Assembly: GCF_000378245.1 (NCBI RefSeq)
Contig: NZ_KB899498.1
Span: 124,001-188,000 of the forward strand
Direction of reading: 5' to 3'
Source: Aromatoleum toluclasticum ATCC 700605
GTDB lineage: Bacteria; Pseudomonadota; Gammaproteobacteria; Burkholderiales; Rhodocyclaceae
Length of the DNA stretch: 64,000 nucleotides
Translations under genes and position numbers: made by a program
The notes under the pieces: model-generated
Databases searched by the model: none
Seen by the model: the letters and a program-made list of their open reading frames with translations, nothing else
What the model was told of the DNA's origin: nothing
In this document: positions 1-64,000 of the stretch, piece by piece
Position numbering within the stretch: position 1 is the stretch's first letter
How the letters are laid out: every line of letters begins with the position of its first letter

Positions 1-296
1 TGAGTGTGCAGATTGCCGTCCAGCGTCGTGGGGGAAGCTTGCGCGATGCCTATCGCAAGTCGCTCGACTTCACCGGCAAGGTGGTCGCGCTAGTGGGACT
101 CACGATGGCTGCCGGCGTGATCACATGGGCATGGTCGCCGATCAAGTTCCAGGCCGACATGGGGATCCTGCTGACCTTCATGTTCCTGTGGAACATGCTC
201 GGTGCCCTGATCCTGATCCCGGCGCTGTCGCATTTCATGCTCAACCCGCGCGAACCGAGCAGCGCACGCGGAGCTCTCTTGCGCGCGGCGGCCTGA
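1..296 (+). CDS. MMPL/RND-family exporter, C-terminal end (5' cut by window edge)
   Basis: Only the last ~98 codons are present; the frame is open to the window edge. Two hydrophobic segments are visible, one around VVALVGLTMAAGVITW and one running from MGILLTFMF to the end, joined by the sequence KFQADMGILL. The same KFQADMGILL motif and layout occur near the C-terminus of the complete MMPL protein at 47263-49809, so this is a second exporter of that family. Such inner-membrane proteins move hydrophobic compounds or lipids using the proton motive force. The next gene starts 81 bases downstream on the same strand, so it probably heads or belongs to the following catabolic operon. Confidence 0.85.
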   Translation, partial: SVQIAVQRRGGSLRDAYRKSLDFTGKVVALVGLTMAAGVITWAWSPIKFQADMGILLTFMFLWNMLGALILIPALSHFMLNPREPSSARGALLRAAA

Positions 297-377
297 TTCC
301 TCAAGAAATTCAAGAAAGCCGACATCGCCCGGGCGGGCGACTGGCGGACAAGACAGACCACAACTGGAGACAAGACG

Positions 378-1343
378 ATGTTCGACCTCTTGCTGAGTGC
401 CGACATGATGCTGGCTGATCCCGACGACATGGCTGCGCGGCTGGTGAACAAGCTCGGCGTGCATGGCCATCCGAACTGGCGTCAGGCGTTCGACGACCAT
501 CCCTACATCGCGCATTTCCTGCGCGTGCACAAGTCGCTGGCGGTGTCTCCGACCCGGCTCGAACCGCAATGGCATCTGGATCGCGAGAACCCCGGCGACC
601 CGATGTTCCACGAGTTCCTCGAAAGCCTGAAGGACTACCAGGGACGCCATCGTCCGATGCTCACCCACTCGGTCGTGCTCGCGCTGCAAGGGCCGAAATT
701 CGACGCCTTTGTCGACAAGCTGATGCGGCGCGGGTTGCCGTTCCGGATGGCCCAGCGCACGCCGGACATGCCGTTCGACCGGTTGTGGCTCGGCGCGACG
801 CCCGAGCGGTCGCGTTACACCCCGGTGGTCGATGGCGGCCTGTGCATCGAGGTGATGCCGACCGAACCGCTGCAGATGCCGTCCGAGACATTCGCCGCGC
901 AACCCATGCAGCCGCGCGACCCGAAGCCGGGCGACATGGTGCGCGTCAGCGCGCGCGGGTTCCTCGTGCGCGATCTGGACGAGACACTGCGCTGCTGTTC
1001 GAAAAATCTCGACTGGGAGCCGAGCGGCGAAGTCGAAGCGCTGCACCGCGAGGGATACCGCCGCGCGACGATGCCCTTTACCGTGGCCAACAGCGCCAGC
1101 CTCGACGTGATCCAGCCCAGCCGCTGGAACAGCGACGCGGGCCTGTACCTGAACAACTGGGGGCCGGGTCTTTACTACATCCGTATCGCAGTGAATGGCC
1201 TCAAGGCCAAGGCCGAGGACTTGCGCGCGCGCGGGACCCGTTTCCAATGGATCGAGGAGTCCGAAGCCGTCGGCGGTGGCGCGATGATCCGGATCGACCC
1301 GAGCGAGATGCGCGGGCAGCTCATCGAGTTCGAGGAGGTCTGA
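378..1343 (+). CDS. VOC-superfamily (glyoxalase/dioxygenase-fold) protein
   Basis: 321 residues. The ATG is preceded by GGAGACAAG at good spacing. The C-terminal half (from about residue 187) has the VOC beta-alpha-beta start FLVRDLDETL followed by a late strand ending in GQLIEFEEV, where a metal-binding Glu often sits. The N-terminal half looks like a diverged second VOC module. VOC proteins include ring-cleaving dioxygenases, epimerases and isomerases, and the sequence alone does not say which this is. The usual first metal-ligand His of the C-terminal module is not obvious, so it may not be a classical extradiol enzyme. It lies one base upstream of the crotonase gene, clearly in the same operon. 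Confidence 0.7.
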   Translation: MFDLLLSADMMLADPDDMAARLVNKLGVHGHPNWRQAFDDHPYIAHFLRVHKSLAVSPTRLEPQWHLDRENPGDPMFHEFLESLKDYQGRHRPMLTHSVVLALQGPKFDAFVDKLMRRGLPFRMAQRTPDMPFDRLWLGATPERSRYTPVVDGGLCIEVMPTEPLQMPSETFAAQPMQPRDPKPGDMVRVSARGFLVRDLDETLRCCSKNLDWEPSGEVEALHREGYRRATMPFTVANSASLDVIQPSRWNSDAGLYLNNWGPGLYYIRIAVNGLKAKAEDLRARGTRFQWIEESEAVGGGAMIRIDPSEMRGQLIEFEEV

Positions 1344-1344
1344 C

Positions 1345-2181
1345 ATGGCATCCGACCTTGCGGTCAAGAACGCGGGCGCCGAATCGATGGCGGTCCCGCT
1401 CAACGACGCCGTGGCCGTGGAGCGTCAGGGCAGCATCGGCTGGATCATGCTGACCCGTCCGGCCCAGATCAATGCCATCAACGACGACATTCGCACCGGC
1501 GTTCCGCAGGCTCTGCGGGATCTCGAGGCAGACCCGTCGATCCGCGTGATCGTCATTCGCGGGGATGGCCCGCGGGGCTTCTGCGCGGGCGCCGACATCA
1601 AGGAACAGCGTGGCCCCGAGACCTCGATCGAAGTGCGCCGGCGCATGCAGGGCGCGCGCTGGGTCGAGGCGTTCGATGCGGCCGAGAAACCCACGATTGC
1701 GGCCATTCATGGCTATTGCATGGGAGGGGGCATGGAGCTCGCCCTTGCTTGCGACATCCGCTTTGCCACGCCCGACGCGGTTTTCAGTCTGCCTGAGACT
1801 GCCCTGGGCCTGATTCCCGGCGGCGGGGGAACCCAGCGCCTGCCGCGCGTGGTGGGGCCGGGTCGGGCGATGGACCTGCTGCTCACCGGTGACCGTCTGA
1901 GCGCCGATGAAGCGAAGGCGATCGGGCTGGTCACGCGGGTGGCGAGCGCGCCGGACAAGCTGGTGGAAGAGGTGCGTGCCTTCGCGATGCGCATCGCCTC
2001 ACGGGCGCCGGCGGCGACGCTGTGCGTGAAGCGCGCTGCGCGTGCCGCACTCGACGTGGACCTCAAGAAGGGCTTGGACCTCGAGCTGGATCTTTTTGCA
2101 CTGCTCAAACCCAGCGACGACGCGAGGGAGGCGGCGACCGCCTTTCGCGAAAAGCGCGAACCGCGCTTCACCGGTCGCTAA
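1345..2181 (+). CDS. Enoyl-CoA hydratase/isomerase (crotonase) family
   Basis: 278 residues with an N-terminal extension of about 25 residues before the crotonase core. The oxyanion-hole segments GFCAGADIKEQ and HGYCMGGGMELALACD are both present, followed by SLPETALGLIPGGGGTQRLP, which keeps the Glu equivalent to rat hydratase Glu164. The Glu144-equivalent position (FATPDAVF) is not conserved. The C-terminus has the usual FREKREPRFTGR. It probably hydrates an enoyl-CoA in beta-oxidation of the operon's substrate. The start lies one base after the VOC stop codon, with GAGGAGG as ribosome site inside the upstream gene. Confidence 0.9.
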   Translation: MASDLAVKNAGAESMAVPLNDAVAVERQGSIGWIMLTRPAQINAINDDIRTGVPQALRDLEADPSIRVIVIRGDGPRGFCAGADIKEQRGPETSIEVRRRMQGARWVEAFDAAEKPTIAAIHGYCMGGGMELALACDIRFATPDAVFSLPETALGLIPGGGGTQRLPRVVGPGRAMDLLLTGDRLSADEAKAIGLVTRVASAPDKLVEEVRAFAMRIASRAPAATLCVKRAARAALDVDLKKGLDLELDLFALLKPSDDAREAATAFREKREPRFTGR

Positions 2182-2221
2182 GCGACGCGCTCCGCGCAGA
2201 CAAGAATCAGGAGACAGACAG

Positions 2222-3052
2222 ATGAGCGAGCGAAAACTGGATGGCCGTGTCGCGATCGTGACCGGTGCGGCCGGCGGCCTCGGCGCCGAATCGGCCCGCG
2301 TGCTGGCGATGCACGGTGCGAGTGTGGCAATCACGGACATCGATCTCGACGGCGCACGCAAGGTGGCCGCCGAGATCGAGTCCGGCGGTGGGCGTGCGTT
2401 TGCCGTGCAGGCCGACGTGTCGTCCGAGGCGGATGTCGCGGCGATGGTCGCGGCGGTGGTGGACCGCTTTGGGCGAGTGGACGTCCTGTACAGCAATGCG
2501 GCGATCCTGAGCGTCGAGCAACGCCAGCGCGACCGCGACGTTGCCAACATGGACGTCGAGGCGTGGGATTGCGCGATGGCGGTGAATCTGCGCGGTGCGA
2601 TGCTGTGCGCCAAGTATGCGATTCGCGAGATGCTCAAGCAGAAGAAAGGCTCCCTGATCTTCGCGACCTCCGGGCTCGGCGCCCAAGGCGACCTGTCGCT
2701 GTCGGCCTACGCCGCCTCGAAGGCGGCGCTGATGATGCTCAGCAAGTCGATCGCGACCCAGTACGGCAAGGAGGGCATCCGCTCCAACGCGCTGCAGATC
2801 GGGCTCGCGCCAGCAGAGAATGCCCATGGGAGCATGCCGCCGGCCGTGATCCAGATCATCCGCGACAACCACCTCACGCCCGATGTCGGCACCCCGCGTC
2901 AGATCGCCGACGTGGTGGCCTTCCTCGCGTCCGACGAGTCGTCCTTCGTGACCGGCACGACGTTGGTCGCCGATGGCGGTTTCTCATGCCACACGCCCTC
3001 GCTTGTCGCGATGAAGGCCCTCTTCGCGCAGACCGGCGCGAAGAGTATGTAA
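2222..3052 (+). CDS. Short-chain dehydrogenase/reductase (SDR)
   Basis: 276 residues from the ATG after AGGAGACAGACAG; longer in-frame starts lie inside the crotonase gene and lack homology. The NAD(P)-binding motif TGAAGGLG is at residues 14-21, and Asp39 after the second strand (AITDID) suggests NAD preference. Catalytic Ser150, Tyr163 and Lys167 (YAASK) are all present, and the C-terminal VADGGF loop is typical. It likely oxidises a hydroxyl group, either a hydroxyacyl-CoA or a ring alcohol. It is co-directional with its neighbours and follows the crotonase by 40 bases. The substrate is not determinable. Confidence 0.92.
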   Translation: MSERKLDGRVAIVTGAAGGLGAESARVLAMHGASVAITDIDLDGARKVAAEIESGGGRAFAVQADVSSEADVAAMVAAVVDRFGRVDVLYSNAAILSVEQRQRDRDVANMDVEAWDCAMAVNLRGAMLCAKYAIREMLKQKKGSLIFATSGLGAQGDLSLSAYAASKAALMMLSKSIATQYGKEGIRSNALQIGLAPAENAHGSMPPAVIQIIRDNHLTPDVGTPRQIADVVAFLASDESSFVTGTTLVADGGFSCHTPSLVAMKALFAQTGAKSM

Positions 3053-3062
3053 GGGGTCGTCC

Positions 3063-3989
3063 ATGAAAGCAGCTGTCATCAGCGAGCGGGGTGCCGCTCC
3101 GGTCGTGCAGGAGTTTCCGGAACCGGCGCCACAGGAAGGCGCCGTCCTCATCGACATGGACACGGCAGGGCTCGGGGGCTGGGACGTACTCGGCGCGTAC
3201 CGGCTGGGCGTGCAATACCCGTGCGTGATCCGCGGCGAAGGCGTGGGCAGGGCACCGGACGGCCGCCGCGTGTATTTCGGCGAGCGCTCGGTGATGCCCT
3301 TCGGGGCGTGGGCAGAGCGTACGCTGGTGCCGGCCGATGAGGTCTGGGACGTGCCCGACGACGTCGACGACAAGACCGCGATCACGATGGGTATCGCCGC
3401 CACCGGCGCACTGGTGCCGCTCGAGCAGGCCAACATCCAGCGGGGTGAGCGGGTGCTGGTGCTCGGTGCCACCGGCACACTAGGGCAGGTCGCGCTGCAA
3501 CTCGCCCGCTATCTCGGCGCGGGCAGGGTCGTCGCGGCCGCACGCTCCGCCGAGACCCTGCAGCGCCTGAAGACGCGCGGGATTGCCGACGAAGTCGTGG
3601 CGCTCGGTAGCGAGAACGATGTCGCGGCGTTGAAGGACGCGGCGGGCGACGGTTTCGACGTCGTGCTCGATCTGGTGTGCGGGCAGCCGATGCTCAACGC
3701 CCTCAAGGCGACCCGATGGGGCGCACGCATCATGACGATCGGCACAGGTGCGGGGCGTCAGATCAATCTCGACATCGCCGATCTGCTTTTCCGCACGCTG
3801 TCATGCGTAGGTACGGGGCAGCGCCCGCCGGCCGATCGCCACGCGATCTGGGAGCGCCTGCTGCGCATCGCACACGCAGAGAATATCCAGGTCGACTACG
3901 CCGACTACACGCTGGATCAGGCCGCCGAAGCTTGGGCGTCGCAGATTGCCGGGCCGCACGCGAAGATCACCGCGCGAATCAGGGGCTGA
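3063..3989 (+). CDS. Medium-chain dehydrogenase/reductase, quinone-oxidoreductase-like
   Basis: 308 residues, MDR superfamily. An N-terminal GroES-like part is followed by the Rossmann motif VLVLGATGTLGQVALQLARYLGAGRVVAAARS. The catalytic zinc ligands of alcohol dehydrogenases are not evident, so it belongs with the zinc-free NADPH:quinone oxidoreductase or enoyl reductase group. It starts 10 bases after the SDR stop, so the two are likely translated from one mRNA. A role in reducing an activated C=C bond or quinone is inferred. The protein is slightly shorter than the usual 320-340 residues of the family. Confidence 0.85.
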   Translation: MKAAVISERGAAPVVQEFPEPAPQEGAVLIDMDTAGLGGWDVLGAYRLGVQYPCVIRGEGVGRAPDGRRVYFGERSVMPFGAWAERTLVPADEVWDVPDDVDDKTAITMGIAATGALVPLEQANIQRGERVLVLGATGTLGQVALQLARYLGAGRVVAAARSAETLQRLKTRGIADEVVALGSENDVAALKDAAGDGFDVVLDLVCGQPMLNALKATRWGARIMTIGTGAGRQINLDIADLLFRTLSCVGTGQRPPADRHAIWERLLRIAHAENIQVDYADYTLDQAAEAWASQIAGPHAKITARIRG

Positions 3990-4015
3990 GCGGCAAGGGG
4001 CAGGGGAGGCTGGGC

Positions 4016-4972
4016 ATGGGACGATGGTGGGCGGTCGCGCTGTCCGAGGCGGTGCACGGTGACAAGGCGCTCGCGGTGACTTGCGAAGGCGAGCAACTCG
4101 CCGTGTTTCGCGACGGGAAGGGCGCCGTGTTCGCGCTGGAGGACCGGTGCCCGCACCGGCGTGTGCCGCTGTCGCCCGGGCCCGTGAAACCCGGTGGTCT
4201 TCAGTGCCCCTACCACGGTTGGACCTTCGACGGCGCGACGGGCCTGTGCAATGACATTCCCAACCTGCGTCGCGATGAGCGGGTGCCGGCGCGTTATGCG
4301 GCGCGCGCCTTTCCGGCGGCCGAGGCGAACGGCTTCATCCACGTATGGCGGGGGGCGGGAACGCCCGCCGCCGTATTGCCCGGCGCGTGGTATCGCGCGG
4401 CAGGTCGCGAACAGACCGGTTCAGCGGTGGCCAATATCGCGTTCGACCAATATCTCGACGTGATGCTCGACGGCCCGGAATGCCTGCTTTCCTTCCCCGG
4501 CGTGCACATCACCGATTTCTTCCTCGGCGATCCGCGCCGCGACGGCGAGCATCTTGTCCTCGATCGAGGCGCGGTGTGGAAGGGCAAGGGAAATGGGCCG
4601 GCCTTCGTGCGAGACCATTCGCTCTGGGTACGTACTCGCGTACCGGTAAGGGGCGGTGACATTCGCGTGGAACTCCTCAGCGCCGAAGAAGATCCGCTCG
4701 TCACGATCTTCATCGCTGCCAGCGAGAACAGGCGGGGTACCACCAGTCTGGTCTGGCGCGGTTTTCTTCATGCCATGGCAGCGCCGCTGCCGTGGCGGTG
4801 GCGGACGGCGCGGGCTATCGGACGTGCTCCGTTCGCAATCTTCCCCCATATCGACGGCGCAGCCGTGGCGGCACTCGAAGTCGCACCGTCACGAGATCGC
4901 AGATTGGCGAAGACCGATACGAGGATGCCGGCCGAGCGCGTGGTGCCGGTGCAGGAGAGGTGCGCAGTATGA
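4016..4972 (+). CDS. Rieske [2Fe-2S] protein with degenerate oxygenase catalytic domain
   Basis: 318 residues from the ATG after GGGGAGGCTGGGC. A complete Rieske site is present: Cys45-Pro-His47 (RCPHRR) and Cys64-x2-His67 (CPYHGW). The rest resembles a ring-hydroxylating oxygenase alpha subunit, but the mononuclear iron motif is missing. Aligned to the neighbour's DLTHADFLH, this protein reads DVMLDGPEC (148-156), with Leu and Cys where the two His ligands should be. It probably carries electrons but cannot bind the catalytic iron. The next gene overlaps by four bases and has exactly the opposite defect, which suggests a two-protein oxygenase. The match to Rieske proteins is sure; the pairing is inference. 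Confidence 0.88.
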   Translation: MGRWWAVALSEAVHGDKALAVTCEGEQLAVFRDGKGAVFALEDRCPHRRVPLSPGPVKPGGLQCPYHGWTFDGATGLCNDIPNLRRDERVPARYAARAFPAAEANGFIHVWRGAGTPAAVLPGAWYRAAGREQTGSAVANIAFDQYLDVMLDGPECLLSFPGVHITDFFLGDPRRDGEHLVLDRGAVWKGKGNGPAFVRDHSLWVRTRVPVRGGDIRVELLSAEEDPLVTIFIAASENRRGTTSLVWRGFLHAMAAPLPWRWRTARAIGRAPFAIFPHIDGAAVAALEVAPSRDRRLAKTDTRMPAERVVPVQERCAV

Positions 4973-6012
4973 GCGAAGTCCCGATGATGGATGCGGCAGG
5001 GCGCGAAGCGGAGGCGACCTCCAAGCGCGACTGGGTACCGGTCAATCTCGATCTGCGCGACACCTGGTTTCCGGTCGCCTACAGTGCCGACATCGGCGAG
5101 CGGGCGGTACGCCGTATCGTCCATGCGCAGGACGTATATCTATGGCGCGACGGCGGGAGGTTATATGCGGCGGAGTTTCGCCCCGACCGCCTTGAAGCGA
5201 TGCGCGCCGGCGCAAGTGCCTTCACGAACGGCTCCGGTTTCTATCCGGCTGTCGAGCGCTACGGGTATATCTGGGCGTGGTACGGAAACCCCGATAACGT
5301 GCACGAGGAACTGATCCCGAACATCCCCTTCCTGCCCCCCGATGGTCAGGGGATCCCCCGCTACACACAGCGCGCGGTGCGCTTTGATGCGGCCTCGCCG
5401 CTGTCCGTCGAGAACCTCATCGATCTGACACATGCCGACTTTTTGCATGCCAACGCGATCGGTGACGGCCAGTCCGAGAACGATGTCGTCGAGGTCCATT
5501 CGACCTCCGAGACGGTGACTCGCATCCGCAACGTCACCCGCAAGTCGGTGGCACCGGTGATGCGCTGGATCGGAGGCGTACGCGCCCAGTACCAGGATCT
5601 GCGCGCAGTGCTGCATGTCCATCTGCGCAACAACGTGTGCATCTCTTACCCGAACTTCACCCCGGGCTACCCGATTCCGAACGTGCAGCCCTTTGTGCCT
5701 GTCGGCAAGCACCGTTCTCGTGTTGACCAGACGAACTACACTGTCCACGCGCCGGCACCGTTTCGCTGGCTGATGCCGCGCATCTCCTACGTGATCCAGC
5801 CACAGGACAACTCGGTGCTGCGCCCTCAGAACGCGCGCTATTTCGAGTCCACCGAACGCCGCGACCTGAGCTCGCGTTTCGACGGCCCCGGCAATCGCTA
5901 CCGATTGCTGATGATGCGTCTCGCCGAGAGGCAGCAGCGCGGGGACTTCGGCTACGGCGCCGATGCTGACCCGAGTGCCGACATTTCGGCAGTGCTCGGC
6001 ATGCGGGGCTGA
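4969..6012 (+). CDS. Rieske-type oxygenase catalytic domain lacking the Rieske cluster
   Basis: 347 residues, with an ATGA overlap with the upstream gene. The N-terminus begins like a Rieske oxygenase (DTWFPVAYSADIG, residues 31-43), but the Cys-x-His and Cys-x2-His pairs are absent, and residues 56-100 contain no Cys at all. The catalytic domain keeps ENLIDLTHADFLH (148-160), giving the Asp152/His155/His160 arrangement of the mononuclear non-haem iron site. The third iron ligand could not be assigned. It may receive electrons from the Rieske domain of the overlapping partner, as described for NdmC with NdmD in caffeine demethylation. A non-oxygenase role is also possible. Confidence 0.85.
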   Translation: MSEVPMMDAAGREAEATSKRDWVPVNLDLRDTWFPVAYSADIGERAVRRIVHAQDVYLWRDGGRLYAAEFRPDRLEAMRAGASAFTNGSGFYPAVERYGYIWAWYGNPDNVHEELIPNIPFLPPDGQGIPRYTQRAVRFDAASPLSVENLIDLTHADFLHANAIGDGQSENDVVEVHSTSETVTRIRNVTRKSVAPVMRWIGGVRAQYQDLRAVLHVHLRNNVCISYPNFTPGYPIPNVQPFVPVGKHRSRVDQTNYTVHAPAPFRWLMPRISYVIQPQDNSVLRPQNARYFESTERRDLSSRFDGPGNRYRLLMMRLAERQQRGDFGYGADADPSADISAVLGMRG

Positions 6013-6060
6013 TTTCTGCAATCCGGACTCCGTCCCGGTACAGGGCAACTCGGCACGACC

Positions 6061-7233
6061 GTGATCCTGGCGGGCTTGGCGATGCTCGGCCCGTTTTCGA
6101 TCAACACCTACCTTCCATCCTTCGGGGAAATGGCGGTGGTGCTCGGCACGGATCGAGTCGCGTTGCAGCAGACAGTGGCGATCTACTTCGCCGCCTTTGC
6201 CTTCATGGCCCTGTGGCATGGCACGATCTCGGATTCCTTCGGGCGCCGCCGCGTGGTGCTGGCCGGTCTGGTCGTCTATGCATTGGCGTCGCTCGGATGC
6301 GCGCTTGCGACGCAAGTGGAGCAGTTGTGGGTTCTGCGGGCACTCCAGGGCTTCTCGGCGGGGGCCGGGATCGTGATCGGTCGCGCCGTCGTCCGGGACC
6401 TGCATGAAGGGCCGCGTGCGCAGCGCATGATGTCGCAGGTGGTGTTGATGTTCTCGATCGCACCTGCCGTCGCTCCTTTGGTGGGCGGCTGGTTGCAGGT
6501 CGCGCTGGGCTGGCGCTCCGTATTCGTGTTCCTGTGCCTGCTTTCCACCAGCCTGCTCGTCGCCGTGTTTTTCGGATTACCGGAGACCCTGCCAGCCTCG
6601 CAGCGTCACCCGTTCAATCCGGCGGGTGTGCTTCGCGGTTACGCGTCCGTGCTCGGAAACGCGCGCTTCATGAGCTGGGCACTGGCGTATGCCTGCATGT
6701 TCGGCGGCTTCTTCCTTTACGTCCTGTCTGCGCCGGTGTTCCTGATGGAGCATCTTGGCCTGGGCGAGACCGATTTCCTGTGGATGTTCGGACCTGCGAC
6801 GGTGGGGCTGATGTTGGGTTCCGCGCTTGCGGGCCGCCTTGCGCAGCGCTGGTCCACGGCATCCACGCTGAATACCGGGTTCGCGATCATGGCTGCCGCC
6901 ACGCTCTGGAATCTCGCCGTGTGCCTCGTCGAACCCGGCGGCACGGCGTGGTATGTGGCGTATCTCCTGTTCTTCAATCTGGGCATGTCGGTGATGATTC
7001 CAACGATCACGGTGCGCGGCCTGGATTGTGTACCGGAGCGCCGCGGCACCGGCTCATCGGTTCAGCTGTTCATCCAGACGGGATTCAACGCCTGGATTGC
7101 CGCGGTGCTGGCGCCACTGATGTGGCATTCGCTGCTGTCGCTCGCGCTGGGAGCCGCTGCTCTTGCCCTGTGCGGCGTCCTCGGGGTGGCCGTGGCGGGC
7201 CGCCTGTCCAGCATCTCCGAGGCCCATCAATGA
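6061..7233 (+). CDS. MFS transporter, Bcr/CflA drug-resistance type
   Basis: 390 residues as called from a GTG. About 12 hydrophobic segments are visible. The MFS loop signature DSFGRRRVVLAG lies after the second segment and RALQGFSAGAGIVIGRAVVRDL after the fourth, typical of the Bcr/CflA subfamily. The N-terminal FSINTYLPSFGEM matches the first helix and periplasmic loop of that group. The start is uncertain: no ATG is available, the frame is open back to the preceding gene's stop at 6012, and the GTG lacks a strong ribosome site. It probably exports substrate or a toxic intermediate. It is the last gene of the plus-strand operon, 44 bases from a convergent gene. Confidence 0.85.
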   Translation: MILAGLAMLGPFSINTYLPSFGEMAVVLGTDRVALQQTVAIYFAAFAFMALWHGTISDSFGRRRVVLAGLVVYALASLGCALATQVEQLWVLRALQGFSAGAGIVIGRAVVRDLHEGPRAQRMMSQVVLMFSIAPAVAPLVGGWLQVALGWRSVFVFLCLLSTSLLVAVFFGLPETLPASQRHPFNPAGVLRGYASVLGNARFMSWALAYACMFGGFFLYVLSAPVFLMEHLGLGETDFLWMFGPATVGLMLGSALAGRLAQRWSTASTLNTGFAIMAAATLWNLAVCLVEPGGTAWYVAYLLFFNLGMSVMIPTITVRGLDCVPERRGTGSSVQLFIQTGFNAWIAAVLAPLMWHSLLSLALGAAALALCGVLGVAVAGRLSSISEAHQ

Positions 7234-7277
7234 GGGGCTGCTCCTTCACGGCTGCGCTATCGGCGAGCGACCGCGAA

Positions 7278-7505
7278 TCAGCTTGATCTTGCGGCCTGGC
7301 GGTAGCCCCGGAACAGGATCAGCGGCATCCGCAGCAGCGTCCGCCACCCGAGCAGCTGGAGCGCCTGCCAGCAGTCTTCGGGGCGGATCAGGATGGTGGT
7401 CGCCATCGAGCCCATGACCTTGCCCTTCATGACCAGCGTGTCGTCCTTTCGCTGGATGGACTTCACTTCGACCATCTCCACGCCTTCCTTGCTGAACATC
7501 TTCAC
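7278..7505 (-). CDS. Small hypothetical protein (75 residues)
   Basis: Not recognised. It starts 66 bases after the flavoprotein stop on the same strand and ends the minus-strand operon. The sequence is amphipathic, with a charged N-terminal half (KEGVEMVEVKSIQRKD) and a more hydrophobic C-terminal half around LGWRTLLRMPLILF that could sit at a membrane surface or against a partner. No cysteine-rich or DNA-binding motif is seen. Its placement behind a Rieske oxygenase/flavoprotein set suggests an accessory role. Codon use looks coding, but there is no homology I can name. Confidence 0.6.
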   Translation of the reverse strand: MKMFSKEGVEMVEVKSIQRKDDTLVMKGKVMGSMATTILIRPEDCWQALQLLGWRTLLRMPLILFRGYRQAARSS

Positions 7506-7571
7506 GGCTGCCGCTCTCCATCACGTTGGACGTGACCGCGACCGCGCGATGCGGTCGCGGCGTTCCACGGG

Positions 7572-9155
7572 TCAGTTTTCGATGAGATCGTCGAAATCCA
7601 TGCCCAAGTCTTCCAGCACCACCTGCGCCGCGTTGCGTCCGGACGCTGCGGTAACCCCGCCCCCCGGATGGGTGGAGGCGCCCGCCATGTACAGACCCGC
7701 CACCGGCGACTTGTACTGCCCGTAGCCCGGGGCAGGGCGGTTGCCCGCGATCTGCCAGTTGTACGAGCCGAAGTGCAGGATGTCCGCACCGATCATCGCG
7801 TTGTTGTGGCGCTCGATATCGAGCGGCGTGAACCACGAGAAACCGATGATGTTGTCGTCGCTCATATTGGTCGTGAGCTTGCGCAGGTCGTCGAGGAATC
7901 CATAAGCGATTTCCTTGCCGATCTCGTCCCAACGCTGCGGGCCGCCCTTCACGTTGTAGGGGCAGAAAGCGTACATGTTGAGCACGCGCTTGCCCTCGGG
8001 TGCCCGCGTCTTGTCATAGACGTCCTGCATCACGTAGGCGACGAAGTCGCGGCGCGGGATGCCGTATTCGAGATCGGAGAAGGCGCGTGCGAACTCCTCC
8101 CAATCGGAGTGCGAACGCTCGACCCAGAAGAAATCGTCCACCGCCGGACCGACCTTGTACTGCGGCGCCTCGTGCAGCGCGAGGTGCAGGTTGAAGGGCT
8201 GGAAGCTGTTGCGTTTCAGCCCCCGAATCCGCGGTTCGAATCCTTCCGGCAGATTCGCGCCCGGCACCATGTGCGGGAACACCTGTTGCACGTGCATCGT
8301 CGAAATGACGCCTTTCTTCGCGACGATCTCCTCGCCCGATTCGAGCACGACGCCCGTCACCTTGCTGCCATCCATGCGCATCTGCTTGACGGGCGCATTG
8401 ACGCGTACCGCGCCGCCATGCGATTCGAAGCACTCCCGCAGCTTGTCCGCGAAGGCCCCCGAGCCGCCGACTGGAATGCCGACACCGTAGCGGTGCATGA
8501 AGGGCAGAATGATGTAGAAGCCGAATCCCGTGCCGTTGTTGAACGGGTTCATCATGGCTTCCGAGGCATAGCGGGCCAACGCGATGCGCACCTTGGGGTG
8601 CTCGAACCATTCGCAGATGAAGTCCCATGCGCTCATCGACTGGGTTCGCATCAGCGATTGCCCGACCACGCTCTGCTCCATCATCACGGCTTGGGCGCCC
8701 GCGTTCGGGGGCGCATGGAACATGCCCATCACCATCATGTCGAGGTTCTGGAACACCTCCTTGTTGAAGCGCCGGTAGGCTTCCGCATCCTTCTGCGAGA
8801 ATTTTGCGATCGCTTGGGCTGTCTGTTCGAGATCGGTGTAGAACTCGAGCGTGGTCCCGTCGTCGTAGAAAATCGCAGTCATCTTGTCGGGGTTGATGTA
8901 CTTCAGCCCGAACTTCGATTTCAGCTGCAGTTCGTCGTTGCGCAGCAATGGGTTGGCCTGCAGCAGGGTATGTGCGACCGAGCAGACGTCATGCTTGAAG
9001 CCCGGCACCGTCAGCTCGCGCGTCATGACGCCCCCGCCGACCTTGTCGTTTTTCTCGACGACGCATACCTTCAGTCCCGCCTTCGCCAGGTAGCACGCGG
9101 CCACCAGACCGTTGTGACCGCCACCGGCGACCACGATGTCATATTGTTCGCTCAT
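7572..9155 (-). CDS. FAD-dependent oxidoreductase, phytoene desaturase/PYROXD2-like
   Basis: 527 residues. The N-terminal dinucleotide-binding motif is VVAGGGHNGLVAACYLAKAG (residues 8-27), followed by VVEKNDKVGGGVMT. The C-terminal FAD-closing segment GLYMAGASTHPGGGVTAASGRNAA is typical of the CrtI/phytoene-desaturase superfamily. These enzymes desaturate or isomerise hydrophobic polyene or alicyclic substrates. It lies in the oxygenase/amidohydrolase operon, so oxidation of a ring or isoprenoid intermediate is likely but inferred. The ATG is preceded by GGGAGATATCC on the coding strand. The two very long plus-strand ORFs opposite are shadows of this gene and the amidohydrolase. Confidence 0.9.
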   Translation of the reverse strand: MSEQYDIVVAGGGHNGLVAACYLAKAGLKVCVVEKNDKVGGGVMTRELTVPGFKHDVCSVAHTLLQANPLLRNDELQLKSKFGLKYINPDKMTAIFYDDGTTLEFYTDLEQTAQAIAKFSQKDAEAYRRFNKEVFQNLDMMVMGMFHAPPNAGAQAVMMEQSVVGQSLMRTQSMSAWDFICEWFEHPKVRIALARYASEAMMNPFNNGTGFGFYIILPFMHRYGVGIPVGGSGAFADKLRECFESHGGAVRVNAPVKQMRMDGSKVTGVVLESGEEIVAKKGVISTMHVQQVFPHMVPGANLPEGFEPRIRGLKRNSFQPFNLHLALHEAPQYKVGPAVDDFFWVERSHSDWEEFARAFSDLEYGIPRRDFVAYVMQDVYDKTRAPEGKRVLNMYAFCPYNVKGGPQRWDEIGKEIAYGFLDDLRKLTTNMSDDNIIGFSWFTPLDIERHNNAMIGADILHFGSYNWQIAGNRPAPGYGQYKSPVAGLYMAGASTHPGGGVTAASGRNAAQVVLEDLGMDFDDLIEN

Positions 9156-9201
9156 GGATATCTCCCGTTATCGGTTCCATCGTCGGGCGTGAGGGCCCCC
9201 G

Positions 9202-9224
9202 CCGCGCTATCGGGGATAGCGCGG
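9202..9224. repeat. Perfect 10-bp inverted repeat in the amidohydrolase-flavoprotein gap
   Basis: CCGCGCTATC (9202-9211) and GATAGCGCGG (9215-9224) surround a 3-base loop. It lies 45 bases after the amidohydrolase stop codon in the transcript and has no following T-run, so it is more likely an mRNA-stabilising or processing hairpin than a strong terminator. Confidence 0.6.
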
Positions 9225-9268
9225 GATGTCTTCCTCTCGTGCTGCGGGCGCCGTGAAGTGCCCCCGGA

Positions 9269-10585
9269 TCAGAGTGCGGTTTCGGCGTCCGCCTGTTTGA
9301 ACATGGCGTTGATGTCGCCCGAAGTGACCGGTTTGCCGGCTTCCCGCTTCGGTGCAGCGCCCCCCATGCCTTGCGTGGGCGAGGTGTCGATGCCCTTGGC
9401 GCGAGCCTGCGCGCGCAGCGCGCCGACGGTGCAGTTCTCGCGGCCGAGGATCGCGAACGGGTCGTAGCTGTATTCGCGCATCACGTTCCGGTGAGTGACC
9501 TTGGCGATGGTCTCGTCGGGGAGGTGCCTGAAGCTCTCCCACACCACTTCCGGAGAATTCGGCCAGGTGCAATCGGAATGCGGGTAGTCGCATTCCCAGC
9601 CAACCATGTCTTCACCGATGTGCTTCAGGTTCTGCAGCCCGAAGTCGTCCTCGATGAAACACGTGATGATGTGCTCCTTGAAGACTTCGCTTGGCTTCTT
9701 GCCGCCGAAGCTGGCATTCGTCCAGGCCTTGTGATGCCGGTGGGTGAAATCCGCGCGCTCGAGGAGGTAGGGAATCCACCCGATGCCGCCTTCGGAAAGC
9801 GCCATCTTCAGCTTCGGGAACTTCCTCCACATTGGCGCCCAGATCCAGTCGGCCGCCGAGTTCGCGATCGAGATCGGCATCGAAGTGATCCATGCGTCGA
9901 TCGGCGACAGGTCGGAGGCGTGCTCGGCCTTGACGCCGGTGCCGATGTGGCAGTTGATGACTACCGCGTTGTCCGCGCAGGCCTTCCACACCGGGTCCCA
10001 GTACGAATCGTGGATCGACGGGAAGCCATGCAGGGCGGGGTTGTCGGAGAAGGAGATCGCATGCACCCCGTCCTTCGCCATGCGCTTGATTTCGGCGGCA
10101 GCCGCCTGCGGGTCCCACCAGGGAATCAGCGCCATCGGGATGAAGCGCCCCGGGGCGGCGTTGCACCAGTCGTGCAGGTGCCAGTCGTTGTAGGCCTGGA
10201 TGGCGGCGAGCGATACGTCGCGCGCGTCCTCGTACTGCTGGAAGCGCTGCCCGGCGAAGCCGGGGAAGGTCGGGAAACACAGCGAGCCGAGCACGCCATT
10301 GGCGTTCATGTCGTCGACGCGCGCCTGGACGTCCCAGGTGCCGCGCCTCATGTGTTCGTAACCAAGCGGCTCCATGCCGTACTCTTCCTTGGGGCGACCG
10401 ACGACCGAGTTGAGGCCCATGTAGCCGGTTGCCCGTCCTTCGAAAACCCACACGTCACGACCCTTATGCTTCTCGATGTGAGGCTCGCGCCCCTTGAAGC
10501 GGGCCGGCATATGGCGCGCAAAGGCGTTCGGGGGTTCGATGGCGTGGTCGTCGATGCTGACGAGGATGAGATCTTCAAGTTTCAT
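9269..10585 (-). CDS. Amidohydrolase-family (TIM-barrel) protein
   Basis: 438 residues from the ATG after GGAGACAACACGCG; the longer ORF adds 18 basic residues without homology. The protein fits the amidohydrolase-2 family, which includes decarboxylases such as gamma-resorcylate and ACMS decarboxylase. Visible elements are the N-terminal SIDDHAIEPP, VINCHIGTG (metal His region), ALSEGGIGWIPYLLERAD, and the late WECDYPHSDCTWP, where the catalytic Asp/His of this fold is expected. The initial HxH is replaced by a DDH motif, as in many actinobacterial and proteobacterial relatives. Hydrolysis or decarboxylation of an oxygenated ring product is a reasonable role, since it sits directly after the oxygenase subunits. 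Confidence 0.88.
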   Translation of the reverse strand: MKLEDLILVSIDDHAIEPPNAFARHMPARFKGREPHIEKHKGRDVWVFEGRATGYMGLNSVVGRPKEEYGMEPLGYEHMRRGTWDVQARVDDMNANGVLGSLCFPTFPGFAGQRFQQYEDARDVSLAAIQAYNDWHLHDWCNAAPGRFIPMALIPWWDPQAAAAEIKRMAKDGVHAISFSDNPALHGFPSIHDSYWDPVWKACADNAVVINCHIGTGVKAEHASDLSPIDAWITSMPISIANSAADWIWAPMWRKFPKLKMALSEGGIGWIPYLLERADFTHRHHKAWTNASFGGKKPSEVFKEHIITCFIEDDFGLQNLKHIGEDMVGWECDYPHSDCTWPNSPEVVWESFRHLPDETIAKVTHRNVMREYSYDPFAILGRENCTVGALRAQARAKGIDTSPTQGMGGAAPKREAGKPVTSGDINAMFKQADAETAL

Positions 10586-10611
10586 CGCGTGTTGTCTCCG
10601 ATTCCGCCTTC

Positions 10612-10641
10612 GCATGCCGCGCACGTGGCCGAGCGGCATGC
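10612..10641. repeat. 8-bp inverted repeat upstream of the amidohydrolase
   Basis: GCATGCCG (10612-10619) pairs with CGGCATGC (10634-10641) around 14 bases. It lies between the oxygenase beta-subunit stop and the amidohydrolase start, so it could form an intra-operon hairpin affecting relative expression. Confidence 0.4.
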
Positions 10642-10678
10642 AGGCGGTATGTTTGTGGTAGTGGTCGCCGTTACGCGT

Positions 10679-11248
10679 CTAAAGGATCACGCCCAGGTTG
10701 GGGGTGCCGATGACGACTTGGTCGAGCAGGATCTCGCGGCGAGCGAGTTTCAGCGCGCCATCCTCACGGCGCAGGATGTCGTGGCGGACGCAGGGGATCA
10801 GGTCGAAGTAGTCGAAATCGAAACGGCTGCGTGTAAGGAGCAGATAGCTCTCGACCTTCAGGTCATCGCTGTCGTCGATTCGGTAGACGCGTACGTTCGT
10901 GACCAGACGCTTGATGCGCGATGGCGGATCCTCGCCCCAGGCGCTCTTGGTGTCGGTAATGCGCTTGACCCGCATGAGCATCGAGCCGTAATTCTCGTGC
11001 AGGTGCTGGACGTTGCGCGAATAGGTCTGGTCGAACTGGGACGTCGAACGGGTATGGCGCAGGGGCGCGTTGTATTCGAGGTCCTTGGTGAGCAGCTCCG
11101 CCCATTCGCCGAGGCGCAGGTTGTCGAGCATTTCGGCTTCGTCATAGAGGAAGTCGAGCACCTCGTTGTAGGTATCGCTGCCGGAGGGAATACGGTTCGC
11201 CTTGATCGAGGGCGGCAGCGGAGTCGGTTCGAGCAGTTGCTGAAGCAT
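10679..11248 (-). CDS. Ring-hydroxylating oxygenase beta subunit
   Basis: 189 residues, the usual size for the small (beta) subunit of Rieske ring-hydroxylating oxygenases, a SnoaL/NTF2-like cone fold. Recognisable stretches are FLYDEAEMLDNLRLGEWAEL near residue 33 and the later strands LLTRSRFDFDYFDLIPCVRHDILRR. Beta subunits contribute to alpha3beta3 assembly and sometimes to substrate choice, and have no catalytic metal. The start lies 39 bases after the alpha-subunit stop with AGGAGACC as ribosome site. No ferredoxin or reductase gene is in the cluster, so electron donors must come from elsewhere. Confidence 0.85.
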   Translation of the reverse strand: MLQQLLEPTPLPPSIKANRIPSGSDTYNEVLDFLYDEAEMLDNLRLGEWAELLTKDLEYNAPLRHTRSTSQFDQTYSRNVQHLHENYGSMLMRVKRITDTKSAWGEDPPSRIKRLVTNVRVYRIDDSDDLKVESYLLLTRSRFDFDYFDLIPCVRHDILRREDGALKLARREILLDQVVIGTPNLGVIL

Positions 11249-11287
11249 GGAGGTCTCCTGAAGTAGGGGTAAGTAGTCGCGCTGTGA

Positions 11288-12682
11288 TCAGTTCTCGGCA
11301 GTCATCAGTTCGTACCAGTATTCCCACCAGCGCCACTGGGTGTCGTCCTTCGTGAAGCCGTCGCCGACATCGCCAGGGCCCGGCCAGCCTTCGAGCCTGT
11401 TGTTCTCGTACATCGACTGATACTTCATCGTGATGTGCTTGCTCACGGCACCCTTCGCCGCGAGCGTCTGGTGCGGCCAAGTGTCCGAATCGTCCTGCTC
11501 GACCATCCCCGAAGTGCCCAGGAGTTGGACGCCGAGGCGCAGCATCTTGGCCTTGAGATCCGGCGGAGTGTCCTTCTCGGCCAGGATCCAGTTCACGAAT
11601 TCCAGCTTGTCCGGCCCCTTCGGGACATAGGCGTGCAGCGCCATGACCCCGATCACGCCATCGGGCGAGGGGATGTAGACGAACTCGAACAGCCCGTTGG
11701 GAAAGAAGTTGCCCACTTGGGGCGGACGCCAGGCCATGACGCGCAGCTGGTCATCGCTGAAGCGACGGAGCACTTCCGGCAGCATCTCGGGCGTGATGCC
11801 CGGCGGGGGCAGCGCTTCGAGTTTCTCCTTGATCGACAACTCGCTCGGGTCCTTCCCCGTCAGGCGTCGGATCTTGCGGTCCAGCTCGATGCATCGCATC
11901 GTGTGTGCGTGCGCGGTGTAGACCTCGGTGCCGTACATCTCCGGTGTCAGGTCGCCGCCGCCACCTTCGCTGCCCGGCTTGCGATAGGGGCCCACTTCCG
12001 ATAGCCAGCGGTGCAGGGTCAGCACATGGAATCCGTCCGACGCCGACTGCTCGCAGGCAGTCTTCCAGTTCGCACGGATCGTGAAACGCTGCGGGGGACC
12101 CAGCACTTCCATGCCCTTGTCAGTACGGCACCAGAGCGTGTCGAAATACCATTTCGCGTCGCCGAGGAAGTCCTCGAAGCTAGGGCCCTCGATGTTCCAC
12201 GTCGCGAAGACCAAGCCGCCATAGATCGCGACGCGCGCCTTCTTCAGGCCGAGTTCCTGCTTGGTCATCATCTTCCCGTGCATGCATTCCTTCTCGACCG
12301 GCGCGCCGATGAAGTCGCCGTTCGGCTTGAATGCCCAGCCGTGGTAGATACAGACGTGAGTCATCGTGTTACCCACGTCATGGGTCGAGATCTTCATGCC
12401 CCGATGGGGGCAGACGTTGAGGGAGACGTACACCTCGCCGTCCGCCCCGCGTGCCATCAGCACGGAATCCGATCCCATGTCGCGGACGACGAAATCGCCC
12501 TTGTTCGGGATTTCAGTTTCGTGGCCGAGGAATACCCAGGTCTTGGCGAAGATGCGCTCCATCTCGAGCTCGAACAGTTCGGGATCGGAAAGCGCCCGCA
12601 TCTTGACTTCGCGGGTTTCGAGGTTGATCAGGTCGGAAAGCAGGGTGCCGTCCGAGAGTTTGGGGTTTGATGTTCTGTCCAT
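11288..12682 (-). CDS. Ring-hydroxylating oxygenase alpha subunit (Rieske, complete)
   Basis: 464 residues. The Rieske site is Cys91-x-His93 (NVCPHRGMK) with Cys111-x2-His114 (CIYHGW). The mononuclear iron motif is present as ASDGFHVLTLH with Asp216, His219 and His224. It is therefore a complete large subunit, unlike the two half-degenerate proteins at 4-6 kb. It would insert one or both oxygen atoms of O2 into an aromatic or alicyclic substrate. It is the first gene of a minus-strand operon with beta subunit, amidohydrolase, flavoprotein and a small protein. AGGAGGAGG precedes the ATG. The upstream region holds a perfect inverted repeat. Confidence 0.93.
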   Translation of the reverse strand: MDRTSNPKLSDGTLLSDLINLETREVKMRALSDPELFELEMERIFAKTWVFLGHETEIPNKGDFVVRDMGSDSVLMARGADGEVYVSLNVCPHRGMKISTHDVGNTMTHVCIYHGWAFKPNGDFIGAPVEKECMHGKMMTKQELGLKKARVAIYGGLVFATWNIEGPSFEDFLGDAKWYFDTLWCRTDKGMEVLGPPQRFTIRANWKTACEQSASDGFHVLTLHRWLSEVGPYRKPGSEGGGGDLTPEMYGTEVYTAHAHTMRCIELDRKIRRLTGKDPSELSIKEKLEALPPPGITPEMLPEVLRRFSDDQLRVMAWRPPQVGNFFPNGLFEFVYIPSPDGVIGVMALHAYVPKGPDKLEFVNWILAEKDTPPDLKAKMLRLGVQLLGTSGMVEQDDSDTWPHQTLAAKGAVSKHITMKYQSMYENNRLEGWPGPGDVGDGFTKDDTQWRWWEYWYELMTAEN

Positions 12683-12714
12683 GTGTTCCTCCTCCTTGAA
12701 GGTCGTCCGTTCGT

Positions 12715-12765
12715 CTGCGCTTAAAAACTGAACATAAACACAAAAGATGTATAATTTAAGCGCAG
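12715..12765. promoter_or_regulatory. Divergent promoter region with perfect 10-bp inverted repeat
   Basis: CTGCGCTTAA (12715-12724) and TTAAGCGCAG (12756-12765) form an exact inverted repeat with a 31-base AT-rich spacer. A TATAAT hexamer on the plus strand (12750-12755) sits inside it. A related ACGCTTA half-site follows at 12781-12787. The arrangement, between the divergent oxygenase operon and the SDR/VOC pair, fits an operator for a dimeric regulator; the regulator is not adjacent. Confidence 0.6.
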
Positions 12766-12941
12766 TATCCTACCGTTGATTACGCTTAGATTTGATCTAT
12801 GTCAACAAAACTGGCGGTGGTGCCTCGACTAAACGCGACATGCGCAGGCTTGCGTGGCTTTGGTGAAGTTGAACACTTTTACGTGAAAGTGGATCAATGC
12901 CGTCCTTGCGAGGCAAATTCAAGACGTGGCAGGAGAGCTGA

Positions 12942-13721
12942 ATGGATTTCGGAATCAATGGACGTCGGGCGATCGTGTGCGCCTCCTCGCGAGGACTTGG
13001 AAAAGCCTGTGCCTTGGAGTTGGCGCGGGAAGGCTGTACGGTCTTCCTCAACGGACGTGACGAAGAGCGCCTGACCTTGGCGGCGGACGAGATCGCGCGG
13101 GAGACCGGAGTGAGGCCCGCCACCGTCGTTGCCGACCTCGATACCGAGCGAGGGCGGCAGCTTCTGCTCGCCGCATGCGATGAACCGGACATCCTGGTCA
13201 CCAATAACGGCGGGCCCGCGCCCGGCAGAATCGAGGATTGGGATCACGCAGCGTGGCTGGGCGCCATCGAGGCCAACATGCTGTCCGGGATACTCCTCAT
13301 CCAGGCCGTCGTGGGGGGAATGCGGAAGCGCAAGTTCGGGCGCATCGTCAATATCACCTCCGCGATGGTGAAATCGCCGCAGCTCCCGCTCGGGCTCTCG
13401 ACTGCCGCGCGCGCAGGATTGACGGCCTTCTCCAAGGCGCTATCGCTAGCCGTCGCGCGCGACAACGTCACGATCAATAACCTGCTGCCGGAGCGGATCG
13501 AAACCGAACGGCTGCGCTACATGATCGAACAGCAGGCGACGAGAGCCGGGTGCAGCTTCGAGGAGGCCCGGCATGACATGCTCAAGCCCGTCGCGGCAGG
13601 CAGATTCGGCCGCCCCGAGGAGTTCGCCGCCGCATGTGCGTTTCTTTGTTCAATGCAGGCTTCCTACATATCGGGACAGAACTTGCAGGTGGACGGTGGA
13701 AGCTACAGCGGGCTCATGTGA
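12942..13721 (+). CDS. SDR-fold protein with atypical active site (Ser/Arg in place of Tyr/Lys)
   Basis: 259 residues. The nucleotide-binding motif is CASSRGLGKA (13-22) and NNGGPAPG replaces the usual NNAG. Ser140 (NITS) aligns with the catalytic Ser, but the Tyr-x3-Lys position, 13 residues later, reads Ser153-Thr-Ala-Ala-Arg157. A group of SDRs annotated as 3-oxoacyl-ACP-reductase-like shares this SNxxR-type site, so it is a family feature and not damage. The reaction is therefore unclear. The C-terminus has the normal VDGGSYSGLM. It is transcribed away from the oxygenase operon, with a leader of roughly 180 bases after the TATAAT element. Confidence 0.85.
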   Translation: MDFGINGRRAIVCASSRGLGKACALELAREGCTVFLNGRDEERLTLAADEIARETGVRPATVVADLDTERGRQLLLAACDEPDILVTNNGGPAPGRIEDWDHAAWLGAIEANMLSGILLIQAVVGGMRKRKFGRIVNITSAMVKSPQLPLGLSTAARAGLTAFSKALSLAVARDNVTINNLLPERIETERLRYMIEQQATRAGCSFEEARHDMLKPVAAGRFGRPEEFAAACAFLCSMQASYISGQNLQVDGGSYSGLM

Positions 13722-13790
13722 GAGCACTCTCCTGTTGCAACTCACGGAGTCCGGACGCCTTACAGAATTCAACCTCCGTCGGAGCAATTC

Positions 13791-14201
13791 ATGATCACGC
13801 GAATGGACCACTTCACGATCGTTACCGATCGCCTCGATGTGACGCGTCGCTTCTACACGGAACTGCTCGAGATGGAGGAAGGGCCGCGTCCGCCTTTTCC
13901 CGTCCCAGGCTGCTGGCTCTACATATCCCAGCAACCCGTGCTGCACGTCATCAGTGTCAAAGAGATGCCCGAGCCGCGTCGGGGCGTTCTCGACCACATG
14001 GCATTTCGCGCCGAGGGACTGGTGCGCACGCTGAATCGCCTGGATGCGGCCGGTGTCAGCTACCGCATCATTCGCGCGCCGGGCGAACTGCGCACGTGGC
14101 AGGTCTTCTTCACGGATCCGAACGGGGTCGAAGTCGAACTTGACTTCGACCCGGCCGAGAGCGCTCCCGATGATTGGGCTCTCCGGAGAAGGCCGATCTG
14201 A
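13791..14201 (+). CDS. Glyoxalase/VOC-family protein
   Basis: 136 residues, a single VOC module. The start ITRMDHFTIVTDRLDVTRRFYTELL has the His that normally binds the metal, and the later VFFTDPNGVEVELDFD carries the matching Glu in a classic pattern. This could be a glyoxalase, fosfomycin-type or small extradiol-like enzyme; its neighbours suggest a catabolic role. It lies 69 bases after the atypical SDR on the same strand. GTCGGAGCAATTC precedes the ATG. Confidence 0.85.
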   Translation: MITRMDHFTIVTDRLDVTRRFYTELLEMEEGPRPPFPVPGCWLYISQQPVLHVISVKEMPEPRRGVLDHMAFRAEGLVRTLNRLDAAGVSYRIIRAPGELRTWQVFFTDPNGVEVELDFDPAESAPDDWALRRRPI

Positions 14202-14409
14202 TTCGCACGGAATTACGGGTCATACTCGCACCGCCGTTGCTTGACCTGTCATTGCTCCCCCGGTGCGCGGCCATAATCCAGCCGCCGTGACCGTGGTGAC
14301 GGGCGTTTGATTAGGATGCTGGAACGGTCAGGTTGCACCCAGGAAACTTTCAAAAGTCCGCCGTAGTTCCGCGCCGTTGCTCGGTGTGGGGAGAAGTTGT
14401 TTTGAAAAT

Positions 14410-14567
14410 AAAGTGACGTAAGTGTTTGATTTTACGTATTAGTCACCAGTCTTGTGGCTCCAGTTGTCACCGGTTCGATCCCGGTATGTCGCCCCATATA
14501 TTCAAAGACTTACGAATTTTTAGTAAGTCAATGGCATGTTGCAAAAAGTCACGCAAGTGCTTGTTTC
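14410..14567. repeat. Imperfect direct repeats flanking the tRNA-like fragment
   Basis: AAAGTGACGTAAGTGTTTG (14410-14428) and AAAGTCACGCAAGTGCTTG (14545-14563) match at 16 of 19 positions by eye. They lie on either side of the tRNA-His-like 3' fragment, a layout reminiscent of arm-type sites around an integrase core. Confidence 0.4.
14452..14496 (+). other. tRNA-His-like 3' half, possible attachment site
   Basis: The 45 bases look like the 3' half of a tRNA: a TTGTGGC loop with a GTG (His) anticodon, CTCCAG, a five-base variable stretch, then a perfect T-arm ACCGG-TTCGATC-CCGGT (14469-14485), a 7-base acceptor strand, discriminator C and encoded CCA. Discriminator C73 is characteristic of tRNA-His. 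The upstream half does not form an anticodon stem and has no GG-containing D-loop, so it is not a functional tRNA. Such 3' fragments are commonly left at the far end of elements integrated in tRNA genes. No integrase is present in this window. Confidence 0.4.
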
Positions 14568-15159
14568 GGTGGTGTTGAGCACTGGATGCGTATTCCCCAG
14601 ATAGGGGGCGCAACAGTGCAATTCCCGTCGCACAACCCGGCCAGGGACCTTGGAAGCGATTGCCGGTTCCGGCCGCCACGCATTCTGCGCGGCTTGCCTC
14701 CCTGAGTGCCTCTTCAGCATATGACGCGTCACCCGGCGGCCACCGTTCGCATACTTCAAATCTCGTAAGATCCGCGGACCTACCAAGCCGTTGTCCTGTG
14801 CGTCGGTGTGAGCTCGCGCCGCGAACCTGCCGATGGAGGGACGCGACGGCGCGCAGATCACGGCAGGGCAGGGGAGAGACACCGCGTGGTCGCGCCACGA
14901 TCGCTGCACCGATGCTCATCGCCAGTACCACGCCCGCGAGGATGTCTTTCACCTTTCCGACGATTGGATGCAACTCCGGATGGAGGTGTGAGGTGACCTA
15001 CGTATTCCACCTTCCGACAACTCTCGGCCTTCCGCCACGAACATTCGAGTGGCCTACGTGCGGATCGGGACCATCGCCGGGATCGGGACCCTTGGACAAC
15101 CCGCTCACGTGAATGCCATTTGCGATGAGAGGTGCTGAGGGTGGTACGGCGCTGGTGGC

Positions 15160-15504
15160 CTAGCGGCTCCGGGCGCTCTTCACGAAGTCGACCGAGGCCT
15201 GGAAGAGCGCCAGGTCCTTCTCGTAGTCGGCTGCGTCTTCGCGGTTGATCTGGATCCATTCCCGCGTGCTGGCCAAGCCGCCGGGTTGGAACGCGGAGAC
15301 GTTCGCCCGGGAAAACTGCAACTCGGTCGCGACGGCGACGGGCAGGCGCAGGCCCACGCCGTTGGCGCTGACGCAGGCGAACATCTTGTCGCTGACGAAA
15401 TAGGCGTCCAGGCCGCTGATTTTCCGGGCGCTGACGCCCGGGAGCTTGAGCAGCAGCGCGTCGATCTGGGCCTTGCGGCTGGGTTGGGGAGTCTCGGTCT
15501 TCAC
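15160..15504 (-). CDS. TfoX N-terminal-like / MmcQ-YjbR-like small protein
   Basis: 114 residues from a GTG start. The pattern of a short N-terminal helix, LLKLPGVSARKISGLDAYFVSDKMFACVSANGVGLRLP and a late WIQI strand resembles the TfoX N-terminal domain and YjbR-type small folds, where a substrate or ligand pocket is formed by a beta sheet. It stands alone between non-coding stretches, so context gives no role. The alternative is a conserved hypothetical protein of the same fold with no competence function. Confidence 0.55.
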   Translation of the reverse strand: MKTETPQPSRKAQIDALLLKLPGVSARKISGLDAYFVSDKMFACVSANGVGLRLPVAVATELQFSRANVSAFQPGGLASTREWIQINREDAADYEKDLALFQASVDFVKSARSR

Positions 15505-15630
15505 GGGGGGCGCCTGGGTTGTCCTGCACAGGGCGATTGAATCACAAACGCCGGGGTCGGTGCGCCCGGCCCGGACGTGAAAAGCCCGCGGCCGCCTGGG
15601 AGCGAGGCGGGGGCTCGGTGGACACCAGCG
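15505..15630. other. Short intergenic stretch between TfoX-like gene and AraC remnant
   Basis: GC-rich; nothing recognisable on either strand apart from GCCCGCGGCCGC-like low-complexity sequence. Confidence 0.5.
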
Positions 15631-15760
15631 CTACTTGCCGTTGCGCCTTTCCGTCAGCGTGAAGCCGAAGTGGCGTTTGTGCGATCGCGAGAATGCGCTG
15701 AGCGCCGAGAACCCTAGCAGATCGGCAACATCGGTGAGGCGGCCCTCGTTGCCAGAGAGA
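15631..15760 (-). pseudogene. AraC-family regulator, C-terminal helix-turn-helix remnant
   Basis: Reading the minus strand to a TAG at 15631-15633 gives GRLTDVADLLGFSALSAFSR followed by SHKRHFGFTLTERRNGK. This is the second helix-turn-helix of AraC/XylS regulators, which normally reads like DVAxxLGFSxxSAFSRxFKRxFG. Upstream of about 15750 the frame stops resembling the family and no start codon or ligand domain is visible. It is a 3' fragment of about 35-40 codons of a roughly 300-residue gene, marking DNA loss or rearrangement here. Confidence 0.75.
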
Positions 15761-16337
15761 CCGCGTGGTCGCGCCGTCGATCTCATGGCAGGCGTCGATG
15801 GCCCTGTCGTCGTGCTCCTGAGGTCGGCTCGCTCGGGCCTCTGGCTTGGCCCTGGCAGGAGCGAATCGAATCACGGATTTCGATCAGTCGGCCCGATTCA
15901 TGAGCCCTGATGGTGCGGTTCACGAGCTCGCAGTTCGCCGGGGATTTCAGTTTCGTGGTGCCCAACGGCTGGCGTTGCGCGGGACACTGTGCGCACCGTG
16001 TTCGGGATCCGCAACGACCGTGCTGCCGGGGCGCCTTTTGGCACTTGCGCGGTAATGTCAATTCTTGAACTCACTGGCACGCCGACTCATCCCGCAGTTA
16101 ACGCGGATCCCGTTCGGTTCCGACTGCGAATAGCATGTAGGCATATACTTCCCGTGTTATACGAGGTGGGGCTGTATTATTTCGTCGCTAATACCTGCCA
16201 GGCGCGCCTACCGGAGGAGCGCGTTCAGGGAGGGCAAACACTCGCGCTCCAAGTCGGAATGACCAAGATCTTCCCCGCTGACGGCGGCGTTCGAACCAGG
16301 GGCCGAGTTCTCATACGAAACGTGGTCAAGCCGCCCC
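15761..16337. other. Non-coding stretch with a possible Rieske-oxygenase relic
   Basis: No intact gene. On the minus strand near 15935-15960 the sequence shares GGGATTTCAGTTTCGTGG (18 bases) with the alpha-subunit gene near 12508-12525 and encodes GHHETEIPG, close to that subunit's GHETEIPN. The similarity does not extend to a clear Rieske site, so it is at most a small relic. The rest shows nothing I recognise. Confidence 0.4.
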
Positions 16338-16709
16338 CTACAGATAATTCGGCGGAAGTGCGTTACGGCTCTCGGCACAGCTCACCACCATCGGCACCGA
16401 GCCGACCTCTTGGTGCACACGATAGACATACGGTCTCTTCTCCTCAGGAGTGAGCGCGTGGGCAGTCCTCTTTCGCAGGTCAAATCCGTTGAAAAAGCCC
16501 ACCGAGCAATAGACCGTGCGGTCTGTCCGGTTCTCTAACTGTGCCGTCGCAACCACGCCGGCTACCGTGACGGTCTGTATCGATACGTCGAGCCCCTGCA
16601 GGTCGGTCTTGAGCCGAATCCAGAAGTTTGTCCCCATGGCCTCTGCCGGCATCGGCAAGACAATCGTGAGCACTGCCATCGTCGCGCTGCACAACGCTAG
16701 TGGCTTCAT
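16338..16709 (-). CDS. Putative secreted protein of unknown function (123 residues)
   Basis: From the internal ATG at 16709 the protein begins MKPLALCSATMAVLTIVLPM and then PAEA-MG, a good Sec signal peptide with likely cleavage after residue 24. The mature ~99 residues contain two cysteines (YCSVGFF and VSCAES) that could form a disulfide in the periplasm, and an Arg/Lys-rich middle. No family recognised. The longer ORF (start 16913) adds residues without a signal and is less likely. It is isolated in a gene-poor zone. Confidence 0.55.
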   Translation of the reverse strand: MKPLALCSATMAVLTIVLPMPAEAMGTNFWIRLKTDLQGLDVSIQTVTVAGVVATAQLENRTDRTVYCSVGFFNGFDLRKRTAHALTPEEKRPYVYRVHQEVGSVPMVVSCAESRNALPPNYL

Positions 16710-17250
16710 CGAACGCTCCAAGCTCAGAAACACGACTAATAGACCGCATGCCGGCGCAAACATTTCCCTCCTGACGAACTTGAGCGATCCCCGGATCAGG
16801 GGGGCGAACCGCAGACCGTCGTGAGGCCACTGTTCGGAAAGCCCAACGTCCGGCGACAGCGCAGGATGTTGCGGTCGGCACGTCTGCGGGCCAGTCGTGC
16901 GGGAAATTCCCATCTGAGCGACAGTCTGGAGCAGCGCTTCCTTGCTGCGCGTTTCTGATACGGAGGGGTGTCTTGGCGATCCTGAGTTTGCGCTGCCGGC
17001 TGGGCGTCACGAACAACGATTCCGTGCAATTCCGCTCGTCCGCGATCTGCAGCGAATTCCGCTCAATGTTCGCCCGCCCAACTTTCGTCAGGTATAGCCC
17101 CGGCGGATTCGAGCGAAGATTCGGCTGCCTGACGCGGTGTCCTTGATGCGGGACGTTACTTCCTAAGCCGGGACGGTATCGGAGACTGAAGTTCATGCGT
17201 TTGACCGAGCAAGCGAGCACGCGGCTTTTGGCGGTATTGCACAATACGAC
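16710..17250. other. Gene-poor stretch before the MaoC operon
   Basis: About 540 bases with overlapping low-quality ORFs only. Arginine-rich translations and changing frames suggest degraded or non-coding sequence. No terminator, tRNA or recognisable protein remnant seen. The distal end leads into the MaoC-operon promoter. Confidence 0.5.
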
Positions 17251-17265
17251 ACCATACGATATGGT
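17251..17265. promoter_or_regulatory. Palindromic operator candidate ACCATACGATATGGT
   Basis: ACCATA-CGA-TATGGT is a 6-bp inverted repeat with a 3-base centre, 38 bases upstream of the MaoC start in an AT-richer promoter-like stretch. Ten core bases (CCATACGATA) recur at 32725-32734 in front of the old-yellow-enzyme gene. The size and symmetry fit a TetR- or MarR-class dimer. Confidence 0.6.
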
Positions 17266-17303
17266 AGAGTCCATAGACATCGTAACGCGAATCGGAGAAA
17301 AGC

Positions 17304-17756
17304 ATGTCCGGATTGCACTTCGAAGAATTTTCGATCGGTCAGGAGTTCCGCCACGAGATACGCCGAACCGTCACCGAGGCGGACAACGTCTGGTTCTGCG
17401 GGGCCACCTACAACCCGGCTCAGATCCATATCGATGCCGAATACTGCGCGGGAACGGAATTCGGCAAGCCGCTGGTGAACAGCATCTTCACGCTCGGACT
17501 CGTCATCGGGCTCACGGTGCAGGACACAACGCTCGGCACGACGGTCGCGAATCTCGGTATGACCGACGTGAGGTTTCCGGCGCCGGTCTTCGCGGGCGAC
17601 ACGGTGCGCGCGGTGACAACGGTGCTCGACAAGCGAGACAGCCGCTCGCGGCCGACGCAGGGCATCGTCACCTTCCGCCACGAAGGCTTCAATCAGCGCG
17701 GTGAACTCGTCGCCACGTGCGCACGTCAAGCGCTGATGCACCGGAGGCCCGTGTGA
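17304..17756 (+). CDS. MaoC-family hydratase
   Basis: 150 residues, a hot-dog fold. EEFSIGQEFRHEIRRTVTEAD at the N-terminus matches MaoC-like (R)-specific enoyl-CoA hydratases, and YNPAQIHIDAEYC contains the expected Asn/Asp-x-His region; later VRFPAPVFAGDTVRAVTTVLDKRDS is the typical substrate-tunnel strand pair. The most similar context elsewhere is mesaconyl-CoA hydratase-like MaoC followed by CitE-like genes, and here too a CitE-like gene overlaps by one base. It probably hydrates an unsaturated CoA ester. The operon start is preceded by the ACCATACGATATGGT palindrome. Confidence 0.9.
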   Translation: MSGLHFEEFSIGQEFRHEIRRTVTEADNVWFCGATYNPAQIHIDAEYCAGTEFGKPLVNSIFTLGLVIGLTVQDTTLGTTVANLGMTDVRFPAPVFAGDTVRAVTTVLDKRDSRSRPTQGIVTFRHEGFNQRGELVATCARQALMHRRPV

Positions 17757-18625
17757 TGAAGATGCGATCGTTCCTGTTCGTGCCGGCCGACAGTGACAAG
17801 AAGCTCGACCGGGCGCGCGACAGCGGGTCCGACGTGCTGATCGTCGATCTTGAGGATTCGGTCGCGGCGGGTCGCAAGGCGCTGGCGCGCGAAATGGCGG
17901 CGGGTTATCTGCGCCGGGAGCGCGCATCGAGCGGGCTCAACTACGTGCGAATCAACCCGCTGAGCGATCCGGCGTCGATGCTGGACTTGGCTGCGGTGGT
18001 CGGCGAGGGGCTCGATGGCGTTGTGCTGCCGAAGGCCGACGGAATCGAGGACGTGATTCGCCTCGGCAGTTGCCTCGATGCGCTAGAAGCGCGCAACGGC
18101 GTGCCGGCCGGCAGGACCCGCATCATCGTCGTCGCGACCGAGACGGCTGCCGCGATGCTTAATCTGGCCGGATACCAGCGCTCGCATCCGCGGCTCGCGG
18201 GGCTGACGTGGGGCGCGGAAGATCTATCGGCCGCGCTCGGCGCGTCCTCGAACCGGGAATCAGACGGGTCGTTATCGCACGCTTATCTCATGGCCCGTTC
18301 GATGTGCCTCGTAGCAGCCGCAGCCGCCAGTGTCGCACCGATCGACACCCTGTACGCCGACTTCCGCGATGCCGGAGGACTCGAGAACGAGTGCGTCGCC
18401 TCACGCCGTCGCGGCTTTGCCGGGCGCATCGCGATCCATCCTTCGCAGGTCGAGATCATCAACCGCTGCTATTCGCCGACCGCCGAGGAAGTCGCGCTCG
18501 CGCGGGTGGTCGTCGAAGCGTTCGAGGCGCAGCCGGACGTCGGGACCGTGGGCATTGACGGAAAGATGTATGACCGGCCGCACCTCGTCCAGGCGCTGCG
18601 CACGCTGGCTGGGGCACAGCCGTAA
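17756..18625 (+). CDS. HpcH/HpaI aldolase / CitE-like CoA-ester lyase
   Basis: 289 residues from an ATG whose A is shared with the upstream TGA. MRSFLFVPADSDKKLDRA and VLIVDLEDSVAAGRK are hallmark segments of the citrate-lyase-beta family, with the metal-binding Glu/Asp expected around LTWGAEDLSAALG and AIHPSQVEIIN near the C-terminus. Relatives cleave malyl-CoA, citramalyl-CoA or beta-methylmalyl-CoA to acetyl-CoA or propionyl-CoA plus a keto acid. With the MaoC gene just upstream, a hydration-then-cleavage sequence on a branched CoA ester is plausible. The exact substrate is inferred, not shown. Confidence 0.9.
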   Translation: MKMRSFLFVPADSDKKLDRARDSGSDVLIVDLEDSVAAGRKALAREMAAGYLRRERASSGLNYVRINPLSDPASMLDLAAVVGEGLDGVVLPKADGIEDVIRLGSCLDALEARNGVPAGRTRIIVVATETAAAMLNLAGYQRSHPRLAGLTWGAEDLSAALGASSNRESDGSLSHAYLMARSMCLVAAAAASVAPIDTLYADFRDAGGLENECVASRRRGFAGRIAIHPSQVEIINRCYSPTAEEVALARVVVEAFEAQPDVGTVGIDGKMYDRPHLVQALRTLAGAQP

Positions 18626-18675
18626 GTACGCCGCGTCGCAGAAGTCTTGCAACAAGAGCTTAAGAGGAATGACAA

Positions 18676-19842
18676 ATGGACTTTTCGATCGATCCTGACC
18701 ATCAGGCCATCCGCGAGGGGGTCTCCGCTGTCGTGCGCCAGTTCAGCGATGAATACTGGCTCGCCCGCGACGACGACGGCGAGTTTCCGCGCGATTTCCA
18801 TCGCGCGATGGCCGACGCGGGCTGGCTCGGCATTACAATGCCAACGGAATACGGCGGGGCGGGGCTCGGGGTTACCGAGGCGGCGATCATGATGCATGAG
18901 GTGGCGTCGCACGGCGGTGGGATGTCGGCGACTTCGACCGTGCACATCAACCTGTTCGGGCCGCATCCGATCGTCGTTTTCGGCACGCCCGAGCAGAAGG
19001 CGCGCTGGATTCCGCGTCTCATCAGCGGCGCCGACCAGTGCTGCTTCGGTTTCACCGAACCGGACGCGGGCCTGAATACGACGGCGATTAAAACGTTCGC
19101 CGAGAAGGTCGATGGTGGCTACATCGTACGCGGCCAGAAAGTATGGACATCCACCGCGCAGGTCGCCAACAAAATTATGCTGCTCACGCGCACGACGCGG
19201 CTCGAAGACTGCAAGCGGCCGACCGACGGCATCACGATTTTCTACACGGACCTCGATCGCAGCAAGATCGAGGTCCGGCGCATCCCGAAGATGGGCCGCA
19301 AGGCCGTCGACTCCAATTCGATCTTCATCGACGAGTTGTTCGTGCCGGACAGCGACCGGATCGGCGAGGAGGGGCGTGGCTTCCACTACGTGCTGCACAG
19401 CCTGAATCCGGAGCGCGTGCTGATCGCAGTCGAAGCCATCGGCATCGGGCAGGATGCGCTGCGGCGCGCGACGCAGTACGCAAAGGAGCGTGTCGTGTTC
19501 GGCCGGCCGATCGGGGCGAATCAGGGCATCCAGTTGCCGCTTGCCGAACGCTGGATGGCGCTTGAGGCCGCGTGGATGATGGCTATGAAGGCGGCCTGGC
19601 TCTACGACAATGAAAAGAGCTGCGGTGCCGAGGCAAACACCGCCAAGTTCCTCGGCGCCCGCGCGGGCTATGACGCGGCGCTGCAGGCCGTGCTGACGAT
19701 GGGCGGTTTCGGCTACGCGAAGGAATACCACGTCGAGCGGCTGCTGCGCGAAGTCACCGTGACGCGGATCGCACCGATCACCGAGCAGCTGATCATGTGC
19801 TTCATCGGCGAGAAAGTGCTCGACCTGCCCAAATCCTATTGA
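18676..19842 (+). CDS. Acyl-CoA dehydrogenase
   Basis: 388 residues, full-length for the family. FAD- and substrate-binding segments are clear: CCFGFTEPDAGLNTT, KVWTSTAQVANKIML, RVVFGRPIGANQGIQ and GGFGYAKEYHVERLLREV. The C-terminal part reads RIAPITEQLIM where classic medium-chain enzymes have YEGT with the catalytic Glu, so the base must lie elsewhere or the reaction may differ. It is 50 bases after the CitE-like gene with a ribosome site AAGAGGAATGAC. It presumably introduces a double bond into a CoA ester of this operon. Confidence 0.92.
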   Translation: MDFSIDPDHQAIREGVSAVVRQFSDEYWLARDDDGEFPRDFHRAMADAGWLGITMPTEYGGAGLGVTEAAIMMHEVASHGGGMSATSTVHINLFGPHPIVVFGTPEQKARWIPRLISGADQCCFGFTEPDAGLNTTAIKTFAEKVDGGYIVRGQKVWTSTAQVANKIMLLTRTTRLEDCKRPTDGITIFYTDLDRSKIEVRRIPKMGRKAVDSNSIFIDELFVPDSDRIGEEGRGFHYVLHSLNPERVLIAVEAIGIGQDALRRATQYAKERVVFGRPIGANQGIQLPLAERWMALEAAWMMAMKAAWLYDNEKSCGAEANTAKFLGARAGYDAALQAVLTMGGFGYAKEYHVERLLREVTVTRIAPITEQLIMCFIGEKVLDLPKSY

Positions 19843-19909
19843 TGCCGTCGTTCTTGCCGGCAGCGCGGACGATACCGCCACGACGCTGCCGCTCCCGGGA
19901 GATCTGCCC

Positions 19910-21901
19910 ATGCCACTGACCGTACCTCGCGATTGCGTCGGAGCTGCCACCGTTCCCACTGCCACCCAAGTCGCCGAAAGCACCATGGCGCGCTTCGCCG
20001 CCGGGATGGAGGCGCGCTTCGACCGGCGATTCGACGACTACGATAGCCTGCACCGCTGGTCGGTGCAGCATCTCGACGAGTTCTGGAGCGGGCTGTGGGA
20101 CTTCTGCGACGTTGTCGCGCGGCAGAAGGGCGACGTCGTGCTCGATCAGGGGGCCTCGATGGAAGAGGTCCGCTGGTTTCCCGGGGCTCGCCTGAATTTC
20201 GCCGAAAACCTGTTGCGCTACCGGGGCGACTCGGACGCGCTGGTGTTCTGGGGTGAGGATCGTGTGAAGCGGCGGATGTCTCGCGACGGGCTCTTCACCG
20301 CCGTCGCGCGCCTCGCGGCCGCGATGCGTGAGCGCGGCGTCAAGGCGGGCGACCGCGTCGCCGCCTTCATGCCGAACTCGCCGGACACCGTTGTCGCGAT
20401 GCTCGCCACGGCGAGCATCGGCGCGATCTTCAGCTCGGCGTCGCCGGATTTCGGCCCACAGGGAATTCTGGACCGGTTCGGGCAAATCGAGCCGGTCATG
20501 CTGTTTGCGACTGATGGTTACTACTACAACGGCAAGACGCACGACTGCCTCGAAAAGCTACGGCAGATTGCTGACGTCCTACCGACCGTGCATACGGTCG
20601 TCGTCTGTCCGTATATCGATGCGCCGAACCCGACCGGCGGCATCCGCGGCGCGGTGACGCTCGACGAGCTGACCGCCCAGTTCGCGTCGGTGACCGATAT
20701 CCGTTTCGAGCCGCTGCCGTTCGATCATCCGCTCTACATCGTATTCTCCTCGGGCACGACGGGCGTGCCGAAGTGCATCGTCCATCGCGCCGGCGGTGCG
20801 CTGCTGCTGCACCTGAAGGAGCACCGGCTGCACGGGAACGTGCGGGAAGGAAGCCGTCTGTTCTACTTCGCGACGTGCAGCTGGGTCATGTGGAACTGGC
20901 TTGCGTCGGGACTCGCGTCCGGCGCTGCGCTGATGCTGTACGACGGCAGCCCGTTCGCCGGTGACAACATGATCCTCTTCGACTACCTGCAGGCGGAGCG
21001 CTTCACGCATTTCGGCACGTCGGCGAAGTTCCTCGAAGCCTGCGCGAAGTTCGACCTCGCCCCGATCCGCACGCACGACACCGGTTCGGTCGAAGTGCTG
21101 TACTCGACCGGCAGTCCTCTCGTGGCCGAAGGCTACGATTACGTCTACCGCGCGTTCAAACCGGACGTCCAAATCGCGTCGATTTCAGGCGGGACAGATT
21201 TGCTGGGCGCGTTCGTCGGCGGCAACCCGGTGCTGCCGGTGTGGCGCGGCGAAATCCAGTGTAAGCAGCTAGGCATGGCGGTCGACGTGTTCGATGAGCA
21301 CGCTCGCCCGGTCCGCGGGGAGAAAGGGGAGCTCGTGTGCACGGCGCCGTTCCCCACCCAGCCGCTGTACTTCTGGAACGATCCCGAAGGGCGAAAATAC
21401 CATGAGGCCTACTTCGCGCGCTTTGACGGCATCTGGTGCCACGGCGACTTCTGCGAGCTGACCGAGCACGGCGGGTACGTCATCTACGGGCGCTCTGACG
21501 CGACGCTGAACCCGGGGGGCGTGCGTATCGGCACGGCGGAAATCTACCGGCAGGTCGATCAAATCGACGAGGTCGTCGAGGCGGCGGTGATCGGCCAGAA
21601 CTGGCCGCCGGAAAAGCCAACCGACGTACGGGTCGTGCTGTTCGTGAGGCTGCGCGACGGGATCGCGCTCGACGACGCGCTCATCGATCGCATCAAGCAT
21701 CAAATCCGGGTGAATACCACCTCGCGTCACGTGCCGGCACGCGTCGTTCAGGTCGCTGACATTCCACGGACGAAGAGCGGAAAGATCGTCGAGCTCGCGA
21801 TTCGTCAGGTCGTGCACGGCGAGACAGTCAAGAACACCGGAGCGCTCGCGAATCCCGATGCACTCATGCAGTTCACACAACGCGTGGAGTTGCAATCCTA
21901 G
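19910..21901 (+). CDS. Acetoacetyl-CoA synthetase-like acyl-CoA ligase
   Basis: 663 residues, the size of acetoacetate-CoA ligase. The AMP-binding P-loop reads [20 protein letters not shown]; the downstream [28 protein letters not shown] and [15 protein letters not shown] are typical of the AacS subgroup. The C-terminal [13 protein letters not shown] and the terminal [15 protein letters not shown] include the acyl-adenylate hinge and the lysine that is often acetylated. It would activate acetoacetate or a related 3-keto acid, for example one released by CoA-ester cleavage in this pathway. It follows the acyl-CoA dehydrogenase by 67 bases. Confidence 0.88.
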
Positions 21902-21984
21902 CCAACGGATCACGCAAATCAAACACAGCGGCTGGGGCGGCGAAGCATCCAGCATGACGGCCCCAGGGATATCAGGAGACAGGA

Positions 21985-22773
21985 ATGGCCTATCAATCGA
22001 TCGAGCTCGCAGTCCGCGATGGGGTGGCGCATATCGCGCTGAACCAGGCGAGCAGTGGAAATCCGTTCAATGAAGCCTTCTGCCGTGAGTGGCTCGCGGC
22101 CGCCGACGAGCTTGCCGGACGCCGCGACGTGCGGGCGATCCTGCTGACGGCCCGGGGAAAATACTTCAGCGTCGGCGGCGACATCAACCTGTTCGCCGAC
22201 AGCCTCGACCAATTGCCGCAACGCATCCGCGAATGGACGGGGGCGCTACACATGGGGATCGCACGGTTCGCGCGCCTGGATGCACCGATGGTGGCCGCGG
22301 TGCACGGCGTGGCGATGGGCGGCGCGGTCGCCCTAGTCGCCGGCTGCGATGTCGTTTACGCTGCGGGCAGGGCGGCATTCGGCGCTGCCTATCCGACGAT
22401 CGGGTACAGCTGCGATGCGGGCGCGTCGAAGACGTTAGCGTCGCGGATGGGTGTAGCCCGAGCGCGGCGATTCCTGCTTTGTGGCGAAATGCTAAAGGCC
22501 GAGCAGGCGCTCGGCTGTGGGCTTGCGGATTTCGTCGTCGACGACGCCGAGCTCGGGGCGATCGCCGAAGGGATGGCTCAGCGTCTGGCGGGCGGCCCGA
22601 CGCGAGCCTTCGGCGAAATCCGGCGGCTCTTCGGCAAGGTGACGCAGCAGTCGTTTGAGGCGCAGCTCGAAGACGAAGCGCAAGCGCTGGCCGCGGTCGC
22701 AGCGACGCAGGACGCGCGCGAGGGGATCGCGGCGTTCGTCGAGAAGCGTCGTCCGAACTTCGCGGGCCGGTGA
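21985..22773 (+). CDS. Crotonase-family protein (hydratase/isomerase)
   Basis: 262 residues. ARGKYFSVGGDINLFAD and VHGVAMGGAVALVAGCDVVYA form the oxyanion-hole region. The two Glu residues of classical enoyl-CoA hydratases are not kept: the segment FGAAYPTIGYSCDAGASKTLA has Tyr/Pro where the second Glu is expected. This suggests an isomerase or another crotonase chemistry. GGAGACAGGA precedes the ATG. It sits between the CoA ligase and an acyl-CoA dehydrogenase in one plus-strand operon. Confidence 0.88.
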   Translation: MAYQSIELAVRDGVAHIALNQASSGNPFNEAFCREWLAAADELAGRRDVRAILLTARGKYFSVGGDINLFADSLDQLPQRIREWTGALHMGIARFARLDAPMVAAVHGVAMGGAVALVAGCDVVYAAGRAAFGAAYPTIGYSCDAGASKTLASRMGVARARRFLLCGEMLKAEQALGCGLADFVVDDAELGAIAEGMAQRLAGGPTRAFGEIRRLFGKVTQQSFEAQLEDEAQALAAVAATQDAREGIAAFVEKRRPNFAGR

Positions 22774-22801
22774 GTCAGCATCTGCCCCTGAATAACGCGC
22801 G

Positions 22802-23959
22802 ATGAGGCTCGACAGAACGTCACGGGAAGGGCTGTATGCCGAAGAGCACAGCCATTTCCGCGAAACCGTGCGCCGCTTCGCGCGGGAGGAGATCGCGCCG
22901 AACTTCGCCCGCTGGGAGGAGGAAGGCATTGTCGCACGCAGCTACTGGCGCAGTGGCGGCGCGGCCGGTTTGCTTTGCCCTCAGGTGCCTGAGGCCTACG
23001 GCGGAATCGGCGGCGACTTTCGCTTCAATGCCGTGGTGATCGAGGAGCTGTGGTACGCCGGCTTTGCCGGGCCGGCCGCCGATTTCTCGGTGCACAGCGA
23101 CGTCTGCTGCGGTTACCTGTTGTCGTTCGGCAGCGAAGCGCAGAAGACGAAGTGGCTGCCGGGCATGATCTCGGGCGAGGTCGTCTGCGCGGTCGCGATG
23201 ACCGAGCCGGGCACCGGCAGCGACCTACAGGGCGTGCAGACCCGCGCGGTGGGTGATGGCGACGATTATGCGCTCAACGGTCAAAAGACCTTCATCTCGA
23301 ATGGCCAGCATTGCGACCTCGTCATCGTCGTCGCGCGCACGCGCCGGGACGCGGGCTCCGCTGGGTTGAGCTTGTTCCTGGTCGAAACCGACCGATCCGG
23401 CTTTCGTCGCGGCCGCAACCTCGACAAGCTCGGCCATCGCTCGGCCGACACGTCGGAGATGTTCTTCGACGACGTGCGCGTGCCGGCAAGCAACCTCCTC
23501 GGTACGGAGGGGCGCGCGATGGCGCAGCTGATGAGCGAGCTGCCGCAGGAGCGCCTCACGATCGCGATCCAGTCGATCGCTGCCGCGCAAAAGGCCTTCG
23601 ACCTCACCTGCGCCTACGTTCGCGAACGCAAGGCTTTCGGCCGGCCGGTCGGCGAGTTTCAGAACACGCGCTACCGGCTTGCTGACTTGAAGGCCGATCT
23701 GGCGGTCGGCTGGTCCTTCGTCGACCAGTGCCTCGGGCGCCATGTCCGTGGGGCGCTCAGCTCTGAGGAGGCGTCGATCGCGAAGCTCTGGTGCAGCGAG
23801 ATGCACGGCCGCGTCGTCGATCAATGCGTCCAGTTCCACGGTGGCTACGGGTTCATGCGCGAATACGAAATTTGCCGCCTTTACGCCGATGCCCGCGTCC
23901 ACCGCATCTACGGTGGTACCTCAGAAATCATGCGTGAATTGATCGCGCGCGGCCTTTAG
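22802..23959 (+). CDS. Acyl-CoA dehydrogenase, long-chain (ACADL-like) type
   Basis: 385 residues. The substrate/FAD region is VAMTEPGTGSDLQGVQTRA, with GQKTFISNGQHCDLVIV and KAFGRPVGEFQNTRYRLAD. The C-terminal RIYGGTSEIMRELIARGL carries Gly where medium-chain enzymes have the catalytic Glu in YEGT. This is the long-chain/isovaleryl pattern, in which the base lies on another helix, so the enzyme is probably active. It starts 28 bases after the crotonase and is followed closely by an aldehyde dehydrogenase. Confidence 0.92.
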   Translation: MRLDRTSREGLYAEEHSHFRETVRRFAREEIAPNFARWEEEGIVARSYWRSGGAAGLLCPQVPEAYGGIGGDFRFNAVVIEELWYAGFAGPAADFSVHSDVCCGYLLSFGSEAQKTKWLPGMISGEVVCAVAMTEPGTGSDLQGVQTRAVGDGDDYALNGQKTFISNGQHCDLVIVVARTRRDAGSAGLSLFLVETDRSGFRRGRNLDKLGHRSADTSEMFFDDVRVPASNLLGTEGRAMAQLMSELPQERLTIAIQSIAAAQKAFDLTCAYVRERKAFGRPVGEFQNTRYRLADLKADLAVGWSFVDQCLGRHVRGALSSEEASIAKLWCSEMHGRVVDQCVQFHGGYGFMREYEICRLYADARVHRIYGGTSEIMRELIARGL

Positions 23960-24006
23960 CCGTTGTGCGTCGCATTCCAACACCCCAGCAGAGGAGGCAA
24001 CAGACC

Positions 24007-25443
24007 ATGGATCAGCGCCACCAATCCTTCTTCATCGATGGGCGATGGGTCGAGCCGGCCGGCAACCGCCGCATCGAGATCGTCAACGCCTCGACCGAGG
24101 AGGTCGTCGGCAACGTGCCCGAGGGCAGTCCCGCCGATGTCGACCGCGCCGTAGCGGCCGCCCGCGCCGCGTTCGAAGCGCCGGCCTGGCGCGGCCAAAG
24201 CCCCGCAGAACGGTCGGCCGCGATGAACCGCTTCGCCGATGCAGTCGAACGCCGCGGTGCCGAGCTCGCGCAAGCGGTCAGCATGCAGAACGGGATGCCG
24301 ATCAACACCGCCGACCAGCTCGAACGCGGATTCGTCGTCGCGATGCTGCGTTACTATGCCGCGCTCGCGAAGGATCTCGCCGTCGAGGAAAAGCGGCCAT
24401 CCCCGATGGGATTCACGTCGCTGGTGCGGCGCGAGCCGGTCGGTGTCGTGGGGGCGATCGTGCCGTGGAATTTTCCGGTTGCGCTGTCGATGATGAAGAT
24501 CGGGCCAGCGCTGGCCGCCGGCTGCACCCTCGTCATGAAGCCCTCGCCGGGCACCGTGCTCGACAGCTACCTCCTCGCGGCGGCTGCCGAAGAGGCGGGC
24601 TTGCCCCCGGGCGTCATCAACTGGGTGCCGGGCGAGCGGGAGCTCGGTGCCTATCTGGTTTCGCACCCGGGCATCGACAAGGTCGCCTTTACCGGTTCGA
24701 CCGCGGCGGGACGGCAGATCGCGCAGGAGTGTGGTCGACTGTTGCGGCCGGTCAGTCTCGAACTGGGCGGCAAGTCGGCAGCCATCGTCCTCGACGACGC
24801 GGACCTCGGCGCGCTGGTGCAGGGGCTGCCGACCGCATCGATTCTCAACAACGGCCAAGCGTGCTTCTCGTGCACCCGGATTCTCGCGCCGGCGAGCCGC
24901 TACGACGAAGTGGTCGACGCGGTTGCGAGCGCGGTGTCCGCGCTCGTCGTCGGGGACGCCCTCGATCGGAGCACGCAGATCGGGCCGATGGCCTCGGCCG
25001 CGCATCGCGACCGCGTCGAGCGCTACATCGCGCGCGGCAAGACCGAGGCGCGGCTCGTCGCCGGAGGTGGCAAGGTCGAGCGCGAACGCGGCTGGTTCGT
25101 GCAGCCTACGGTCTTCGCCGACGTCGATAACGCCGCCACGATCGCACGCGAGGAAATCTTTGGGCCAGTCCTGTCGATCATCCGCTACCAGGACGATGAG
25201 GACGCGCTGCGCATCGCCAACCAGTCCGAATACGGGCTGGGCGGCACTGTCTGGTCCACAGATCGGGAGCGGGCCGCGGCGCTCGCGCGCCGCATCGAGA
25301 GTGGTACCGTTGGCATCAACGGCTATATGCCCGACCTCAACGCGCCATTCGGTGGGATCCGGGCGAGCGGGCTCGGCCGCGAGCTCGGCCCCGAGGCGAT
25401 CGGGGGGTACCAGCGCTACAAGTCGGTCTATCAACTCGCGTAA
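24007..25443 (+). CDS. NAD(P)-dependent aldehyde dehydrogenase
   Basis: 478 residues from the ATG after AGGAGGCAACAGACC; an in-frame ATG 42 bases upstream precedes that ribosome site. Hallmarks are VPWNFPVALSMMKIGPALAAG, the cofactor loop FTGSTAAGRQIAQ, the general-base Glu in LELGGKSAAIV and the nucleophilic Cys in GQACFSCTRI, then EEIFGPVLSIIRY. It oxidises an aldehyde to an acid. Its presence in a CoA-pathway operon suggests processing of an alcohol/aldehyde side chain before CoA activation. A GC-rich hairpin follows 18 bases after the stop. Confidence 0.93.
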   Translation: MDQRHQSFFIDGRWVEPAGNRRIEIVNASTEEVVGNVPEGSPADVDRAVAAARAAFEAPAWRGQSPAERSAAMNRFADAVERRGAELAQAVSMQNGMPINTADQLERGFVVAMLRYYAALAKDLAVEEKRPSPMGFTSLVRREPVGVVGAIVPWNFPVALSMMKIGPALAAGCTLVMKPSPGTVLDSYLLAAAAEEAGLPPGVINWVPGERELGAYLVSHPGIDKVAFTGSTAAGRQIAQECGRLLRPVSLELGGKSAAIVLDDADLGALVQGLPTASILNNGQACFSCTRILAPASRYDEVVDAVASAVSALVVGDALDRSTQIGPMASAAHRDRVERYIARGKTEARLVAGGGKVERERGWFVQPTVFADVDNAATIAREEIFGPVLSIIRYQDDEDALRIANQSEYGLGGTVWSTDRERAAALARRIESGTVGINGYMPDLNAPFGGIRASGLGRELGPEAIGGYQRYKSVYQLA

Positions 25444-25460
25444 CGAGACGACCGGACGAA

Positions 25461-25482
25461 GTCTGCCCCGTTCGGGGCAGAC
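25461..25482 (+). terminator. Hairpin terminator after the aldehyde dehydrogenase
   Basis: GTCTGCCCCG and CGGGGCAGAC form a 10-bp stem with a minimal loop just downstream of the aldehyde dehydrogenase stop. No long T-run follows, but stem strength and position fit the end of the 17.3-25.4 kb operon. Confidence 0.6.
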
Positions 25483-25542
25483 CGCTCGCCTGGCGCGCCG
25501 GCGCCACGCCACCAAGGCGCTCGGCCCCGGCAACGACCGCGA

Positions 25543-25790
25543 TCAGCGGCCGATCAGGCCGACCCGCTTCGCCTTGAAGATCGCCGCCGAAAGGTTGCGC
25601 ACGCGCAGCTTGAGGAAGAGGTTGTGCAGGTGCCACTTGACCGTGCCGACCGTGAGCCCGAGCCGGTCGGCGATCTCCTGGTTCGACAAGCCGCCGTCGA
25701 GTTAGCCGAGCAACTCCACCTCGCGCGGTGTCGGTGCGTCGAGCTCGAGCGGATGCGCGCCGGGCTCGGCTGCCTCCGGGCCAGGGATCG
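25543..25790 (-). pseudogene. LuxR/MalT-type regulator remnant with in-frame stop
   Basis: On the minus strand the C-terminal LuxR helix-turn-helix is obvious: LSNQEIADRLGLTVGTVKWH, then LHNLFLKLRVRNLSAAIFKA, ending RVGLIGR-stop at 25543. Just before it the frame reads TPREVELLG, then a TAA (25702-25704), then LDGGLSNQE. In intact relatives this stretch is continuous, as in the MalT-like gene at 51774-54530 (SRREQDILELVNRGLSNKQI). No ATPase or TPR part remains. It is a truncated, interrupted copy lying head-to-head with a truncated kinase. Confidence 0.8.
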
Positions 25791-25799
25791 GAGTGTCGG

Positions 25800-26249
25800 A
25801 TGCGCCGAATTCTGCCGGTCCTGGACGTCGCCTCGATCGTTCATTCGGATTACCGAACCGGGAATTTGCTGTACACCGAGCACGACAACCGGATCACGGC
25901 GCTGCTTGACTGGGAGCTGGGCCGCAACGGCGATCGTCGTCAGGACATCGCCTGGACGACGAGCCACGCGTTTGCGTCGCTCGGCGAGGACGGAAAGCAG
26001 ATGCTGGTATGCCGCCTGTTGCCCGAGGACGAGTTCTCCGAGCGCGCTTCCGCGCTCGGAATCGATCCGCGAAAGGTGTATCGGTACAGGGTGTACAACG
26101 CGTATTCGATCGCGGTGCTGACGCTGGGCACCGGCTATCGGATCGCGCGTAACGGCAAGACGCACCAGGACGTCCTGGCCGCCTGGCGGATGGGCATCGG
26201 CAGCATGCTGGTCGATGAAATGCGCATCCTGATCGATGAGGCACGCTGA
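25800..26249 (+). pseudogene. APH-fold kinase, N-terminally truncated copy
   Basis: 149 codons from an ATG, matching only the C-terminal part of the kinases at 35.9-40.3 kb. From residue 12 it reads SIVHSDYRTGNLLYTEHDNR, the catalytic loop with His14, Asp16 and Asn21, then LLDWELGRNGD with the metal-binding Asp, and ends like the others (GKTHQDVLAAW). About 245 N-terminal residues, including the nucleotide-binding lobe, are missing, so it cannot be a working kinase on its own. Its N-terminal sequence runs into the LuxR remnant. It is followed one base later by an apparently intact partner gene. Confidence 0.85.
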
Positions 26250-26250
26250 C

Positions 26251-26787
26251 ATGCAGATGCGCCCTGAAGTGCAGGTTCCGTCCATGATCAAGGCCCCGGC
26301 CCATACGGTGATTCCTGCCTTGCCGTCGTCCAACAAGCTCGCCGTCGAGCAGGCCAGCCTCGTCGTCGGCATGCTTTCGCTGATGGCGGCACAGTTGCCC
26401 GTCCAGTTCCGCTTCGACCGCGACGAATTGGCGCGCCTCGTGGAGACCGCGGCCGAGTTGGCGCGCATCGAGACGAGCGATACCGGCGCCCGCGCGGCGG
26501 TGGAGGCGCTCGAGAGCCGGCGGTTCGATGCGGAGGAGCTCGTGCAGCAGAGCCAGCGCGATCCGACCGAACTCCAGCAGGCCGTCCGCGACCTCCGGGC
26601 GCGCATGTGCGAGGTGGTCGACGCGTTCGCCGCAGGGGACGATGCAGACGGACGTCGGAAGGCGGAGAGCGTCGTTCTTTCGATGTCGCAGGCGCAGCTG
26701 CTGCGGGATCGCGCGCGGATGAAGCCGCAGGGCTGGGAGCCGGATCCTGCAGCCGTGCCGGACATCTCGGCACTCCTTGACAGTTAA
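26251..26787 (+). CDS. Small helical protein, paralogue of the kinase-partner at 38404-38961
   Basis: 178 residues, probably all-helical. It begins EVQVPSMIKAPAHTVIPALP and shares with the 38404 protein a common frame: the IQ/VPSMIKA start, LAVEQASLVVGMLSLMAAQLPVQFRFD versus MAQEQARLVIGMLNLLAQRLPLQFRYD, and an ending with W/GFEADPxxVPxIxxLL. Both genes lie directly behind an APH-fold kinase, here a truncated one. This gene looks intact even though its kinase is not, so it may serve one of the other kinases. The function is not known to me; a role as kinase subunit, by analogy to LvaB of the levulinate pathway, is inference. Confidence 0.75.
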   Translation: MQMRPEVQVPSMIKAPAHTVIPALPSSNKLAVEQASLVVGMLSLMAAQLPVQFRFDRDELARLVETAAELARIETSDTGARAAVEALESRRFDAEELVQQSQRDPTELQQAVRDLRARMCEVVDAFAAGDDADGRRKAESVVLSMSQAQLLRDRARMKPQGWEPDPAAVPDISALLDS

Positions 26788-26833
26788 GCGCTCCCCGTCG
26801 CGACTAAGCGAGGGCGAGCGTCCCGGTTGACAT

Positions 26834-26854
26834 CCCCCCCGAATAGGGGTGTTT
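26834..26854. promoter_or_regulatory. C-run/G-run element upstream of the AttH-like gene
   Basis: Seven C, then GAATA, then GGGGTGTTT. It is about 130 bases before the 26987 start. Similar elements with a C-run, a short YCGNN-like centre and G-run plus T/GTTT lie upstream of 37206, 41620 and 54867. Confidence 0.45.
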
Positions 26855-26986
26855 GTCGGTTGGTATGCCAGCGTATGTTAACTGCGCTCGGGAGGGGGAG
26901 CGATCCGCGGATCGACTCCACCGCATCATCCCGCGCGCACCGCAACTATCGCTGTGGTGACTCACTGCTTTCCATAAGGAGACAAG

Positions 26987-27898
26987 ATGAATCCCGACTA
27001 TCTGAAATTCGAAGGGCTGGTCCCGGGCGACGGCAATTACAACTGGAATCAGAGCTATTATTACCAGTTGTACGATCCGAAGACTAGGGTTGGGGCGCTG
27101 ATCCGTGTAGGCTTGCACGAGAATCACCGCGAGTCGAATACCTGGTTCATCTTCTTCAAGGACGGACTGCCGATCTTTAACCGGGTGAACATGAATTTGC
27201 CCTATACCTACGATCGCCCGGCCAATGGAATAAAGATCGCCGGCATGTACATCCATGCCGTCGAACCGCTGAAGAGGACGCGCATTCTGTTTTCGGGCAA
27301 GGACTTCTCGGTCGACCTGAGCTGGGAGGAATTGCACCCGCTGCAGGACGCGATTGCCATCGCGCGCGGCGACAAGGAATTTCCGCGCGAAATGGCGCAT
27401 ATCCATTTGGAAGGCACGTCGCGCGTGACTGGGCACGTCGTCCACCGTGGCGAGCGCACCGAGATCGACGGCAAGGGCTTCCGCGACATCGCGGCCGGGC
27501 CGCGCAACTGGGATCACCTGCAGCATTACCGCCTGGCCTGGCCGGTCTTCGAGGATGGGACGGCTTTCGCGGGTGTGCATTCGTTTTCGACGACCGGCGA
27601 AACCGCCTACATGCGCATGTACCACGACGGCAGCGCGTGGAGTCGCGTCACCGACATCAAGGAAAAGCAGTCCTACGCGGAGGACACTTTTTCTATCGCC
27701 TCGGCCCAGTGGTCGTGGACCGACGAAAAGAACCGCAGCTTCGAGATGACCTGCAAACCCCTGCTGCGTTTCTTTTTCTCGCTCGACACCTTCATTATGT
27801 GCGAGCAGATCATGGAATACCGTACCAACGATGGACGAATCGGATACGGGCTCTATGAAAACGGCTACCGGCTGCCCTGGAAGGGGATCGATGCCTGA
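26987..27898 (+). CDS. AttH/CrtC-like lipocalin-fold protein (DUF7064/7065-like)
   Basis: 303 residues, rich in aromatic residues and beta strands: YNWNQSYYYQLYDPKTRVGALIRVGLHENH, then DLSWEELHPLQ, TGHVVHRGERTEIDGKGFRDIAAGPRNW, and ending ENGYRLPWKG. The GKGFRD...GPRNWDH segment with its basic and aromatic residues resembles the second domain of the carotenoid 1,2-hydratase (CrtC)/AttH group. No signal peptide. Related proteins act on hydrophobic terpenoid or steroid-like compounds, but a function cannot be assigned. AAGGAGAC precedes the ATG; the gene stands alone between the kinase remnant and a MarR regulator. Confidence 0.65.
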   Translation: MNPDYLKFEGLVPGDGNYNWNQSYYYQLYDPKTRVGALIRVGLHENHRESNTWFIFFKDGLPIFNRVNMNLPYTYDRPANGIKIAGMYIHAVEPLKRTRILFSGKDFSVDLSWEELHPLQDAIAIARGDKEFPREMAHIHLEGTSRVTGHVVHRGERTEIDGKGFRDIAAGPRNWDHLQHYRLAWPVFEDGTAFAGVHSFSTTGETAYMRMYHDGSAWSRVTDIKEKQSYAEDTFSIASAQWSWTDEKNRSFEMTCKPLLRFFFSLDTFIMCEQIMEYRTNDGRIGYGLYENGYRLPWKGIDA

Positions 27899-28048
27899 GG
27901 CGTATCGGCCGGTGCGATCGCGGCGGTGCGGGCCGACACTTGAACCGGCGCACCGCCGCGTTGCTCCCCCGCGCTTCCTGTTGCCGCCCGCGGATGGCGG
28001 AAACCGTGGAAGCGTGGACGCCGAGTGTATTCTGACAATATCCTAGCG

Positions 28049-28067
28049 TATAATTTATTTAAATTAT
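28049..28067. promoter_or_regulatory. AT-rich palindrome with TATAAT upstream of the MarR gene
   Basis: TATAAT (28049-28054) overlaps an exact inverted repeat ATAATTT-ATTT-AAATTAT (28050-28067), about 95 bases before the MarR gene. It is the most AT-rich stretch in this part of the window and fits an autoregulated MarR promoter. Confidence 0.5.
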
Positions 28068-28161
28068 CCTCGGGCGGATCCTGATGTGTCCGCTCGACAC
28101 GGCCCGAAGTGTCCCCGGAACGCTTCGCGGCACGTGGGGACCAGCTACGTGAAGGACGGAC

Positions 28162-28713
28162 ATGGCTAGAGTGCAATCGGCAAGAGCGGCAAGGACAACC
28201 CCCGAGACGGCGCCGGCGAACAGCGCACGTGCGAGCAAAGGCTCGGCGGCCGACGCCGCGCAGCGGCGCGACATCAAGCTCGGCTACCTGATTCACGACG
28301 TCTCGCGGATGAGGCGCACGGTGTTCGACCAGCTCATGAAGCCGCTGGGGATCACTCGCGCGCAGTGGTGGGTGCTTGCCCATCTTTCGCGGCACGACGG
28401 CATGGCGCAGACCCAACTCGCGGACATGCTCGACGTCGGCAAGGCGAGCTTGGGCTCGGTGCTCGATCGGCTGGAGGCGACGGGTTTCATCGAACGCAGG
28501 CCGGACGCGGTCGACCGCCGCATGAAGCGGGTTTTCCTGACCCGCAGCTCGCTTCAGGTACTTGAACGATTGATCGATGTCGAGAGCGAGCTCAACGAGA
28601 AGATCCTTGGCGACCTCGGCGACACGGACCGCAACGAGCTGATCCGCATGCTGTCGTCGATCAAGATGTCGCTCTCGCGCATCAGCAACTCGCCCGCCGA
28701 CGCGGCGGAGTGA
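28162..28713 (+). CDS. MarR-family transcriptional regulator
   Basis: 183 residues. After a basic, alanine-rich N-terminal tail of about 38 residues comes the winged-helix core: GYLIHDVSRMRRTVFDQLM, ITRAQWWVLAHLSRHDGMAQTQLADMLDVGKASLGSVLDRLEATGFIERRPDAVDRRMKRVFLT. The DRR-type wing and the helix-turn-helix are textbook MarR. Such regulators usually repress a neighbouring operon and are released by an aromatic or CoA ligand. Possible targets are its own AT-rich promoter and nearby operons. It is convergent with the thiolase operon, with a hairpin terminator between. Confidence 0.93.
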   Translation: MARVQSARAARTTPETAPANSARASKGSAADAAQRRDIKLGYLIHDVSRMRRTVFDQLMKPLGITRAQWWVLAHLSRHDGMAQTQLADMLDVGKASLGSVLDRLEATGFIERRPDAVDRRMKRVFLTRSSLQVLERLIDVESELNEKILGDLGDTDRNELIRMLSSIKMSLSRISNSPADAAE

Positions 28714-28889
28714 CGCTGCCGCGACCAAGGCTTTCTCTATGCCGAGGCGCGCTGCTTTGGCGCGCCGTATGGTCGAGCGGCGACGGCATAGGGCGCGCGT
28801 TCCGCCAGCGCGCGACGCCGCTTTTCTTCTTTCCCGTGTGCAGGTTGATGCTTGTCGCCCGGCCCCCCGCAGGGGGCGGGCAACACGGC

Positions 28890-28920
28890 TTCCTCGGGTC
28901 CGGCAACCGGGCCCGAGGAA
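28890..28920. terminator. Strong hairpin between convergent MarR and thiolase genes
   Basis: TTCCTCGGGTCCGG (28890-28903) pairs with CCGGGCCCGAGGAA (28907-28920) over 14 positions with one G-T pair and a CAA loop. It lies between the two convergent genes, 5 bases from the thiolase stop, and probably acts in both directions. Confidence 0.7.
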
Positions 28921-28925
28921 CAGGG

Positions 28926-30134
28926 TCAGGCGCCGAGGCGTCCGATGATCGAGATCGCGCAGACGTTCTGGTGCGGATGCCCGCCGAGGTTCTGCGTCAT
29001 GCCGAGATCGGCCTTGGGCAACTGGCGTTCGCCGGCGCGCCCGAGCACCTGCAGATAGACCTCATACACCATCCGCAGCCCTGACGCGCCGATCGGATGG
29101 CCGAAGCACTTCAGGCCGCCGTCGATCTGGCACGGGATTGCGCCGGTGCGGTCGTAGCGCCCGTCCAGAATGTCGAACGGCGCACGCCCGGGCTCGCTGA
29201 AGCCGAGGTTCTCCATCAGCACAAGCTCCGTGATGGAGAAGCAGTCGTGGACCTCGAAGAGGTCGATCGACTTGCAGGGATCCTTGATCCGGGCTTCGGC
29301 GTAGGCGCGCGCGGACGCGATCTGGGCGGTCTTGATCGACGCGCCGTCCCAACTGTGGAACTGCGCCTCCTCGCCGTTAGATACCGCGAGCTGCAGCGCC
29401 TTGACGGTGATGATGTCCTGCTTGCCAAGCGATCGGGCGATTTCCGGCGTCGTCACGATCGCGCACGCCGCGCCATCGCTCACCCCGCAGCAGTCGTAGA
29501 GGCCGAGCGGGTCGGCGATCATCGGCGCCTTCAGCACGTCTTCGATCGAAATCCGGTTGCGTAGGTGCGCCTTCGGGTTGCGCGTGGCGTTGTCGTGACT
29601 CTTCACCGACACGTGCGCCATGGCCCGCTTCAGGTCCTCGGCGCCAATCCCGTACTTTGAACGATAAGCCGACGCGAGCTGGGCGAAGGCGCCGGGCGCC
29701 GAACCGTTCGGCTGCCACAGGTCGGTGACGGTGCCGCGCGTGCGCCCCGGCAAACCGCCGTAGCCGGTGTCCTTGAGCTTCTCGACGCCGAGCGCGAGCG
29801 CAATGTCGTAGGCTCCGGACGCGACGGCATAGACCGCACCCCGCAGCGCCTCGGTACCGGTCGCGCACGCATTCTCGACGCGCGATACGGCGATGTTCGG
29901 CAGCCGCAGCCCTTGCGCAAGCGGACCGGAAGTCTTGCCGACGTTGTTTTCCTCCAAGCAGACGCCGAGCCATGCCGCCTCGATCTGCGCCTTTTCGATG
30001 CCGGCGTCGGCCAGCGCTTCGGAAAAGGCCTCGAGCATCAGGTCTTCGGCGTTGTCCGACCAGCGTTCACCGAACTTCGAGCAGCCCATTCCCACGATCG
30101 CCACGCGATCACGAATTCCAGTCGCCATCTTCAT
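28926..30134 (-). CDS. SCP-x/SCP-2-type thiolase
   Basis: 402 residues. The acyl-accepting nucleophile is Cys90 in VENACATGTEAL; GLKCFGHPIGASG supplies the active-site His, and NLGGHPHQNVCAISIIG is the C-terminal loop with the second Cys. It is therefore likely an active thiolase. Thiolases of this branch often depend on a DUF35 zinc-ribbon/OB-fold partner, as BbsB does with BbsA in toluene degradation. The overlapping upstream gene carries a DUF35 domain. It would release acetyl-CoA or propionyl-CoA from a 3-oxoacyl-CoA. The start overlaps the upstream stop (ATGA). Confidence 0.92.
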   Translation of the reverse strand: MKMATGIRDRVAIVGMGCSKFGERWSDNAEDLMLEAFSEALADAGIEKAQIEAAWLGVCLEENNVGKTSGPLAQGLRLPNIAVSRVENACATGTEALRGAVYAVASGAYDIALALGVEKLKDTGYGGLPGRTRGTVTDLWQPNGSAPGAFAQLASAYRSKYGIGAEDLKRAMAHVSVKSHDNATRNPKAHLRNRISIEDVLKAPMIADPLGLYDCCGVSDGAACAIVTTPEIARSLGKQDIITVKALQLAVSNGEEAQFHSWDGASIKTAQIASARAYAEARIKDPCKSIDLFEVHDCFSITELVLMENLGFSEPGRAPFDILDGRYDRTGAIPCQIDGGLKCFGHPIGASGLRMVYEVYLQVLGRAGERQLPKADLGMTQNLGGHPHQNVCAISIIGRLGA

Positions 30135-31600
30135 GCCCCTTCCGCTTTGCGCATCGGCTTTGCCTTCCAGAAATACCGCCGGAATCCCCGGAGCGGGTCA
30201 AATTCCTTGATCCTGAACATCATCTGCAACGGGGTGCCGACGGTGAGCTCGTCGGGCTCTGCATCGGTGAACTCCATCAGCACCCGCGCCCTGCTGTCGA
30301 ACTCGACATGGCCGAACAGAAACGGCGGGCTCGGCCGGTAGGACAGCCAGTCGCATGTGTACGAGCGGATGCGCGCGGGCTCGTCGGCGAGCCGGTGCGG
30401 TTGCTGTGTGTCGATCGCACCGCATTCTGGGTTCACGCAGATCCGTGTACTCGGGAAATGCACGGTGCCACACTGTGTGCAGCGCCCGCCGACGAAGCCG
30501 TTGACCATCCTTTCGCCGCGCCAGGCGGCCGACAGGGCCGTCTTGTTGTCCATTTCGGCGCGCATGCCCCAGTCGAGCTCGAGTTGGCCGGTGAAGGACA
30601 GATACTTCAGGTAATTCGTCTCGTTGCGGCCACCGTCGAGCCAGCCGGGTGCTGTGGCCGGAACATGGCGCTCGGTCGTTTCGAGGACGAGCGCATCACA
30701 GCCGCTGCCGAACTGCACGACCAGCAGCTTCTGCCCGGGGCGGGCGCGGTCGAGTGCATGGGCGAGCATCAGTAGCGGGTGCGCGCAACCGGTGTCGCCG
30801 CACGCTTCGAACAGCGTGTCGACGACGGCCTCGGCGCGGATGCCGAGCTTCTTCGCCATCGCCTCGTTCACGCGCGGCAGCGCCGCGGGCATCACGAAAT
30901 GATCGATGTCCCCGGCCGCGCAGCCGGCCGCTTCGAGCGCCCGCGCGACCACGCCGGGCACGATCTTCGAGTAGCCCTCGTCGCGGATCCAGCGCTCTTC
31001 CCAGCCGTAATCCGAGGTGTGGCCGGTCTCGCGGAAGTGATCGACGAAATCGGCGGCGGCCGTCGCCGCACCTCGCAGCATGGCGATCGGCTCGCCGGGA
31101 CCGACGAGCACCGCGGCAGCGCCGTCGCCGGCGAGGAGCTCGCCGGTGCTCGCCGGTTTGGGAATGCGGCGCTCCGCCCCAATGATGAGCTCGGTGCGCG
31201 CCGCGGCCGAATTGAGCGCGCGTAGCAGCGCGCTGCTGCCGGCCCGCAGGCTGCCGCCGGCATCCAGCGTGCTGCAATCGTCAGAGAGCGCGAGCGCGGA
31301 CCCGACGACCGCCGCGTTGAGCCGCTCGGCGAATGGAAGCGTCGTCGACGCCAGCGTCAGCGCCGCCACGTGTTCCGGCTTCGCCCACGCCAACACCGCG
31401 CGGCCGGCCTGCACGGCCATCGTGATCGGGTCCTCGTCCCAGTTCGCCATCGTGCGGGTGCCGCGGGCAATGCCCTTGAGCGCCGGGGCCATCCAGCGAT
31501 GCCCGGCGGCGACCGCCGCCCGTTCGAGCCTCAGACGCGGGAGATAGACTCCGACGCCGAGAATGCCGGTCGTTCCGGCAGAGTTTGTTGAGTTACGCAT
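30131..31600 (-). CDS. KAS III/HMG-CoA-synthase-like domain fused to a DUF35 OB-fold
   Basis: 489 residues from the ATG at 31600, which overlaps the end of the OYE gene by 8 bases. Residues 1-330 have the thiolase-like fold (GILGVGVYLPRLRL, EDPITMAVQAGR, STGELLAGDGAAAVLVG). The nucleophilic Cys is missing: the aligned motif reads TLDAGGSLRAGSSAL (111-125) with Gly/Ser in its place. Residues from about 375 carry a zinc ribbon (CTQCGTVHFPSTRICVNPEC) and the DUF35 OB-fold. Cys-less thiolase-fold proteins with DUF35 partners, such as Ltp2-ChsH2, act as retro-aldolases in steroid side-chain removal. A condensing or scaffold role is the alternative. Confidence 0.88.
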   Translation of the reverse strand: MRNSTNSAGTTGILGVGVYLPRLRLERAAVAAGHRWMAPALKGIARGTRTMANWDEDPITMAVQAGRAVLAWAKPEHVAALTLASTTLPFAERLNAAVVGSALALSDDCSTLDAGGSLRAGSSALLRALNSAAARTELIIGAERRIPKPASTGELLAGDGAAAVLVGPGEPIAMLRGAATAAADFVDHFRETGHTSDYGWEERWIRDEGYSKIVPGVVARALEAAGCAAGDIDHFVMPAALPRVNEAMAKKLGIRAEAVVDTLFEACGDTGCAHPLLMLAHALDRARPGQKLLVVQFGSGCDALVLETTERHVPATAPGWLDGGRNETNYLKYLSFTGQLELDWGMRAEMDNKTALSAAWRGERMVNGFVGGRCTQCGTVHFPSTRICVNPECGAIDTQQPHRLADEPARIRSYTCDWLSYRPSPPFLFGHVEFDSRARVLMEFTDAEPDELTVGTPLQMMFRIKEFDPLRGFRRYFWKAKPMRKAEGA

Positions 31601-32693
31601 TGAAAGACGCCGCTCCTTGCCAGGTATCGGGGTGGGAAAGACGGTACTGCGGCGGGTAGGGCAGCTTGATGCCCAGCGCCTGCGCCGTGTGCAATGGCCA
31701 TTTCGAGTCGTACAACATCGCGCGGCCGACCGCCACGCAGTCGGCATCGCCCTTGGCGACGATGTCCTCGACGAGCCGAGGCTCGTATAGAAAACCGGGC
31801 ACGCGGGTAATGAGACCAGTCCGCTCCCGGACGGCACGCGCAAACGAGGCGAGATAGCCGGGCCGCGCGGGGATGCGTACCCCTTCGACGGCGGCGCCGG
31901 CCGAAACGCAGATGAACTCGACGTCCGCCGCTTTTAGGGCGTCGCACACGTCGAGGGTCTCGTCGAAGCTCATTCCCCCGGCGACCCAGTCGTGCGCGTT
32001 AATCCGCACGCCGAACGGCCTGCCGCGCGGCCAGGCTTCCCGCACCCGCGAGACGACCTCGAGCGGAAACCGCATTCGGTTCTCCAGCGGGCCGCCGTAT
32101 TCGTCCTGACGCCGGTTGCTGAGCGGCGACAGGAAGCTACCCAGCAGGTAGCCATGGGCAAGGTGAAGCTCGAGATAGTCGAAGCCCGCGCACACCGCCC
32201 GGCGCGTCGATGCGACGTAGGCGCTGGCGAGGCGTTCGAGATCCTCCGAATCGAGCGCGCGCGGCACGGCCCGCGCCTCCCCGAAAGCGAGCGCCGACGG
32301 CGCGACGATTTCCCAGCGCCCCTCATCCGCCGACAGCCCCTGTCCGCCATTCCACGGTGGACGGCACGATGCCTTGCGCCCGGCATGCGCGATCTGAATT
32401 CCGATCCGGATCGGACCAAGCTCCCGCAGGTACGCCAGCAGTTTGGTGAAGGCGGCTTCCTGCTCGTCAGTGTAGAGGCCCAGGCAACCGTGCGTGATCC
32501 GGCCTTCGGATGACACGGCGGTCGCCTCCAGCGTCAGCGCGGCAGCACCGCCGACCGCCAGCGATCCGTAGTGCTGGACGTGCCACGACTGAGGCATGCC
32601 GTCGCGGCCGCTGTACTGGCACATCGGCGCCACAAAGATGCGATTCGAAAGTTGCAGATCGCCAATCGAAAGAGGCGAGAAGAGCGCGCTCAT
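31593..32693 (-). CDS. Old yellow enzyme, YqjM-like NADPH:flavin oxidoreductase
   Basis: 366 residues from the ATG at 32693; the longer ORF extends into the promoter. FSPLSIGDLQLSNRIFVAPMCQYSGRDG at the N-terminus has the Cys of the YqjM class, HAGRKAS and ELHLAHGYLLGSFLSPLSNRR are the FMN/substrate motifs, and DCVAVGRAMLYDSKWPLHTA closes the barrel. These enzymes reduce C=C bonds conjugated to a carbonyl, using NADPH and FMN. It is the first gene of the OYE-KAS III/DUF35-thiolase operon. The operator-like GCCATACGATACGGA lies 31 bases upstream. Confidence 0.93.
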   Translation of the reverse strand: MSALFSPLSIGDLQLSNRIFVAPMCQYSGRDGMPQSWHVQHYGSLAVGGAAALTLEATAVSSEGRITHGCLGLYTDEQEAAFTKLLAYLRELGPIRIGIQIAHAGRKASCRPPWNGGQGLSADEGRWEIVAPSALAFGEARAVPRALDSEDLERLASAYVASTRRAVCAGFDYLELHLAHGYLLGSFLSPLSNRRQDEYGGPLENRMRFPLEVVSRVREAWPRGRPFGVRINAHDWVAGGMSFDETLDVCDALKAADVEFICVSAGAAVEGVRIPARPGYLASFARAVRERTGLITRVPGFLYEPRLVEDIVAKGDADCVAVGRAMLYDSKWPLHTAQALGIKLPYPPQYRLSHPDTWQGAASFNA

Positions 32694-32723
32694 TGAAATG
32701 TGTTCCTGATGCGACAGTAACGA

Positions 32724-32738
32724 GCCATACGATACGGA
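32724..32738. promoter_or_regulatory. Operator candidate related to ACCATACGATATGGT
   Basis: GCCATACGATACGGA matches the palindrome before the MaoC operon (17251-17265) at 12 of 15 positions, including ten consecutive core bases. It lies 31 bases upstream of the OYE start, where a repressor would block transcription. Confidence 0.55.
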
Positions 32739-33115
32739 AAACATCCATGGATTGCAAGGCGGATTGTGATGGCTCGCGGGGGAGGGGCTGATCTGGGGGC
32801 GGCAAGCTGGATGTGCGCCAAGCTGGATGTGCGCCAAGCCCAGAATGTGGGCGCCCCTGGGCCGGTCATGCAGGAGAAGAACGCACCCGGTATCGAGGTG
32901 AGCTGCGACCCGCTGCAAGGAAATCGACTCAGAAGACTAGCGGTAGGCTTGCATACCGTCGGAATGGGTAATACGATGATGCAGCCGATCTGGTTGATTG
33001 CTGATGGCCATTGGTCGGCGCTGCGCCCGTTTCGTTGTCGTTCGCGGTGATCGCGCGCGAGCGATCGGCGCACGGCACCTGGCAGCTCGACTGACCCATT
33101 GATGAGGGAGAAACG
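32739..33115. other. Divergent intergenic region with a 16-bp tandem repeat
   Basis: Between the OYE operon (minus) and the SDR gene (plus). AGCTGGATGTGCGCCA occurs twice in tandem (32805-32820 and 32821-32836). A plus-strand ORF of 94 codons (32766-33050) runs through the repeat but has no recognisable homology, and I do not call it. Confidence 0.5.
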
Positions 33116-34045
33116 ATGAATCATGATGTGAATACGAAGATCCTCGCCGGCAAGGTGGCGCTGGTGACGGGCGGGGGCCGTGGCGTGGGGCGCGGCATCG
33201 CGCTGGAGCTGGCTGCGGCCGGCGCGAGCGTCGTGGTCAATGATCTGGGCGTGTCGCTGAAGGGCGAGGGCACCGACCTCTCGCCGGCGCAGTCGGTGGT
33301 GGAGGAAATCCGCAGCGCCGGGGGCAACGCGGTCGCCGACGGCCATTCGGTGGCCGACTGGGAGCAAGCCCACGCGATGGTGCAGACTGCGCTGGACAAC
33401 TTCGGGCGCATCGATATCGTGGTCAACAATGCCGGCATTCTCCGCGACACGATTTTCCACAAGATGACCAAGGACGAATTCGAGGCGGTCATCAACGTCA
33501 ATCTGAACGGCGTCTTCTATGTCAGCCGTGCCGCCGCGCCGCACTTCAAGGCGCAGAACGGCGGCACCTACATCCATCTCACTTCCAGTTCCGGTCTCAT
33601 CGGCAATTTCGGGCAGGTGAACTACTGTGCGGCCAAGCTCGGCGTGGTCGCCATGTCCAAGGCGATCGCGATGGACATGCAGCGATTCAACGTCAGCTCG
33701 AACGCGGTGGCGCCATGGGCCTGGACCCGCATGGTGGGTACGATTCCGGCCGAGACCGAGGAAGAGAAGAAGCGCGTCGAGGGGCTGAAGAAGCTCGTCC
33801 CGGAAAAGATCGCCCCTTTCGTCGCGGCCCTCGCGAGCGACGCGGCGCGCAGCGTCACCGGCCAAGTGTTCGGCGTCCGGAACAACGAGATCTACCTGTT
33901 CTCGCAGCCGCGCCCGATTCGCACTGCGCACACAGCCGAAGGCTGGACGCCCGAGACGGTGATCGAGCGGGTGCTGCCGATGTTCAAGAACGATTTCTAC
34001 CCGCTGCATCGCTCGGGTGACGTCTTCACCTGGGATCCGGTCTGA
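33116..34045 (+). CDS. SDR, peroxisomal MFE-like 3-hydroxyacyl-CoA dehydrogenase
   Basis: 309 residues, longer than a plain SDR. The cofactor motif TGGGRGVG lies at residues 18-25, followed by the MFE-2-type insertion VVNDLGVSLKGEGTDLSPAQ; Ser157/158, Tyr170 and Lys174 (YCAAK) form the active site. The C-terminal tail after residue 250 (EIYLFSQPRPIRTAHTAEGW) is also characteristic of this branch. It probably oxidises an (R)-3-hydroxyacyl-CoA or steroid/terpenoid hydroxyl. GAGGGAGAAACG precedes the ATG. It is a single gene with a strong terminator directly downstream. Confidence 0.92.
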   Translation: MNHDVNTKILAGKVALVTGGGRGVGRGIALELAAAGASVVVNDLGVSLKGEGTDLSPAQSVVEEIRSAGGNAVADGHSVADWEQAHAMVQTALDNFGRIDIVVNNAGILRDTIFHKMTKDEFEAVINVNLNGVFYVSRAAAPHFKAQNGGTYIHLTSSSGLIGNFGQVNYCAAKLGVVAMSKAIAMDMQRFNVSSNAVAPWAWTRMVGTIPAETEEEKKRVEGLKKLVPEKIAPFVAALASDAARSVTGQVFGVRNNEIYLFSQPRPIRTAHTAEGWTPETVIERVLPMFKNDFYPLHRSGDVFTWDPV

Positions 34046-34051
34046 CCTTCC

Positions 34052-34092
34052 CGCCCATCGTCGCCGACATAGCTAATCGGCGACGATGGGCG
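34052..34092. terminator. Perfect 16-bp bidirectional terminator
   Basis: CGCCCATCGTCGCCGA (34052-34067) and TCGGCGACGATGGGCG (34077-34092) form an exact 16-bp inverted repeat with a 9-base loop, midway between the convergent SDR and SnoaL-like genes. There is no T-run, but position and stability make it a likely two-way terminator. Confidence 0.8.
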
Positions 34093-34138
34093 CAGGTGAC
34101 GCCGCCCGGAGGGCGGCGCCTCGCTGCCTTCCCGACGT

Positions 34139-34549
34139 TCAACCGCGAAGCTGCTTGAGGAAGGCTTCCAGGTTCCAGTAATCGGTGCTGCGTTCCATCT
34201 TCTCGCCGCGAAAATGCGTCACCGATGCGCCCCGCAGTTTGTAGGTCTTGCCGGTCGGCTCGCCCTGCATGCCGGGGAAGGGGCCTTTCCACGTCATGGT
34301 CATGTCCCACTCCGCGCCCACGGTATTGCCGCCTGCGAACGCGATCTTCGGCGCGAGGGAGAAGTCGGGAAAGGCTGCGAACGTGGCCTCGGCGAATGCG
34401 ATCAGTTGTTCTTTTCCGCGGTTGACGATATCGAGGGCGACGTCCTCGTAAATGCAGTCATCAACGAAAAAGCTGGCGATTCTTGCCGCGTCGTGGTCGT
34501 TCCACGCCTGGATCATGCCGAGGAAGCGCTGGTCGAGGGTGTCTTTCAT
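34139..34549 (-). CDS. SnoaL-like/NTF2-fold protein
   Basis: 136 residues. The sequence LDQRFLGMIQAWNDHDAARIASFFVDDCIYEDVA at the start is the typical NTF2/SnoaL helix and strand with its Asp and His, and the end EKMERSTDYWNLEAFLKQL fits the last strand and helix. SnoaL-like proteins act as cyclases, hydrolases (e.g. limonene-epoxide hydrolase type) or isomerases (ketosteroid isomerase type) on hydrophobic ligands. It is downstream of the NmrA-like gene with the same orientation, so the two are likely co-expressed. Function open. Confidence 0.85.
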   Translation of the reverse strand: MKDTLDQRFLGMIQAWNDHDAARIASFFVDDCIYEDVALDIVNRGKEQLIAFAEATFAAFPDFSLAPKIAFAGGNTVGAEWDMTMTWKGPFPGMQGEPTGKTYKLRGASVTHFRGEKMERSTDYWNLEAFLKQLRG

Positions 34550-34599
34550 TGGGGAATCTCCTTTCCTGGTCTAGGTGTCGTTCGGTTGCAAGGCAGCGC

Positions 34600-35601
34600 T
34601 CAGGACTCGAGCCCCATTCCTCTCACGAAGAATTCTCGATGCTCTTTCAACCATTGCCGCATGGTCTTCGGCCGGCGGCCCAGGACACGCTCCAAGGTGT
34701 CGGTGCGGCGCCAGGCGGGCTCGTTGTCGAATTCGATCAGGCGGAAGTAGTTGAGGAAGTAATCGGTCGGGTCGATGCCTTTGCGGGCGAAGACGCCCAC
34801 GCGGCTCCAGTAGGCTCGGATGCCGGGCCCCAGTTCGTCGACGAAGCCCTCCGGCGTGCCGTCGTAGGCGATGGGCACGCCGAACTCCTCGCTCATCATC
34901 GCCGCGATCTCGCTCCACGCCAGGAAGTCCTGCCCATTGTCGAACTGAAGAAACTGCCCGATGTAGCGGGCGTCGTCCGACAGCAGAATGCGCGCGGCGC
35001 CTTCGCCCAGCTCAGCCGGATCGACGTGCAGCACCTTGCGGTCCCACGCCATGACGAGCTTGCGTTTGGCCAGGATCGGCTTGGCGAGCCACGAGAGCAG
35101 GTTGTCGAAGTACCAGCCCGCATGGTTGATGAACGTGATGGGAAGGTCGAACTGCTCCAGCAGGGCTTTGGCCTTGATGTGCTGCACGGCGGTCCCGCCA
35201 CCGTATTCATGCATCTTCGCCGGCACGCGGGCGAGCGTCAGTCCCGGGGGGTCGGCGCAGATGCGAACCATGTGACGTAGCGCGCCGGTGTGCTTGGCGG
35301 CGAGGTTCAGCACGCTCATCGCCACGTGCTCGTCGAGAAAGTCGGGGGTGAGCACGTAGCAGCCTTCCATTCCGTCGAGCGCCCGCTCCATGGACGGCAA
35401 GTCGTAGTAGTTGGCGTAAACGACTTCCGCGGACGGGAATCTGGCTCTCAGCTCCCCGCATTTTTCCTCGACCGAGCTTGCCAGTCTCAGCTTGACGTGG
35501 GAAGCATGACGAACGATGTAGTCGGCAAGGGGGCCGCCGATATGCGCGCTGGCGCCGAACACCAAAATGGATTGCAGTGGGGGCTTGCGCGGGTAGTCCA
35601 T
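34600..35601 (-). CDS. NmrA-like NAD(P)-binding protein
   Basis: 333 residues. SILVFGASAHIGGPLADYIVR is an atypical SDR (NmrA-like) nucleotide motif, GASxxxGxP-like, and YYDLPSMERALDGMEGCYVLTP matches the NmrA pattern of a strand-helix pair at about residue 65. The middle LEQFDLPITFINHAGWYFDNLLSW is typical of NmrA/HSCARG proteins, and the YxxxK pair of classical SDRs is not seen. Such proteins are redox sensors or reductases on isoflavone-like or azo substrates. It is divergent from the first kinase gene, sharing a GC-run-rich intergenic region. Confidence 0.85.
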   Translation of the reverse strand: MDYPRKPPLQSILVFGASAHIGGPLADYIVRHASHVKLRLASSVEEKCGELRARFPSAEVVYANYYDLPSMERALDGMEGCYVLTPDFLDEHVAMSVLNLAAKHTGALRHMVRICADPPGLTLARVPAKMHEYGGGTAVQHIKAKALLEQFDLPITFINHAGWYFDNLLSWLAKPILAKRKLVMAWDRKVLHVDPAELGEGAARILLSDDARYIGQFLQFDNGQDFLAWSEIAAMMSEEFGVPIAYDGTPEGFVDELGPGIRAYWSRVGVFARKGIDPTDYFLNYFRLIEFDNEPAWRRTDTLERVLGRRPKTMRQWLKEHREFFVRGMGLES

Positions 35602-35661
35602 GGCATCTCCGGGCAGTGAAGTGGAAAGTGCAGCATCGGCCGGTCGATGCCGGCCGCAGAA

Positions 35662-35745
35662 CCCCCGAACGGGGGGGAGGTCCGCCTAACTGGGCGAGCA
35701 TCGGCTCCCCCCCCCCCGGTCCGCGCCAGGGGGCCCCCTTTCCTG
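35662..35745. promoter_or_regulatory. GC-run palindromes in the divergent NmrA/kinase promoter
   Basis: CCCCCGAACGGGGG (35662-35675) is followed by an 11-C run and a CCAGGGGGCCCCC block. The element resembles the C-run/G-run motifs before other operons in this window. It may be a control region shared by the divergent NmrA-like and kinase genes. Confidence 0.4.
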
Positions 35746-35857
35746 GGGGCGTCGTGTCGCCGATCTCGGCGTAGATTTCCACTCGGTTGTGGCAGGTACG
35801 CCCCGCGCGGGCGCACACCGACTGCCGGTTGCGGCATTCGCAGATGAGGAGGAAGCA

Positions 35858-37063
35858 ATGGCCGACATCCCGTCGCTCGGCAAGGATCGTCCCTCGCCGG
35901 CTTGGATCGACGATGTGCGTCGCCGATTTCCGGTGGAGCGCGAGATCGACCGGGTGCTCACCCGGAAGCTGCTACAGCGCGCCGGGCCGGGCTATGTACC
36001 TCAGGGGCTCGATGCCCTTTGCCAAGGTGTCGAGGCCTTGCTGCGCGCCGAGCTCGACACGCCGTTCCAGATTCGGCAGCCGAAATGGCTGGCAGGCGGC
36101 GCTTCGAAGCTGCAGATGGCATTCGATCTGGTCTGGACGCGCCCGGGCGTCGGGCCAACCACGACGCGCATGGTGTTGCGCATGGAACCTGCCGAGTCCG
36201 CCGTCGAGACCAGCCGGCTGCGCGAATTCCAGCTCATCAAGGCGTTCGAGGGGATCGTTCCGGTGCCGCCGGCGTTCTGGGTCGACATGGACGGAACGTA
36301 CTTTCCCTATCCGGCGATCGTCTACGGCTTCGCGGACGGCGTCACGAAACCCAGTGAAGCCGTAAGCAACGTGAGTGGGACGGGAATCAACTTCGGTCCT
36401 GCGCTGCGGCCGGTGCTCGGCCCGCAGTACGTCGAGCACCTCGCGCGAATCCACACGGCCGACTGGCGCAACGCCGATCTCTCCGCCTTCGATGTGCCGG
36501 CCCTGGGGACGCAGGCGGTCGAATGGCAGATCAACTGGTGGGAGCGGGTGTGGGCGGAGGACGCCAACGAGGCAGTGCCGCTGCTGGATTTCGCCGCCTC
36601 GTGGCTGCGCCGCAACATGCCGCCGGTGGATCGCCTCTCCGTGGTGCACGGCGACTTTCGCGCCGGCAATTTCCTCTATCGCGAGGACGATCAGCGCATC
36701 AGCGCCTGGCTCGACTGGGAGCTCGGCCACCTCGGGGACCGGCATGAGGATCTGGCGTACTCGCTCAACCTCATCCATGGGCACAAGACCGAGGACGACC
36801 GTACCTTCCTCGTCATGGGCCTCATGCCGACGGACGAATTCTTCGACAGCTACGAAAAGGCCTCCGGGCTGAGCGTCGATCCCAAAGTCATCCGGTATTA
36901 CCAGATCCTCAACTGCTACAAGCTCGCGGTGGTCACGCTCGGCACGACCTACCGAACGGCACGCGGCGGCAAGACGCATCAGGACGTTCTGCTCGCCTGG
37001 CTGATTGGCGCGGGTTATGTGATTACCGAAGACCTGCGACGCAATCTCGAAGAAGTCGCGTGA
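35858..37063 (+). CDS. APH-fold acyl-CoA kinase-like phosphotransferase, copy 1
   Basis: 401 residues from the ATG after GAGGAGGAAGCA. The kinase loop is VVHGDFRAGNFL with His264, Asp266 and Asn271, followed by the metal-binding Asp286 in WLDWELGHLGDRHEDLAY. The N-terminal part is conserved with the two following copies (LQMAFDLVWTRPG, ESAVETSRLREFQLIKAFEG). The fold is that of aminoglycoside phosphotransferase, but in CoA-pathway clusters these proteins are hydroxyacyl-CoA kinases (LvaA of Pseudomonas; the kinase part of ACAD10/11). Here that activity is inferred from context. It is the first of three tandem copies. Confidence 0.9.
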   Translation: MADIPSLGKDRPSPAWIDDVRRRFPVEREIDRVLTRKLLQRAGPGYVPQGLDALCQGVEALLRAELDTPFQIRQPKWLAGGASKLQMAFDLVWTRPGVGPTTTRMVLRMEPAESAVETSRLREFQLIKAFEGIVPVPPAFWVDMDGTYFPYPAIVYGFADGVTKPSEAVSNVSGTGINFGPALRPVLGPQYVEHLARIHTADWRNADLSAFDVPALGTQAVEWQINWWERVWAEDANEAVPLLDFAASWLRRNMPPVDRLSVVHGDFRAGNFLYREDDQRISAWLDWELGHLGDRHEDLAYSLNLIHGHKTEDDRTFLVMGLMPTDEFFDSYEKASGLSVDPKVIRYYQILNCYKLAVVTLGTTYRTARGGKTHQDVLLAWLIGAGYVITEDLRRNLEEVA

Positions 37064-37104
37064 CGGAACCGGGACGGCAGGCGCCGCGCAGGGCCCTCTC
37101 CTCG

Positions 37105-37126
37105 CCCCCCCCGTTCGGGGGTGTTT
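37105..37126. promoter_or_regulatory. C-run/G-run element before kinase copy 2
   Basis: Eight C, GTTC, five G and TGTTT, a near-palindrome between kinase copy 1 and copy 2 and about 80 bases upstream of the 37206 start. It matches the elements at 26834 and 41465 in layout, including the trailing TTT. Confidence 0.45.
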
Positions 37127-37205
37127 CCACCGGCCGGCGCGCAATAACTTGTTCGGACGGGGCAGCAGACCCCGCTTCAGGACGAACATCAGGAGACAGA
37201 CGCTC

Positions 37206-38402
37206 ATGGCTGCCATCGACAAGAATCGCCCCTCGGAAGAATGGATTGCCGAGATGCGGCGACGCTTTCCGTGCGAGGCGGAAATCGATCGAGTGCTCAC
37301 GCACAAGCTGCAGCGACGCGCAGGGCCGGGCTATTCGCCGGTGAGCCTGGAGACGCTGTGCAAAGGGATCGAAGCGCAACTGAAGGACAAGTTGGATGAT
37401 CGCTTCGAGATCCTCGAGCCGAAGTGGCTCAACGGCGGCGCGTCCAAAGTGCAGATGGCGTTCAAGCTGCGCTGGACGCAGCCTGGGGTCGGCGCGACCG
37501 TGACGCGCCTGGTCCTGCGCATGGAGCCGGCCGAGTCGATTGTCGAGACGAGCCGGCTGCGCGAATTCCAGCTCATCAAGGCGATGGAGGGGGTCGTGCC
37601 GGTGCCGCCGGTGTTCTGGGCCGATCCGCAGGCGAAGTACTTCCCGTACCCCGCGATCATCTACGGGTTCGCTGACGGCGTCGCGAAGCCGACCGGTAGC
37701 GTCAGCAACGTCACCGGCCTCGGGATCAATTTCGGCCCGCGGTTGCGCCCGATCCTGGGCCCGCAGTTCGTCGATCATCTGGCGAAGATCCACCTTGCCG
37801 ACTGGACGAAGGCTGACTTGAGCGCCTTCGATATTCCCGCGCTCGGCACCCAGGCGGTCGAATGGCACCTGAACTGGTGGGACCGGGTGTGGGAGGAGGA
37901 CTTCAACGAGGACGTCCCGCTATTGCGATTCACCGCCGCGTGGCTGCGCGCCAATATGCCGCCGATCGATCGTCTGTCAATCATTCACGGCGACTACCGC
38001 GCCGGGAATTTCCTCTACACCGAGCACGACAACCAGATCACGGCGTGGCTCGACTGGGAGCTCGGCCACCTTGGCGATTATCACGAAGACGTCGCGTATG
38101 CGATCAAGGACAGCTCCGGCCACTACGCCGAGGACGGCAAGACCTTCCTGGTCAACGGGCTGATGACGGCCGACGAGTTCGTCGAGCAGTACGAGAAGGC
38201 GTCGGGGCTGCCGATCGACATGAAGGCCGTCAGGTACTACGACGTCGTTCAGGCCTACAAGTCCTGCGTCATCGTGCTGGGTACCGGCTATCGCGCGGTG
38301 CGGGGCGGCAAGACGCATCAGGACATCGTCCTTCAGTGGCTCAGCGGGGTCGGCTACCCGATCCTCGAAGAGCTGCGCCAACTTCTCGAGGAGGTTGCTT
38401 GA
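37206..38402 (+). CDS. APH-fold acyl-CoA kinase-like phosphotransferase, copy 2
   Basis: 398 residues from the ATG after AGGAGACAGACGCTC. The catalytic loop is IIHGDYRAGNFLYTEHDNQI (His261, Asp263, Asn268), then WLDWELGHLGDYHEDVAY. Aligned by eye to copies 1 and 3 it shares the same domain order and a long run of near-identical segments, such as ESIVETSRLREFQLIKAMEG. It is the only copy followed directly by a small partner gene, one base after its stop. The truncated copy at 25.8 kb resembles this one in the YTEHDN segment. A 4-hydroxyacyl-CoA-type kinase role is inferred. Confidence 0.92.
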   Translation: MAAIDKNRPSEEWIAEMRRRFPCEAEIDRVLTHKLQRRAGPGYSPVSLETLCKGIEAQLKDKLDDRFEILEPKWLNGGASKVQMAFKLRWTQPGVGATVTRLVLRMEPAESIVETSRLREFQLIKAMEGVVPVPPVFWADPQAKYFPYPAIIYGFADGVAKPTGSVSNVTGLGINFGPRLRPILGPQFVDHLAKIHLADWTKADLSAFDIPALGTQAVEWHLNWWDRVWEEDFNEDVPLLRFTAAWLRANMPPIDRLSIIHGDYRAGNFLYTEHDNQITAWLDWELGHLGDYHEDVAYAIKDSSGHYAEDGKTFLVNGLMTADEFVEQYEKASGLPIDMKAVRYYDVVQAYKSCVIVLGTGYRAVRGGKTHQDIVLQWLSGVGYPILEELRQLLEEVA

Positions 38403-38403
38403 A

Positions 38404-38961
38404 ATGGAAATTCGTCCCGCAATTCAGATCCAGAGCATGATCAAGGCCATGACCGATGTCGTCCTGCCGGCGGTGGACCCGGAACACAAGATGGCGCAGG
38501 AACAGGCCCGGCTCGTCATCGGCATGCTCAATCTGCTCGCCCAGCGCTTGCCGTTGCAGTTCCGCTACGACTGCGACGAGCTCAAGCGCTACGTCACGCT
38601 GGCCGCCCAGTTGCAGGAGCAGGTGCACGGCGCCGACAAGACCCGTGCGGCCACCGAGACGATGAACGCCTGTCTGTCGAAAGGGGCCGCGGTGCTCGAC
38701 CGCGCGCGCGCCGAGCCCGGCGAAGTGGAGGCCGCGGTGTTCGATCTGCGTGCGGCCGTCAGCGCGCTGGTGCAGGCAGCGGCCGAGGAGGGCGATCCGT
38801 CCAGCCGCGATGCGCTCAAGCAGCTGATTCTCGGCGCCGCGAAGATTCAGCTCGATCGCGAGCGGGCGTGGCTCATCTCGATGGGCTTCGAAGCCGATCC
38901 GTCCGTCGTGCCCCCGATCGAAAGCCTGATCGGTGCGGGGCCGGGGGCCGCGCACGGCTGA
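38404..38961 (+). CDS. Kinase-partner small helical protein
   Basis: 185 residues, starting one base after the copy-2 kinase stop. It is predicted mostly helical: EIRPAIQIQSMIKAMTDVVL, then AQEQARLVIGMLNLLAQRLPLQFRYDCDELKRYVTLAAQL, and a C-terminal GFEADPSVVPPIESLIG. A second version lies at 26251-26787 behind a truncated kinase. In the levulinate operon of Pseudomonas putida, LvaA (kinase) needs the small protein LvaB made from the adjacent gene. Location and pairing here suggest an analogous subunit. I cannot show homology to LvaB from memory, so that link is tentative. Confidence 0.8.
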   Translation: MEIRPAIQIQSMIKAMTDVVLPAVDPEHKMAQEQARLVIGMLNLLAQRLPLQFRYDCDELKRYVTLAAQLQEQVHGADKTRAATETMNACLSKGAAVLDRARAEPGEVEAAVFDLRAAVSALVQAAAEEGDPSSRDALKQLILGAAKIQLDRERAWLISMGFEADPSVVPPIESLIGAGPGAAHG

Positions 38962-38991
38962 CCCGCTTCCGCAGCGGCCGCCTCGGCTAAT

Positions 38992-39029
38992 GGGCGGGAC
39001 TCAGGCGGAAAGCGGCCCGAGTCCCGCCC
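38992..39029. terminator. Hairpin between kinase-partner gene and kinase copy 3
   Basis: GGGCGGGACTC (38992-39002) pairs exactly with GAGTCCCGCCC (39019-39029) around 16 bases. It may end or attenuate transcription after the partner gene, giving copy 3 separate regulation. Confidence 0.55.
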
Positions 39030-39095
39030 GCCGACGCGCATTGGACTCCGCCGCGATGTGAGTGACGACTGGCGAAAACGTGAGGTGGGCCGACG

Positions 39096-40292
39096 ATGAT
39101 CGTTGATAAGTGTCATCCTCAACCGGCGTGGATCGAATCGCTCAGGGATCGCTTTCCCTGCGAGGCCGAAATCGACCGCATCCTGACCCGCAAGCTGCAG
39201 CGGCGCAGCGGGCACGGCTATTCTCCCGTCGCCCTGGAAACGCTGTGCGAGGGGGTGCGCCGGCTGCTCCGCGAGGAAGTCGAAGGGCCGTTCGAGGTGC
39301 TGGAACCCCGGTGGCTGTCGGGCGGCGCGTCGAAGGTCCAGATGGCGTTCAAGCTGGCCTGGAACCGCCCGGGCGTCGGGCGGACGACGACTCCGATGGT
39401 GCTGCGCATGGAGCCGGCTGAATCGATCGTCGAGACCAGCCGGCTGCGCGAATTCCAGCTGATGAAGGCGATGGAGGCGGTCGTGCCGGTGCCGCGGGTG
39501 TTCTGGCTCGATGCGGAAGGAAAGCATCTTCCTTACCCGGCGATGATCTGCGGCTTCGCCAGCGGCGTCGCAAAGCCGACAGCGGCGGTCGCGGGCGGGC
39601 CTTCCGGGCTTGGCACGAACTTCGGCCCGGCAGTCCGCGCCGTGCTCGGCCCGCAGTTCGTCGAGCACCTGGCCGCGATTCACGCCCACGACTGGCGCAC
39701 CTCCGACTTGAGCGCCTTTGACGTGCCCGCCCTCGGGACGCAGTCGGTGGAGTGGCAGCTCAACTGCTGGGCGCGGGTGTGGGAAGAGGACGCCAACGAG
39801 GACGTGCCGCTGCTGCGCTATGCGGCGAGCTGGTTACGCGCGAACATGCCGCCGGTAGACCGCATCTCGGTGGTCCACTCGGACTACCGCTCGGGCAACT
39901 TTCTCTACGACGAGCGCAGCAACCGGATCACCACGATCCTCGACTGGGAGCTCGGCTTCCTGGGCGACCGGCACCTCGACATCGCCTTCGTCACCAATCC
40001 GGCGTTCGGCCATCTGTCGGAGGACGGCAAGACCTTCCTCGTCGGCGGCCTCATGACCCAGGAGGCGTTCTACGAGGCTTACGAGAAGGCGGCGGGCATG
40101 AAGATCGACCGGAAGACGGTCGATTTCTATCGCGTCTTCAATGCGTACAAGCTCGCCACCCTTGCGCTTGGGACCACTTACCGGGCGGCGCGGGGCGCCA
40201 AGACGCACCAAGACGTTGTGCTCACCTACCTGATCGGAGTGGGCTACACCATTCTCGAAGAGCTTCGCGCGCTGCTGGAGGCGCTCGACTGA
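39096..40292 (+). CDS. APH-fold acyl-CoA kinase-like phosphotransferase, copy 3
   Basis: 398 residues. The catalytic loop is altered to VVHSDYRSGNFLYDERSNRI (His261, Ser262, Asp263, Asn268), with Ser in place of the usual Gly; the truncated copy at 25.8 kb shares this HSD form. ILDWELGFLGDRHLDIAF supplies the second Asp. Overall layout and length match copy 2. GAGGTGGGCCGACG precedes the ATG. With copies 1 and 2 it forms a tandem family with diverged specificity. The nearby phosphatase and acyl-CoA dehydrogenase genes make a phosphoacyl-CoA route plausible. Confidence 0.9.
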   Translation: MIVDKCHPQPAWIESLRDRFPCEAEIDRILTRKLQRRSGHGYSPVALETLCEGVRRLLREEVEGPFEVLEPRWLSGGASKVQMAFKLAWNRPGVGRTTTPMVLRMEPAESIVETSRLREFQLMKAMEAVVPVPRVFWLDAEGKHLPYPAMICGFASGVAKPTAAVAGGPSGLGTNFGPAVRAVLGPQFVEHLAAIHAHDWRTSDLSAFDVPALGTQSVEWQLNCWARVWEEDANEDVPLLRYAASWLRANMPPVDRISVVHSDYRSGNFLYDERSNRITTILDWELGFLGDRHLDIAFVTNPAFGHLSEDGKTFLVGGLMTQEAFYEAYEKAAGMKIDRKTVDFYRVFNAYKLATLALGTTYRAARGAKTHQDVVLTYLIGVGYTILEELRALLEALD

Positions 40293-40374
40293 TCTTGCCC
40301 GCCCAACCTCGACCGGCCGGGGCGTCGCACCACAGCAACGCCCGGACCTTCCCTCACTGATCACCGGACTCATC

Positions 40375-41157
40375 ATGGACAGCGCCGAATCCTTCGGCAC
40401 CCGCCGGCGACTGCCGCTCGTCGGTGCGGTGAATTTTCGCGATCTCGGCGGCTACCGCAGCGCGGACGGCCGGCGTGTGATGTGGCGTACGCTGTATCGC
40501 GCCGATTCGCTTGCCGAGCTCATCACCGCCGACGTTGAACGGATCGCGGCGCTGGGCCTGCGCACCCTGTTCGACCTCAGGCATGAGGATGAACGCACGC
40601 TCAAGCCCAATCGCCTTCCCGCCGGATCGACGCTGCGCGTACGAGCGCTGGGCTTCTACCCGTACGAGGCCGTGGAGATGGTCGAGGGGATCAACGACGG
40701 GTCGTTGAAGGCCGACGATATCGAGCATCGCATGCGCGCGCTGTATCGGCGGTTTCCTTTGGACCACGTCACGGAATACGGGCAACTGCTCGAAGGACTG
40801 CTCGAGCGCGATGCGCTGCCGGCGCTGATCCACTGCACCAGCGGCAAGGATCGCACCGGATTTGCGGTCGCCATCGTGTTAATGGCGCTCGGTGTGCCGC
40901 GCGAAACGATCATGAAGGACTATCTCCTCACCAACCGCTACCGGCGCGACCTGACGTTCATGCTTCGACCCGGTCTCGCGCCGGACGTCGTCTCCGCGCT
41001 GAAAGGCGCCCACCCCGACTATCTCCAGGCGGCGTTCTCGACCATCGACGAGGAGTGGGGCGCCGACGCGACCTTTCTCGCCGACGCCCTGGGCTTCGAC
41101 GCCGACCGCTGCGGCGAGCTCCGCGCGCGGCTGCTCGAGCCTTCGGGCGGCGTTTGA
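40375..41157 (+). CDS. Tyrosine-phosphatase-like protein (PF13350 type)
   Basis: 260 residues. The P-loop is HCTSGKDRTGFAVAIVLMALG with nucleophile Cys154 and Arg160, fitting Cys-x5-Arg. The N-terminus VNFRDLGGYRSADGRRVMWRTLYRADSL is the characteristic opening of this bacterial phosphatase family, and the C-terminal helix DYLQAAFSTIDEEWG also fits. It may dephosphorylate a small molecule or a protein. It stands 83 bases after three kinase genes, so it may act on the same phosphorylated metabolite, removing unproductive products or reversing the kinase. That functional link is inference. Confidence 0.9.
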   Translation: MDSAESFGTRRRLPLVGAVNFRDLGGYRSADGRRVMWRTLYRADSLAELITADVERIAALGLRTLFDLRHEDERTLKPNRLPAGSTLRVRALGFYPYEAVEMVEGINDGSLKADDIEHRMRALYRRFPLDHVTEYGQLLEGLLERDALPALIHCTSGKDRTGFAVAIVLMALGVPRETIMKDYLLTNRYRRDLTFMLRPGLAPDVVSALKGAHPDYLQAAFSTIDEEWGADATFLADALGFDADRCGELRARLLEPSGGV

Positions 41158-41619
41158 ACGCCAGCCGCCTCACCTTTCCGCGGCGGACGCGAAGCGCCCC
41201 TTGACACGTCTTCACCGGCTGTTCCGACCCTCGCGCCCGGGGCTGTGCATCGCCTTTGACGATGCGCGGTTCGGCAATCCGCGTCCGAGGCAAGCCCGAA
41301 TGCGGCCGGCCGGGGAAGGAAAGACAAGAATCAAAAAAAGTAAGCTTGCAAACAATCACTCGTATGGTAGCATATCGCATGAGTAGAGACAGTGTAGGGC
41401 AGGGGCGGCCCCCCGAGTGCAACACCCCGTAGAGCCACCCACCCCCCCAGTCTCATTCGGCGCTCCCCCCCGTATGAGGGTTTGGCGGCAGGGACGCGAC
41501 AAGTAGGCTGACGATATGGCGACTTATTCTTGGATTCCAGGCAACGGCGGTGTCGGGCGGCGGAGCCCGAGCGAGGCGCTGAGAGGCACCGCAGGACAAG
41601 GAATGAATGGGAGGCGTAA
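41158..41619. promoter_or_regulatory. Promoter region of the acyl-CoA dehydrogenase gene with two recurring motifs
   Basis: About 460 bases without a gene. It contains TCGTATGGT (41360-41368), the reverse complement of ACCATACGA, in an AT-richer segment. It also contains a C-run element, CCCCCCCGTATGAGGGTTT (41465-41483), about 140 bases before the 41620 start. Both motif types recur before other operons in the window, so this is a strong candidate control region. Confidence 0.5.
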
Positions 41620-42822
41620 ATGATCCATCGTTCGCTGTTCCGGGAGGAGCACGATCTGTTCCGCGAGTCGGTGCGCAAGTTCATCGAACGCGAGATCAAG
41701 CCCTACAACCGCCAGTGGGAAGAGGACGGCATCGTTCCGCGTGAGCTGTGGCGGAAGGCCGGCGAACTCGGCCTGTTGTGCTGCAGCGTGCCCGAGCAGT
41801 ACGGCGGGCTCGGCCTCGATTATCTGTTCGATGTGGTGGTGATCGAGGAAATGGCCCGCAGCGGCTATACCGGGCCGGGATTCATGATTCACACGGACCT
41901 GGTCGCCACCTACATCCGCTCGTTCGGCAGCGAGGCGCAAAGGCGGGAATGGCTGCCGCGCATGGTGAAGGGCGAGGCGATCGGCGCGCTCGGCATGACC
42001 GAGCCGCACGCCGGCTCGGACCTGAAGAACATCCGCACGCGGGCGCGCCGCGACGGCGACGACTTCGTCATCAACGGCCAGAAGGTTTTCATCTCCAACG
42101 GGCAGCTGTGCGACGTGCTCGTGCTGGCGGCGCAGACCTCGAGCGAGGCGGGGCCCACGGGCATCTCCCTGTTCCTCGTCGATACCAAGCTGCCCGGCTT
42201 TGTGCGCGGCAAGAACCTCGACAAGCTCGGCATGAAGGCGCAGGACACCTCAGAGCTCTTTTTCGAGGATCTGCGCGTGCCGGCGAGCAGCATGCTCGGG
42301 GGTGAGGGCGAGGGATTCCCGCTAATGATGACCAAGCTCGCCCAGGAACGTCTCGCCCAGGCGGTCCGCTCGGCGGCGCTCAGCGAGGCGGTTATCGAAT
42401 GGACCGTCGATTACACGTCGCAGCGCAATGCTTTCGGCAAGACCATTGCCGACTTCCAGAACACGCAGTTCAAGCTCGCCGAACTGAAAACGGACTCGGT
42501 CGTCGGTCGCGTCTTCACCGATCGCTGCATCGAGCTCTTTATGAAAGATCAACTGGATTCGATCGATGCGGCGATGGCGAAAATGTACATGTCGAATCTG
42601 CATTGCCGCGTCGTCGATGAGTGCCTGCAATTCTTCGGTGGTTGGGGATACATGTGGGAATACCCGATCGCACGAGCTTATGCGGATGCGCGGATCGTCA
42701 AAATTGCTGGCGGCGCGATCGAGGTGATGAAACACATCATCGGACGGAGCCTTTTCAATCCAAAGAAATCTGCGGACAAGCGGAGCACGGACGCCGTCAC
42801 GAACGTAACGGGGACGAACTAG
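41620..42822 (+). CDS. Acyl-CoA dehydrogenase (ACADL-like branch)
   Basis: 400 residues. GMTEPHAGSDLKNIRTRARRDGDDFVINGQKVFISNGQLCDVLVL are the FAD/substrate segments, and NAFGKTIADFQNTQFKLAELKTDS follows. The C-terminal WEYPIARAYADARIVKIAGGAIEVMKHIIGRSL lacks the YEGT Glu; instead IAGGAIEVM appears. The preceding gene set consists of kinases, a partner protein and a phosphatase, so this could be the LvaC-like partner that eliminates phosphate from a phosphoacyl-CoA. A plain dehydrogenase is equally possible. It sits 168 bases upstream of the export set. Confidence 0.9.
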   Translation: MIHRSLFREEHDLFRESVRKFIEREIKPYNRQWEEDGIVPRELWRKAGELGLLCCSVPEQYGGLGLDYLFDVVVIEEMARSGYTGPGFMIHTDLVATYIRSFGSEAQRREWLPRMVKGEAIGALGMTEPHAGSDLKNIRTRARRDGDDFVINGQKVFISNGQLCDVLVLAAQTSSEAGPTGISLFLVDTKLPGFVRGKNLDKLGMKAQDTSELFFEDLRVPASSMLGGEGEGFPLMMTKLAQERLAQAVRSAALSEAVIEWTVDYTSQRNAFGKTIADFQNTQFKLAELKTDSVVGRVFTDRCIELFMKDQLDSIDAAMAKMYMSNLHCRVVDECLQFFGGWGYMWEYPIARAYADARIVKIAGGAIEVMKHIIGRSLFNPKKSADKRSTDAVTNVTGTN

Positions 42823-42990
42823 AACGCCCGAGGTGCCAAAGGCGATGCTACCCATCACATTGCGGCCAAGATTATTCAATAAAGCGCTACGCGCCAGCTC
42901 AAGGGAAGGACTCCGGAGTCCCATAGGCGCGGGGCTCGCGGAAAATAAAGCAAGTGCGCCATTTGAGGCGACATAACAAGGAGTGAGACG

Positions 42991-44826
42991 ATGAAGACAT
43001 TAAGCCGGTCCAAAGGCCGCTTGGCTCTGACTACCATCGCTGGCTTATTGGCGGCCGGATTTTCCGGCGGTGCTTCGGCCATTACTGAATTCGAATTTGG
43101 CGACGGCTGGCAGGGGGCTTGGTCGACCACAGTAAGTCTTGGTACCAGTATTCGGGCTCAGGACCGCAATCGAAAGCTCTATGGGCCCGCCAATGGTCAT
43201 CTCATCGGCCTAAGGGGCGGCTTGGGTGCGAACAATAACGACGAGGGCAACCTCAACTACGAAAAAGGCGATGCCTTTTCCACGCTGCTCAAAGTCATCA
43301 GCGAGGTCGAGTTCAAGAAGGGAGATATGGGCGGTCTCATCCGTGCGAAGGCTTGGTACGACTACACCCAAAGCGAACAGGACGTGCACTGGGGCAACCA
43401 GCCCAACGGATACAACGGCTACGACCTTGGGAGCGACAGGTTGACTAGAAAGCGCCCGCTATCGGACAAGGGGTACGATGACCTGCTTCGATTCGAGGGA
43501 ATCGAGTTGCTGGACGCATTCGTCTACGACACTTTCGATGTTGGCGGCAATCCGCTTCAAGTTCGGCTGGGCAAGCAAGGGTTGAACTGGGGCGAAAGCA
43601 TGTTCATCGCTGGCGTAAATCAGATCAACCCCATCGACATTCCCGCAGCTCGTCGTCCCGGTGCTCAAGTAAAAGAGGTGTTGATGCCGGTCTGGATGGC
43701 GTCGGCGAACCAAAGTCTGGGTGAGGCTGGCAGCGTGGAAGCTTTCTACCAGTTCAAATGGGCAGCCTCTCCTGTCGACGGATCGTGCGGCAATTACTGG
43801 TCCACGGCAAACGCCATCATTTCGACGCATCCGGGTAACTGCTTCAACATCACCGCGTTGGACTCGGCGAATGTGTCGACCCCCCAGGCGTTGGCCAGCA
43901 ATACTTTTGCACGCCAGATCAAGGGTGACGATGCAAAGGATACGGGGCAGTTCGGTGTGGCATACCGGCTCCGATCGAATCCCCTGGATACCGAGTTCGG
44001 CTTGTACGCGATGAAGATCCATGCGCGCCTTCCGACCTTCACGCTTAAATTCGGCGACTTCGGCACCCCGTCGCCGGTTGCGGGCCTGTATGAATACAAG
44101 GAAGACATCAAGGTCTATGGCGCGAGCGCGTCGACGACTCTCGGTGGCGTGTCGGTCAGCGCCGAACTGAGCACAACGCGCGATTACCCGCTCCAGTTGG
44201 ATGGAACTGACATGTTCTTCGGCGCGTTTGGCGCCGGCCCACTGGCGGGCCGGGCCGCCGCAGCGGCGGCCTCTTCGAACCGAACCTTCCATGGGTACGA
44301 TCTGATCAACAAGAACCAGTTCCAGATGAACTTCATGCAGGCCGGCAACCGGGTGCTGGGTGCGGACCAGTACGCACTGCTGGGCGAGATCGCCTACCAG
44401 TGGAACGATAAGGATAAGGACACCCGCTACGGGCGGCCGTCGATCTTCGGCATAGGTCCTCATTCCTCGCTCGGCGGCAATACCTGCGCCACGCTGAACC
44501 GGCATCCCGACGGCTGTTCGTCGAACGACGGCTACGTCACGCGGGATTCCTGGGGTTACCGATTGTACGGGCAGCTCGAATATACCAACGTCCGCAACAG
44601 CGGCGTGACCGTGACGCCCAGCGTCTTTTGGGCGCATGACGTCGATGGATACGCCGCGGACGGGGCATTCATCGAAGATCGCACGACGCTCGGACTCGGG
44701 GTCAAGTTCAGCTACGCAAAGAAATACGTCCTCGATCTCGGCTACACCCGATATGGCGACGAAGCGAAGTTCGACCCGCTTCGGGATCGTGACTACTACT
44801 CGGCGAACTTCAGCGTAACCTTCTAA
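42991..44826 (+). CDS. DUF1302 outer-membrane beta-barrel protein
   Basis: 611 residues with a Sec signal peptide (MKTLSRSKGRLALTTIAGLL..., cleavage after about residue 30, SGGASA). The mature protein is rich in Tyr, Asn and alternating hydrophobic residues, and ends YYSANFSVTF with the C-terminal Phe used by the Bam complex. This matches the DUF1302 family of outer-membrane porin-like proteins found in hydrocarbon, terpenoid and steroid degraders. It probably admits or exports the hydrophobic substrate. It is the first gene of a four-gene export set, with GGAGTGAGACG before the ATG. Confidence 0.92.
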   Translation: MKTLSRSKGRLALTTIAGLLAAGFSGGASAITEFEFGDGWQGAWSTTVSLGTSIRAQDRNRKLYGPANGHLIGLRGGLGANNNDEGNLNYEKGDAFSTLLKVISEVEFKKGDMGGLIRAKAWYDYTQSEQDVHWGNQPNGYNGYDLGSDRLTRKRPLSDKGYDDLLRFEGIELLDAFVYDTFDVGGNPLQVRLGKQGLNWGESMFIAGVNQINPIDIPAARRPGAQVKEVLMPVWMASANQSLGEAGSVEAFYQFKWAASPVDGSCGNYWSTANAIISTHPGNCFNITALDSANVSTPQALASNTFARQIKGDDAKDTGQFGVAYRLRSNPLDTEFGLYAMKIHARLPTFTLKFGDFGTPSPVAGLYEYKEDIKVYGASASTTLGGVSVSAELSTTRDYPLQLDGTDMFFGAFGAGPLAGRAAAAAASSNRTFHGYDLINKNQFQMNFMQAGNRVLGADQYALLGEIAYQWNDKDKDTRYGRPSIFGIGPHSSLGGNTCATLNRHPDGCSSNDGYVTRDSWGYRLYGQLEYTNVRNSGVTVTPSVFWAHDVDGYAADGAFIEDRTTLGLGVKFSYAKKYVLDLGYTRYGDEAKFDPLRDRDYYSANFSVTF

Positions 44827-44839
44827 AGAGGACGAAGAC

Positions 44840-46198
44840 ATGAAAATCACTCGATGCATTCGCGCAATCGCCTGCGCAGTCGCCCTGCTGGGTGGGGCGA
44901 CCACGGCTTGGTCCGCGGTCACTCAGGCCGAGGCCGACCGCCTCGGCAAGGACCTCACGCCCACCGGGGCGGAAAAGGCCGGCAACAAGGACGGGACGAT
45001 TCCGGCGTGGGACGGCGGCCTGACGAAGGCGCCCGCCGGGTGGAAACCGGAACAGGGCTACGTCGATCCATTCGCATCCGAGCAGCCGCTGTTCACAATA
45101 ACCGCTGAGAACGTCGAGCAGCATAAGGACAAATTGTCACCCGGCATGGTGGCCATGCTGAAGAAGTATCCCCAGACGTTCAGGATGCCAGTCTATAAAA
45201 GCCATCGCACGTTTGCCGCTCCGCAGCACGTGTATGACCAAACCAAGAAACTGGCGGTCCAGACAAGTCTCGACGGCCTGACCATCAATAACTTCAACAT
45301 GGGTGGGTATCCCTTCCCAATCCCGAAAACCGGCACCGAAGTCATGTACAACCACCAGACGCGGTGGTACGGCGGCTACAATCATTGCGGAGACTGGCTA
45401 CCGACGCGCTTCAACGGCGAGTTCTACCGGGTCGGGTTCTGCGAGGAGGTGTATCAACCCACCAACATGGATAGGGGTAATGGGCCGAACGACCTGTTCT
45501 TCTATTTCGCCTGGTACGACGCGCCTTCGACGCTGGCTGGCACCGTATACTTGGTCCACGACTCGATCGACAAGACCAAGGGCGATCGCGCCGCGTGGAT
45601 CTACAACGCCGGCCAGCGGCGCGTGCGTCGCGCGCCCAACGTCGCCTACGACAACATCGACGACGGCACCGAGGGCATGCGTACCACCGACGACCACTGG
45701 GGCTTCAATGGTCCGATGGATCGTTATGACTGGAAGCTTGTCGGCAAGAAGGAAATGTATGTTCCTTACAACGCCTACAAGCTGGGTGATTCGAAGCTCA
45801 AGTACCAGGACATGGTCGACAAGGGGCATCTCAAGTCGGATTTGATGCGCTATGAGCTTCACCGTGTATGGGTGGTCGAGGCGACGCTCAAGGAAGGCAT
45901 GTCGCACGTGTTGCCGAAGCGGGTGTTCTACCTCGACGAGGACAGCTGGATGGTGACGCTCGCCGACGGCTACGACAGCCGCGGCAACTTATGGCGAGTG
46001 TATTCCGAGCCGATGATCCAGCTCTATGACGTACCGCTCATGATACAGCGCGCCTACATGGTTCACGACCTGCAAAACGGCAACTACATCGTGTCGAACG
46101 TCGACAACGAAAGGCCGCAGCCTGCCATGACCTTCAACAAGACGGGCAAGTTCGCCGACTTCCAAGTGGATGCGATCCGTCGTAAAGGGACGAGGTAG
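44840..46198 (+). CDS. DUF1329 periplasmic/outer-membrane protein
   Basis: 452 residues with a signal peptide (ends around WSA, residue 26). The DUF1329 signature is visible at the mature N-terminus: TQAEADRLGKDLTPTGAEKAGNKDGTIPAWDGG, a strongly conserved opening. It continues with YNNH-like aromatic patches (MYNHQTRWYGGYNHCG). DUF1329 proteins have a LolA-like fold and always occur next to DUF1302 barrels. The gene starts 13 bases after the DUF1302 stop, so the two are co-translated. The likely role is carrying a hydrophobic ligand to or from the barrel. Confidence 0.92.
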   Translation: MKITRCIRAIACAVALLGGATTAWSAVTQAEADRLGKDLTPTGAEKAGNKDGTIPAWDGGLTKAPAGWKPEQGYVDPFASEQPLFTITAENVEQHKDKLSPGMVAMLKKYPQTFRMPVYKSHRTFAAPQHVYDQTKKLAVQTSLDGLTINNFNMGGYPFPIPKTGTEVMYNHQTRWYGGYNHCGDWLPTRFNGEFYRVGFCEEVYQPTNMDRGNGPNDLFFYFAWYDAPSTLAGTVYLVHDSIDKTKGDRAAWIYNAGQRRVRRAPNVAYDNIDDGTEGMRTTDDHWGFNGPMDRYDWKLVGKKEMYVPYNAYKLGDSKLKYQDMVDKGHLKSDLMRYELHRVWVVEATLKEGMSHVLPKRVFYLDEDSWMVTLADGYDSRGNLWRVYSEPMIQLYDVPLMIQRAYMVHDLQNGNYIVSNVDNERPQPAMTFNKTGKFADFQVDAIRRKGTR

Positions 46199-46285
46199 CG
46201 CCGGGGGGACGGCCAGGCTGCAGTCCATCGGCCGCCGGGGCAGGCGCGGATCTGCCCCCGGAAACGTGAGACGAGGAGACGGTTC

Positions 46286-47266
46286 ATGAGAAGCGCGTTG
46301 GCGTGCGGCCTGCTGTGGGCGGTGTCGCAATTTGCGTCGGTTGGCACGTTCGCGGCCGAGGCTGCGGTGGCGAAGCCTGCGATCAAGGCGTCGAGAGTCG
46401 CGTTGTTCGACCTCGCCGCGGTTGGCAAGAGACTGGTAGCAGTGGGTGAGCGGGGCGTCGTGATGCAGTCCGACGACGAGGGAAGGACCTGGCACGGCGA
46501 CCGCACCCCAACTTCGCGCGCGCTCTCCGCGGTGGCATTTCAGGACGACAAGGTCGGCATCGCCGTCGGTCACGGCGGCGTTCTCCTGCGGACCGAAGAC
46601 GGCGGCAAGTCTTGGCGCGTGGTGGAAGTCAGCGACGCGGGCAGGGACTCGTTTCTCGGCGTGACCCTGCTGCGCGACGGTACTTTCATCGCGTACGGCG
46701 CGTTTGGGCTCTATGTTGAATCGACCGACCAGGGCAAGAGTTGGGTGCGCAAGAAGGTCGTCGACGACGAGTTCGACCGTCACATCTCGGAAGTCATTGA
46801 GGTCGGCGAACGACTCCTGCTGGTGGCCGAGTCCGGCATGATCGCCGTGTCGCCGGACAAGGGCGCGACCTGGCGAAAAATTCAATCGCCCTACGAGGGC
46901 TCGTTCTTCGGTGTGCTCAAGCTCAAGGACGGGGCATTGCTGACCTACGGCATGCGCGGGAACGCCTACCGATCGGTGGACGGCGGCGAGACCTGGACGA
47001 AGGTCGAGATCGGCACGACGAGCGCATTGAATGGAGGTTCGGTCGGCGCCGACGGCCGGGTGGTGCTGGTTGGCAACAATGGATTGATAGCAACGAGTGA
47101 CGACAACGCGCAGAGTTTTGATCTCTGGAGAGCGCCCGAAGGCTTGCCCTTATCTCGGGCTTTGATCGGAAGCGACGGCGCGCTCATCTACGTCGGGGTC
47201 ATGGCGGCAGGGCGGATCGAAACGGCGTCGCCGAAGCGTCAATCAGCGGGGAACATCGGATCATGA
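46286..47266 (+). CDS. YCF48-like beta-propeller protein, periplasmic
   Basis: 326 residues with a signal peptide (MRSALACGLLWAVSQFASVG, cleaved near TFA). The sequence consists of repeated BNR/YCF48-type units, each ending with a DxGxTW-like turn: SDDEGRTWHGD, TEDGGKSWRVV, STDQGKSWVRK, SPDKGATWRKI and SVDGGETWTKV. This is the beta-propeller also seen in photosystem II assembly factor YCF48. Members of this group accompany DUF1302/DUF1329/MMPL clusters and may serve as a periplasmic docking scaffold. The MMPL gene starts at the ATGA overlap with its stop. Confidence 0.9.
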   Translation: MRSALACGLLWAVSQFASVGTFAAEAAVAKPAIKASRVALFDLAAVGKRLVAVGERGVVMQSDDEGRTWHGDRTPTSRALSAVAFQDDKVGIAVGHGGVLLRTEDGGKSWRVVEVSDAGRDSFLGVTLLRDGTFIAYGAFGLYVESTDQGKSWVRKKVVDDEFDRHISEVIEVGERLLLVAESGMIAVSPDKGATWRKIQSPYEGSFFGVLKLKDGALLTYGMRGNAYRSVDGGETWTKVEIGTTSALNGGSVGADGRVVLVGNNGLIATSDDNAQSFDLWRAPEGLPLSRALIGSDGALIYVGVMAAGRIETASPKRQSAGNIGS

Positions 47267-49809
47267 GCAAGCGTATTGACGAGCGTCGCATCGAGAAATC
47301 TTCGTCGGCCGCCGCCGAGGGCGGTCTGGTGCATGGCGAATTCCGCTCCGAGGAGTTCGCCGACAACCTCATCGGCCGAATCGGTTACTGGATCTTCCAC
47401 TGGCGTACGCCGCTGCTGATCCTCGGTATCCTGATCACCCTGGTGCTCGGCTTTTTTGCGACTCAGCTGCGCGTGACCGCGGGATTCACCAAAATGATTC
47501 CGCTCAATCACGAGTACATGCGTACCTTTATCGACTATCAGAGCGTTTTCGGTGGCGCGGACAAGGTGCTCATCGGCATCAAGGTGAAGAAGGGTGACAT
47601 CTTCCAGCCGCAAGTAATGGAGACCGTGCGCGGCATAACCGAAGAGGCGTTCTACCTCAAGGGCGTCGACCGCAGCTCGCTGACGTCCCTTTTCACGCCG
47701 AACGTGCGCTACAACGAAGTCGTCGAGGAGGGATTCCAGAGCGGCAATCTGGTCCCCGCTGACTTTGCTGGCCGGCCCGACCAGATGGAAAAGGTGAAGC
47801 AGAACATTCTCAAATCCGATTGGGTCGGGCGCATCGTTGCCAGCGACATGACCGCCACCATGGTGGTGGCCACACTGAGCGACAGGGACCACGAGACCGG
47901 TCAACGTGTGGATCTGCGGGAAGTCGGCCGCCAACTCGAGCAGATCCGCGCCAAGTACGAGGGCGACGCGGTCTCGGTCCACCTCATCGGCTTTGCCAAG
48001 TCGTCCGCGGACATCGCCGAAGGCGCAGCGAGCGTGCTCGGCTTCTTCGCCGTCGCGTTCGCGATCACGGCTGTTCTCCTCTACTGGTACTCCGGCTCCC
48101 TCATGTTGACCGCATGGGCGCTGGTCGCCGCGGGCATTCCCGTTGTGTGGCTGCTCGGACTGCTACCCCTGCTCGGGCTGGGCCTCGATCCGATGTCGAT
48201 CCTGGTGCCGTTTCTGATTTTCGCAATCGGCGTTTCGCATGCGGTACAGATGACCAATGCGTGGAAGCTTGAGACGCTGGCCGGCGCCGATGGAGTCACG
48301 GCCTCGCGCAATTGCTTCCTCAAGCTGTTCATCCCCGGTGCGACGGCCTTGCTTGCTAACGCCCTGGGTTTCATGGTTATCGCCATGGTCGATATTGAGA
48401 TCGTGCGAGAGCTCGCGGTCACGGCGACGATCGGCGTCACCGTAATGATCATGACGAACAAGGTCCTGCTGCCGATCCTGTTGTCGTATATGAAGTTTTC
48501 AGCGGTAACGGCGCAGAAGCTGGATGGCAAGGAAACTGCCGGTGACTCGCTGTGGGTGCGCATCGCTCCGCTCGCCACGAAGCGCGGTGCCGTCCTGCCG
48601 ATCGTCTTGTCGCTCAGCCTGATGGCCTTCGGGTTCTGGCACGTGCGCGATCTCAAGATCGGTGACATGGGCAAGGGGGTGCCGGAACTGCGCGCCGATT
48701 CACGTTACAACCAGGACGTGGAGGTGGTCACGAGCAACTTTGCGATCGGCGTCGACTTGCTTCAGGTGATCGCCGAGGCTAAGGGAGACGATTCGCCCTG
48801 CGTTGAGCGCGCGGTGCAAGACAAGCTGGAGGATTTCGAATTCACCATGCGCCAGGTCGACGGCGTGGCGGCTGTACGCGGACTTGCGGGCTACATCAAC
48901 GCAGTGACCCAGGATTTCGCCGAAGGCTGGGTCAAGTGGCGCATGATGCCCGAGGAAAAGGCGCAGATCGCCCAGGGCATCGGCTTCGCGACCCGCCTCG
49001 GGAACGAGTACCGCAATTCTGCCTGCACCGCGATGCCGATCTCGATCTACACGACAGATCACCAGGCGACCACCATCTCCCACGTGGTGGACCAGATCAA
49101 GGCCTTCAAGGCGGAGAACGACAGCGACACGCTGCAGTTCCGCCTCGCATCCGGTAACGTCGGCGTCATGGCGGCGACCAATGAAGTCGTCGAGACTTCG
49201 GACAAGTGGGTTAATTTCACCCTGTTCGCGTCCGTGGCCTTGCTGTGCCTCGCGACGTTCCGCTCGATGCGGGTGACGCTGTGCATTATTCTGCCGCTCG
49301 CTCTGGTGACGCTGTTGTGCAACGCGATCATGGCGATGCTGGGGATCGGCGTGAAAGTGAATACGCTGCCCGTCATCGCGCTCGGCGTCGGCGTCGGCGT
49401 CGATTACGGCATCTACCTGTTCGAACGGATCAAGCACGAGATGCATGAACGCAATCTGACGCTGCAGGAGGCGTTTATCGAGGCGCTGAAGCAGCGAGGA
49501 ACGGCTTCCCTCTTCACCGCAGTGACGATGACGGTGTCAGTGGCGACCTGGGCCTTCTCGACGCTCAAGTTCCAGGCGGACATGGGGATCCTGCTGGCGT
49601 TCATGTTCCTGGTGAATGTATTCGGCGCGCTGCTGCTGATGCCGGCGCTCGCCGCGTACATCGTCGGCGATCGGCTGCGGCCGGGCACCGAGCGGACCAG
49701 GGCACCCGAGGGCGAGCACGGTCATGCGACGCCGTTCGAACTGCGGCGCGAACATGAGGCGCAGGCTCGCACGATCGCCGAGGCGGCTACGGTCGCAACG
49801 GCGAAGTGA
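47263..49809 (+). CDS. MMPL/RND-family inner-membrane exporter
   Basis: 848 residues, full length for the family. About 12 transmembrane segments in two halves are visible, for example TPLLILGILITLVLGFFATQL near residue 48 and clusters around 250-410 and 640-800, with large periplasmic loops between. The second half carries VLPVIALGVGVGVDYGIYLFERIK, and the motif KFQADMGILL near the C-terminus is repeated in the truncated gene at the window start. These pumps move lipidic compounds. With DUF1302, DUF1329 and YCF48-like genes in one transcript it forms an envelope-spanning transport set. Confidence 0.93.
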   Translation: MSKRIDERRIEKSSSAAAEGGLVHGEFRSEEFADNLIGRIGYWIFHWRTPLLILGILITLVLGFFATQLRVTAGFTKMIPLNHEYMRTFIDYQSVFGGADKVLIGIKVKKGDIFQPQVMETVRGITEEAFYLKGVDRSSLTSLFTPNVRYNEVVEEGFQSGNLVPADFAGRPDQMEKVKQNILKSDWVGRIVASDMTATMVVATLSDRDHETGQRVDLREVGRQLEQIRAKYEGDAVSVHLIGFAKSSADIAEGAASVLGFFAVAFAITAVLLYWYSGSLMLTAWALVAAGIPVVWLLGLLPLLGLGLDPMSILVPFLIFAIGVSHAVQMTNAWKLETLAGADGVTASRNCFLKLFIPGATALLANALGFMVIAMVDIEIVRELAVTATIGVTVMIMTNKVLLPILLSYMKFSAVTAQKLDGKETAGDSLWVRIAPLATKRGAVLPIVLSLSLMAFGFWHVRDLKIGDMGKGVPELRADSRYNQDVEVVTSNFAIGVDLLQVIAEAKGDDSPCVERAVQDKLEDFEFTMRQVDGVAAVRGLAGYINAVTQDFAEGWVKWRMMPEEKAQIAQGIGFATRLGNEYRNSACTAMPISIYTTDHQATTISHVVDQIKAFKAENDSDTLQFRLASGNVGVMAATNEVVETSDKWVNFTLFASVALLCLATFRSMRVTLCIILPLALVTLLCNAIMAMLGIGVKVNTLPVIALGVGVGVDYGIYLFERIKHEMHERNLTLQEAFIEALKQRGTASLFTAVTMTVSVATWAFSTLKFQADMGILLAFMFLVNVFGALLLMPALAAYIVGDRLRPGTERTRAPEGEHGHATPFELRREHEAQARTIAEAATVATAK

Positions 49810-49815
49810 CAGCCC

Positions 49816-49841
49816 GCCGGCCCCCTGTCATGGGGGCCGGC
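49816..49841 (+). terminator. Terminator after the export set
   Basis: GCCGGCCCCC (49816-49825) and GGGGGCCGGC (49832-49841) form a perfect 10-bp stem with a TGTCAT loop, starting 7 bases after the MMPL stop codon. It marks the end of the 43-49.8 kb transcript. Confidence 0.75.
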
Positions 49842-50027
49842 TGCGGTTTGCGGCGACACTCATGCGGCGTTGGGAAGAGACATCGAAGATCGCCGTCGCC
49901 GATCTGGATTCTCTCGCCGGCCTACATCGGCCACTTCGCCATCAGTGCGCGCTGCCATTGAGCCCGCATCGTGTCCAGGCCCGAAGGCGCATCCCGTTCG
50001 AATGCTCAACAATCCTGAGGTAGCCGA

Positions 50028-50765
50028 ATGCACTCCAGCCAGTTGAAACCCCTGCCCCCTGGCCAATTCGAGGTCACGAGCTTCGACCGCTTCGGGCTCG
50101 GGCGCTTCGCGAACCGCTTCCCTGAAAGGGCCGACGTCGTCGAGTTGAGGCTCGCCGGGGACGTCGCACGGCCGGTGACAGTGGCACAGGAACTCGCCGC
50201 GTTGCCGCGCGTCGAGCAGGTCTCCGATTTCCACTGCGTCACGTCGTGGTCATGTCGCTCGGTGAGGTGGAGCGGGGTGCGCTTCGCCGACTTCTACGAG
50301 CAGGTCGTCGTGCCGATGGCGGCTCCGCTCGACGGCGCCGAATTCGTCGTGTTCCGTGGCCAGGACGGGTATTGCAGCAGCCTGCCGCTCACCGATCTGC
50401 TCGCGTCGGACGTGCTGCTCGCCGACAAGGTCGAGGGCCGCGGCCTCGGGATCGAGCACGGCGCGCCGCTGCGGCTCGTCGCGCCGGCGCACTACGGCTA
50501 CAAGAACGTCAAGCACATCGGGGGGATCGAATTCTGGCGCGATCGCGGTGCCTACCGCTTCCCGCGCCCCTATCCGAGTCTTATGGATCATCCGCGGGCC
50601 AGGGTCGCCTTTGAGGAGCGCGCGGTCGGCATCCCGGGATGGCTAATACGCTTCATCTATCGCGCCATGATCGCGTCGGCCAAGCGGAAGAGCCGCAAGG
50701 GCCTGCAGGCCTACCGCGCGAAAAATAGGGCCCGTTGCGAAGTCGGTAGTTTGGACGGCACGTAG
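50028..50765 (+). CDS. Sulfite-oxidase-fold molybdopterin oxidoreductase
   Basis: 245 residues, with no haem or dimerisation domain. SDFHCVTSWSCRSVRWSGVRFADFYEQVV (residues 67-95) is the molybdenum-cofactor segment of the SUOX/YedY superfamily, with Cys70 as the expected Mo ligand. Later FVVFRGQDGYCSSLPL and IEHGAPLRLVAPAHYGYKNVKHIGGIEF are the typical pterin-binding strands. No Tat signal is seen, so it is probably cytoplasmic. Small enzymes of this type oxidise or reduce sulfur or other centres; its substrate here is unknown. The C-terminus is basic (SAKRKSRKGLQAYRAKNRAR). Confidence 0.88.
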   Translation: MHSSQLKPLPPGQFEVTSFDRFGLGRFANRFPERADVVELRLAGDVARPVTVAQELAALPRVEQVSDFHCVTSWSCRSVRWSGVRFADFYEQVVVPMAAPLDGAEFVVFRGQDGYCSSLPLTDLLASDVLLADKVEGRGLGIEHGAPLRLVAPAHYGYKNVKHIGGIEFWRDRGAYRFPRPYPSLMDHPRARVAFEERAVGIPGWLIRFIYRAMIASAKRKSRKGLQAYRAKNRARCEVGSLDGT

Positions 50766-50933
50766 TGACATTCCTCCGGTACAGCCAACTAAAAGTACGG
50801 GCTTTCCCTGCTGCATCTGTCGCCTAAGTTTCCGGGGAGGTACATGCGAAGCGTGCGGCCGCGAGCCGGGCGACGCACAGGAAATCCGACAACTTTCGCA
50901 AGAACCTCGATTGTTTGCATAGGAGAGTTCGTG

Positions 50934-51704
50934 ATGGGCATTGAGGAAACTATGTGCAATTTGAAAGGCAAGGTTGCCATCGTTACCGGTGGCGCCAAGG
51001 GGATGGGCGCGGCCCATAGTCGGCTTATCGCCCAGCGCGGGGCTGCGGTCATCATCGCCGATGTGGATCCGGTGGGCGAAAAACTCGCCGACGAGTTGAA
51101 CTCGGCTGGTGCCGATGCGCGCTATGTCCATCTCGACGTGACCAAGGAGGAGCAATGGCTTGCCGTCGTCGACGGCGCAGTGAGGTCCCACGGCAAGGTG
51201 GACATCCTGGTCAATAACGCCGGCGTCGTGGTGTTGAAGCCCATCCATGAGTGCACCGCCGAGGAATTCGACTTCGTGTTCAATGTGAATATCAAGGGCG
51301 TCTTCCTCGGCTGCAAAGCGATTCTGCCGGCCATGAAGGCTGCTGGCGGCGGGTCGATCATCAACATTTCCTCGGCCAGCGGCCTGAAAGCCGTGATGCA
51401 GGACTTGGCCCTCTACACGGCATCCAAGGGAGCGGTGCGCCTGTTCTCCAAAGCCCTGGCGCTGGAGTACACCGCCTACGGCATCCGCGTGAACTCGGTA
51501 TTCCCCGGCCTCATCGAGACCTCCCTCAATGCCGAGTTTCTCGCCGATCCAGCCCTGCGCAAGACCATGCTGGGCAACACCATGATTGATCGCCCGGGGC
51601 GCTGCGACGAAGTGGCGGAAGTGGTGGCTTTCCTCGCCTCCCAAGGCGCTTCGTATATGACGGGAGCCGAAGTCGCCGTGGATGGCGGCTGGACGGCCAA
51701 CTGA
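50934..51704 (+). CDS. Short-chain dehydrogenase/reductase
   Basis: 256 residues from the ATG after AGGAGAGTTCGTG; a second in-frame ATG six codons later is possible. TGGAKGMG (18-25) binds the cofactor and Asp43 after strand 2 suggests NAD. Catalytic Ser147, Tyr161 and Lys165 (YTASK) are all present, and VDGGWTAN ends the protein. It resembles 3-alpha/20-beta-hydroxysteroid-type dehydrogenases in general layout, but substrate specificity cannot be read from this. It stands alone, convergent with the MalT-like regulator gene. Confidence 0.92.
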   Translation: MGIEETMCNLKGKVAIVTGGAKGMGAAHSRLIAQRGAAVIIADVDPVGEKLADELNSAGADARYVHLDVTKEEQWLAVVDGAVRSHGKVDILVNNAGVVVLKPIHECTAEEFDFVFNVNIKGVFLGCKAILPAMKAAGGGSIINISSASGLKAVMQDLALYTASKGAVRLFSKALALEYTAYGIRVNSVFPGLIETSLNAEFLADPALRKTMLGNTMIDRPGRCDEVAEVVAFLASQGASYMTGAEVAVDGGWTAN

Positions 51705-51773
51705 GTGAAGGCAGTGGGTCGTGTGCGGGCCAAGGTCCGTTGCTGAAGCGGCCCGCGGCGAAAAACGCGGGCT

Positions 51774-54530
51774 TCAGGTGGGCATCGACGCATCCGGAAT
51801 CAGCGCCATTTGGCGCGCACGGTGCGCTGCGAGTGTTCGACCGGACACTCCGAGCTTGCCATACACGTTCTTCAGGTGCCATTTCACCGTCTCTGGCGTG
51901 ATCACAAGCGTCGTCGCGATCTGCTTGTTCGACAATCCCCTGTTGACCAGTTCGAGGATATCCTGCTCGCGCCGGCTGAGGGCGTCCTCCGCGGCGAGCG
52001 TCGGCACCGAGGGGGCCGGCGCGGGGACCTCCTGGCGCAGTCCGAGTGCCTGCGAAAGTCGGCTGCGGTAGTCGGACTCCGGGACCGAATCCGGTAGCGA
52101 CGTCAGGACCTCGTAGACCAGCGCGGTGGGCAGGTTCTCATCGGCAATGCAGCGGATCAGGCTTGCCGATTCGCACGCGGCCATCGCCGACGACAGCGCC
52201 GAGCGTGCGGCCTCACGATCGCCCCCGCCGTGTCGTGCCACGGCGAGCAGCACTTGCAGTCGTATGTCGCGCAGCGCCCGATCTACCGCATTCGGTGCGT
52301 CGATCATCTGCTGCAGCACCTCCGCCGCCTCGTCGAAGGACTTGTCCTGTAGTAGCAGGCGGACGCGCGACAGCAGCACGTGAGTCGATAGCTTCGGATC
52401 GTTTAGCGATTGCTCGAATCCCAGGGCGACAAGCTCGAAGCGTCGCATCGCACGTTCCGCGTCGACCGAGCGATTTTGCAGCAGCCACAGCCGCACCCGC
52501 TCGGCCGTGCAGGCGGCGAGCAGACGCAGCCATCCACGGTTGTCCGCGACGATCTCGGCCTGGTCGAGCAGGCGATGCGCGGCGTCGAACTGACCACGGG
52601 CGGCCGCCACCTTGACGAGCGATAGATACGCGGACTGCACCGAATCGAGATAACAGGCGTCGTCGATCACATCGAGCCGATGTGCGAGGAGCTCCTCGAC
52701 GACTTCGAACTCGCCCCATTCGTAATGTATTCTGGCGAGCAGCGCGGCGAGCAGCGATGCGGCAGCGGAGCGGCGCCCCGCGTACTCCTCGCAGACCTGC
52801 ATCGCTTCGCGGAGCCGTGCGGCGGCAGCGTCGAGATGCCCCTCGCTGATGTCGCACGCCGCGAGCACGCAGGCGCGGTAACCCATCGTGAAGAGGTTGC
52901 GGGTGGCGTCGCTACGCGGCCGATAGAGGTGGCTCATCGCACGGGCCGTCTCCAAATCGCCGGCCTTCTCGTGGCAATGCACTAGCGAGTTCAGTACGGA
53001 CTCGTGCACCCAAGTGTTGTCTTCGGCCTCTCTTCGATTTCTCGACAAGTGCTCGTAGCACAGCGCGCCGACCTTCAGGGCTTGCCCAATATCGTCCTTG
53101 ATGCTGTGGATCGAGAAGCGTATCGCCCGAAGCTCGAAGCGCCTCGCGTCGCTATCGGGCCACGCACCGTCGCCGAGCTGGCGCTCAAGCTCCTGGACGA
53201 TCGCGAGCGATTCATCGACGCGGACCGTCAGAAGCAGCGCCCATGCGAGCGCAAGCCGCAGGCGCGGACGGCGTGCAACCGCGTCGGGCGGCAGACGATT
53301 GACCGACGCGAGGAAGCCGCGCACGCGGCTGTCGCGGACTTCCTGCATCGCGCAATGCTCGACCCACTCGGCCGCGAGCTCGATGTGGTTCGCAGCCAGC
53401 GCGTGCTTGACCGCTTCGGCCCAGCACTCGTTTTCCGCGAACCATTCTGCGGCGCGAAGATGCAGCGTGGGCAATTCGTCCGGATATTGACGTTCGAGCC
53501 GGGCGCGCAGGAAGTCGGCGAACAGACCGTGATAGCGATACCAAAGGCCGTCGTCGTCTAGGGCCTGCACGAACATGTTCTGTGCGGCCAGCCACTCGAG
53601 CGTCTGCTGACACTCCGTCTGGTCGGTGACGCGTTCGCACAGCGGCCCGGTGAGCCGCTCGAGAATCGACGTACGGAACAGAAAAGAGACTGTTTCCGGG
53701 TCGATGCGGCCTAGGATGCTCTCGGCGATATAGTCGCCGAGCACTCGCGACTGGCCCCCGATGCTAGCGAGAAAGCCTTGCGGGCTGCTGCGCCGCGGCA
53801 ACGCGAGGGCAGCGATCTGCAGTCCCGCGACCCATCCTTCGGTCGCATCGTGGATCGCGCGCGTCTCGCTCGCCGACAGCTTCAGCGTCGACGCGCCGGC
53901 GAAGAAAGCACGTGTCTCCTCGATGCCGAACCGCATCAAGGATGCACCGACCTCGACGAGTTGGTCGCATGCGCGCAGGCGCGGCAGCGGCAGCGGCGGC
54001 TCCGTCCGCGTCGCGATGACGAGGTGGAAATTGTTCGGAAGATGCTGCAGCAGGAAGGCGACAATGTCGTGGACCGTCGGGTCGTGGATCTTGTCGTAAT
54101 CGTCGAGAATAAGCGTGACCTCACGGCCGATCGCCTGCAGGTTGTTGATCAGCGACGTGATGACCACCTTCGCCGACACGATCTTGCCGACGTTTCCGAA
54201 CTCGGCGCTGTCCGCGACGAGCTCACCCAAGGCGTCGGCGACCGTGGTTGTCACATACTCGGCGAAGCGGTTGACGTCGTTGTCATCGTCGTCGAGCGTG
54301 AGCCAGGCGACGATCTGGCTTTCGCCGAGCAGGCTTTCCCGCCACGCCGTGAGCAGCGTCGTTTTGCCGAAACCCGCGGGGGCGATGACCAGCGTGAGCG
54401 CGCGCGCGGCGCCGCGCGCGAGCGACTCGCGAGCCAAGTCGCGGCGCACGATTTTGCGGGAAATTCTCGGTGGACTGAGCTTGGTCCGGATGAAGAGCGG
54501 CGCATGCGCCGGCTGGAATCCTTGCGCCAT
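51774..54530 (-). CDS. MalT-type LuxR-family regulator (ATP-dependent, large)
   Basis: 918 residues in three parts. The N-terminal NTPase domain has the Walker A motif PAGFGKTT (51-58) and a Walker B-like LILDDYDKI around 140. A long helical TPR-like sensor region fills the middle. A C-terminal LuxR helix-turn-helix (LSNKQIATTLVITPETVKWH) lies in the last 60 residues. This is the STAND/MalT class, where ATP and an inducer control oligomerisation on DNA. It is divergent from the SnoaL-OYE operon. A degraded relative lies at 25.5 kb. It is the best candidate regulator for the repeated C-run/G-run elements, which recall MalT-box-like G-rich sites; that link is untested. Confidence 0.93.
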   Translation of the reverse strand: MAQGFQPAHAPLFIRTKLSPPRISRKIVRRDLARESLARGAARALTLVIAPAGFGKTTLLTAWRESLLGESQIVAWLTLDDDDNDVNRFAEYVTTTVADALGELVADSAEFGNVGKIVSAKVVITSLINNLQAIGREVTLILDDYDKIHDPTVHDIVAFLLQHLPNNFHLVIATRTEPPLPLPRLRACDQLVEVGASLMRFGIEETRAFFAGASTLKLSASETRAIHDATEGWVAGLQIAALALPRRSSPQGFLASIGGQSRVLGDYIAESILGRIDPETVSFLFRTSILERLTGPLCERVTDQTECQQTLEWLAAQNMFVQALDDDGLWYRYHGLFADFLRARLERQYPDELPTLHLRAAEWFAENECWAEAVKHALAANHIELAAEWVEHCAMQEVRDSRVRGFLASVNRLPPDAVARRPRLRLALAWALLLTVRVDESLAIVQELERQLGDGAWPDSDARRFELRAIRFSIHSIKDDIGQALKVGALCYEHLSRNRREAEDNTWVHESVLNSLVHCHEKAGDLETARAMSHLYRPRSDATRNLFTMGYRACVLAACDISEGHLDAAAARLREAMQVCEEYAGRRSAAASLLAALLARIHYEWGEFEVVEELLAHRLDVIDDACYLDSVQSAYLSLVKVAAARGQFDAAHRLLDQAEIVADNRGWLRLLAACTAERVRLWLLQNRSVDAERAMRRFELVALGFEQSLNDPKLSTHVLLSRVRLLLQDKSFDEAAEVLQQMIDAPNAVDRALRDIRLQVLLAVARHGGGDREAARSALSSAMAACESASLIRCIADENLPTALVYEVLTSLPDSVPESDYRSRLSQALGLRQEVPAPAPSVPTLAAEDALSRREQDILELVNRGLSNKQIATTLVITPETVKWHLKNVYGKLGVSGRTLAAHRARQMALIPDASMPT

Positions 54531-54866
54531 GTAATTCGGGTCTCCTCCGAACGAGTCGCTATCGCGTGCGACTCTTGTAGTACGTCACCGATCTCGGTCG
54601 GGGCCTCTTCCGGCGGTGATCGCGGCTGTTGCACACGGGTCGTCATCGACCTCTATGGTCACAGTACGGCAAGTGCTCGCGGAAATCAAGTATTGAACCA
54701 TACGTTTTGATCATCCTATGGCATCGCTCATGGAGCCCCCCCAATGGCTGCTCCCCGCCCCCCAAAACGAGGGTTTCGGCATCCGGAAGCCGTCCAGTAG
54801 TCTCCAACCCGGGTGTTCGATTCCCCGAATTTAGCCATGCTTCCCGAACAAATCAGGAGACGTATG
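54531..54866. promoter_or_regulatory. Divergent control region MalT-like regulator / SnoaL operon
   Basis: About 335 bases. ACCATACG (54697-54704), followed by CTATGG 11 bases on, forms an imperfect inverted repeat related to the 17251 palindrome. A C-run/G-run element follows at 54754-54776 (CCCGCCCCCC, AAAACGA, GGGTTT). Its distance to the 54867 start (about 100 bases) is like that of the similar elements elsewhere. Confidence 0.5.
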
Positions 54867-55271
54867 ATGAGCATCGAAGACAACAAGAAGTTGGTCGCGG
54901 CGTTCTGGGAGGCGGTCTCGAAGCTGGACTTCGACACCGCCCTACCGATGACGGCGGATGAGGGCTTCACGTGGTGGCTAGCCGGCGACCCCGAGAAGTT
55001 CCCGATGGCAGGGCTGATGAGCAAGGAGCAGTTTCTGGAACTCTTCAAGGAAATCCTGAAGATCGCGCCGGAAGGGATCCAGGTGAAACCGATCGCATGG
55101 ACGGCCGAAGGTGATCGCGTCGCGCTGGAAGCTGAGTCGTCCGCGAAGACGCTCTCGGGCAAGGTGTATCACAACAAGTACCACTTCCTGCATGTCGTCC
55201 GGGATGGAAAGATCCAGTCCGTGCGCGAATATCTCGACACGATGCATACCAACGACGTGTTCTGCTCGTGA
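54867..55271 (+). CDS. SnoaL-like/NTF2-fold protein
   Basis: 134 residues from the second of two adjacent ATGs, chosen for better spacing to AGGAG. NKKLVAAFWEAVSKLDFDTALPMTADEGFTWWLAGD is a typical NTF2-fold opening, and HNKYHFLHVVRDGKIQSVREYLDTMHTNDVF a typical end, as in SnoaL and limonene-epoxide-hydrolase-like proteins. The hydrophobic pocket residues are aromatic. It is the first gene after the MalT-like regulator's divergent promoter and is followed by an OYE-type enzyme 63 bases on. Isomerisation or hydration of a ring compound is a reasonable guess. Confidence 0.85.
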   Translation: MSIEDNKKLVAAFWEAVSKLDFDTALPMTADEGFTWWLAGDPEKFPMAGLMSKEQFLELFKEILKIAPEGIQVKPIAWTAEGDRVALEAESSAKTLSGKVYHNKYHFLHVVRDGKIQSVREYLDTMHTNDVFCS

Positions 55272-55334
55272 TACCAATTGGAAGGGGCGCGAGATCGACG
55301 CAGCGTCCTTCCGGCTCATTTCCGAGGTTCGAAA

Positions 55335-56621
55335 ATGACAAGTCATATCGCACAGCCCGTCGCGCTACCCTGCGGTGCCGTTCTTCCGAATCGGCTGGCA
55401 AAAGCGGCGATGACCGAGGGGTTGGCCGACGCGATGAATCGGGCCACCGAACGGCACGAGACGTTGTATCGCCGCTGGGCCGAGGGGGGTGCAGGGTTGC
55501 TGATCACCGGCAATGTCCAGGTCGACCGCTTGCATCTCGAACGACCCGGCAACATCGCGATCGATGGCAACGGCGGACTCGATGCGTTATGCCGGTTGGC
55601 GAAGGCGGGGACGTCCGCCGGCAACCACTTGTGGATGCAGATCAACCATCCGGGCCGGCAGACGCCGTCCTCGGTGAATCCGCGTCCGCTGGCACCCTCG
55701 GCGATCGCGCTGGCGGCGCAGGAAGCGGGGTGCGGGGAGCCGCAGGCGATGACCGAGGCGCAGGTCGAGGACGTCATCGCGCGTTTCGTTCATGCTGCCA
55801 GCGTCGCGCAGAACTGCGGCTTCACCGGCGTGCAGATCCACGCGGCGCACGGCTACCTGCTGTCGCAGTTCCTCAGTCCGCTCTCGAACGATCGACGGGA
55901 CTCGTGGGGAGGTTCGCTCGAGAACCGCGCGCGGATATTGATGGAGATAGTCCGTGGCGTCCGCCAGGCGGTCGGTGCGGATTTCCCGATCTCGGTGAAG
56001 CTTAATTCCGCCGATTTCCAGAAGGGCGGATTCAGCGACGAGGAGTCGATGCAGGTCGTGCGCTGGCTCGGCGACGAGGGGATCGACTTGCTTGAGATTT
56101 CGGGCGGCAATTACGAGCAGATGTGCATGATCGGGCGTACAGACGACCAGATGGATCGCGCGAAACCGCTGGCCGAGAGCACGCGGCGTCGCGAGGCCTA
56201 TTTTCTTGACTACGCGGCGCGCGTGCGTCCGCTGGCGTCGATGCCGCTGATGATCACCGGCGGGTTCCGATCGCGGGATGCGATGGAGGAAGGCCTGCGT
56301 GCGGGCGAACTCGACGTCGTCGGCCTCGCGCGGCCGCTGTGCGTCGACGCGGACATCTGCCGCAAGCTGCTGACCGGCGCCCGCGATCGCGCGCCGTCGC
56401 CCGAAGACGAGCTGTCGATCGACCGGGCCGCGCTCGGCCCCGAAGTCGATGACAAGACGCTGCGCACGACCGAATCGTGGGCGCAGGTCGCATGGTCTTG
56501 CATGCAGTTGCTGCGCATGGGCAACGGCGAGGATCCCGATCTGCGGATGTCGTTGCTCGAGGCGCTGGTCGGCTATGACGCCAATGAAAAGGCGGCACTG
56601 GCAGCGCTCTGCCGCTCGTGA
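55335..56621 (+). CDS. Old yellow enzyme-family oxidoreductase (NADH:flavin)
   Basis: 428 residues from the ATG at 55335; the longer ORF start lies before the real ribosome site and reads poorly. AVLPNRLAKAAMTEGLADAMNR is the N-terminal FMN-site segment; QINHPGRQT and QIHAAHGYLLSQFLSPLSNDRRDSWGG the active-site motifs; ELDVVGLARPLCVDADICRKLL ends the barrel. There is no FeS or second flavin domain. It likely reduces an enone or enoyl-type double bond, with the following oxidoreductase as partner gene (60 bases on). Confidence 0.92.
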   Translation: MTSHIAQPVALPCGAVLPNRLAKAAMTEGLADAMNRATERHETLYRRWAEGGAGLLITGNVQVDRLHLERPGNIAIDGNGGLDALCRLAKAGTSAGNHLWMQINHPGRQTPSSVNPRPLAPSAIALAAQEAGCGEPQAMTEAQVEDVIARFVHAASVAQNCGFTGVQIHAAHGYLLSQFLSPLSNDRRDSWGGSLENRARILMEIVRGVRQAVGADFPISVKLNSADFQKGGFSDEESMQVVRWLGDEGIDLLEISGGNYEQMCMIGRTDDQMDRAKPLAESTRRREAYFLDYAARVRPLASMPLMITGGFRSRDAMEEGLRAGELDVVGLARPLCVDADICRKLLTGARDRAPSPEDELSIDRAALGPEVDDKTLRTTESWAQVAWSCMQLLRMGNGEDPDLRMSLLEALVGYDANEKAALAALCRS

Positions 56622-56681
56622 CCGGCTCGCAGGCGGATCTGACGAAAAACCGTCAGTCGGCTTCATAGACGAGGAGATAAT

Positions 56682-57689
56682 ATGAAGACGTACGTTCTTA
56701 AAGGAAATGGGCTCGAGGGCCTGACGCTGGGCGAGACCGGGCGGCCGGCATCGCCCGGCTACGGCCAAGTGCTCGTGAGAATGCGCGCCGCTTCGCTGAA
56801 TTTCCGTGATCTGCTCGTGCTCGACGGGGCCTACGGGGCGCGCAAGCCTGACCTCGTGCCGCTGTCGGACGGCGCGGGCGAAGTGGAGGCCGTGGGCGAC
56901 GGCGTCTCCCGGGTGCGACCCGGTGACCGCGTTGCGCTGACCTTTCACCTCGACTGGGTCGCCGGCGCATTCGGCCCGGGGCTGAATCCGGTCGGGCGGG
57001 GCGGGGGCGCCGCGGACGGCGTGCTCGCCGAATACGTCTGCGTATCGCAGGACGAAGTCGTGCGGCTGCCCGACCACCTATCGTTCGAGCAGGGGGCGAC
57101 GCTGCCGTGCGCGGCCCTGAGCGCGTGGACGTCGCTGTGGGCGGCTGCACCCCTGCTGCCCGGGGACACGGTGCTGGTGCAGGGCAGCGGCGGCGTGTCG
57201 GTGTTCGCGCTGCAGCTCGCCAAGCTCGCCGGGGCGCGAGTCATCGCGACCTCGTCGGGCCCCGATAAGCTCGCGCGGCTGCAAGCGCTCGGCGCCGACG
57301 AGCTGATCGACTATCGTCGTATGCCAGAATGGCACACGCAGGTACTGGAACTGACTGACGGTGTCGGTGTGGATGTCGTCGTCGAAGTCGGCGGGGCGGG
57401 TACGTTCGAGAAGTCGGTCGCGGCGACGCGCGTCGGCGGCCGGATCAGCGTGGTCGGCCTGCTCGACGGCATGCCGCAGCTCGGTCCGGATTTCTTCTTG
57501 CGCATGCAGTCGATCCATCCGATCCGCGTAGGCAGTCGCGAGCATTTCGAGAATATGAACCGCGCTATCGTCCGGCATCGCCTTGAGCCGGTCATCGACC
57601 GCGTGTTCGGCTTCGGTGAGGCGGCCGAGGCGTTCCGCCATTTCGAAGGCCGACGGCACTTCGGAAAAGTCGTCGTCCGCGTCGACTGA
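56682..57689 (+). CDS. Medium-chain NAD(P)-dependent oxidoreductase
   Basis: 335 residues. VLVRMRAASLNFRDLLVLDGAYG and SDGAGEVEAVGDGVSRVRPGDRVA are the MDR N-terminal segments; VLVQGSGGVSVFALQLAKLAGARVIATSS the cofactor loop; EVGGAGTFEKSVAATRVGGRISVVG the following strand. The residues that bind catalytic zinc in alcohol dehydrogenases are not evident, so it probably belongs with the zinc-independent quinone-oxidoreductase/enoyl-reductase group. GAGGAGATAAT is the ribosome site. It is the last gene of the SnoaL-OYE-MDR operon. Confidence 0.9.
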   Translation: MKTYVLKGNGLEGLTLGETGRPASPGYGQVLVRMRAASLNFRDLLVLDGAYGARKPDLVPLSDGAGEVEAVGDGVSRVRPGDRVALTFHLDWVAGAFGPGLNPVGRGGGAADGVLAEYVCVSQDEVVRLPDHLSFEQGATLPCAALSAWTSLWAAAPLLPGDTVLVQGSGGVSVFALQLAKLAGARVIATSSGPDKLARLQALGADELIDYRRMPEWHTQVLELTDGVGVDVVVEVGGAGTFEKSVAATRVGGRISVVGLLDGMPQLGPDFFLRMQSIHPIRVGSREHFENMNRAIVRHRLEPVIDRVFGFGEAAEAFRHFEGRRHFGKVVVRVD

Positions 57690-58123
57690 CTCGCCCGCCC
57701 GTCACCTTCCGTCGGTCCTGGCGCGAGTGTCGCAGCTTGCGCCGATCGCTTTGTCAACTTCGAGTCGATGCAGGAGGCGATGGCGTCGGCCGAGGGGCAG
57801 AATGCGAGCCTGCGATTGCAGGCCGACGAGCTGGAGTTCTGCCATACGCCTCGGATGAGCACCTTCCTGACGGAAGAGCACGTCATTTTCGATTACACGG
57901 CCGAGGATGATCCGGTCGGGCCGCGGGCGTGTCCCACGCGCCCACTGCAGTCGCCTATCCCGCGAGAAATTCCTTGGTCGCCTTGGCGGCGTGACATCTC
58001 CTTGCAGCCCGGCGTAGCTCGCGGTCGAGACGACCGCACCCTCCTATGCGGCTCCTCCTCGTACTCGCTCCGAAGGACGCGGGTTTGCGGGGCGATCTCT
58101 CACGCCGATCGCCCCTGGCGGCT
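57690..58123. other. Region between convergent operons
   Basis: About 430 bases. A plus-strand frame (57768-58127) has a stretch reading FESMQEAMASAEGQNASLRL that looks coding for about 50 codons and might be a relic of a gene tail, but I cannot assign it. No strong terminator hairpin was found by eye. The minus-strand operon ends at 58124. Confidence 0.4.
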
Positions 58124-60079
<1,956 letters not shown>

Positions 60080-60120
60080 GGTTCGGGTCCTCGAGAAGGC
60101 TCGGCGCCGCGGGGCGTCGG

Positions 60121-61356
60121 TCATTGACGGCGGCTCGCCGGCGCGGCGAGGTCCGGAAAGTCGGTGGAGCGGGCGAGCGAGTCGGCATCGTAGGGCTTCA
60201 GCAAGTCCATACGGCCGGCGCGCACGAGACGCGCCCAGTCGGGATTGGCTAGCATTGCCCGGCCAACGGCGATCAGATCGAAGTCGCCGCGCGTGAACAT
60301 CTCCATGACTCGGTCGAGGTTCGTCACCGCGGCTTCGCGGGCCTTCTCGTCCTTTTCGAGCCGGCGGATCGTGTAGGGCACGAGCTCCTGGTTGAGGCTG
60401 ATCGAGCCGACCGTGATCGTCGGCAGGCCAGTGAGTTTCTTCGTCCACCCGGCGAGGTTTAGATCGCTGACGGGGAACTCTGGCTCCCAGAAGCGGCGGG
60501 TCGAGCAGTGGAAGCAATCGACACCGGCGTCGGCGAGCGCCTCGAGCATGCCAGCGAGTTCGCGGGGCGTCTCGGCGAGGCGGGCGCCGTAGTCCTGGAT
60601 TTTCCACTGGGAATAGCGGAAGAAGATCGGGAAGTCCCGGCCGGCACGGTGGCGGCACTCCTTCACAAGCTCGACTGCGAAGCGGGCGCGCGCCTTCAGC
60701 GTCGCGCCGCCGTAGCCGTCGGTCCGTCGGTTCGTCACGTGCCACAGGAACTGGTCGATCAGGTAGCCGTGCGCCGCGTGGATTTCCAGACCGTCGAAAC
60801 CTAGCCGCCTGGCATCTTCCGCGGCTTGTCCGTAGATGCCGATGATCTCATCGATGGCGCGCTGGCTCATCGGCTCGGCGTACTGCTGCGGCGCTTTCAT
60901 CGGTGTGCCGTCGCTCGGCTGGATGTACAGGCCGGACGGACCCTTCGACGGCAGGTGGTAGAACGGCCAGCTGCTCGGCTTGCGGATCATGCCGACATGC
61001 CAAAGCTGCGGGATCATCTTCGCGCCCGCCTCCTGCACTTGGCGGGCGATGTGCTGCCAGTCGGTCAGCGGCCACAGGCTGTGAAAATGCGCCTGGTCCG
61101 GCTCTGCCGGGGCGACCGGGTCGCCGACTGCGGCCGCTTCGCCGATCAGCAGTCCGGTGCCTCCCTCGGCGCGCAGCCGGTAATAGCGTGCGAAGCTCGG
61201 GCCGAGCACGCCCCCGCGCGCCTTGCCGTGTCCCATCGCGGGCATGACGATGCGGTTTTTCAGTTCGAGGGAGCGGACGCGCAGCGGTTCGAAGAGCGGA
61301 GCGAGGTCCGGGGCGATGCGCTCATCGATCCGGACCGAATCGAGAGCTTCGGTCAT
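60121..61356 (-). CDS. Old yellow enzyme-family protein, barrel domain only
   Basis: 411 residues. LELKNRIVMPAMGHGKARGGVLG, QLWHVGMIRKPSSW, LEIHAAHGYLIDQFLWHVTNRRTDGYGG and FDLIAVGRAMLANPDWARLVR are OYE barrel motifs. The Cys-rich FeS segment and the FAD/NAD domains of the downstream FadH-like protein are absent, so this is a shorter stand-alone paralogue. The substrate-side segment after QLWHVGMI differs from classical OYEs (long proline/aromatic insert), pointing to another substrate. It may be a partner or a separate reductase in the same operon. Confidence 0.9.
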   Translation of the reverse strand: MTEALDSVRIDERIAPDLAPLFEPLRVRSLELKNRIVMPAMGHGKARGGVLGPSFARYYRLRAEGGTGLLIGEAAAVGDPVAPAEPDQAHFHSLWPLTDWQHIARQVQEAGAKMIPQLWHVGMIRKPSSWPFYHLPSKGPSGLYIQPSDGTPMKAPQQYAEPMSQRAIDEIIGIYGQAAEDARRLGFDGLEIHAAHGYLIDQFLWHVTNRRTDGYGGATLKARARFAVELVKECRHRAGRDFPIFFRYSQWKIQDYGARLAETPRELAGMLEALADAGVDCFHCSTRRFWEPEFPVSDLNLAGWTKKLTGLPTITVGSISLNQELVPYTIRRLEKDEKAREAAVTNLDRVMEMFTRGDFDLIAVGRAMLANPDWARLVRAGRMDLLKPYDADSLARSTDFPDLAAPASRRQ

Positions 61357-61390
61357 GGCGTTGCTTTGTCGCGGATGAGGGGAGGGTGGG

Positions 61391-61417
61391 GCGGGACTCG
61401 ACGAGTGTGAGTCCCGC
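61391..61417 (-). terminator. Intra-operon hairpin between BadI-like and OYE genes
   Basis: GCGGGACTC (61391-61399) pairs exactly with GAGTCCCGC (61409-61417), with a 9-base loop. It lies 41 bases after the crotonase stop on the minus strand and ahead of the OYE start, so it may act as partial terminator or attenuator. Confidence 0.5.
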
Positions 61418-61457
61418 TGTGTTCGCGCGGGCCGGCGAGCCGGTGAAACGGCAGGTA

Positions 61458-62252
61458 TCAGGTATCCGCGCGTCGGAACTTGCGGAAATCCGGCTTGCGC
61501 TTTTCCATGAAGGCGGTCGCGCCTTCGGTCATTTCATCGCAGCCGGCCATGCGGGTCATCGCGAGCTTCGCGAGCTCGAACGACGGCATCAGCATGTCGA
61601 ACCAGACGTTCGCGCCGATCTTGCTCATCTCCAGGTAGGCCGGGCTGCGATCGAGCAGCGTCTCGCACCATTCCTGCACTTCGTCGTGAAGCCGTTCGTG
61701 CGGCACGACCTTGTTGACCATGCCGAGCGCGAGCGCCTCCTGCGCGGTGTATTGCTTGCACATGTAGACGATCTCGCGCGTCTTCTTCTCGCCGACGGTC
61801 AGCGCCAGCAGGTTCGTTCCACCGAAGAACGGCGAGCTGCCGATTTTCGGGCCGACCTGACCGAAGGTTGCGTGCTCAGAGGCGATCGCGAGGTCGGCGC
61901 AGATCACGACCTCGTTGCCGCCGCCGATCGCTGCGCCATTGACGGCCGCGATCACCGGTTGGCGGATGCGGCGCATCAGCGTGAGCCCGCGCACCGCGGC
62001 ATCGAAGAGCTTCCGGCCTTTCTCGGGGCTGAAGTTCGTCAGGTCGGCGAGATAGCCGCCCGCGCAAAAACCCTTGTCGCCCGCACCGGTGACGACGACC
62101 ACGCCGATTGTCGGGTCCTCGTGGCAGCGCTCGAGTGCGTCGGCGTACTCGGTGATCATCGCGTGATCGAAACTGTTACGACGCTCCGGGTGGTTGAATG
62201 TGATCCATGCGACGGCGCCGCGCTTTTCGAAGAGGATGTGCTCGAAGCTCAT
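61458..62252 (-). CDS. BadI/MenB-like crotonase (candidate ring-opening or ring-closing CoA enzyme)
   Basis: 264 residues. The oxyanion-hole parts are AGDKGFCAGGYLADL and VNGAAIGGGNEVVICADLAIA. The region FGQVGPKIGSSPFFGGTNLLA, followed by GEKKTREIVYMCKQYTAQEA and ending EKRKPDFRKF, resembles 2-ketocyclohexanecarboxyl-CoA hydrolase (BadI) and naphthoate synthase (MenB) more than ordinary hydratases. These enzymes open or close rings on a beta-keto CoA ester. The conserved Asp of their GSxD motif is replaced here (GSSPFF), so the activity is uncertain. It sits between an SDR and OYE genes, consistent with alicyclic ring degradation. Confidence 0.85.
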   Translation of the reverse strand: MSFEHILFEKRGAVAWITFNHPERRNSFDHAMITEYADALERCHEDPTIGVVVVTGAGDKGFCAGGYLADLTNFSPEKGRKLFDAAVRGLTLMRRIRQPVIAAVNGAAIGGGNEVVICADLAIASEHATFGQVGPKIGSSPFFGGTNLLALTVGEKKTREIVYMCKQYTAQEALALGMVNKVVPHERLHDEVQEWCETLLDRSPAYLEMSKIGANVWFDMLMPSFELAKLAMTRMAGCDEMTEGATAFMEKRKPDFRKFRRADT

Positions 62253-62288
62253 TGCAGTGTTTCCTATGGAAGTGGGATTGGAGGGGAG

Positions 62289-63092
62289 TCAGCGTGCGGT
62301 GTAGCCGCCGTCGGCGACGAGCTCGGCGCCGGTCATGTAGCTGGCGTCGTCGGAACAGAGGAAGAAGATCGCAGCGGCTAGCTCGTCGGGCCGCGCCATG
62401 CGACACATCGGTATTCGGTGGTTCAGGAGCTCGTCTTCGGCCGCCTTCGCGGCGTCTGGCGGCATCGTGTGGATGAACTCTTCGATCAGCGGCGTCGCGA
62501 CGTAGCCGGGGTGCAGGGAATTGATCCGAATCGCATAGCCTTGGTCGGCGCAGTGGAGTGCGGCCGCCTTCGTGAAGTTGCGCACCGCTCCCTTGCTCGC
62601 GCAGTACGCGGCGAGATTCGATTCGGCGACGAGTCCCATGATCGACGAGACATTGACGATCGCGCCCCCGTTGGCTTTCAGCAGTTCGATCGCCGCCCGC
62701 GTGCCGAGGAAGACGCTGTCGGAATTGACCGCCATCGTCTTGCGCCAGTCGTCGAACGCGGCGTCTTCTGCCGAGCCGAGCGTGAAGCTGCCGGCGTTGT
62801 TGATGACGTGGTCTACACGGCCAAAGCGCGCGACGATCGCCGTGCACACCTCCTTCCATGAGTCCTCGTGCGTGACGTCGTGCCTCGCCGCCGCCGCCGT
62901 AAAGCCTTCGGCGACGAGCTTCGCCGCTTCCTGCTCGACGAGCGACGCGTTGATGTCGGTCATGAAGACGTTCGCGCCTTCGCGCACGAAGCGCTTCGCG
63001 GCCGCGAGACCGATGCCGCGACCGGCGCCGGTGATCAGCGCGACCTTGCCCAGCAGGCGCCGGGACTGGGTTTCTGGAAGGGTGTTCTGCAT
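62289..63092 (-). CDS. Short-chain dehydrogenase/reductase
   Basis: 267 residues from the ATG at 63092, preceded on the coding strand by CGGAGGAACG; the longer ORF start is in the MaoC gene. TGAGRGIG (21-28) binds the cofactor, Asp45 suggests NAD, Ser149/150, Tyr163 and Lys167 (YCASK) are catalytic, and LVADGGYTAR ends the protein. With the BadI-like enzyme next in the operon, oxidation of a cyclic 2-hydroxyacyl-CoA to the keto ester, as BadH does, is an attractive inference. Confidence 0.92.
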   Translation of the reverse strand: MQNTLPETQSRRLLGKVALITGAGRGIGLAAAKRFVREGANVFMTDINASLVEQEAAKLVAEGFTAAAARHDVTHEDSWKEVCTAIVARFGRVDHVINNAGSFTLGSAEDAAFDDWRKTMAVNSDSVFLGTRAAIELLKANGGAIVNVSSIMGLVAESNLAAYCASKGAVRNFTKAAALHCADQGYAIRINSLHPGYVATPLIEEFIHTMPPDAAKAAEDELLNHRIPMCRMARPDELAAAIFFLCSDDASYMTGAELVADGGYTAR

Positions 63093-63132
63093 CGTTCCTC
63101 CGGAATTTCGATGGCGGGGGGCTGAGAGGCGG

Positions 63133-63993
63133 TCAGCACGCGAGCACGGCGCGCCCGTTGTCGATGACGACGACGTCGCGCTCGATTGCGGTGCTTCGGA
63201 AGGACGCGACATTGCCGTCGAGCCAGATATCGGTGCGCAGCGTCTCCCCGGGATACACGGGAGCGCTAAACCGCAGGTTGAAGCTCGTAAGTTGCTCAGC
63301 GCGGTAGTCGCAGGTGTGCTTGATGATTTCGAAGATGACCATGCCGAAGGTGCCAAGCCCATGGAAGATCGGCTTTGGGAAGCCCGCCTTCGCCGCGAGA
63401 TCCGGGTCGGCATGGATCTCGTTGTAGTCGCCGCTCAGGCGGTAGATCAGACCGGCGCGCGGGTCGATCGCGGATTCTGCGCGCAGGTCGGGATTCCTGA
63501 CCGGGATCGCATGCGGTTTGGGCACGTCCTCCTTCGCGCCACCGAAGCCGCCGTTCCCGCGCAGCACCAGCGTGTGCGTCATCACCGCAAGTGAGTCGCC
63601 GGTTGCCTTGTCGAAGAGCTCCCGGTCGATGTAGAGCAGCGCGCCCTTGCCCTCGCCCTTGTCGATGATCTTCGTCACGCGGTTCTGGCCGATCACGGTG
63701 CCCGCGGTCGGCATCGGCCGGCGCACCGTCAGCGCCTGCTCGCCGTGCAGCATCCGCACCCAGTCGATGCCGAACTCCGGTGCCTGGTACCAGAATCCGG
63801 GGCGGCACAGCACGACAGGCATCGTCGGCAGCGCCTTGAGGCCTTTTTCGTAGGTGAACTGGAGCTCATGCCGGTCCAGCGGGTCGTGGTTGAGGCCGAG
63901 CCCCAGCGCATACAGCATCGTGTCGCGCTCGGTGTAGCTCTGCTCAATCGGCTCAAACGGGTAGTTGAGGACTTTTTCGTAATCGAGTGCCAT
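63133..63993 (-). CDS. MaoC-family (R)-hydratase, MFE-2 type
   Basis: 286 residues, two hot-dog repeats as in the hydratase-2 domain of peroxisomal multifunctional enzymes. The N-terminal half starts ALDYEKVLNYPFEPIEQSYTERDTMLYALGLG; the catalytic second half has YRLSGDYNEIHADPDLAAKAGFPKPIFHGLGTFG with the Asp and His of the hydratase-2 motif, and ends FSAPVYPGETLRTDIWLDG. It hydrates a trans-enoyl-CoA to the (R)-3-hydroxyacyl-CoA. It may pair with the MFE-like dehydrogenase at 33116. It is the most upstream gene of the minus-strand operon in the window; its promoter lies beyond the edge. Confidence 0.93.
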   Translation of the reverse strand: MALDYEKVLNYPFEPIEQSYTERDTMLYALGLGLNHDPLDRHELQFTYEKGLKALPTMPVVLCRPGFWYQAPEFGIDWVRMLHGEQALTVRRPMPTAGTVIGQNRVTKIIDKGEGKGALLYIDRELFDKATGDSLAVMTHTLVLRGNGGFGGAKEDVPKPHAIPVRNPDLRAESAIDPRAGLIYRLSGDYNEIHADPDLAAKAGFPKPIFHGLGTFGMVIFEIIKHTCDYRAEQLTSFNLRFSAPVYPGETLRTDIWLDGNVASFRSTAIERDVVVIDNGRAVLAC

Positions 63994-64000
63994 GGACGTT

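Follow-up and report, generated by a model that had tools for sequence, protein, structure and literature searches.

Do two adjacent genes of Aromatoleum toluclasticum ATCC 700605, each encoding a Rieske oxygenase-like protein with one of the two usual metal sites missing, specify a single enzyme between them? The genes lie in a stretch of 64,000 nucleotides (the window; contig NZ_KB899498.1), both on the + strand and in different reading frames, and their products are called P1 and P2 here. The features on which the answer depends are the following, with positions counted from the first base of the window.

4016-4972, + strand: P1, putative Rieske-only subunit, an alpha-type Rieske oxygenase protein with its iron site lost (318 aa)
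4025-4273, + strand: Rieske [2Fe-2S] domain of P1, residues 4-86, with ligands C45, H47, C64 and H67 (Pfam PF00355)
4457-4483, + strand: degenerate iron-site helix of P1, residues 148-156, DVMLDGPEC (alignment of 89 rows)
4969-6012, + strand: P2, putative catalytic iron subunit with a Rieske-fold remnant that has no cluster motif (347 aa)
5422-5448, + strand: iron-site motif of P2, D152-x2-H155-x4-H160 (90/90 P2 rows)
5800-5829, + strand: PQDNSVLRPQ motif of P2, containing Gln287 and Asp280, the latter probably the third ligand of the iron (90/90 P2 rows)

The initial annotation described the genes as overlapping by four bases. The bases ATGA are indeed common to both, but the exact overlap hinges on the start codon chosen for P2, and across the family the spacing between the two genes runs from -17 to +66 bases with mechanically picked starts. 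Neither protein holds both sites together in one chain in the manner of Rieske non-heme iron oxygenases: the Rieske motif is found in P1 only, and the iron triad with the relay Asp in P2 only.

For P1, the description of a complete Rieske site beside a lost mononuclear iron motif is borne out by the translation, the Pfam scan and all 89 aligned rows. The translated motif reads C45-x-H47...C64-x2-H67, and its four ligands are kept in 89/89 rows. Residues 4-86 match PF00355 with an E value of 4e-22 (PF13806 is weaker), and the Pfam scan returned Rieske-type models only, with no catalytic-domain model and no FAD, NAD or Fer2 domain in P1. At the former iron site, L151 and C156 occupy the positions of the His pair; position 151 is His in none of the 89 rows and position 156 in one, and the C-terminal segment that carries the third-ligand Asp in ordinary relatives is absent from P1 in the alignment. 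Strings of the form D/E-x2-H-x4-5-H do occur in three of the 89 rows (DDKHLVLDH twice, DSVHVALDH once), outside the iron helix, and are taken as chance. Position 148, the equivalent of the relay Asp, has drifted (Asp in 31/89 rows, Ala in 42/89) while its P2 counterpart is invariant, which is what one would expect of a P1 that has ceased to accept electrons. Other positions of the catalytic half are well kept: Asp152 of P1 is found in 89/89 rows and Pro154 in 88/89, and D152, W188, R240 and W247 are near-invariant.

P2 presents the reverse picture. Pfam gives a single match, PF19112 (the catalytic domain VanA_C), over residues 139-321 with an E value of 1.5e-26, and P2 carries ENLIDLTHADFLH as well as PQDNSVLRPQ. 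Asp152, His155, His160, Asp280 and Gln287 are kept in 90/90 rows, the invariance of Asp152 and His155 being partly built in because the scan pattern ENLIDLTH, by which relatives were found, includes them; H160, D280 and all P1 counts are free of this bias. The proposal that P2 keeps an iron site made of Asp152, His155 and His160 thus stands as far as conservation goes, but not in the role given to Asp152, which we take to be the inter-subunit electron-relay residue of Rieske oxygenases; judging from the alignment, the third iron ligand is most likely Asp280, within a QD-x6-Q motif. Likewise, the statement that P2 lacks all Rieske ligands holds for the motif, which is present in 0/90 rows (the first Rieske loop has other residues and the second is deleted in the alignment), but single His residues persist at Rieske positions in some rows, namely at column 71 near Cys45 in 56/90 and at column 73 near His47 in 11/90.

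To what extent the two proteins belong together was followed through other genomes, as the initial annotation had proposed. P2 relatives were sought in one genome per species (84,980 genomes) with two peptide patterns, one being ENLIDLTH and the other a WFP motif close to the N-terminus; 95 were found, of which 80 were kept and 15 were not returned. P1 lies directly upstream on the same strand in 79 of the 80 loci; in the remaining one (L052) the contig starts only within P2. Many soil and water bacteria, many of them Pseudomonadota, have thus retained the two genes side by side; among the hosts are Massilia, Zoogloea, Pseudomonas, Halopseudomonas, Stutzerimonas, Paraburkholderia, Polaromonas, Sphingobium, Novosphingobium and Acidocella. 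Loci of Aromatoleum toluvorans and Thauera encode P2 at 98-99% identity. In Pseudomonas fluorescens PS662 two P1-P2 loci (L046 and L047) occur on different contigs, possibly a recent duplication.

A P1 without P2 was sought in a family sample, a class sample and plasmids. Seven of 297 family genomes, the window's own included, contain P1 at E 1e-30, and all seven also encode P2; among 369 class genomes, P1 was found at E 1e-40 in the own genome only. In four of 72,556 plasmid records, P1 and P2 are both matched over 80% or more of their length. One is from Massilia putida (P2 83% identity, P1 69%), two are from Croceicoccus marinus and the fourth is from Novosphingobium resinovorum (P2 about 43% and P1 34-35% outside Massilia); in each plasmid inspected, three of the four, the two genes are adjacent. 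Every full-length P1 found in the family genomes and plasmids was accompanied by P2. Among 398 phylum genomes, 41 gave a P2-profile match at E 1e-10, the sole strong one being the window's own (699 bits); the next matches reach at most 55 bits and cover roughly residues 88-236. A stand-alone homologue with the missing ligands restored would have spoken against a shared function, and none was recovered: the 11 P2-profile relatives fetched (L092-L102) are all ordinary oxygenases with Rieske and iron motifs in one chain. No P2 match was found in phages.

Some contigs appear twice among the 89 P1 rows (L004/L011, L006/L021 and L007/L019) and close relatives are present too; the P1/P2 rows collapse to 43 pairs below 90% P2 identity. 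The complementary ligand pattern holds down to a pairwise identity of 27% for P1 and 38% for P2 and, as judged from these alignments, is beyond chance. Values of dN/dS in two same-genus comparisons were 0.30 for P1 and 0.06-0.11 for P2, indicating purifying selection on both. In a tree of 40 rows, 14 P1 proteins form one clade (support 100/99) and 14 P2 proteins another (100/100), and the two clades have the same main split: seven loci, six of them alphaproteobacterial (mostly sphingomonads) and one from Porticoccaceae, group in both halves (100/100 for P1, 85/88 for P2). The place of the two clades among ordinary oxygenases is unsure owing to long branches. P1 and P2 distances correlate at 0.97, a value obtained with no control gene and expected for any co-inherited neighbours. 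Compared as profiles, P2 and P1 matched only weakly (probability 20%, E 0.0012), so that the case for their common ancestry is the oxygenase fold found in both.

That fold was examined by structure prediction. The window's P1, folded alone with 51 rows, gave a pLDDT of 89.7 and a pTM of 0.87. Each of its 50 listed PDB rows is a Rieske oxygenase, at TM scores of 0.41-0.63 and rmsd of 4-12 Å. According to the model, P1 keeps the two-domain oxygenase fold along its length; the moderate TM scores and the rmsd range imply that its domain placement may differ from that of the usual chain. A tethered P1-P2 chain was modelled from the Pseudomonas profundi locus (L028) by reading through the stop codon (93 rows, 15 paired), with a pTM of 0.81 and a pLDDT of 84.5 (76.0-84.2 in the other four of five models). 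Only one stretch of at least three residues falls under pLDDT 50, namely 306-338, roughly at the linker, and a further 59 residues lie at pLDDT 50-70; the 50 PDB rows listed for this model are again all Rieske oxygenases. Its pTM, compared with the value near 0.5 that reasoning, with no control chain, leads us to expect if the halves could not be placed relative to each other, suggests a defined packing of P1 against P2, although tethering can itself favour packing of this homologous chain. Formation of a P1-P2 complex is inferred from this one tethered model.

The genes around the pair provide a metabolic setting, and those closest to it are listed here.

378-1343, + strand: glyoxalase-superfamily protein (by a weak Pfam match that stays under the curated cut-off; the Massilia plasmid has it next to the pair too)
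1345-2181, + strand: enoyl-CoA hydratase family protein (Pfam)
2222-3052, + strand: short-chain dehydrogenase, SDR (start picked; the Pfam scan used 2243-3049)
3063-3989, + strand: zinc-type alcohol dehydrogenase, directly upstream of P1 (Pfam)
6061-7233, + strand: MFS transporter, directly downstream of P2 (Pfam; putative start codon)

The gene order runs DUF1302, DUF1329, YCF48-like and MMPL (upstream of the window), then glyoxalase-like, enoyl-CoA hydratase, SDR, zinc dehydrogenase, P1, P2 and MFS, and the annotated Massilia plasmid matches it. Farther genes encode HcaE-like alpha and beta dioxygenase subunits, acyl-CoA dehydrogenases, an AMP-ligase, an aldehyde dehydrogenase, thiolase/HMG-synthase-like proteins and an OYE; the surroundings of P1 and P2 are a CoA-dependent catabolic island. 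The DUF1302/DUF1329/YCF48/MMPL module together with the CoA enzymes hints, ambiguously, at hydrophobic ring compounds, none of them named, as do flavoproteins resembling KstD, with scores under the NCBIfam cut-offs, in two sphingomonad loci; the literature on DUF1302/DUF1329 yielded no further lead. From the catabolic island, the substrate might belong to the hydrophobic alicyclic or isoprenoid/steroid-like compounds, a suggestion we make only weakly. A Fer2-type ferredoxin gene is found near the pair in 33/83 loci, some of them short contigs (Pfam checked on one). The window's own P1-P2 cluster contains no ferredoxin gene; of the 23 Fer2 matches in its genome, the one closest to the pair is on the same contig, about 86 kb away in an FAD/NAD reductase.

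Several further observations concern this neighbourhood in its own right. An HcaE/HcaF-like ring-hydroxylating dioxygenase, alpha and beta, is encoded at 10679-12682 of the window, with counterparts near the pair in L014, L017, L022, L052 and L063, and probably belongs to the same pathway as the pair. Three proteins of the aminoglycoside-phosphotransferase fold (PF01636) cluster in the catabolic island (window 35789-40289), and a PF01636 gene also occurs near the pair in Paraburkholderia fungorum (L025:798-1949). A single region holds two DUF1302/DUF1329 modules (window 42991-46195 and L104:3413-10294), one with YCF48-like and MMPL genes, which perhaps serve the transport of hydrophobic substrates. 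Elsewhere, a sulfotransferase-family gene lies near the pair in 21 loci (L009:2035-3390 and relatives), and a sulfatase gene in Sphingobium TCM1 (L063:125-1822). F420-dependent-like LLM-class oxidoreductases are encoded beside the pair in Novosphingobium resinovorum pSA2 (L010:13425-16819) and in L009 (4118-5146 and 8017-9072); the L010 pair also stands beside the annotated F420 genes cofC, cofH and npdG, and reliance on F420 seems unusual for a catabolic cluster of a sphingomonad.

Taken together, sequence, fold class and genetics show P1-P2 to be a real, conserved two-protein Rieske oxygenase. We further consider it likely that P1 and P2 are obligate subunits of one heteromeric oxygenase of the VanA/DMO type in which electrons pass from P1 to P2. 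The transfer itself, already suggested by the initial annotation, is favoured by the complementary losses, the pairing, the parallel clades and the tethered packing, and, like the complex, is something we infer. Two alpha-type chains would have lost complementary cofactor sites to give rise to P1 and P2, and a ferredoxin or reductase would feed electrons into the [2Fe-2S] cluster of P1. From there electrons may cross between the subunits and reach the mononuclear iron of P2 by way of its relay residue Asp152, with O2 activation and substrate binding taking place at P2 only. As to assembly, the two proteins are likely to form heterodimers, either single or joined as a trimer. For the electrons between the two proteins, direction and route are likewise proposed, and the use of a ferredoxin is suggested by the Fer2-type genes linked in 33/83 loci.

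The complementary losses could be read in other ways. Instead of being a stable subunit, P1 might be a dissociable, dedicated carrier of electrons, in effect a Rieske ferredoxin that has kept a redundant domain, and might serve P2 only transiently and perhaps other oxygenases too. Its Rieske domain is better conserved than the remainder (mean 0.68 vs 0.53), ferredoxin subunits are among its NCBIfam matches, and NdmD gives the Rieske-less NdmC an extra Rieske in trans, as described in the available text of PMC4408171. Against this, P1 has the oxygenase fold along its length and the near-invariant residues named above, every full-length P1 found in the family genomes and plasmids was accompanied by P2, the tethered model packs, and the ferredoxins linked to 33/83 loci suggest that the carrier role is already filled there; we regard this reading as unlikely. 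Considerably less probable still is that both are decaying or non-oxygenase pseudoenzymes with structural or regulatory functions and no electron transfer. Each protein does lack a normally essential metal site, but the site that remains is lost in none of the rows (43 pairs below 90% P2 identity) and purifying selection acts on both genes, whereas decay would erode both sites.

Overlap of the genes in different frames might also suggest an ordinary oxygenase split by a sequencing frameshift or another artefact. We give this hardly any credence, as each protein spans both domains, so that the pair is not one gene cut in two, and the arrangement recurs in 79/80 scanned loci and on plasmids. A sequencing frameshift or pseudogene was ruled out by the recurrence in other genomes together with dN/dS, and the fission of one oxygenase gene by the presence of both domains in each protein.

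Two-chain Rieske oxygenases have a precedent in algae. The chlorophyllide a oxygenase of Micromonas pusilla (MpCAO1 and MpCAO2) is made of two chains, which have been termed a heterodimer and suggested to form a trimer of dimers (PMC9615114). In the work of Kunugi et al. in 2013, which PMC9095832 and PMC7794896 cite, one chain reportedly has the Rieske motif and the other the mononuclear-iron motif, and both chains are reported to be needed. P1-P2 resembles this enzyme as a two-chain Rieske oxygenase and, going by that work, in its complementary motifs. The view that a decayed oxygenase serving as donor is undescribed was therefore too strong. MpCAO belongs to algal chlorophyll biosynthesis, whereas P1-P2, set against it by description, is bacterial, encoded by adjacent genes, of the VanA/DMO type and located in a catabolic cluster.

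The parallel that the initial annotation drew with NdmC/NdmD, a Rieske-less catalytic protein served by the cluster of another protein, agrees with the accessible part of PMC4408171, in which NdmC, having no Rieske cluster, uses that of the reductase NdmD together with NdmE. In this 7-methylxanthine demethylase of Pseudomonas putida CBB5, the catalytic protein is Rieske-less as P2 is, but, from the same portion of the source, the Rieske cluster belongs to a flavin reductase and the system requires a GST-like protein, whereas P1 carries its cluster on a decayed oxygenase without reductase domains. No Pfam match to a GST-like protein of the NdmE type was found among 40 proteins scanned around the pair in this genome, and membership in NdmCDE was rejected on the Pfam scan, P1 having no reductase-fused Rieske. 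A 2025 review includes, in its accessible text, the NdmA/NdmB alpha3-alpha'3 assembly among the C3 oligomers of Rieske oxygenases (PMC12445004); this heterohexamer is like P1-P2 in joining two different alpha-type chains in one oxygenase, but according to the accessible part of PMC4408171 NdmA possesses both a Rieske cluster and a non-heme iron, as does NdmB, in contrast to the single site in each of P1 and P2. PMC8399759, in its available text, deals with ordinary KshA. By analogy, P1-P2 may work like MpCAO and, less closely, like NdmCD. In the openly accessible portions of the literature, a search for split bacterial Rieske oxygenases brought up papers on NdmC but none in which the donor is a decayed oxygenase, which is weak evidence of absence.

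DMO, GdmA, SxtT/GxtA and SdmA are single-chain enzymes with both sites. Structures of DMO (3GKE), GdmA (7QWT) and SxtT/GxtA are among the nearest solved folds, and the nearest NCBIfam model is the 4beta-methylsterol monooxygenase SdmA, at 65 and 22 bits against a cut-off of 600.

More tentatively, and with appreciable doubt, P1-P2 could represent a widespread bacterial class of Rieske oxygenases, heteromeric by necessity, in which electron delivery and catalysis are divided between paralogous chains and the dead domain of P1 has acquired a new job. The invariant Asp152 and near-invariant Pro154 at the former iron helix of P1 are the basis for this reading, under which the domain might act in gating, in substrate channelling or in locking a one-way ring that allows transfer from P1 to P2 only.

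In the homotrimers of Rieske oxygenases, electrons are transferred between subunits and every chain has both sites, so that neither half-reaction can be mutated or reduced on its own unless wild-type neighbours are present. If our reading is true, mixing subunits that hold one site each would give a clean test of the inter-subunit step, the oligomeric state and the relay Asp in a natural bacterial enzyme. For annotation, a simple rule follows, which is to name the P1 and P2 genes as subunits of one enzyme. P1-P2 suggests a bacterial counterpart to the two-chain chlorophyllide a oxygenase of algae.
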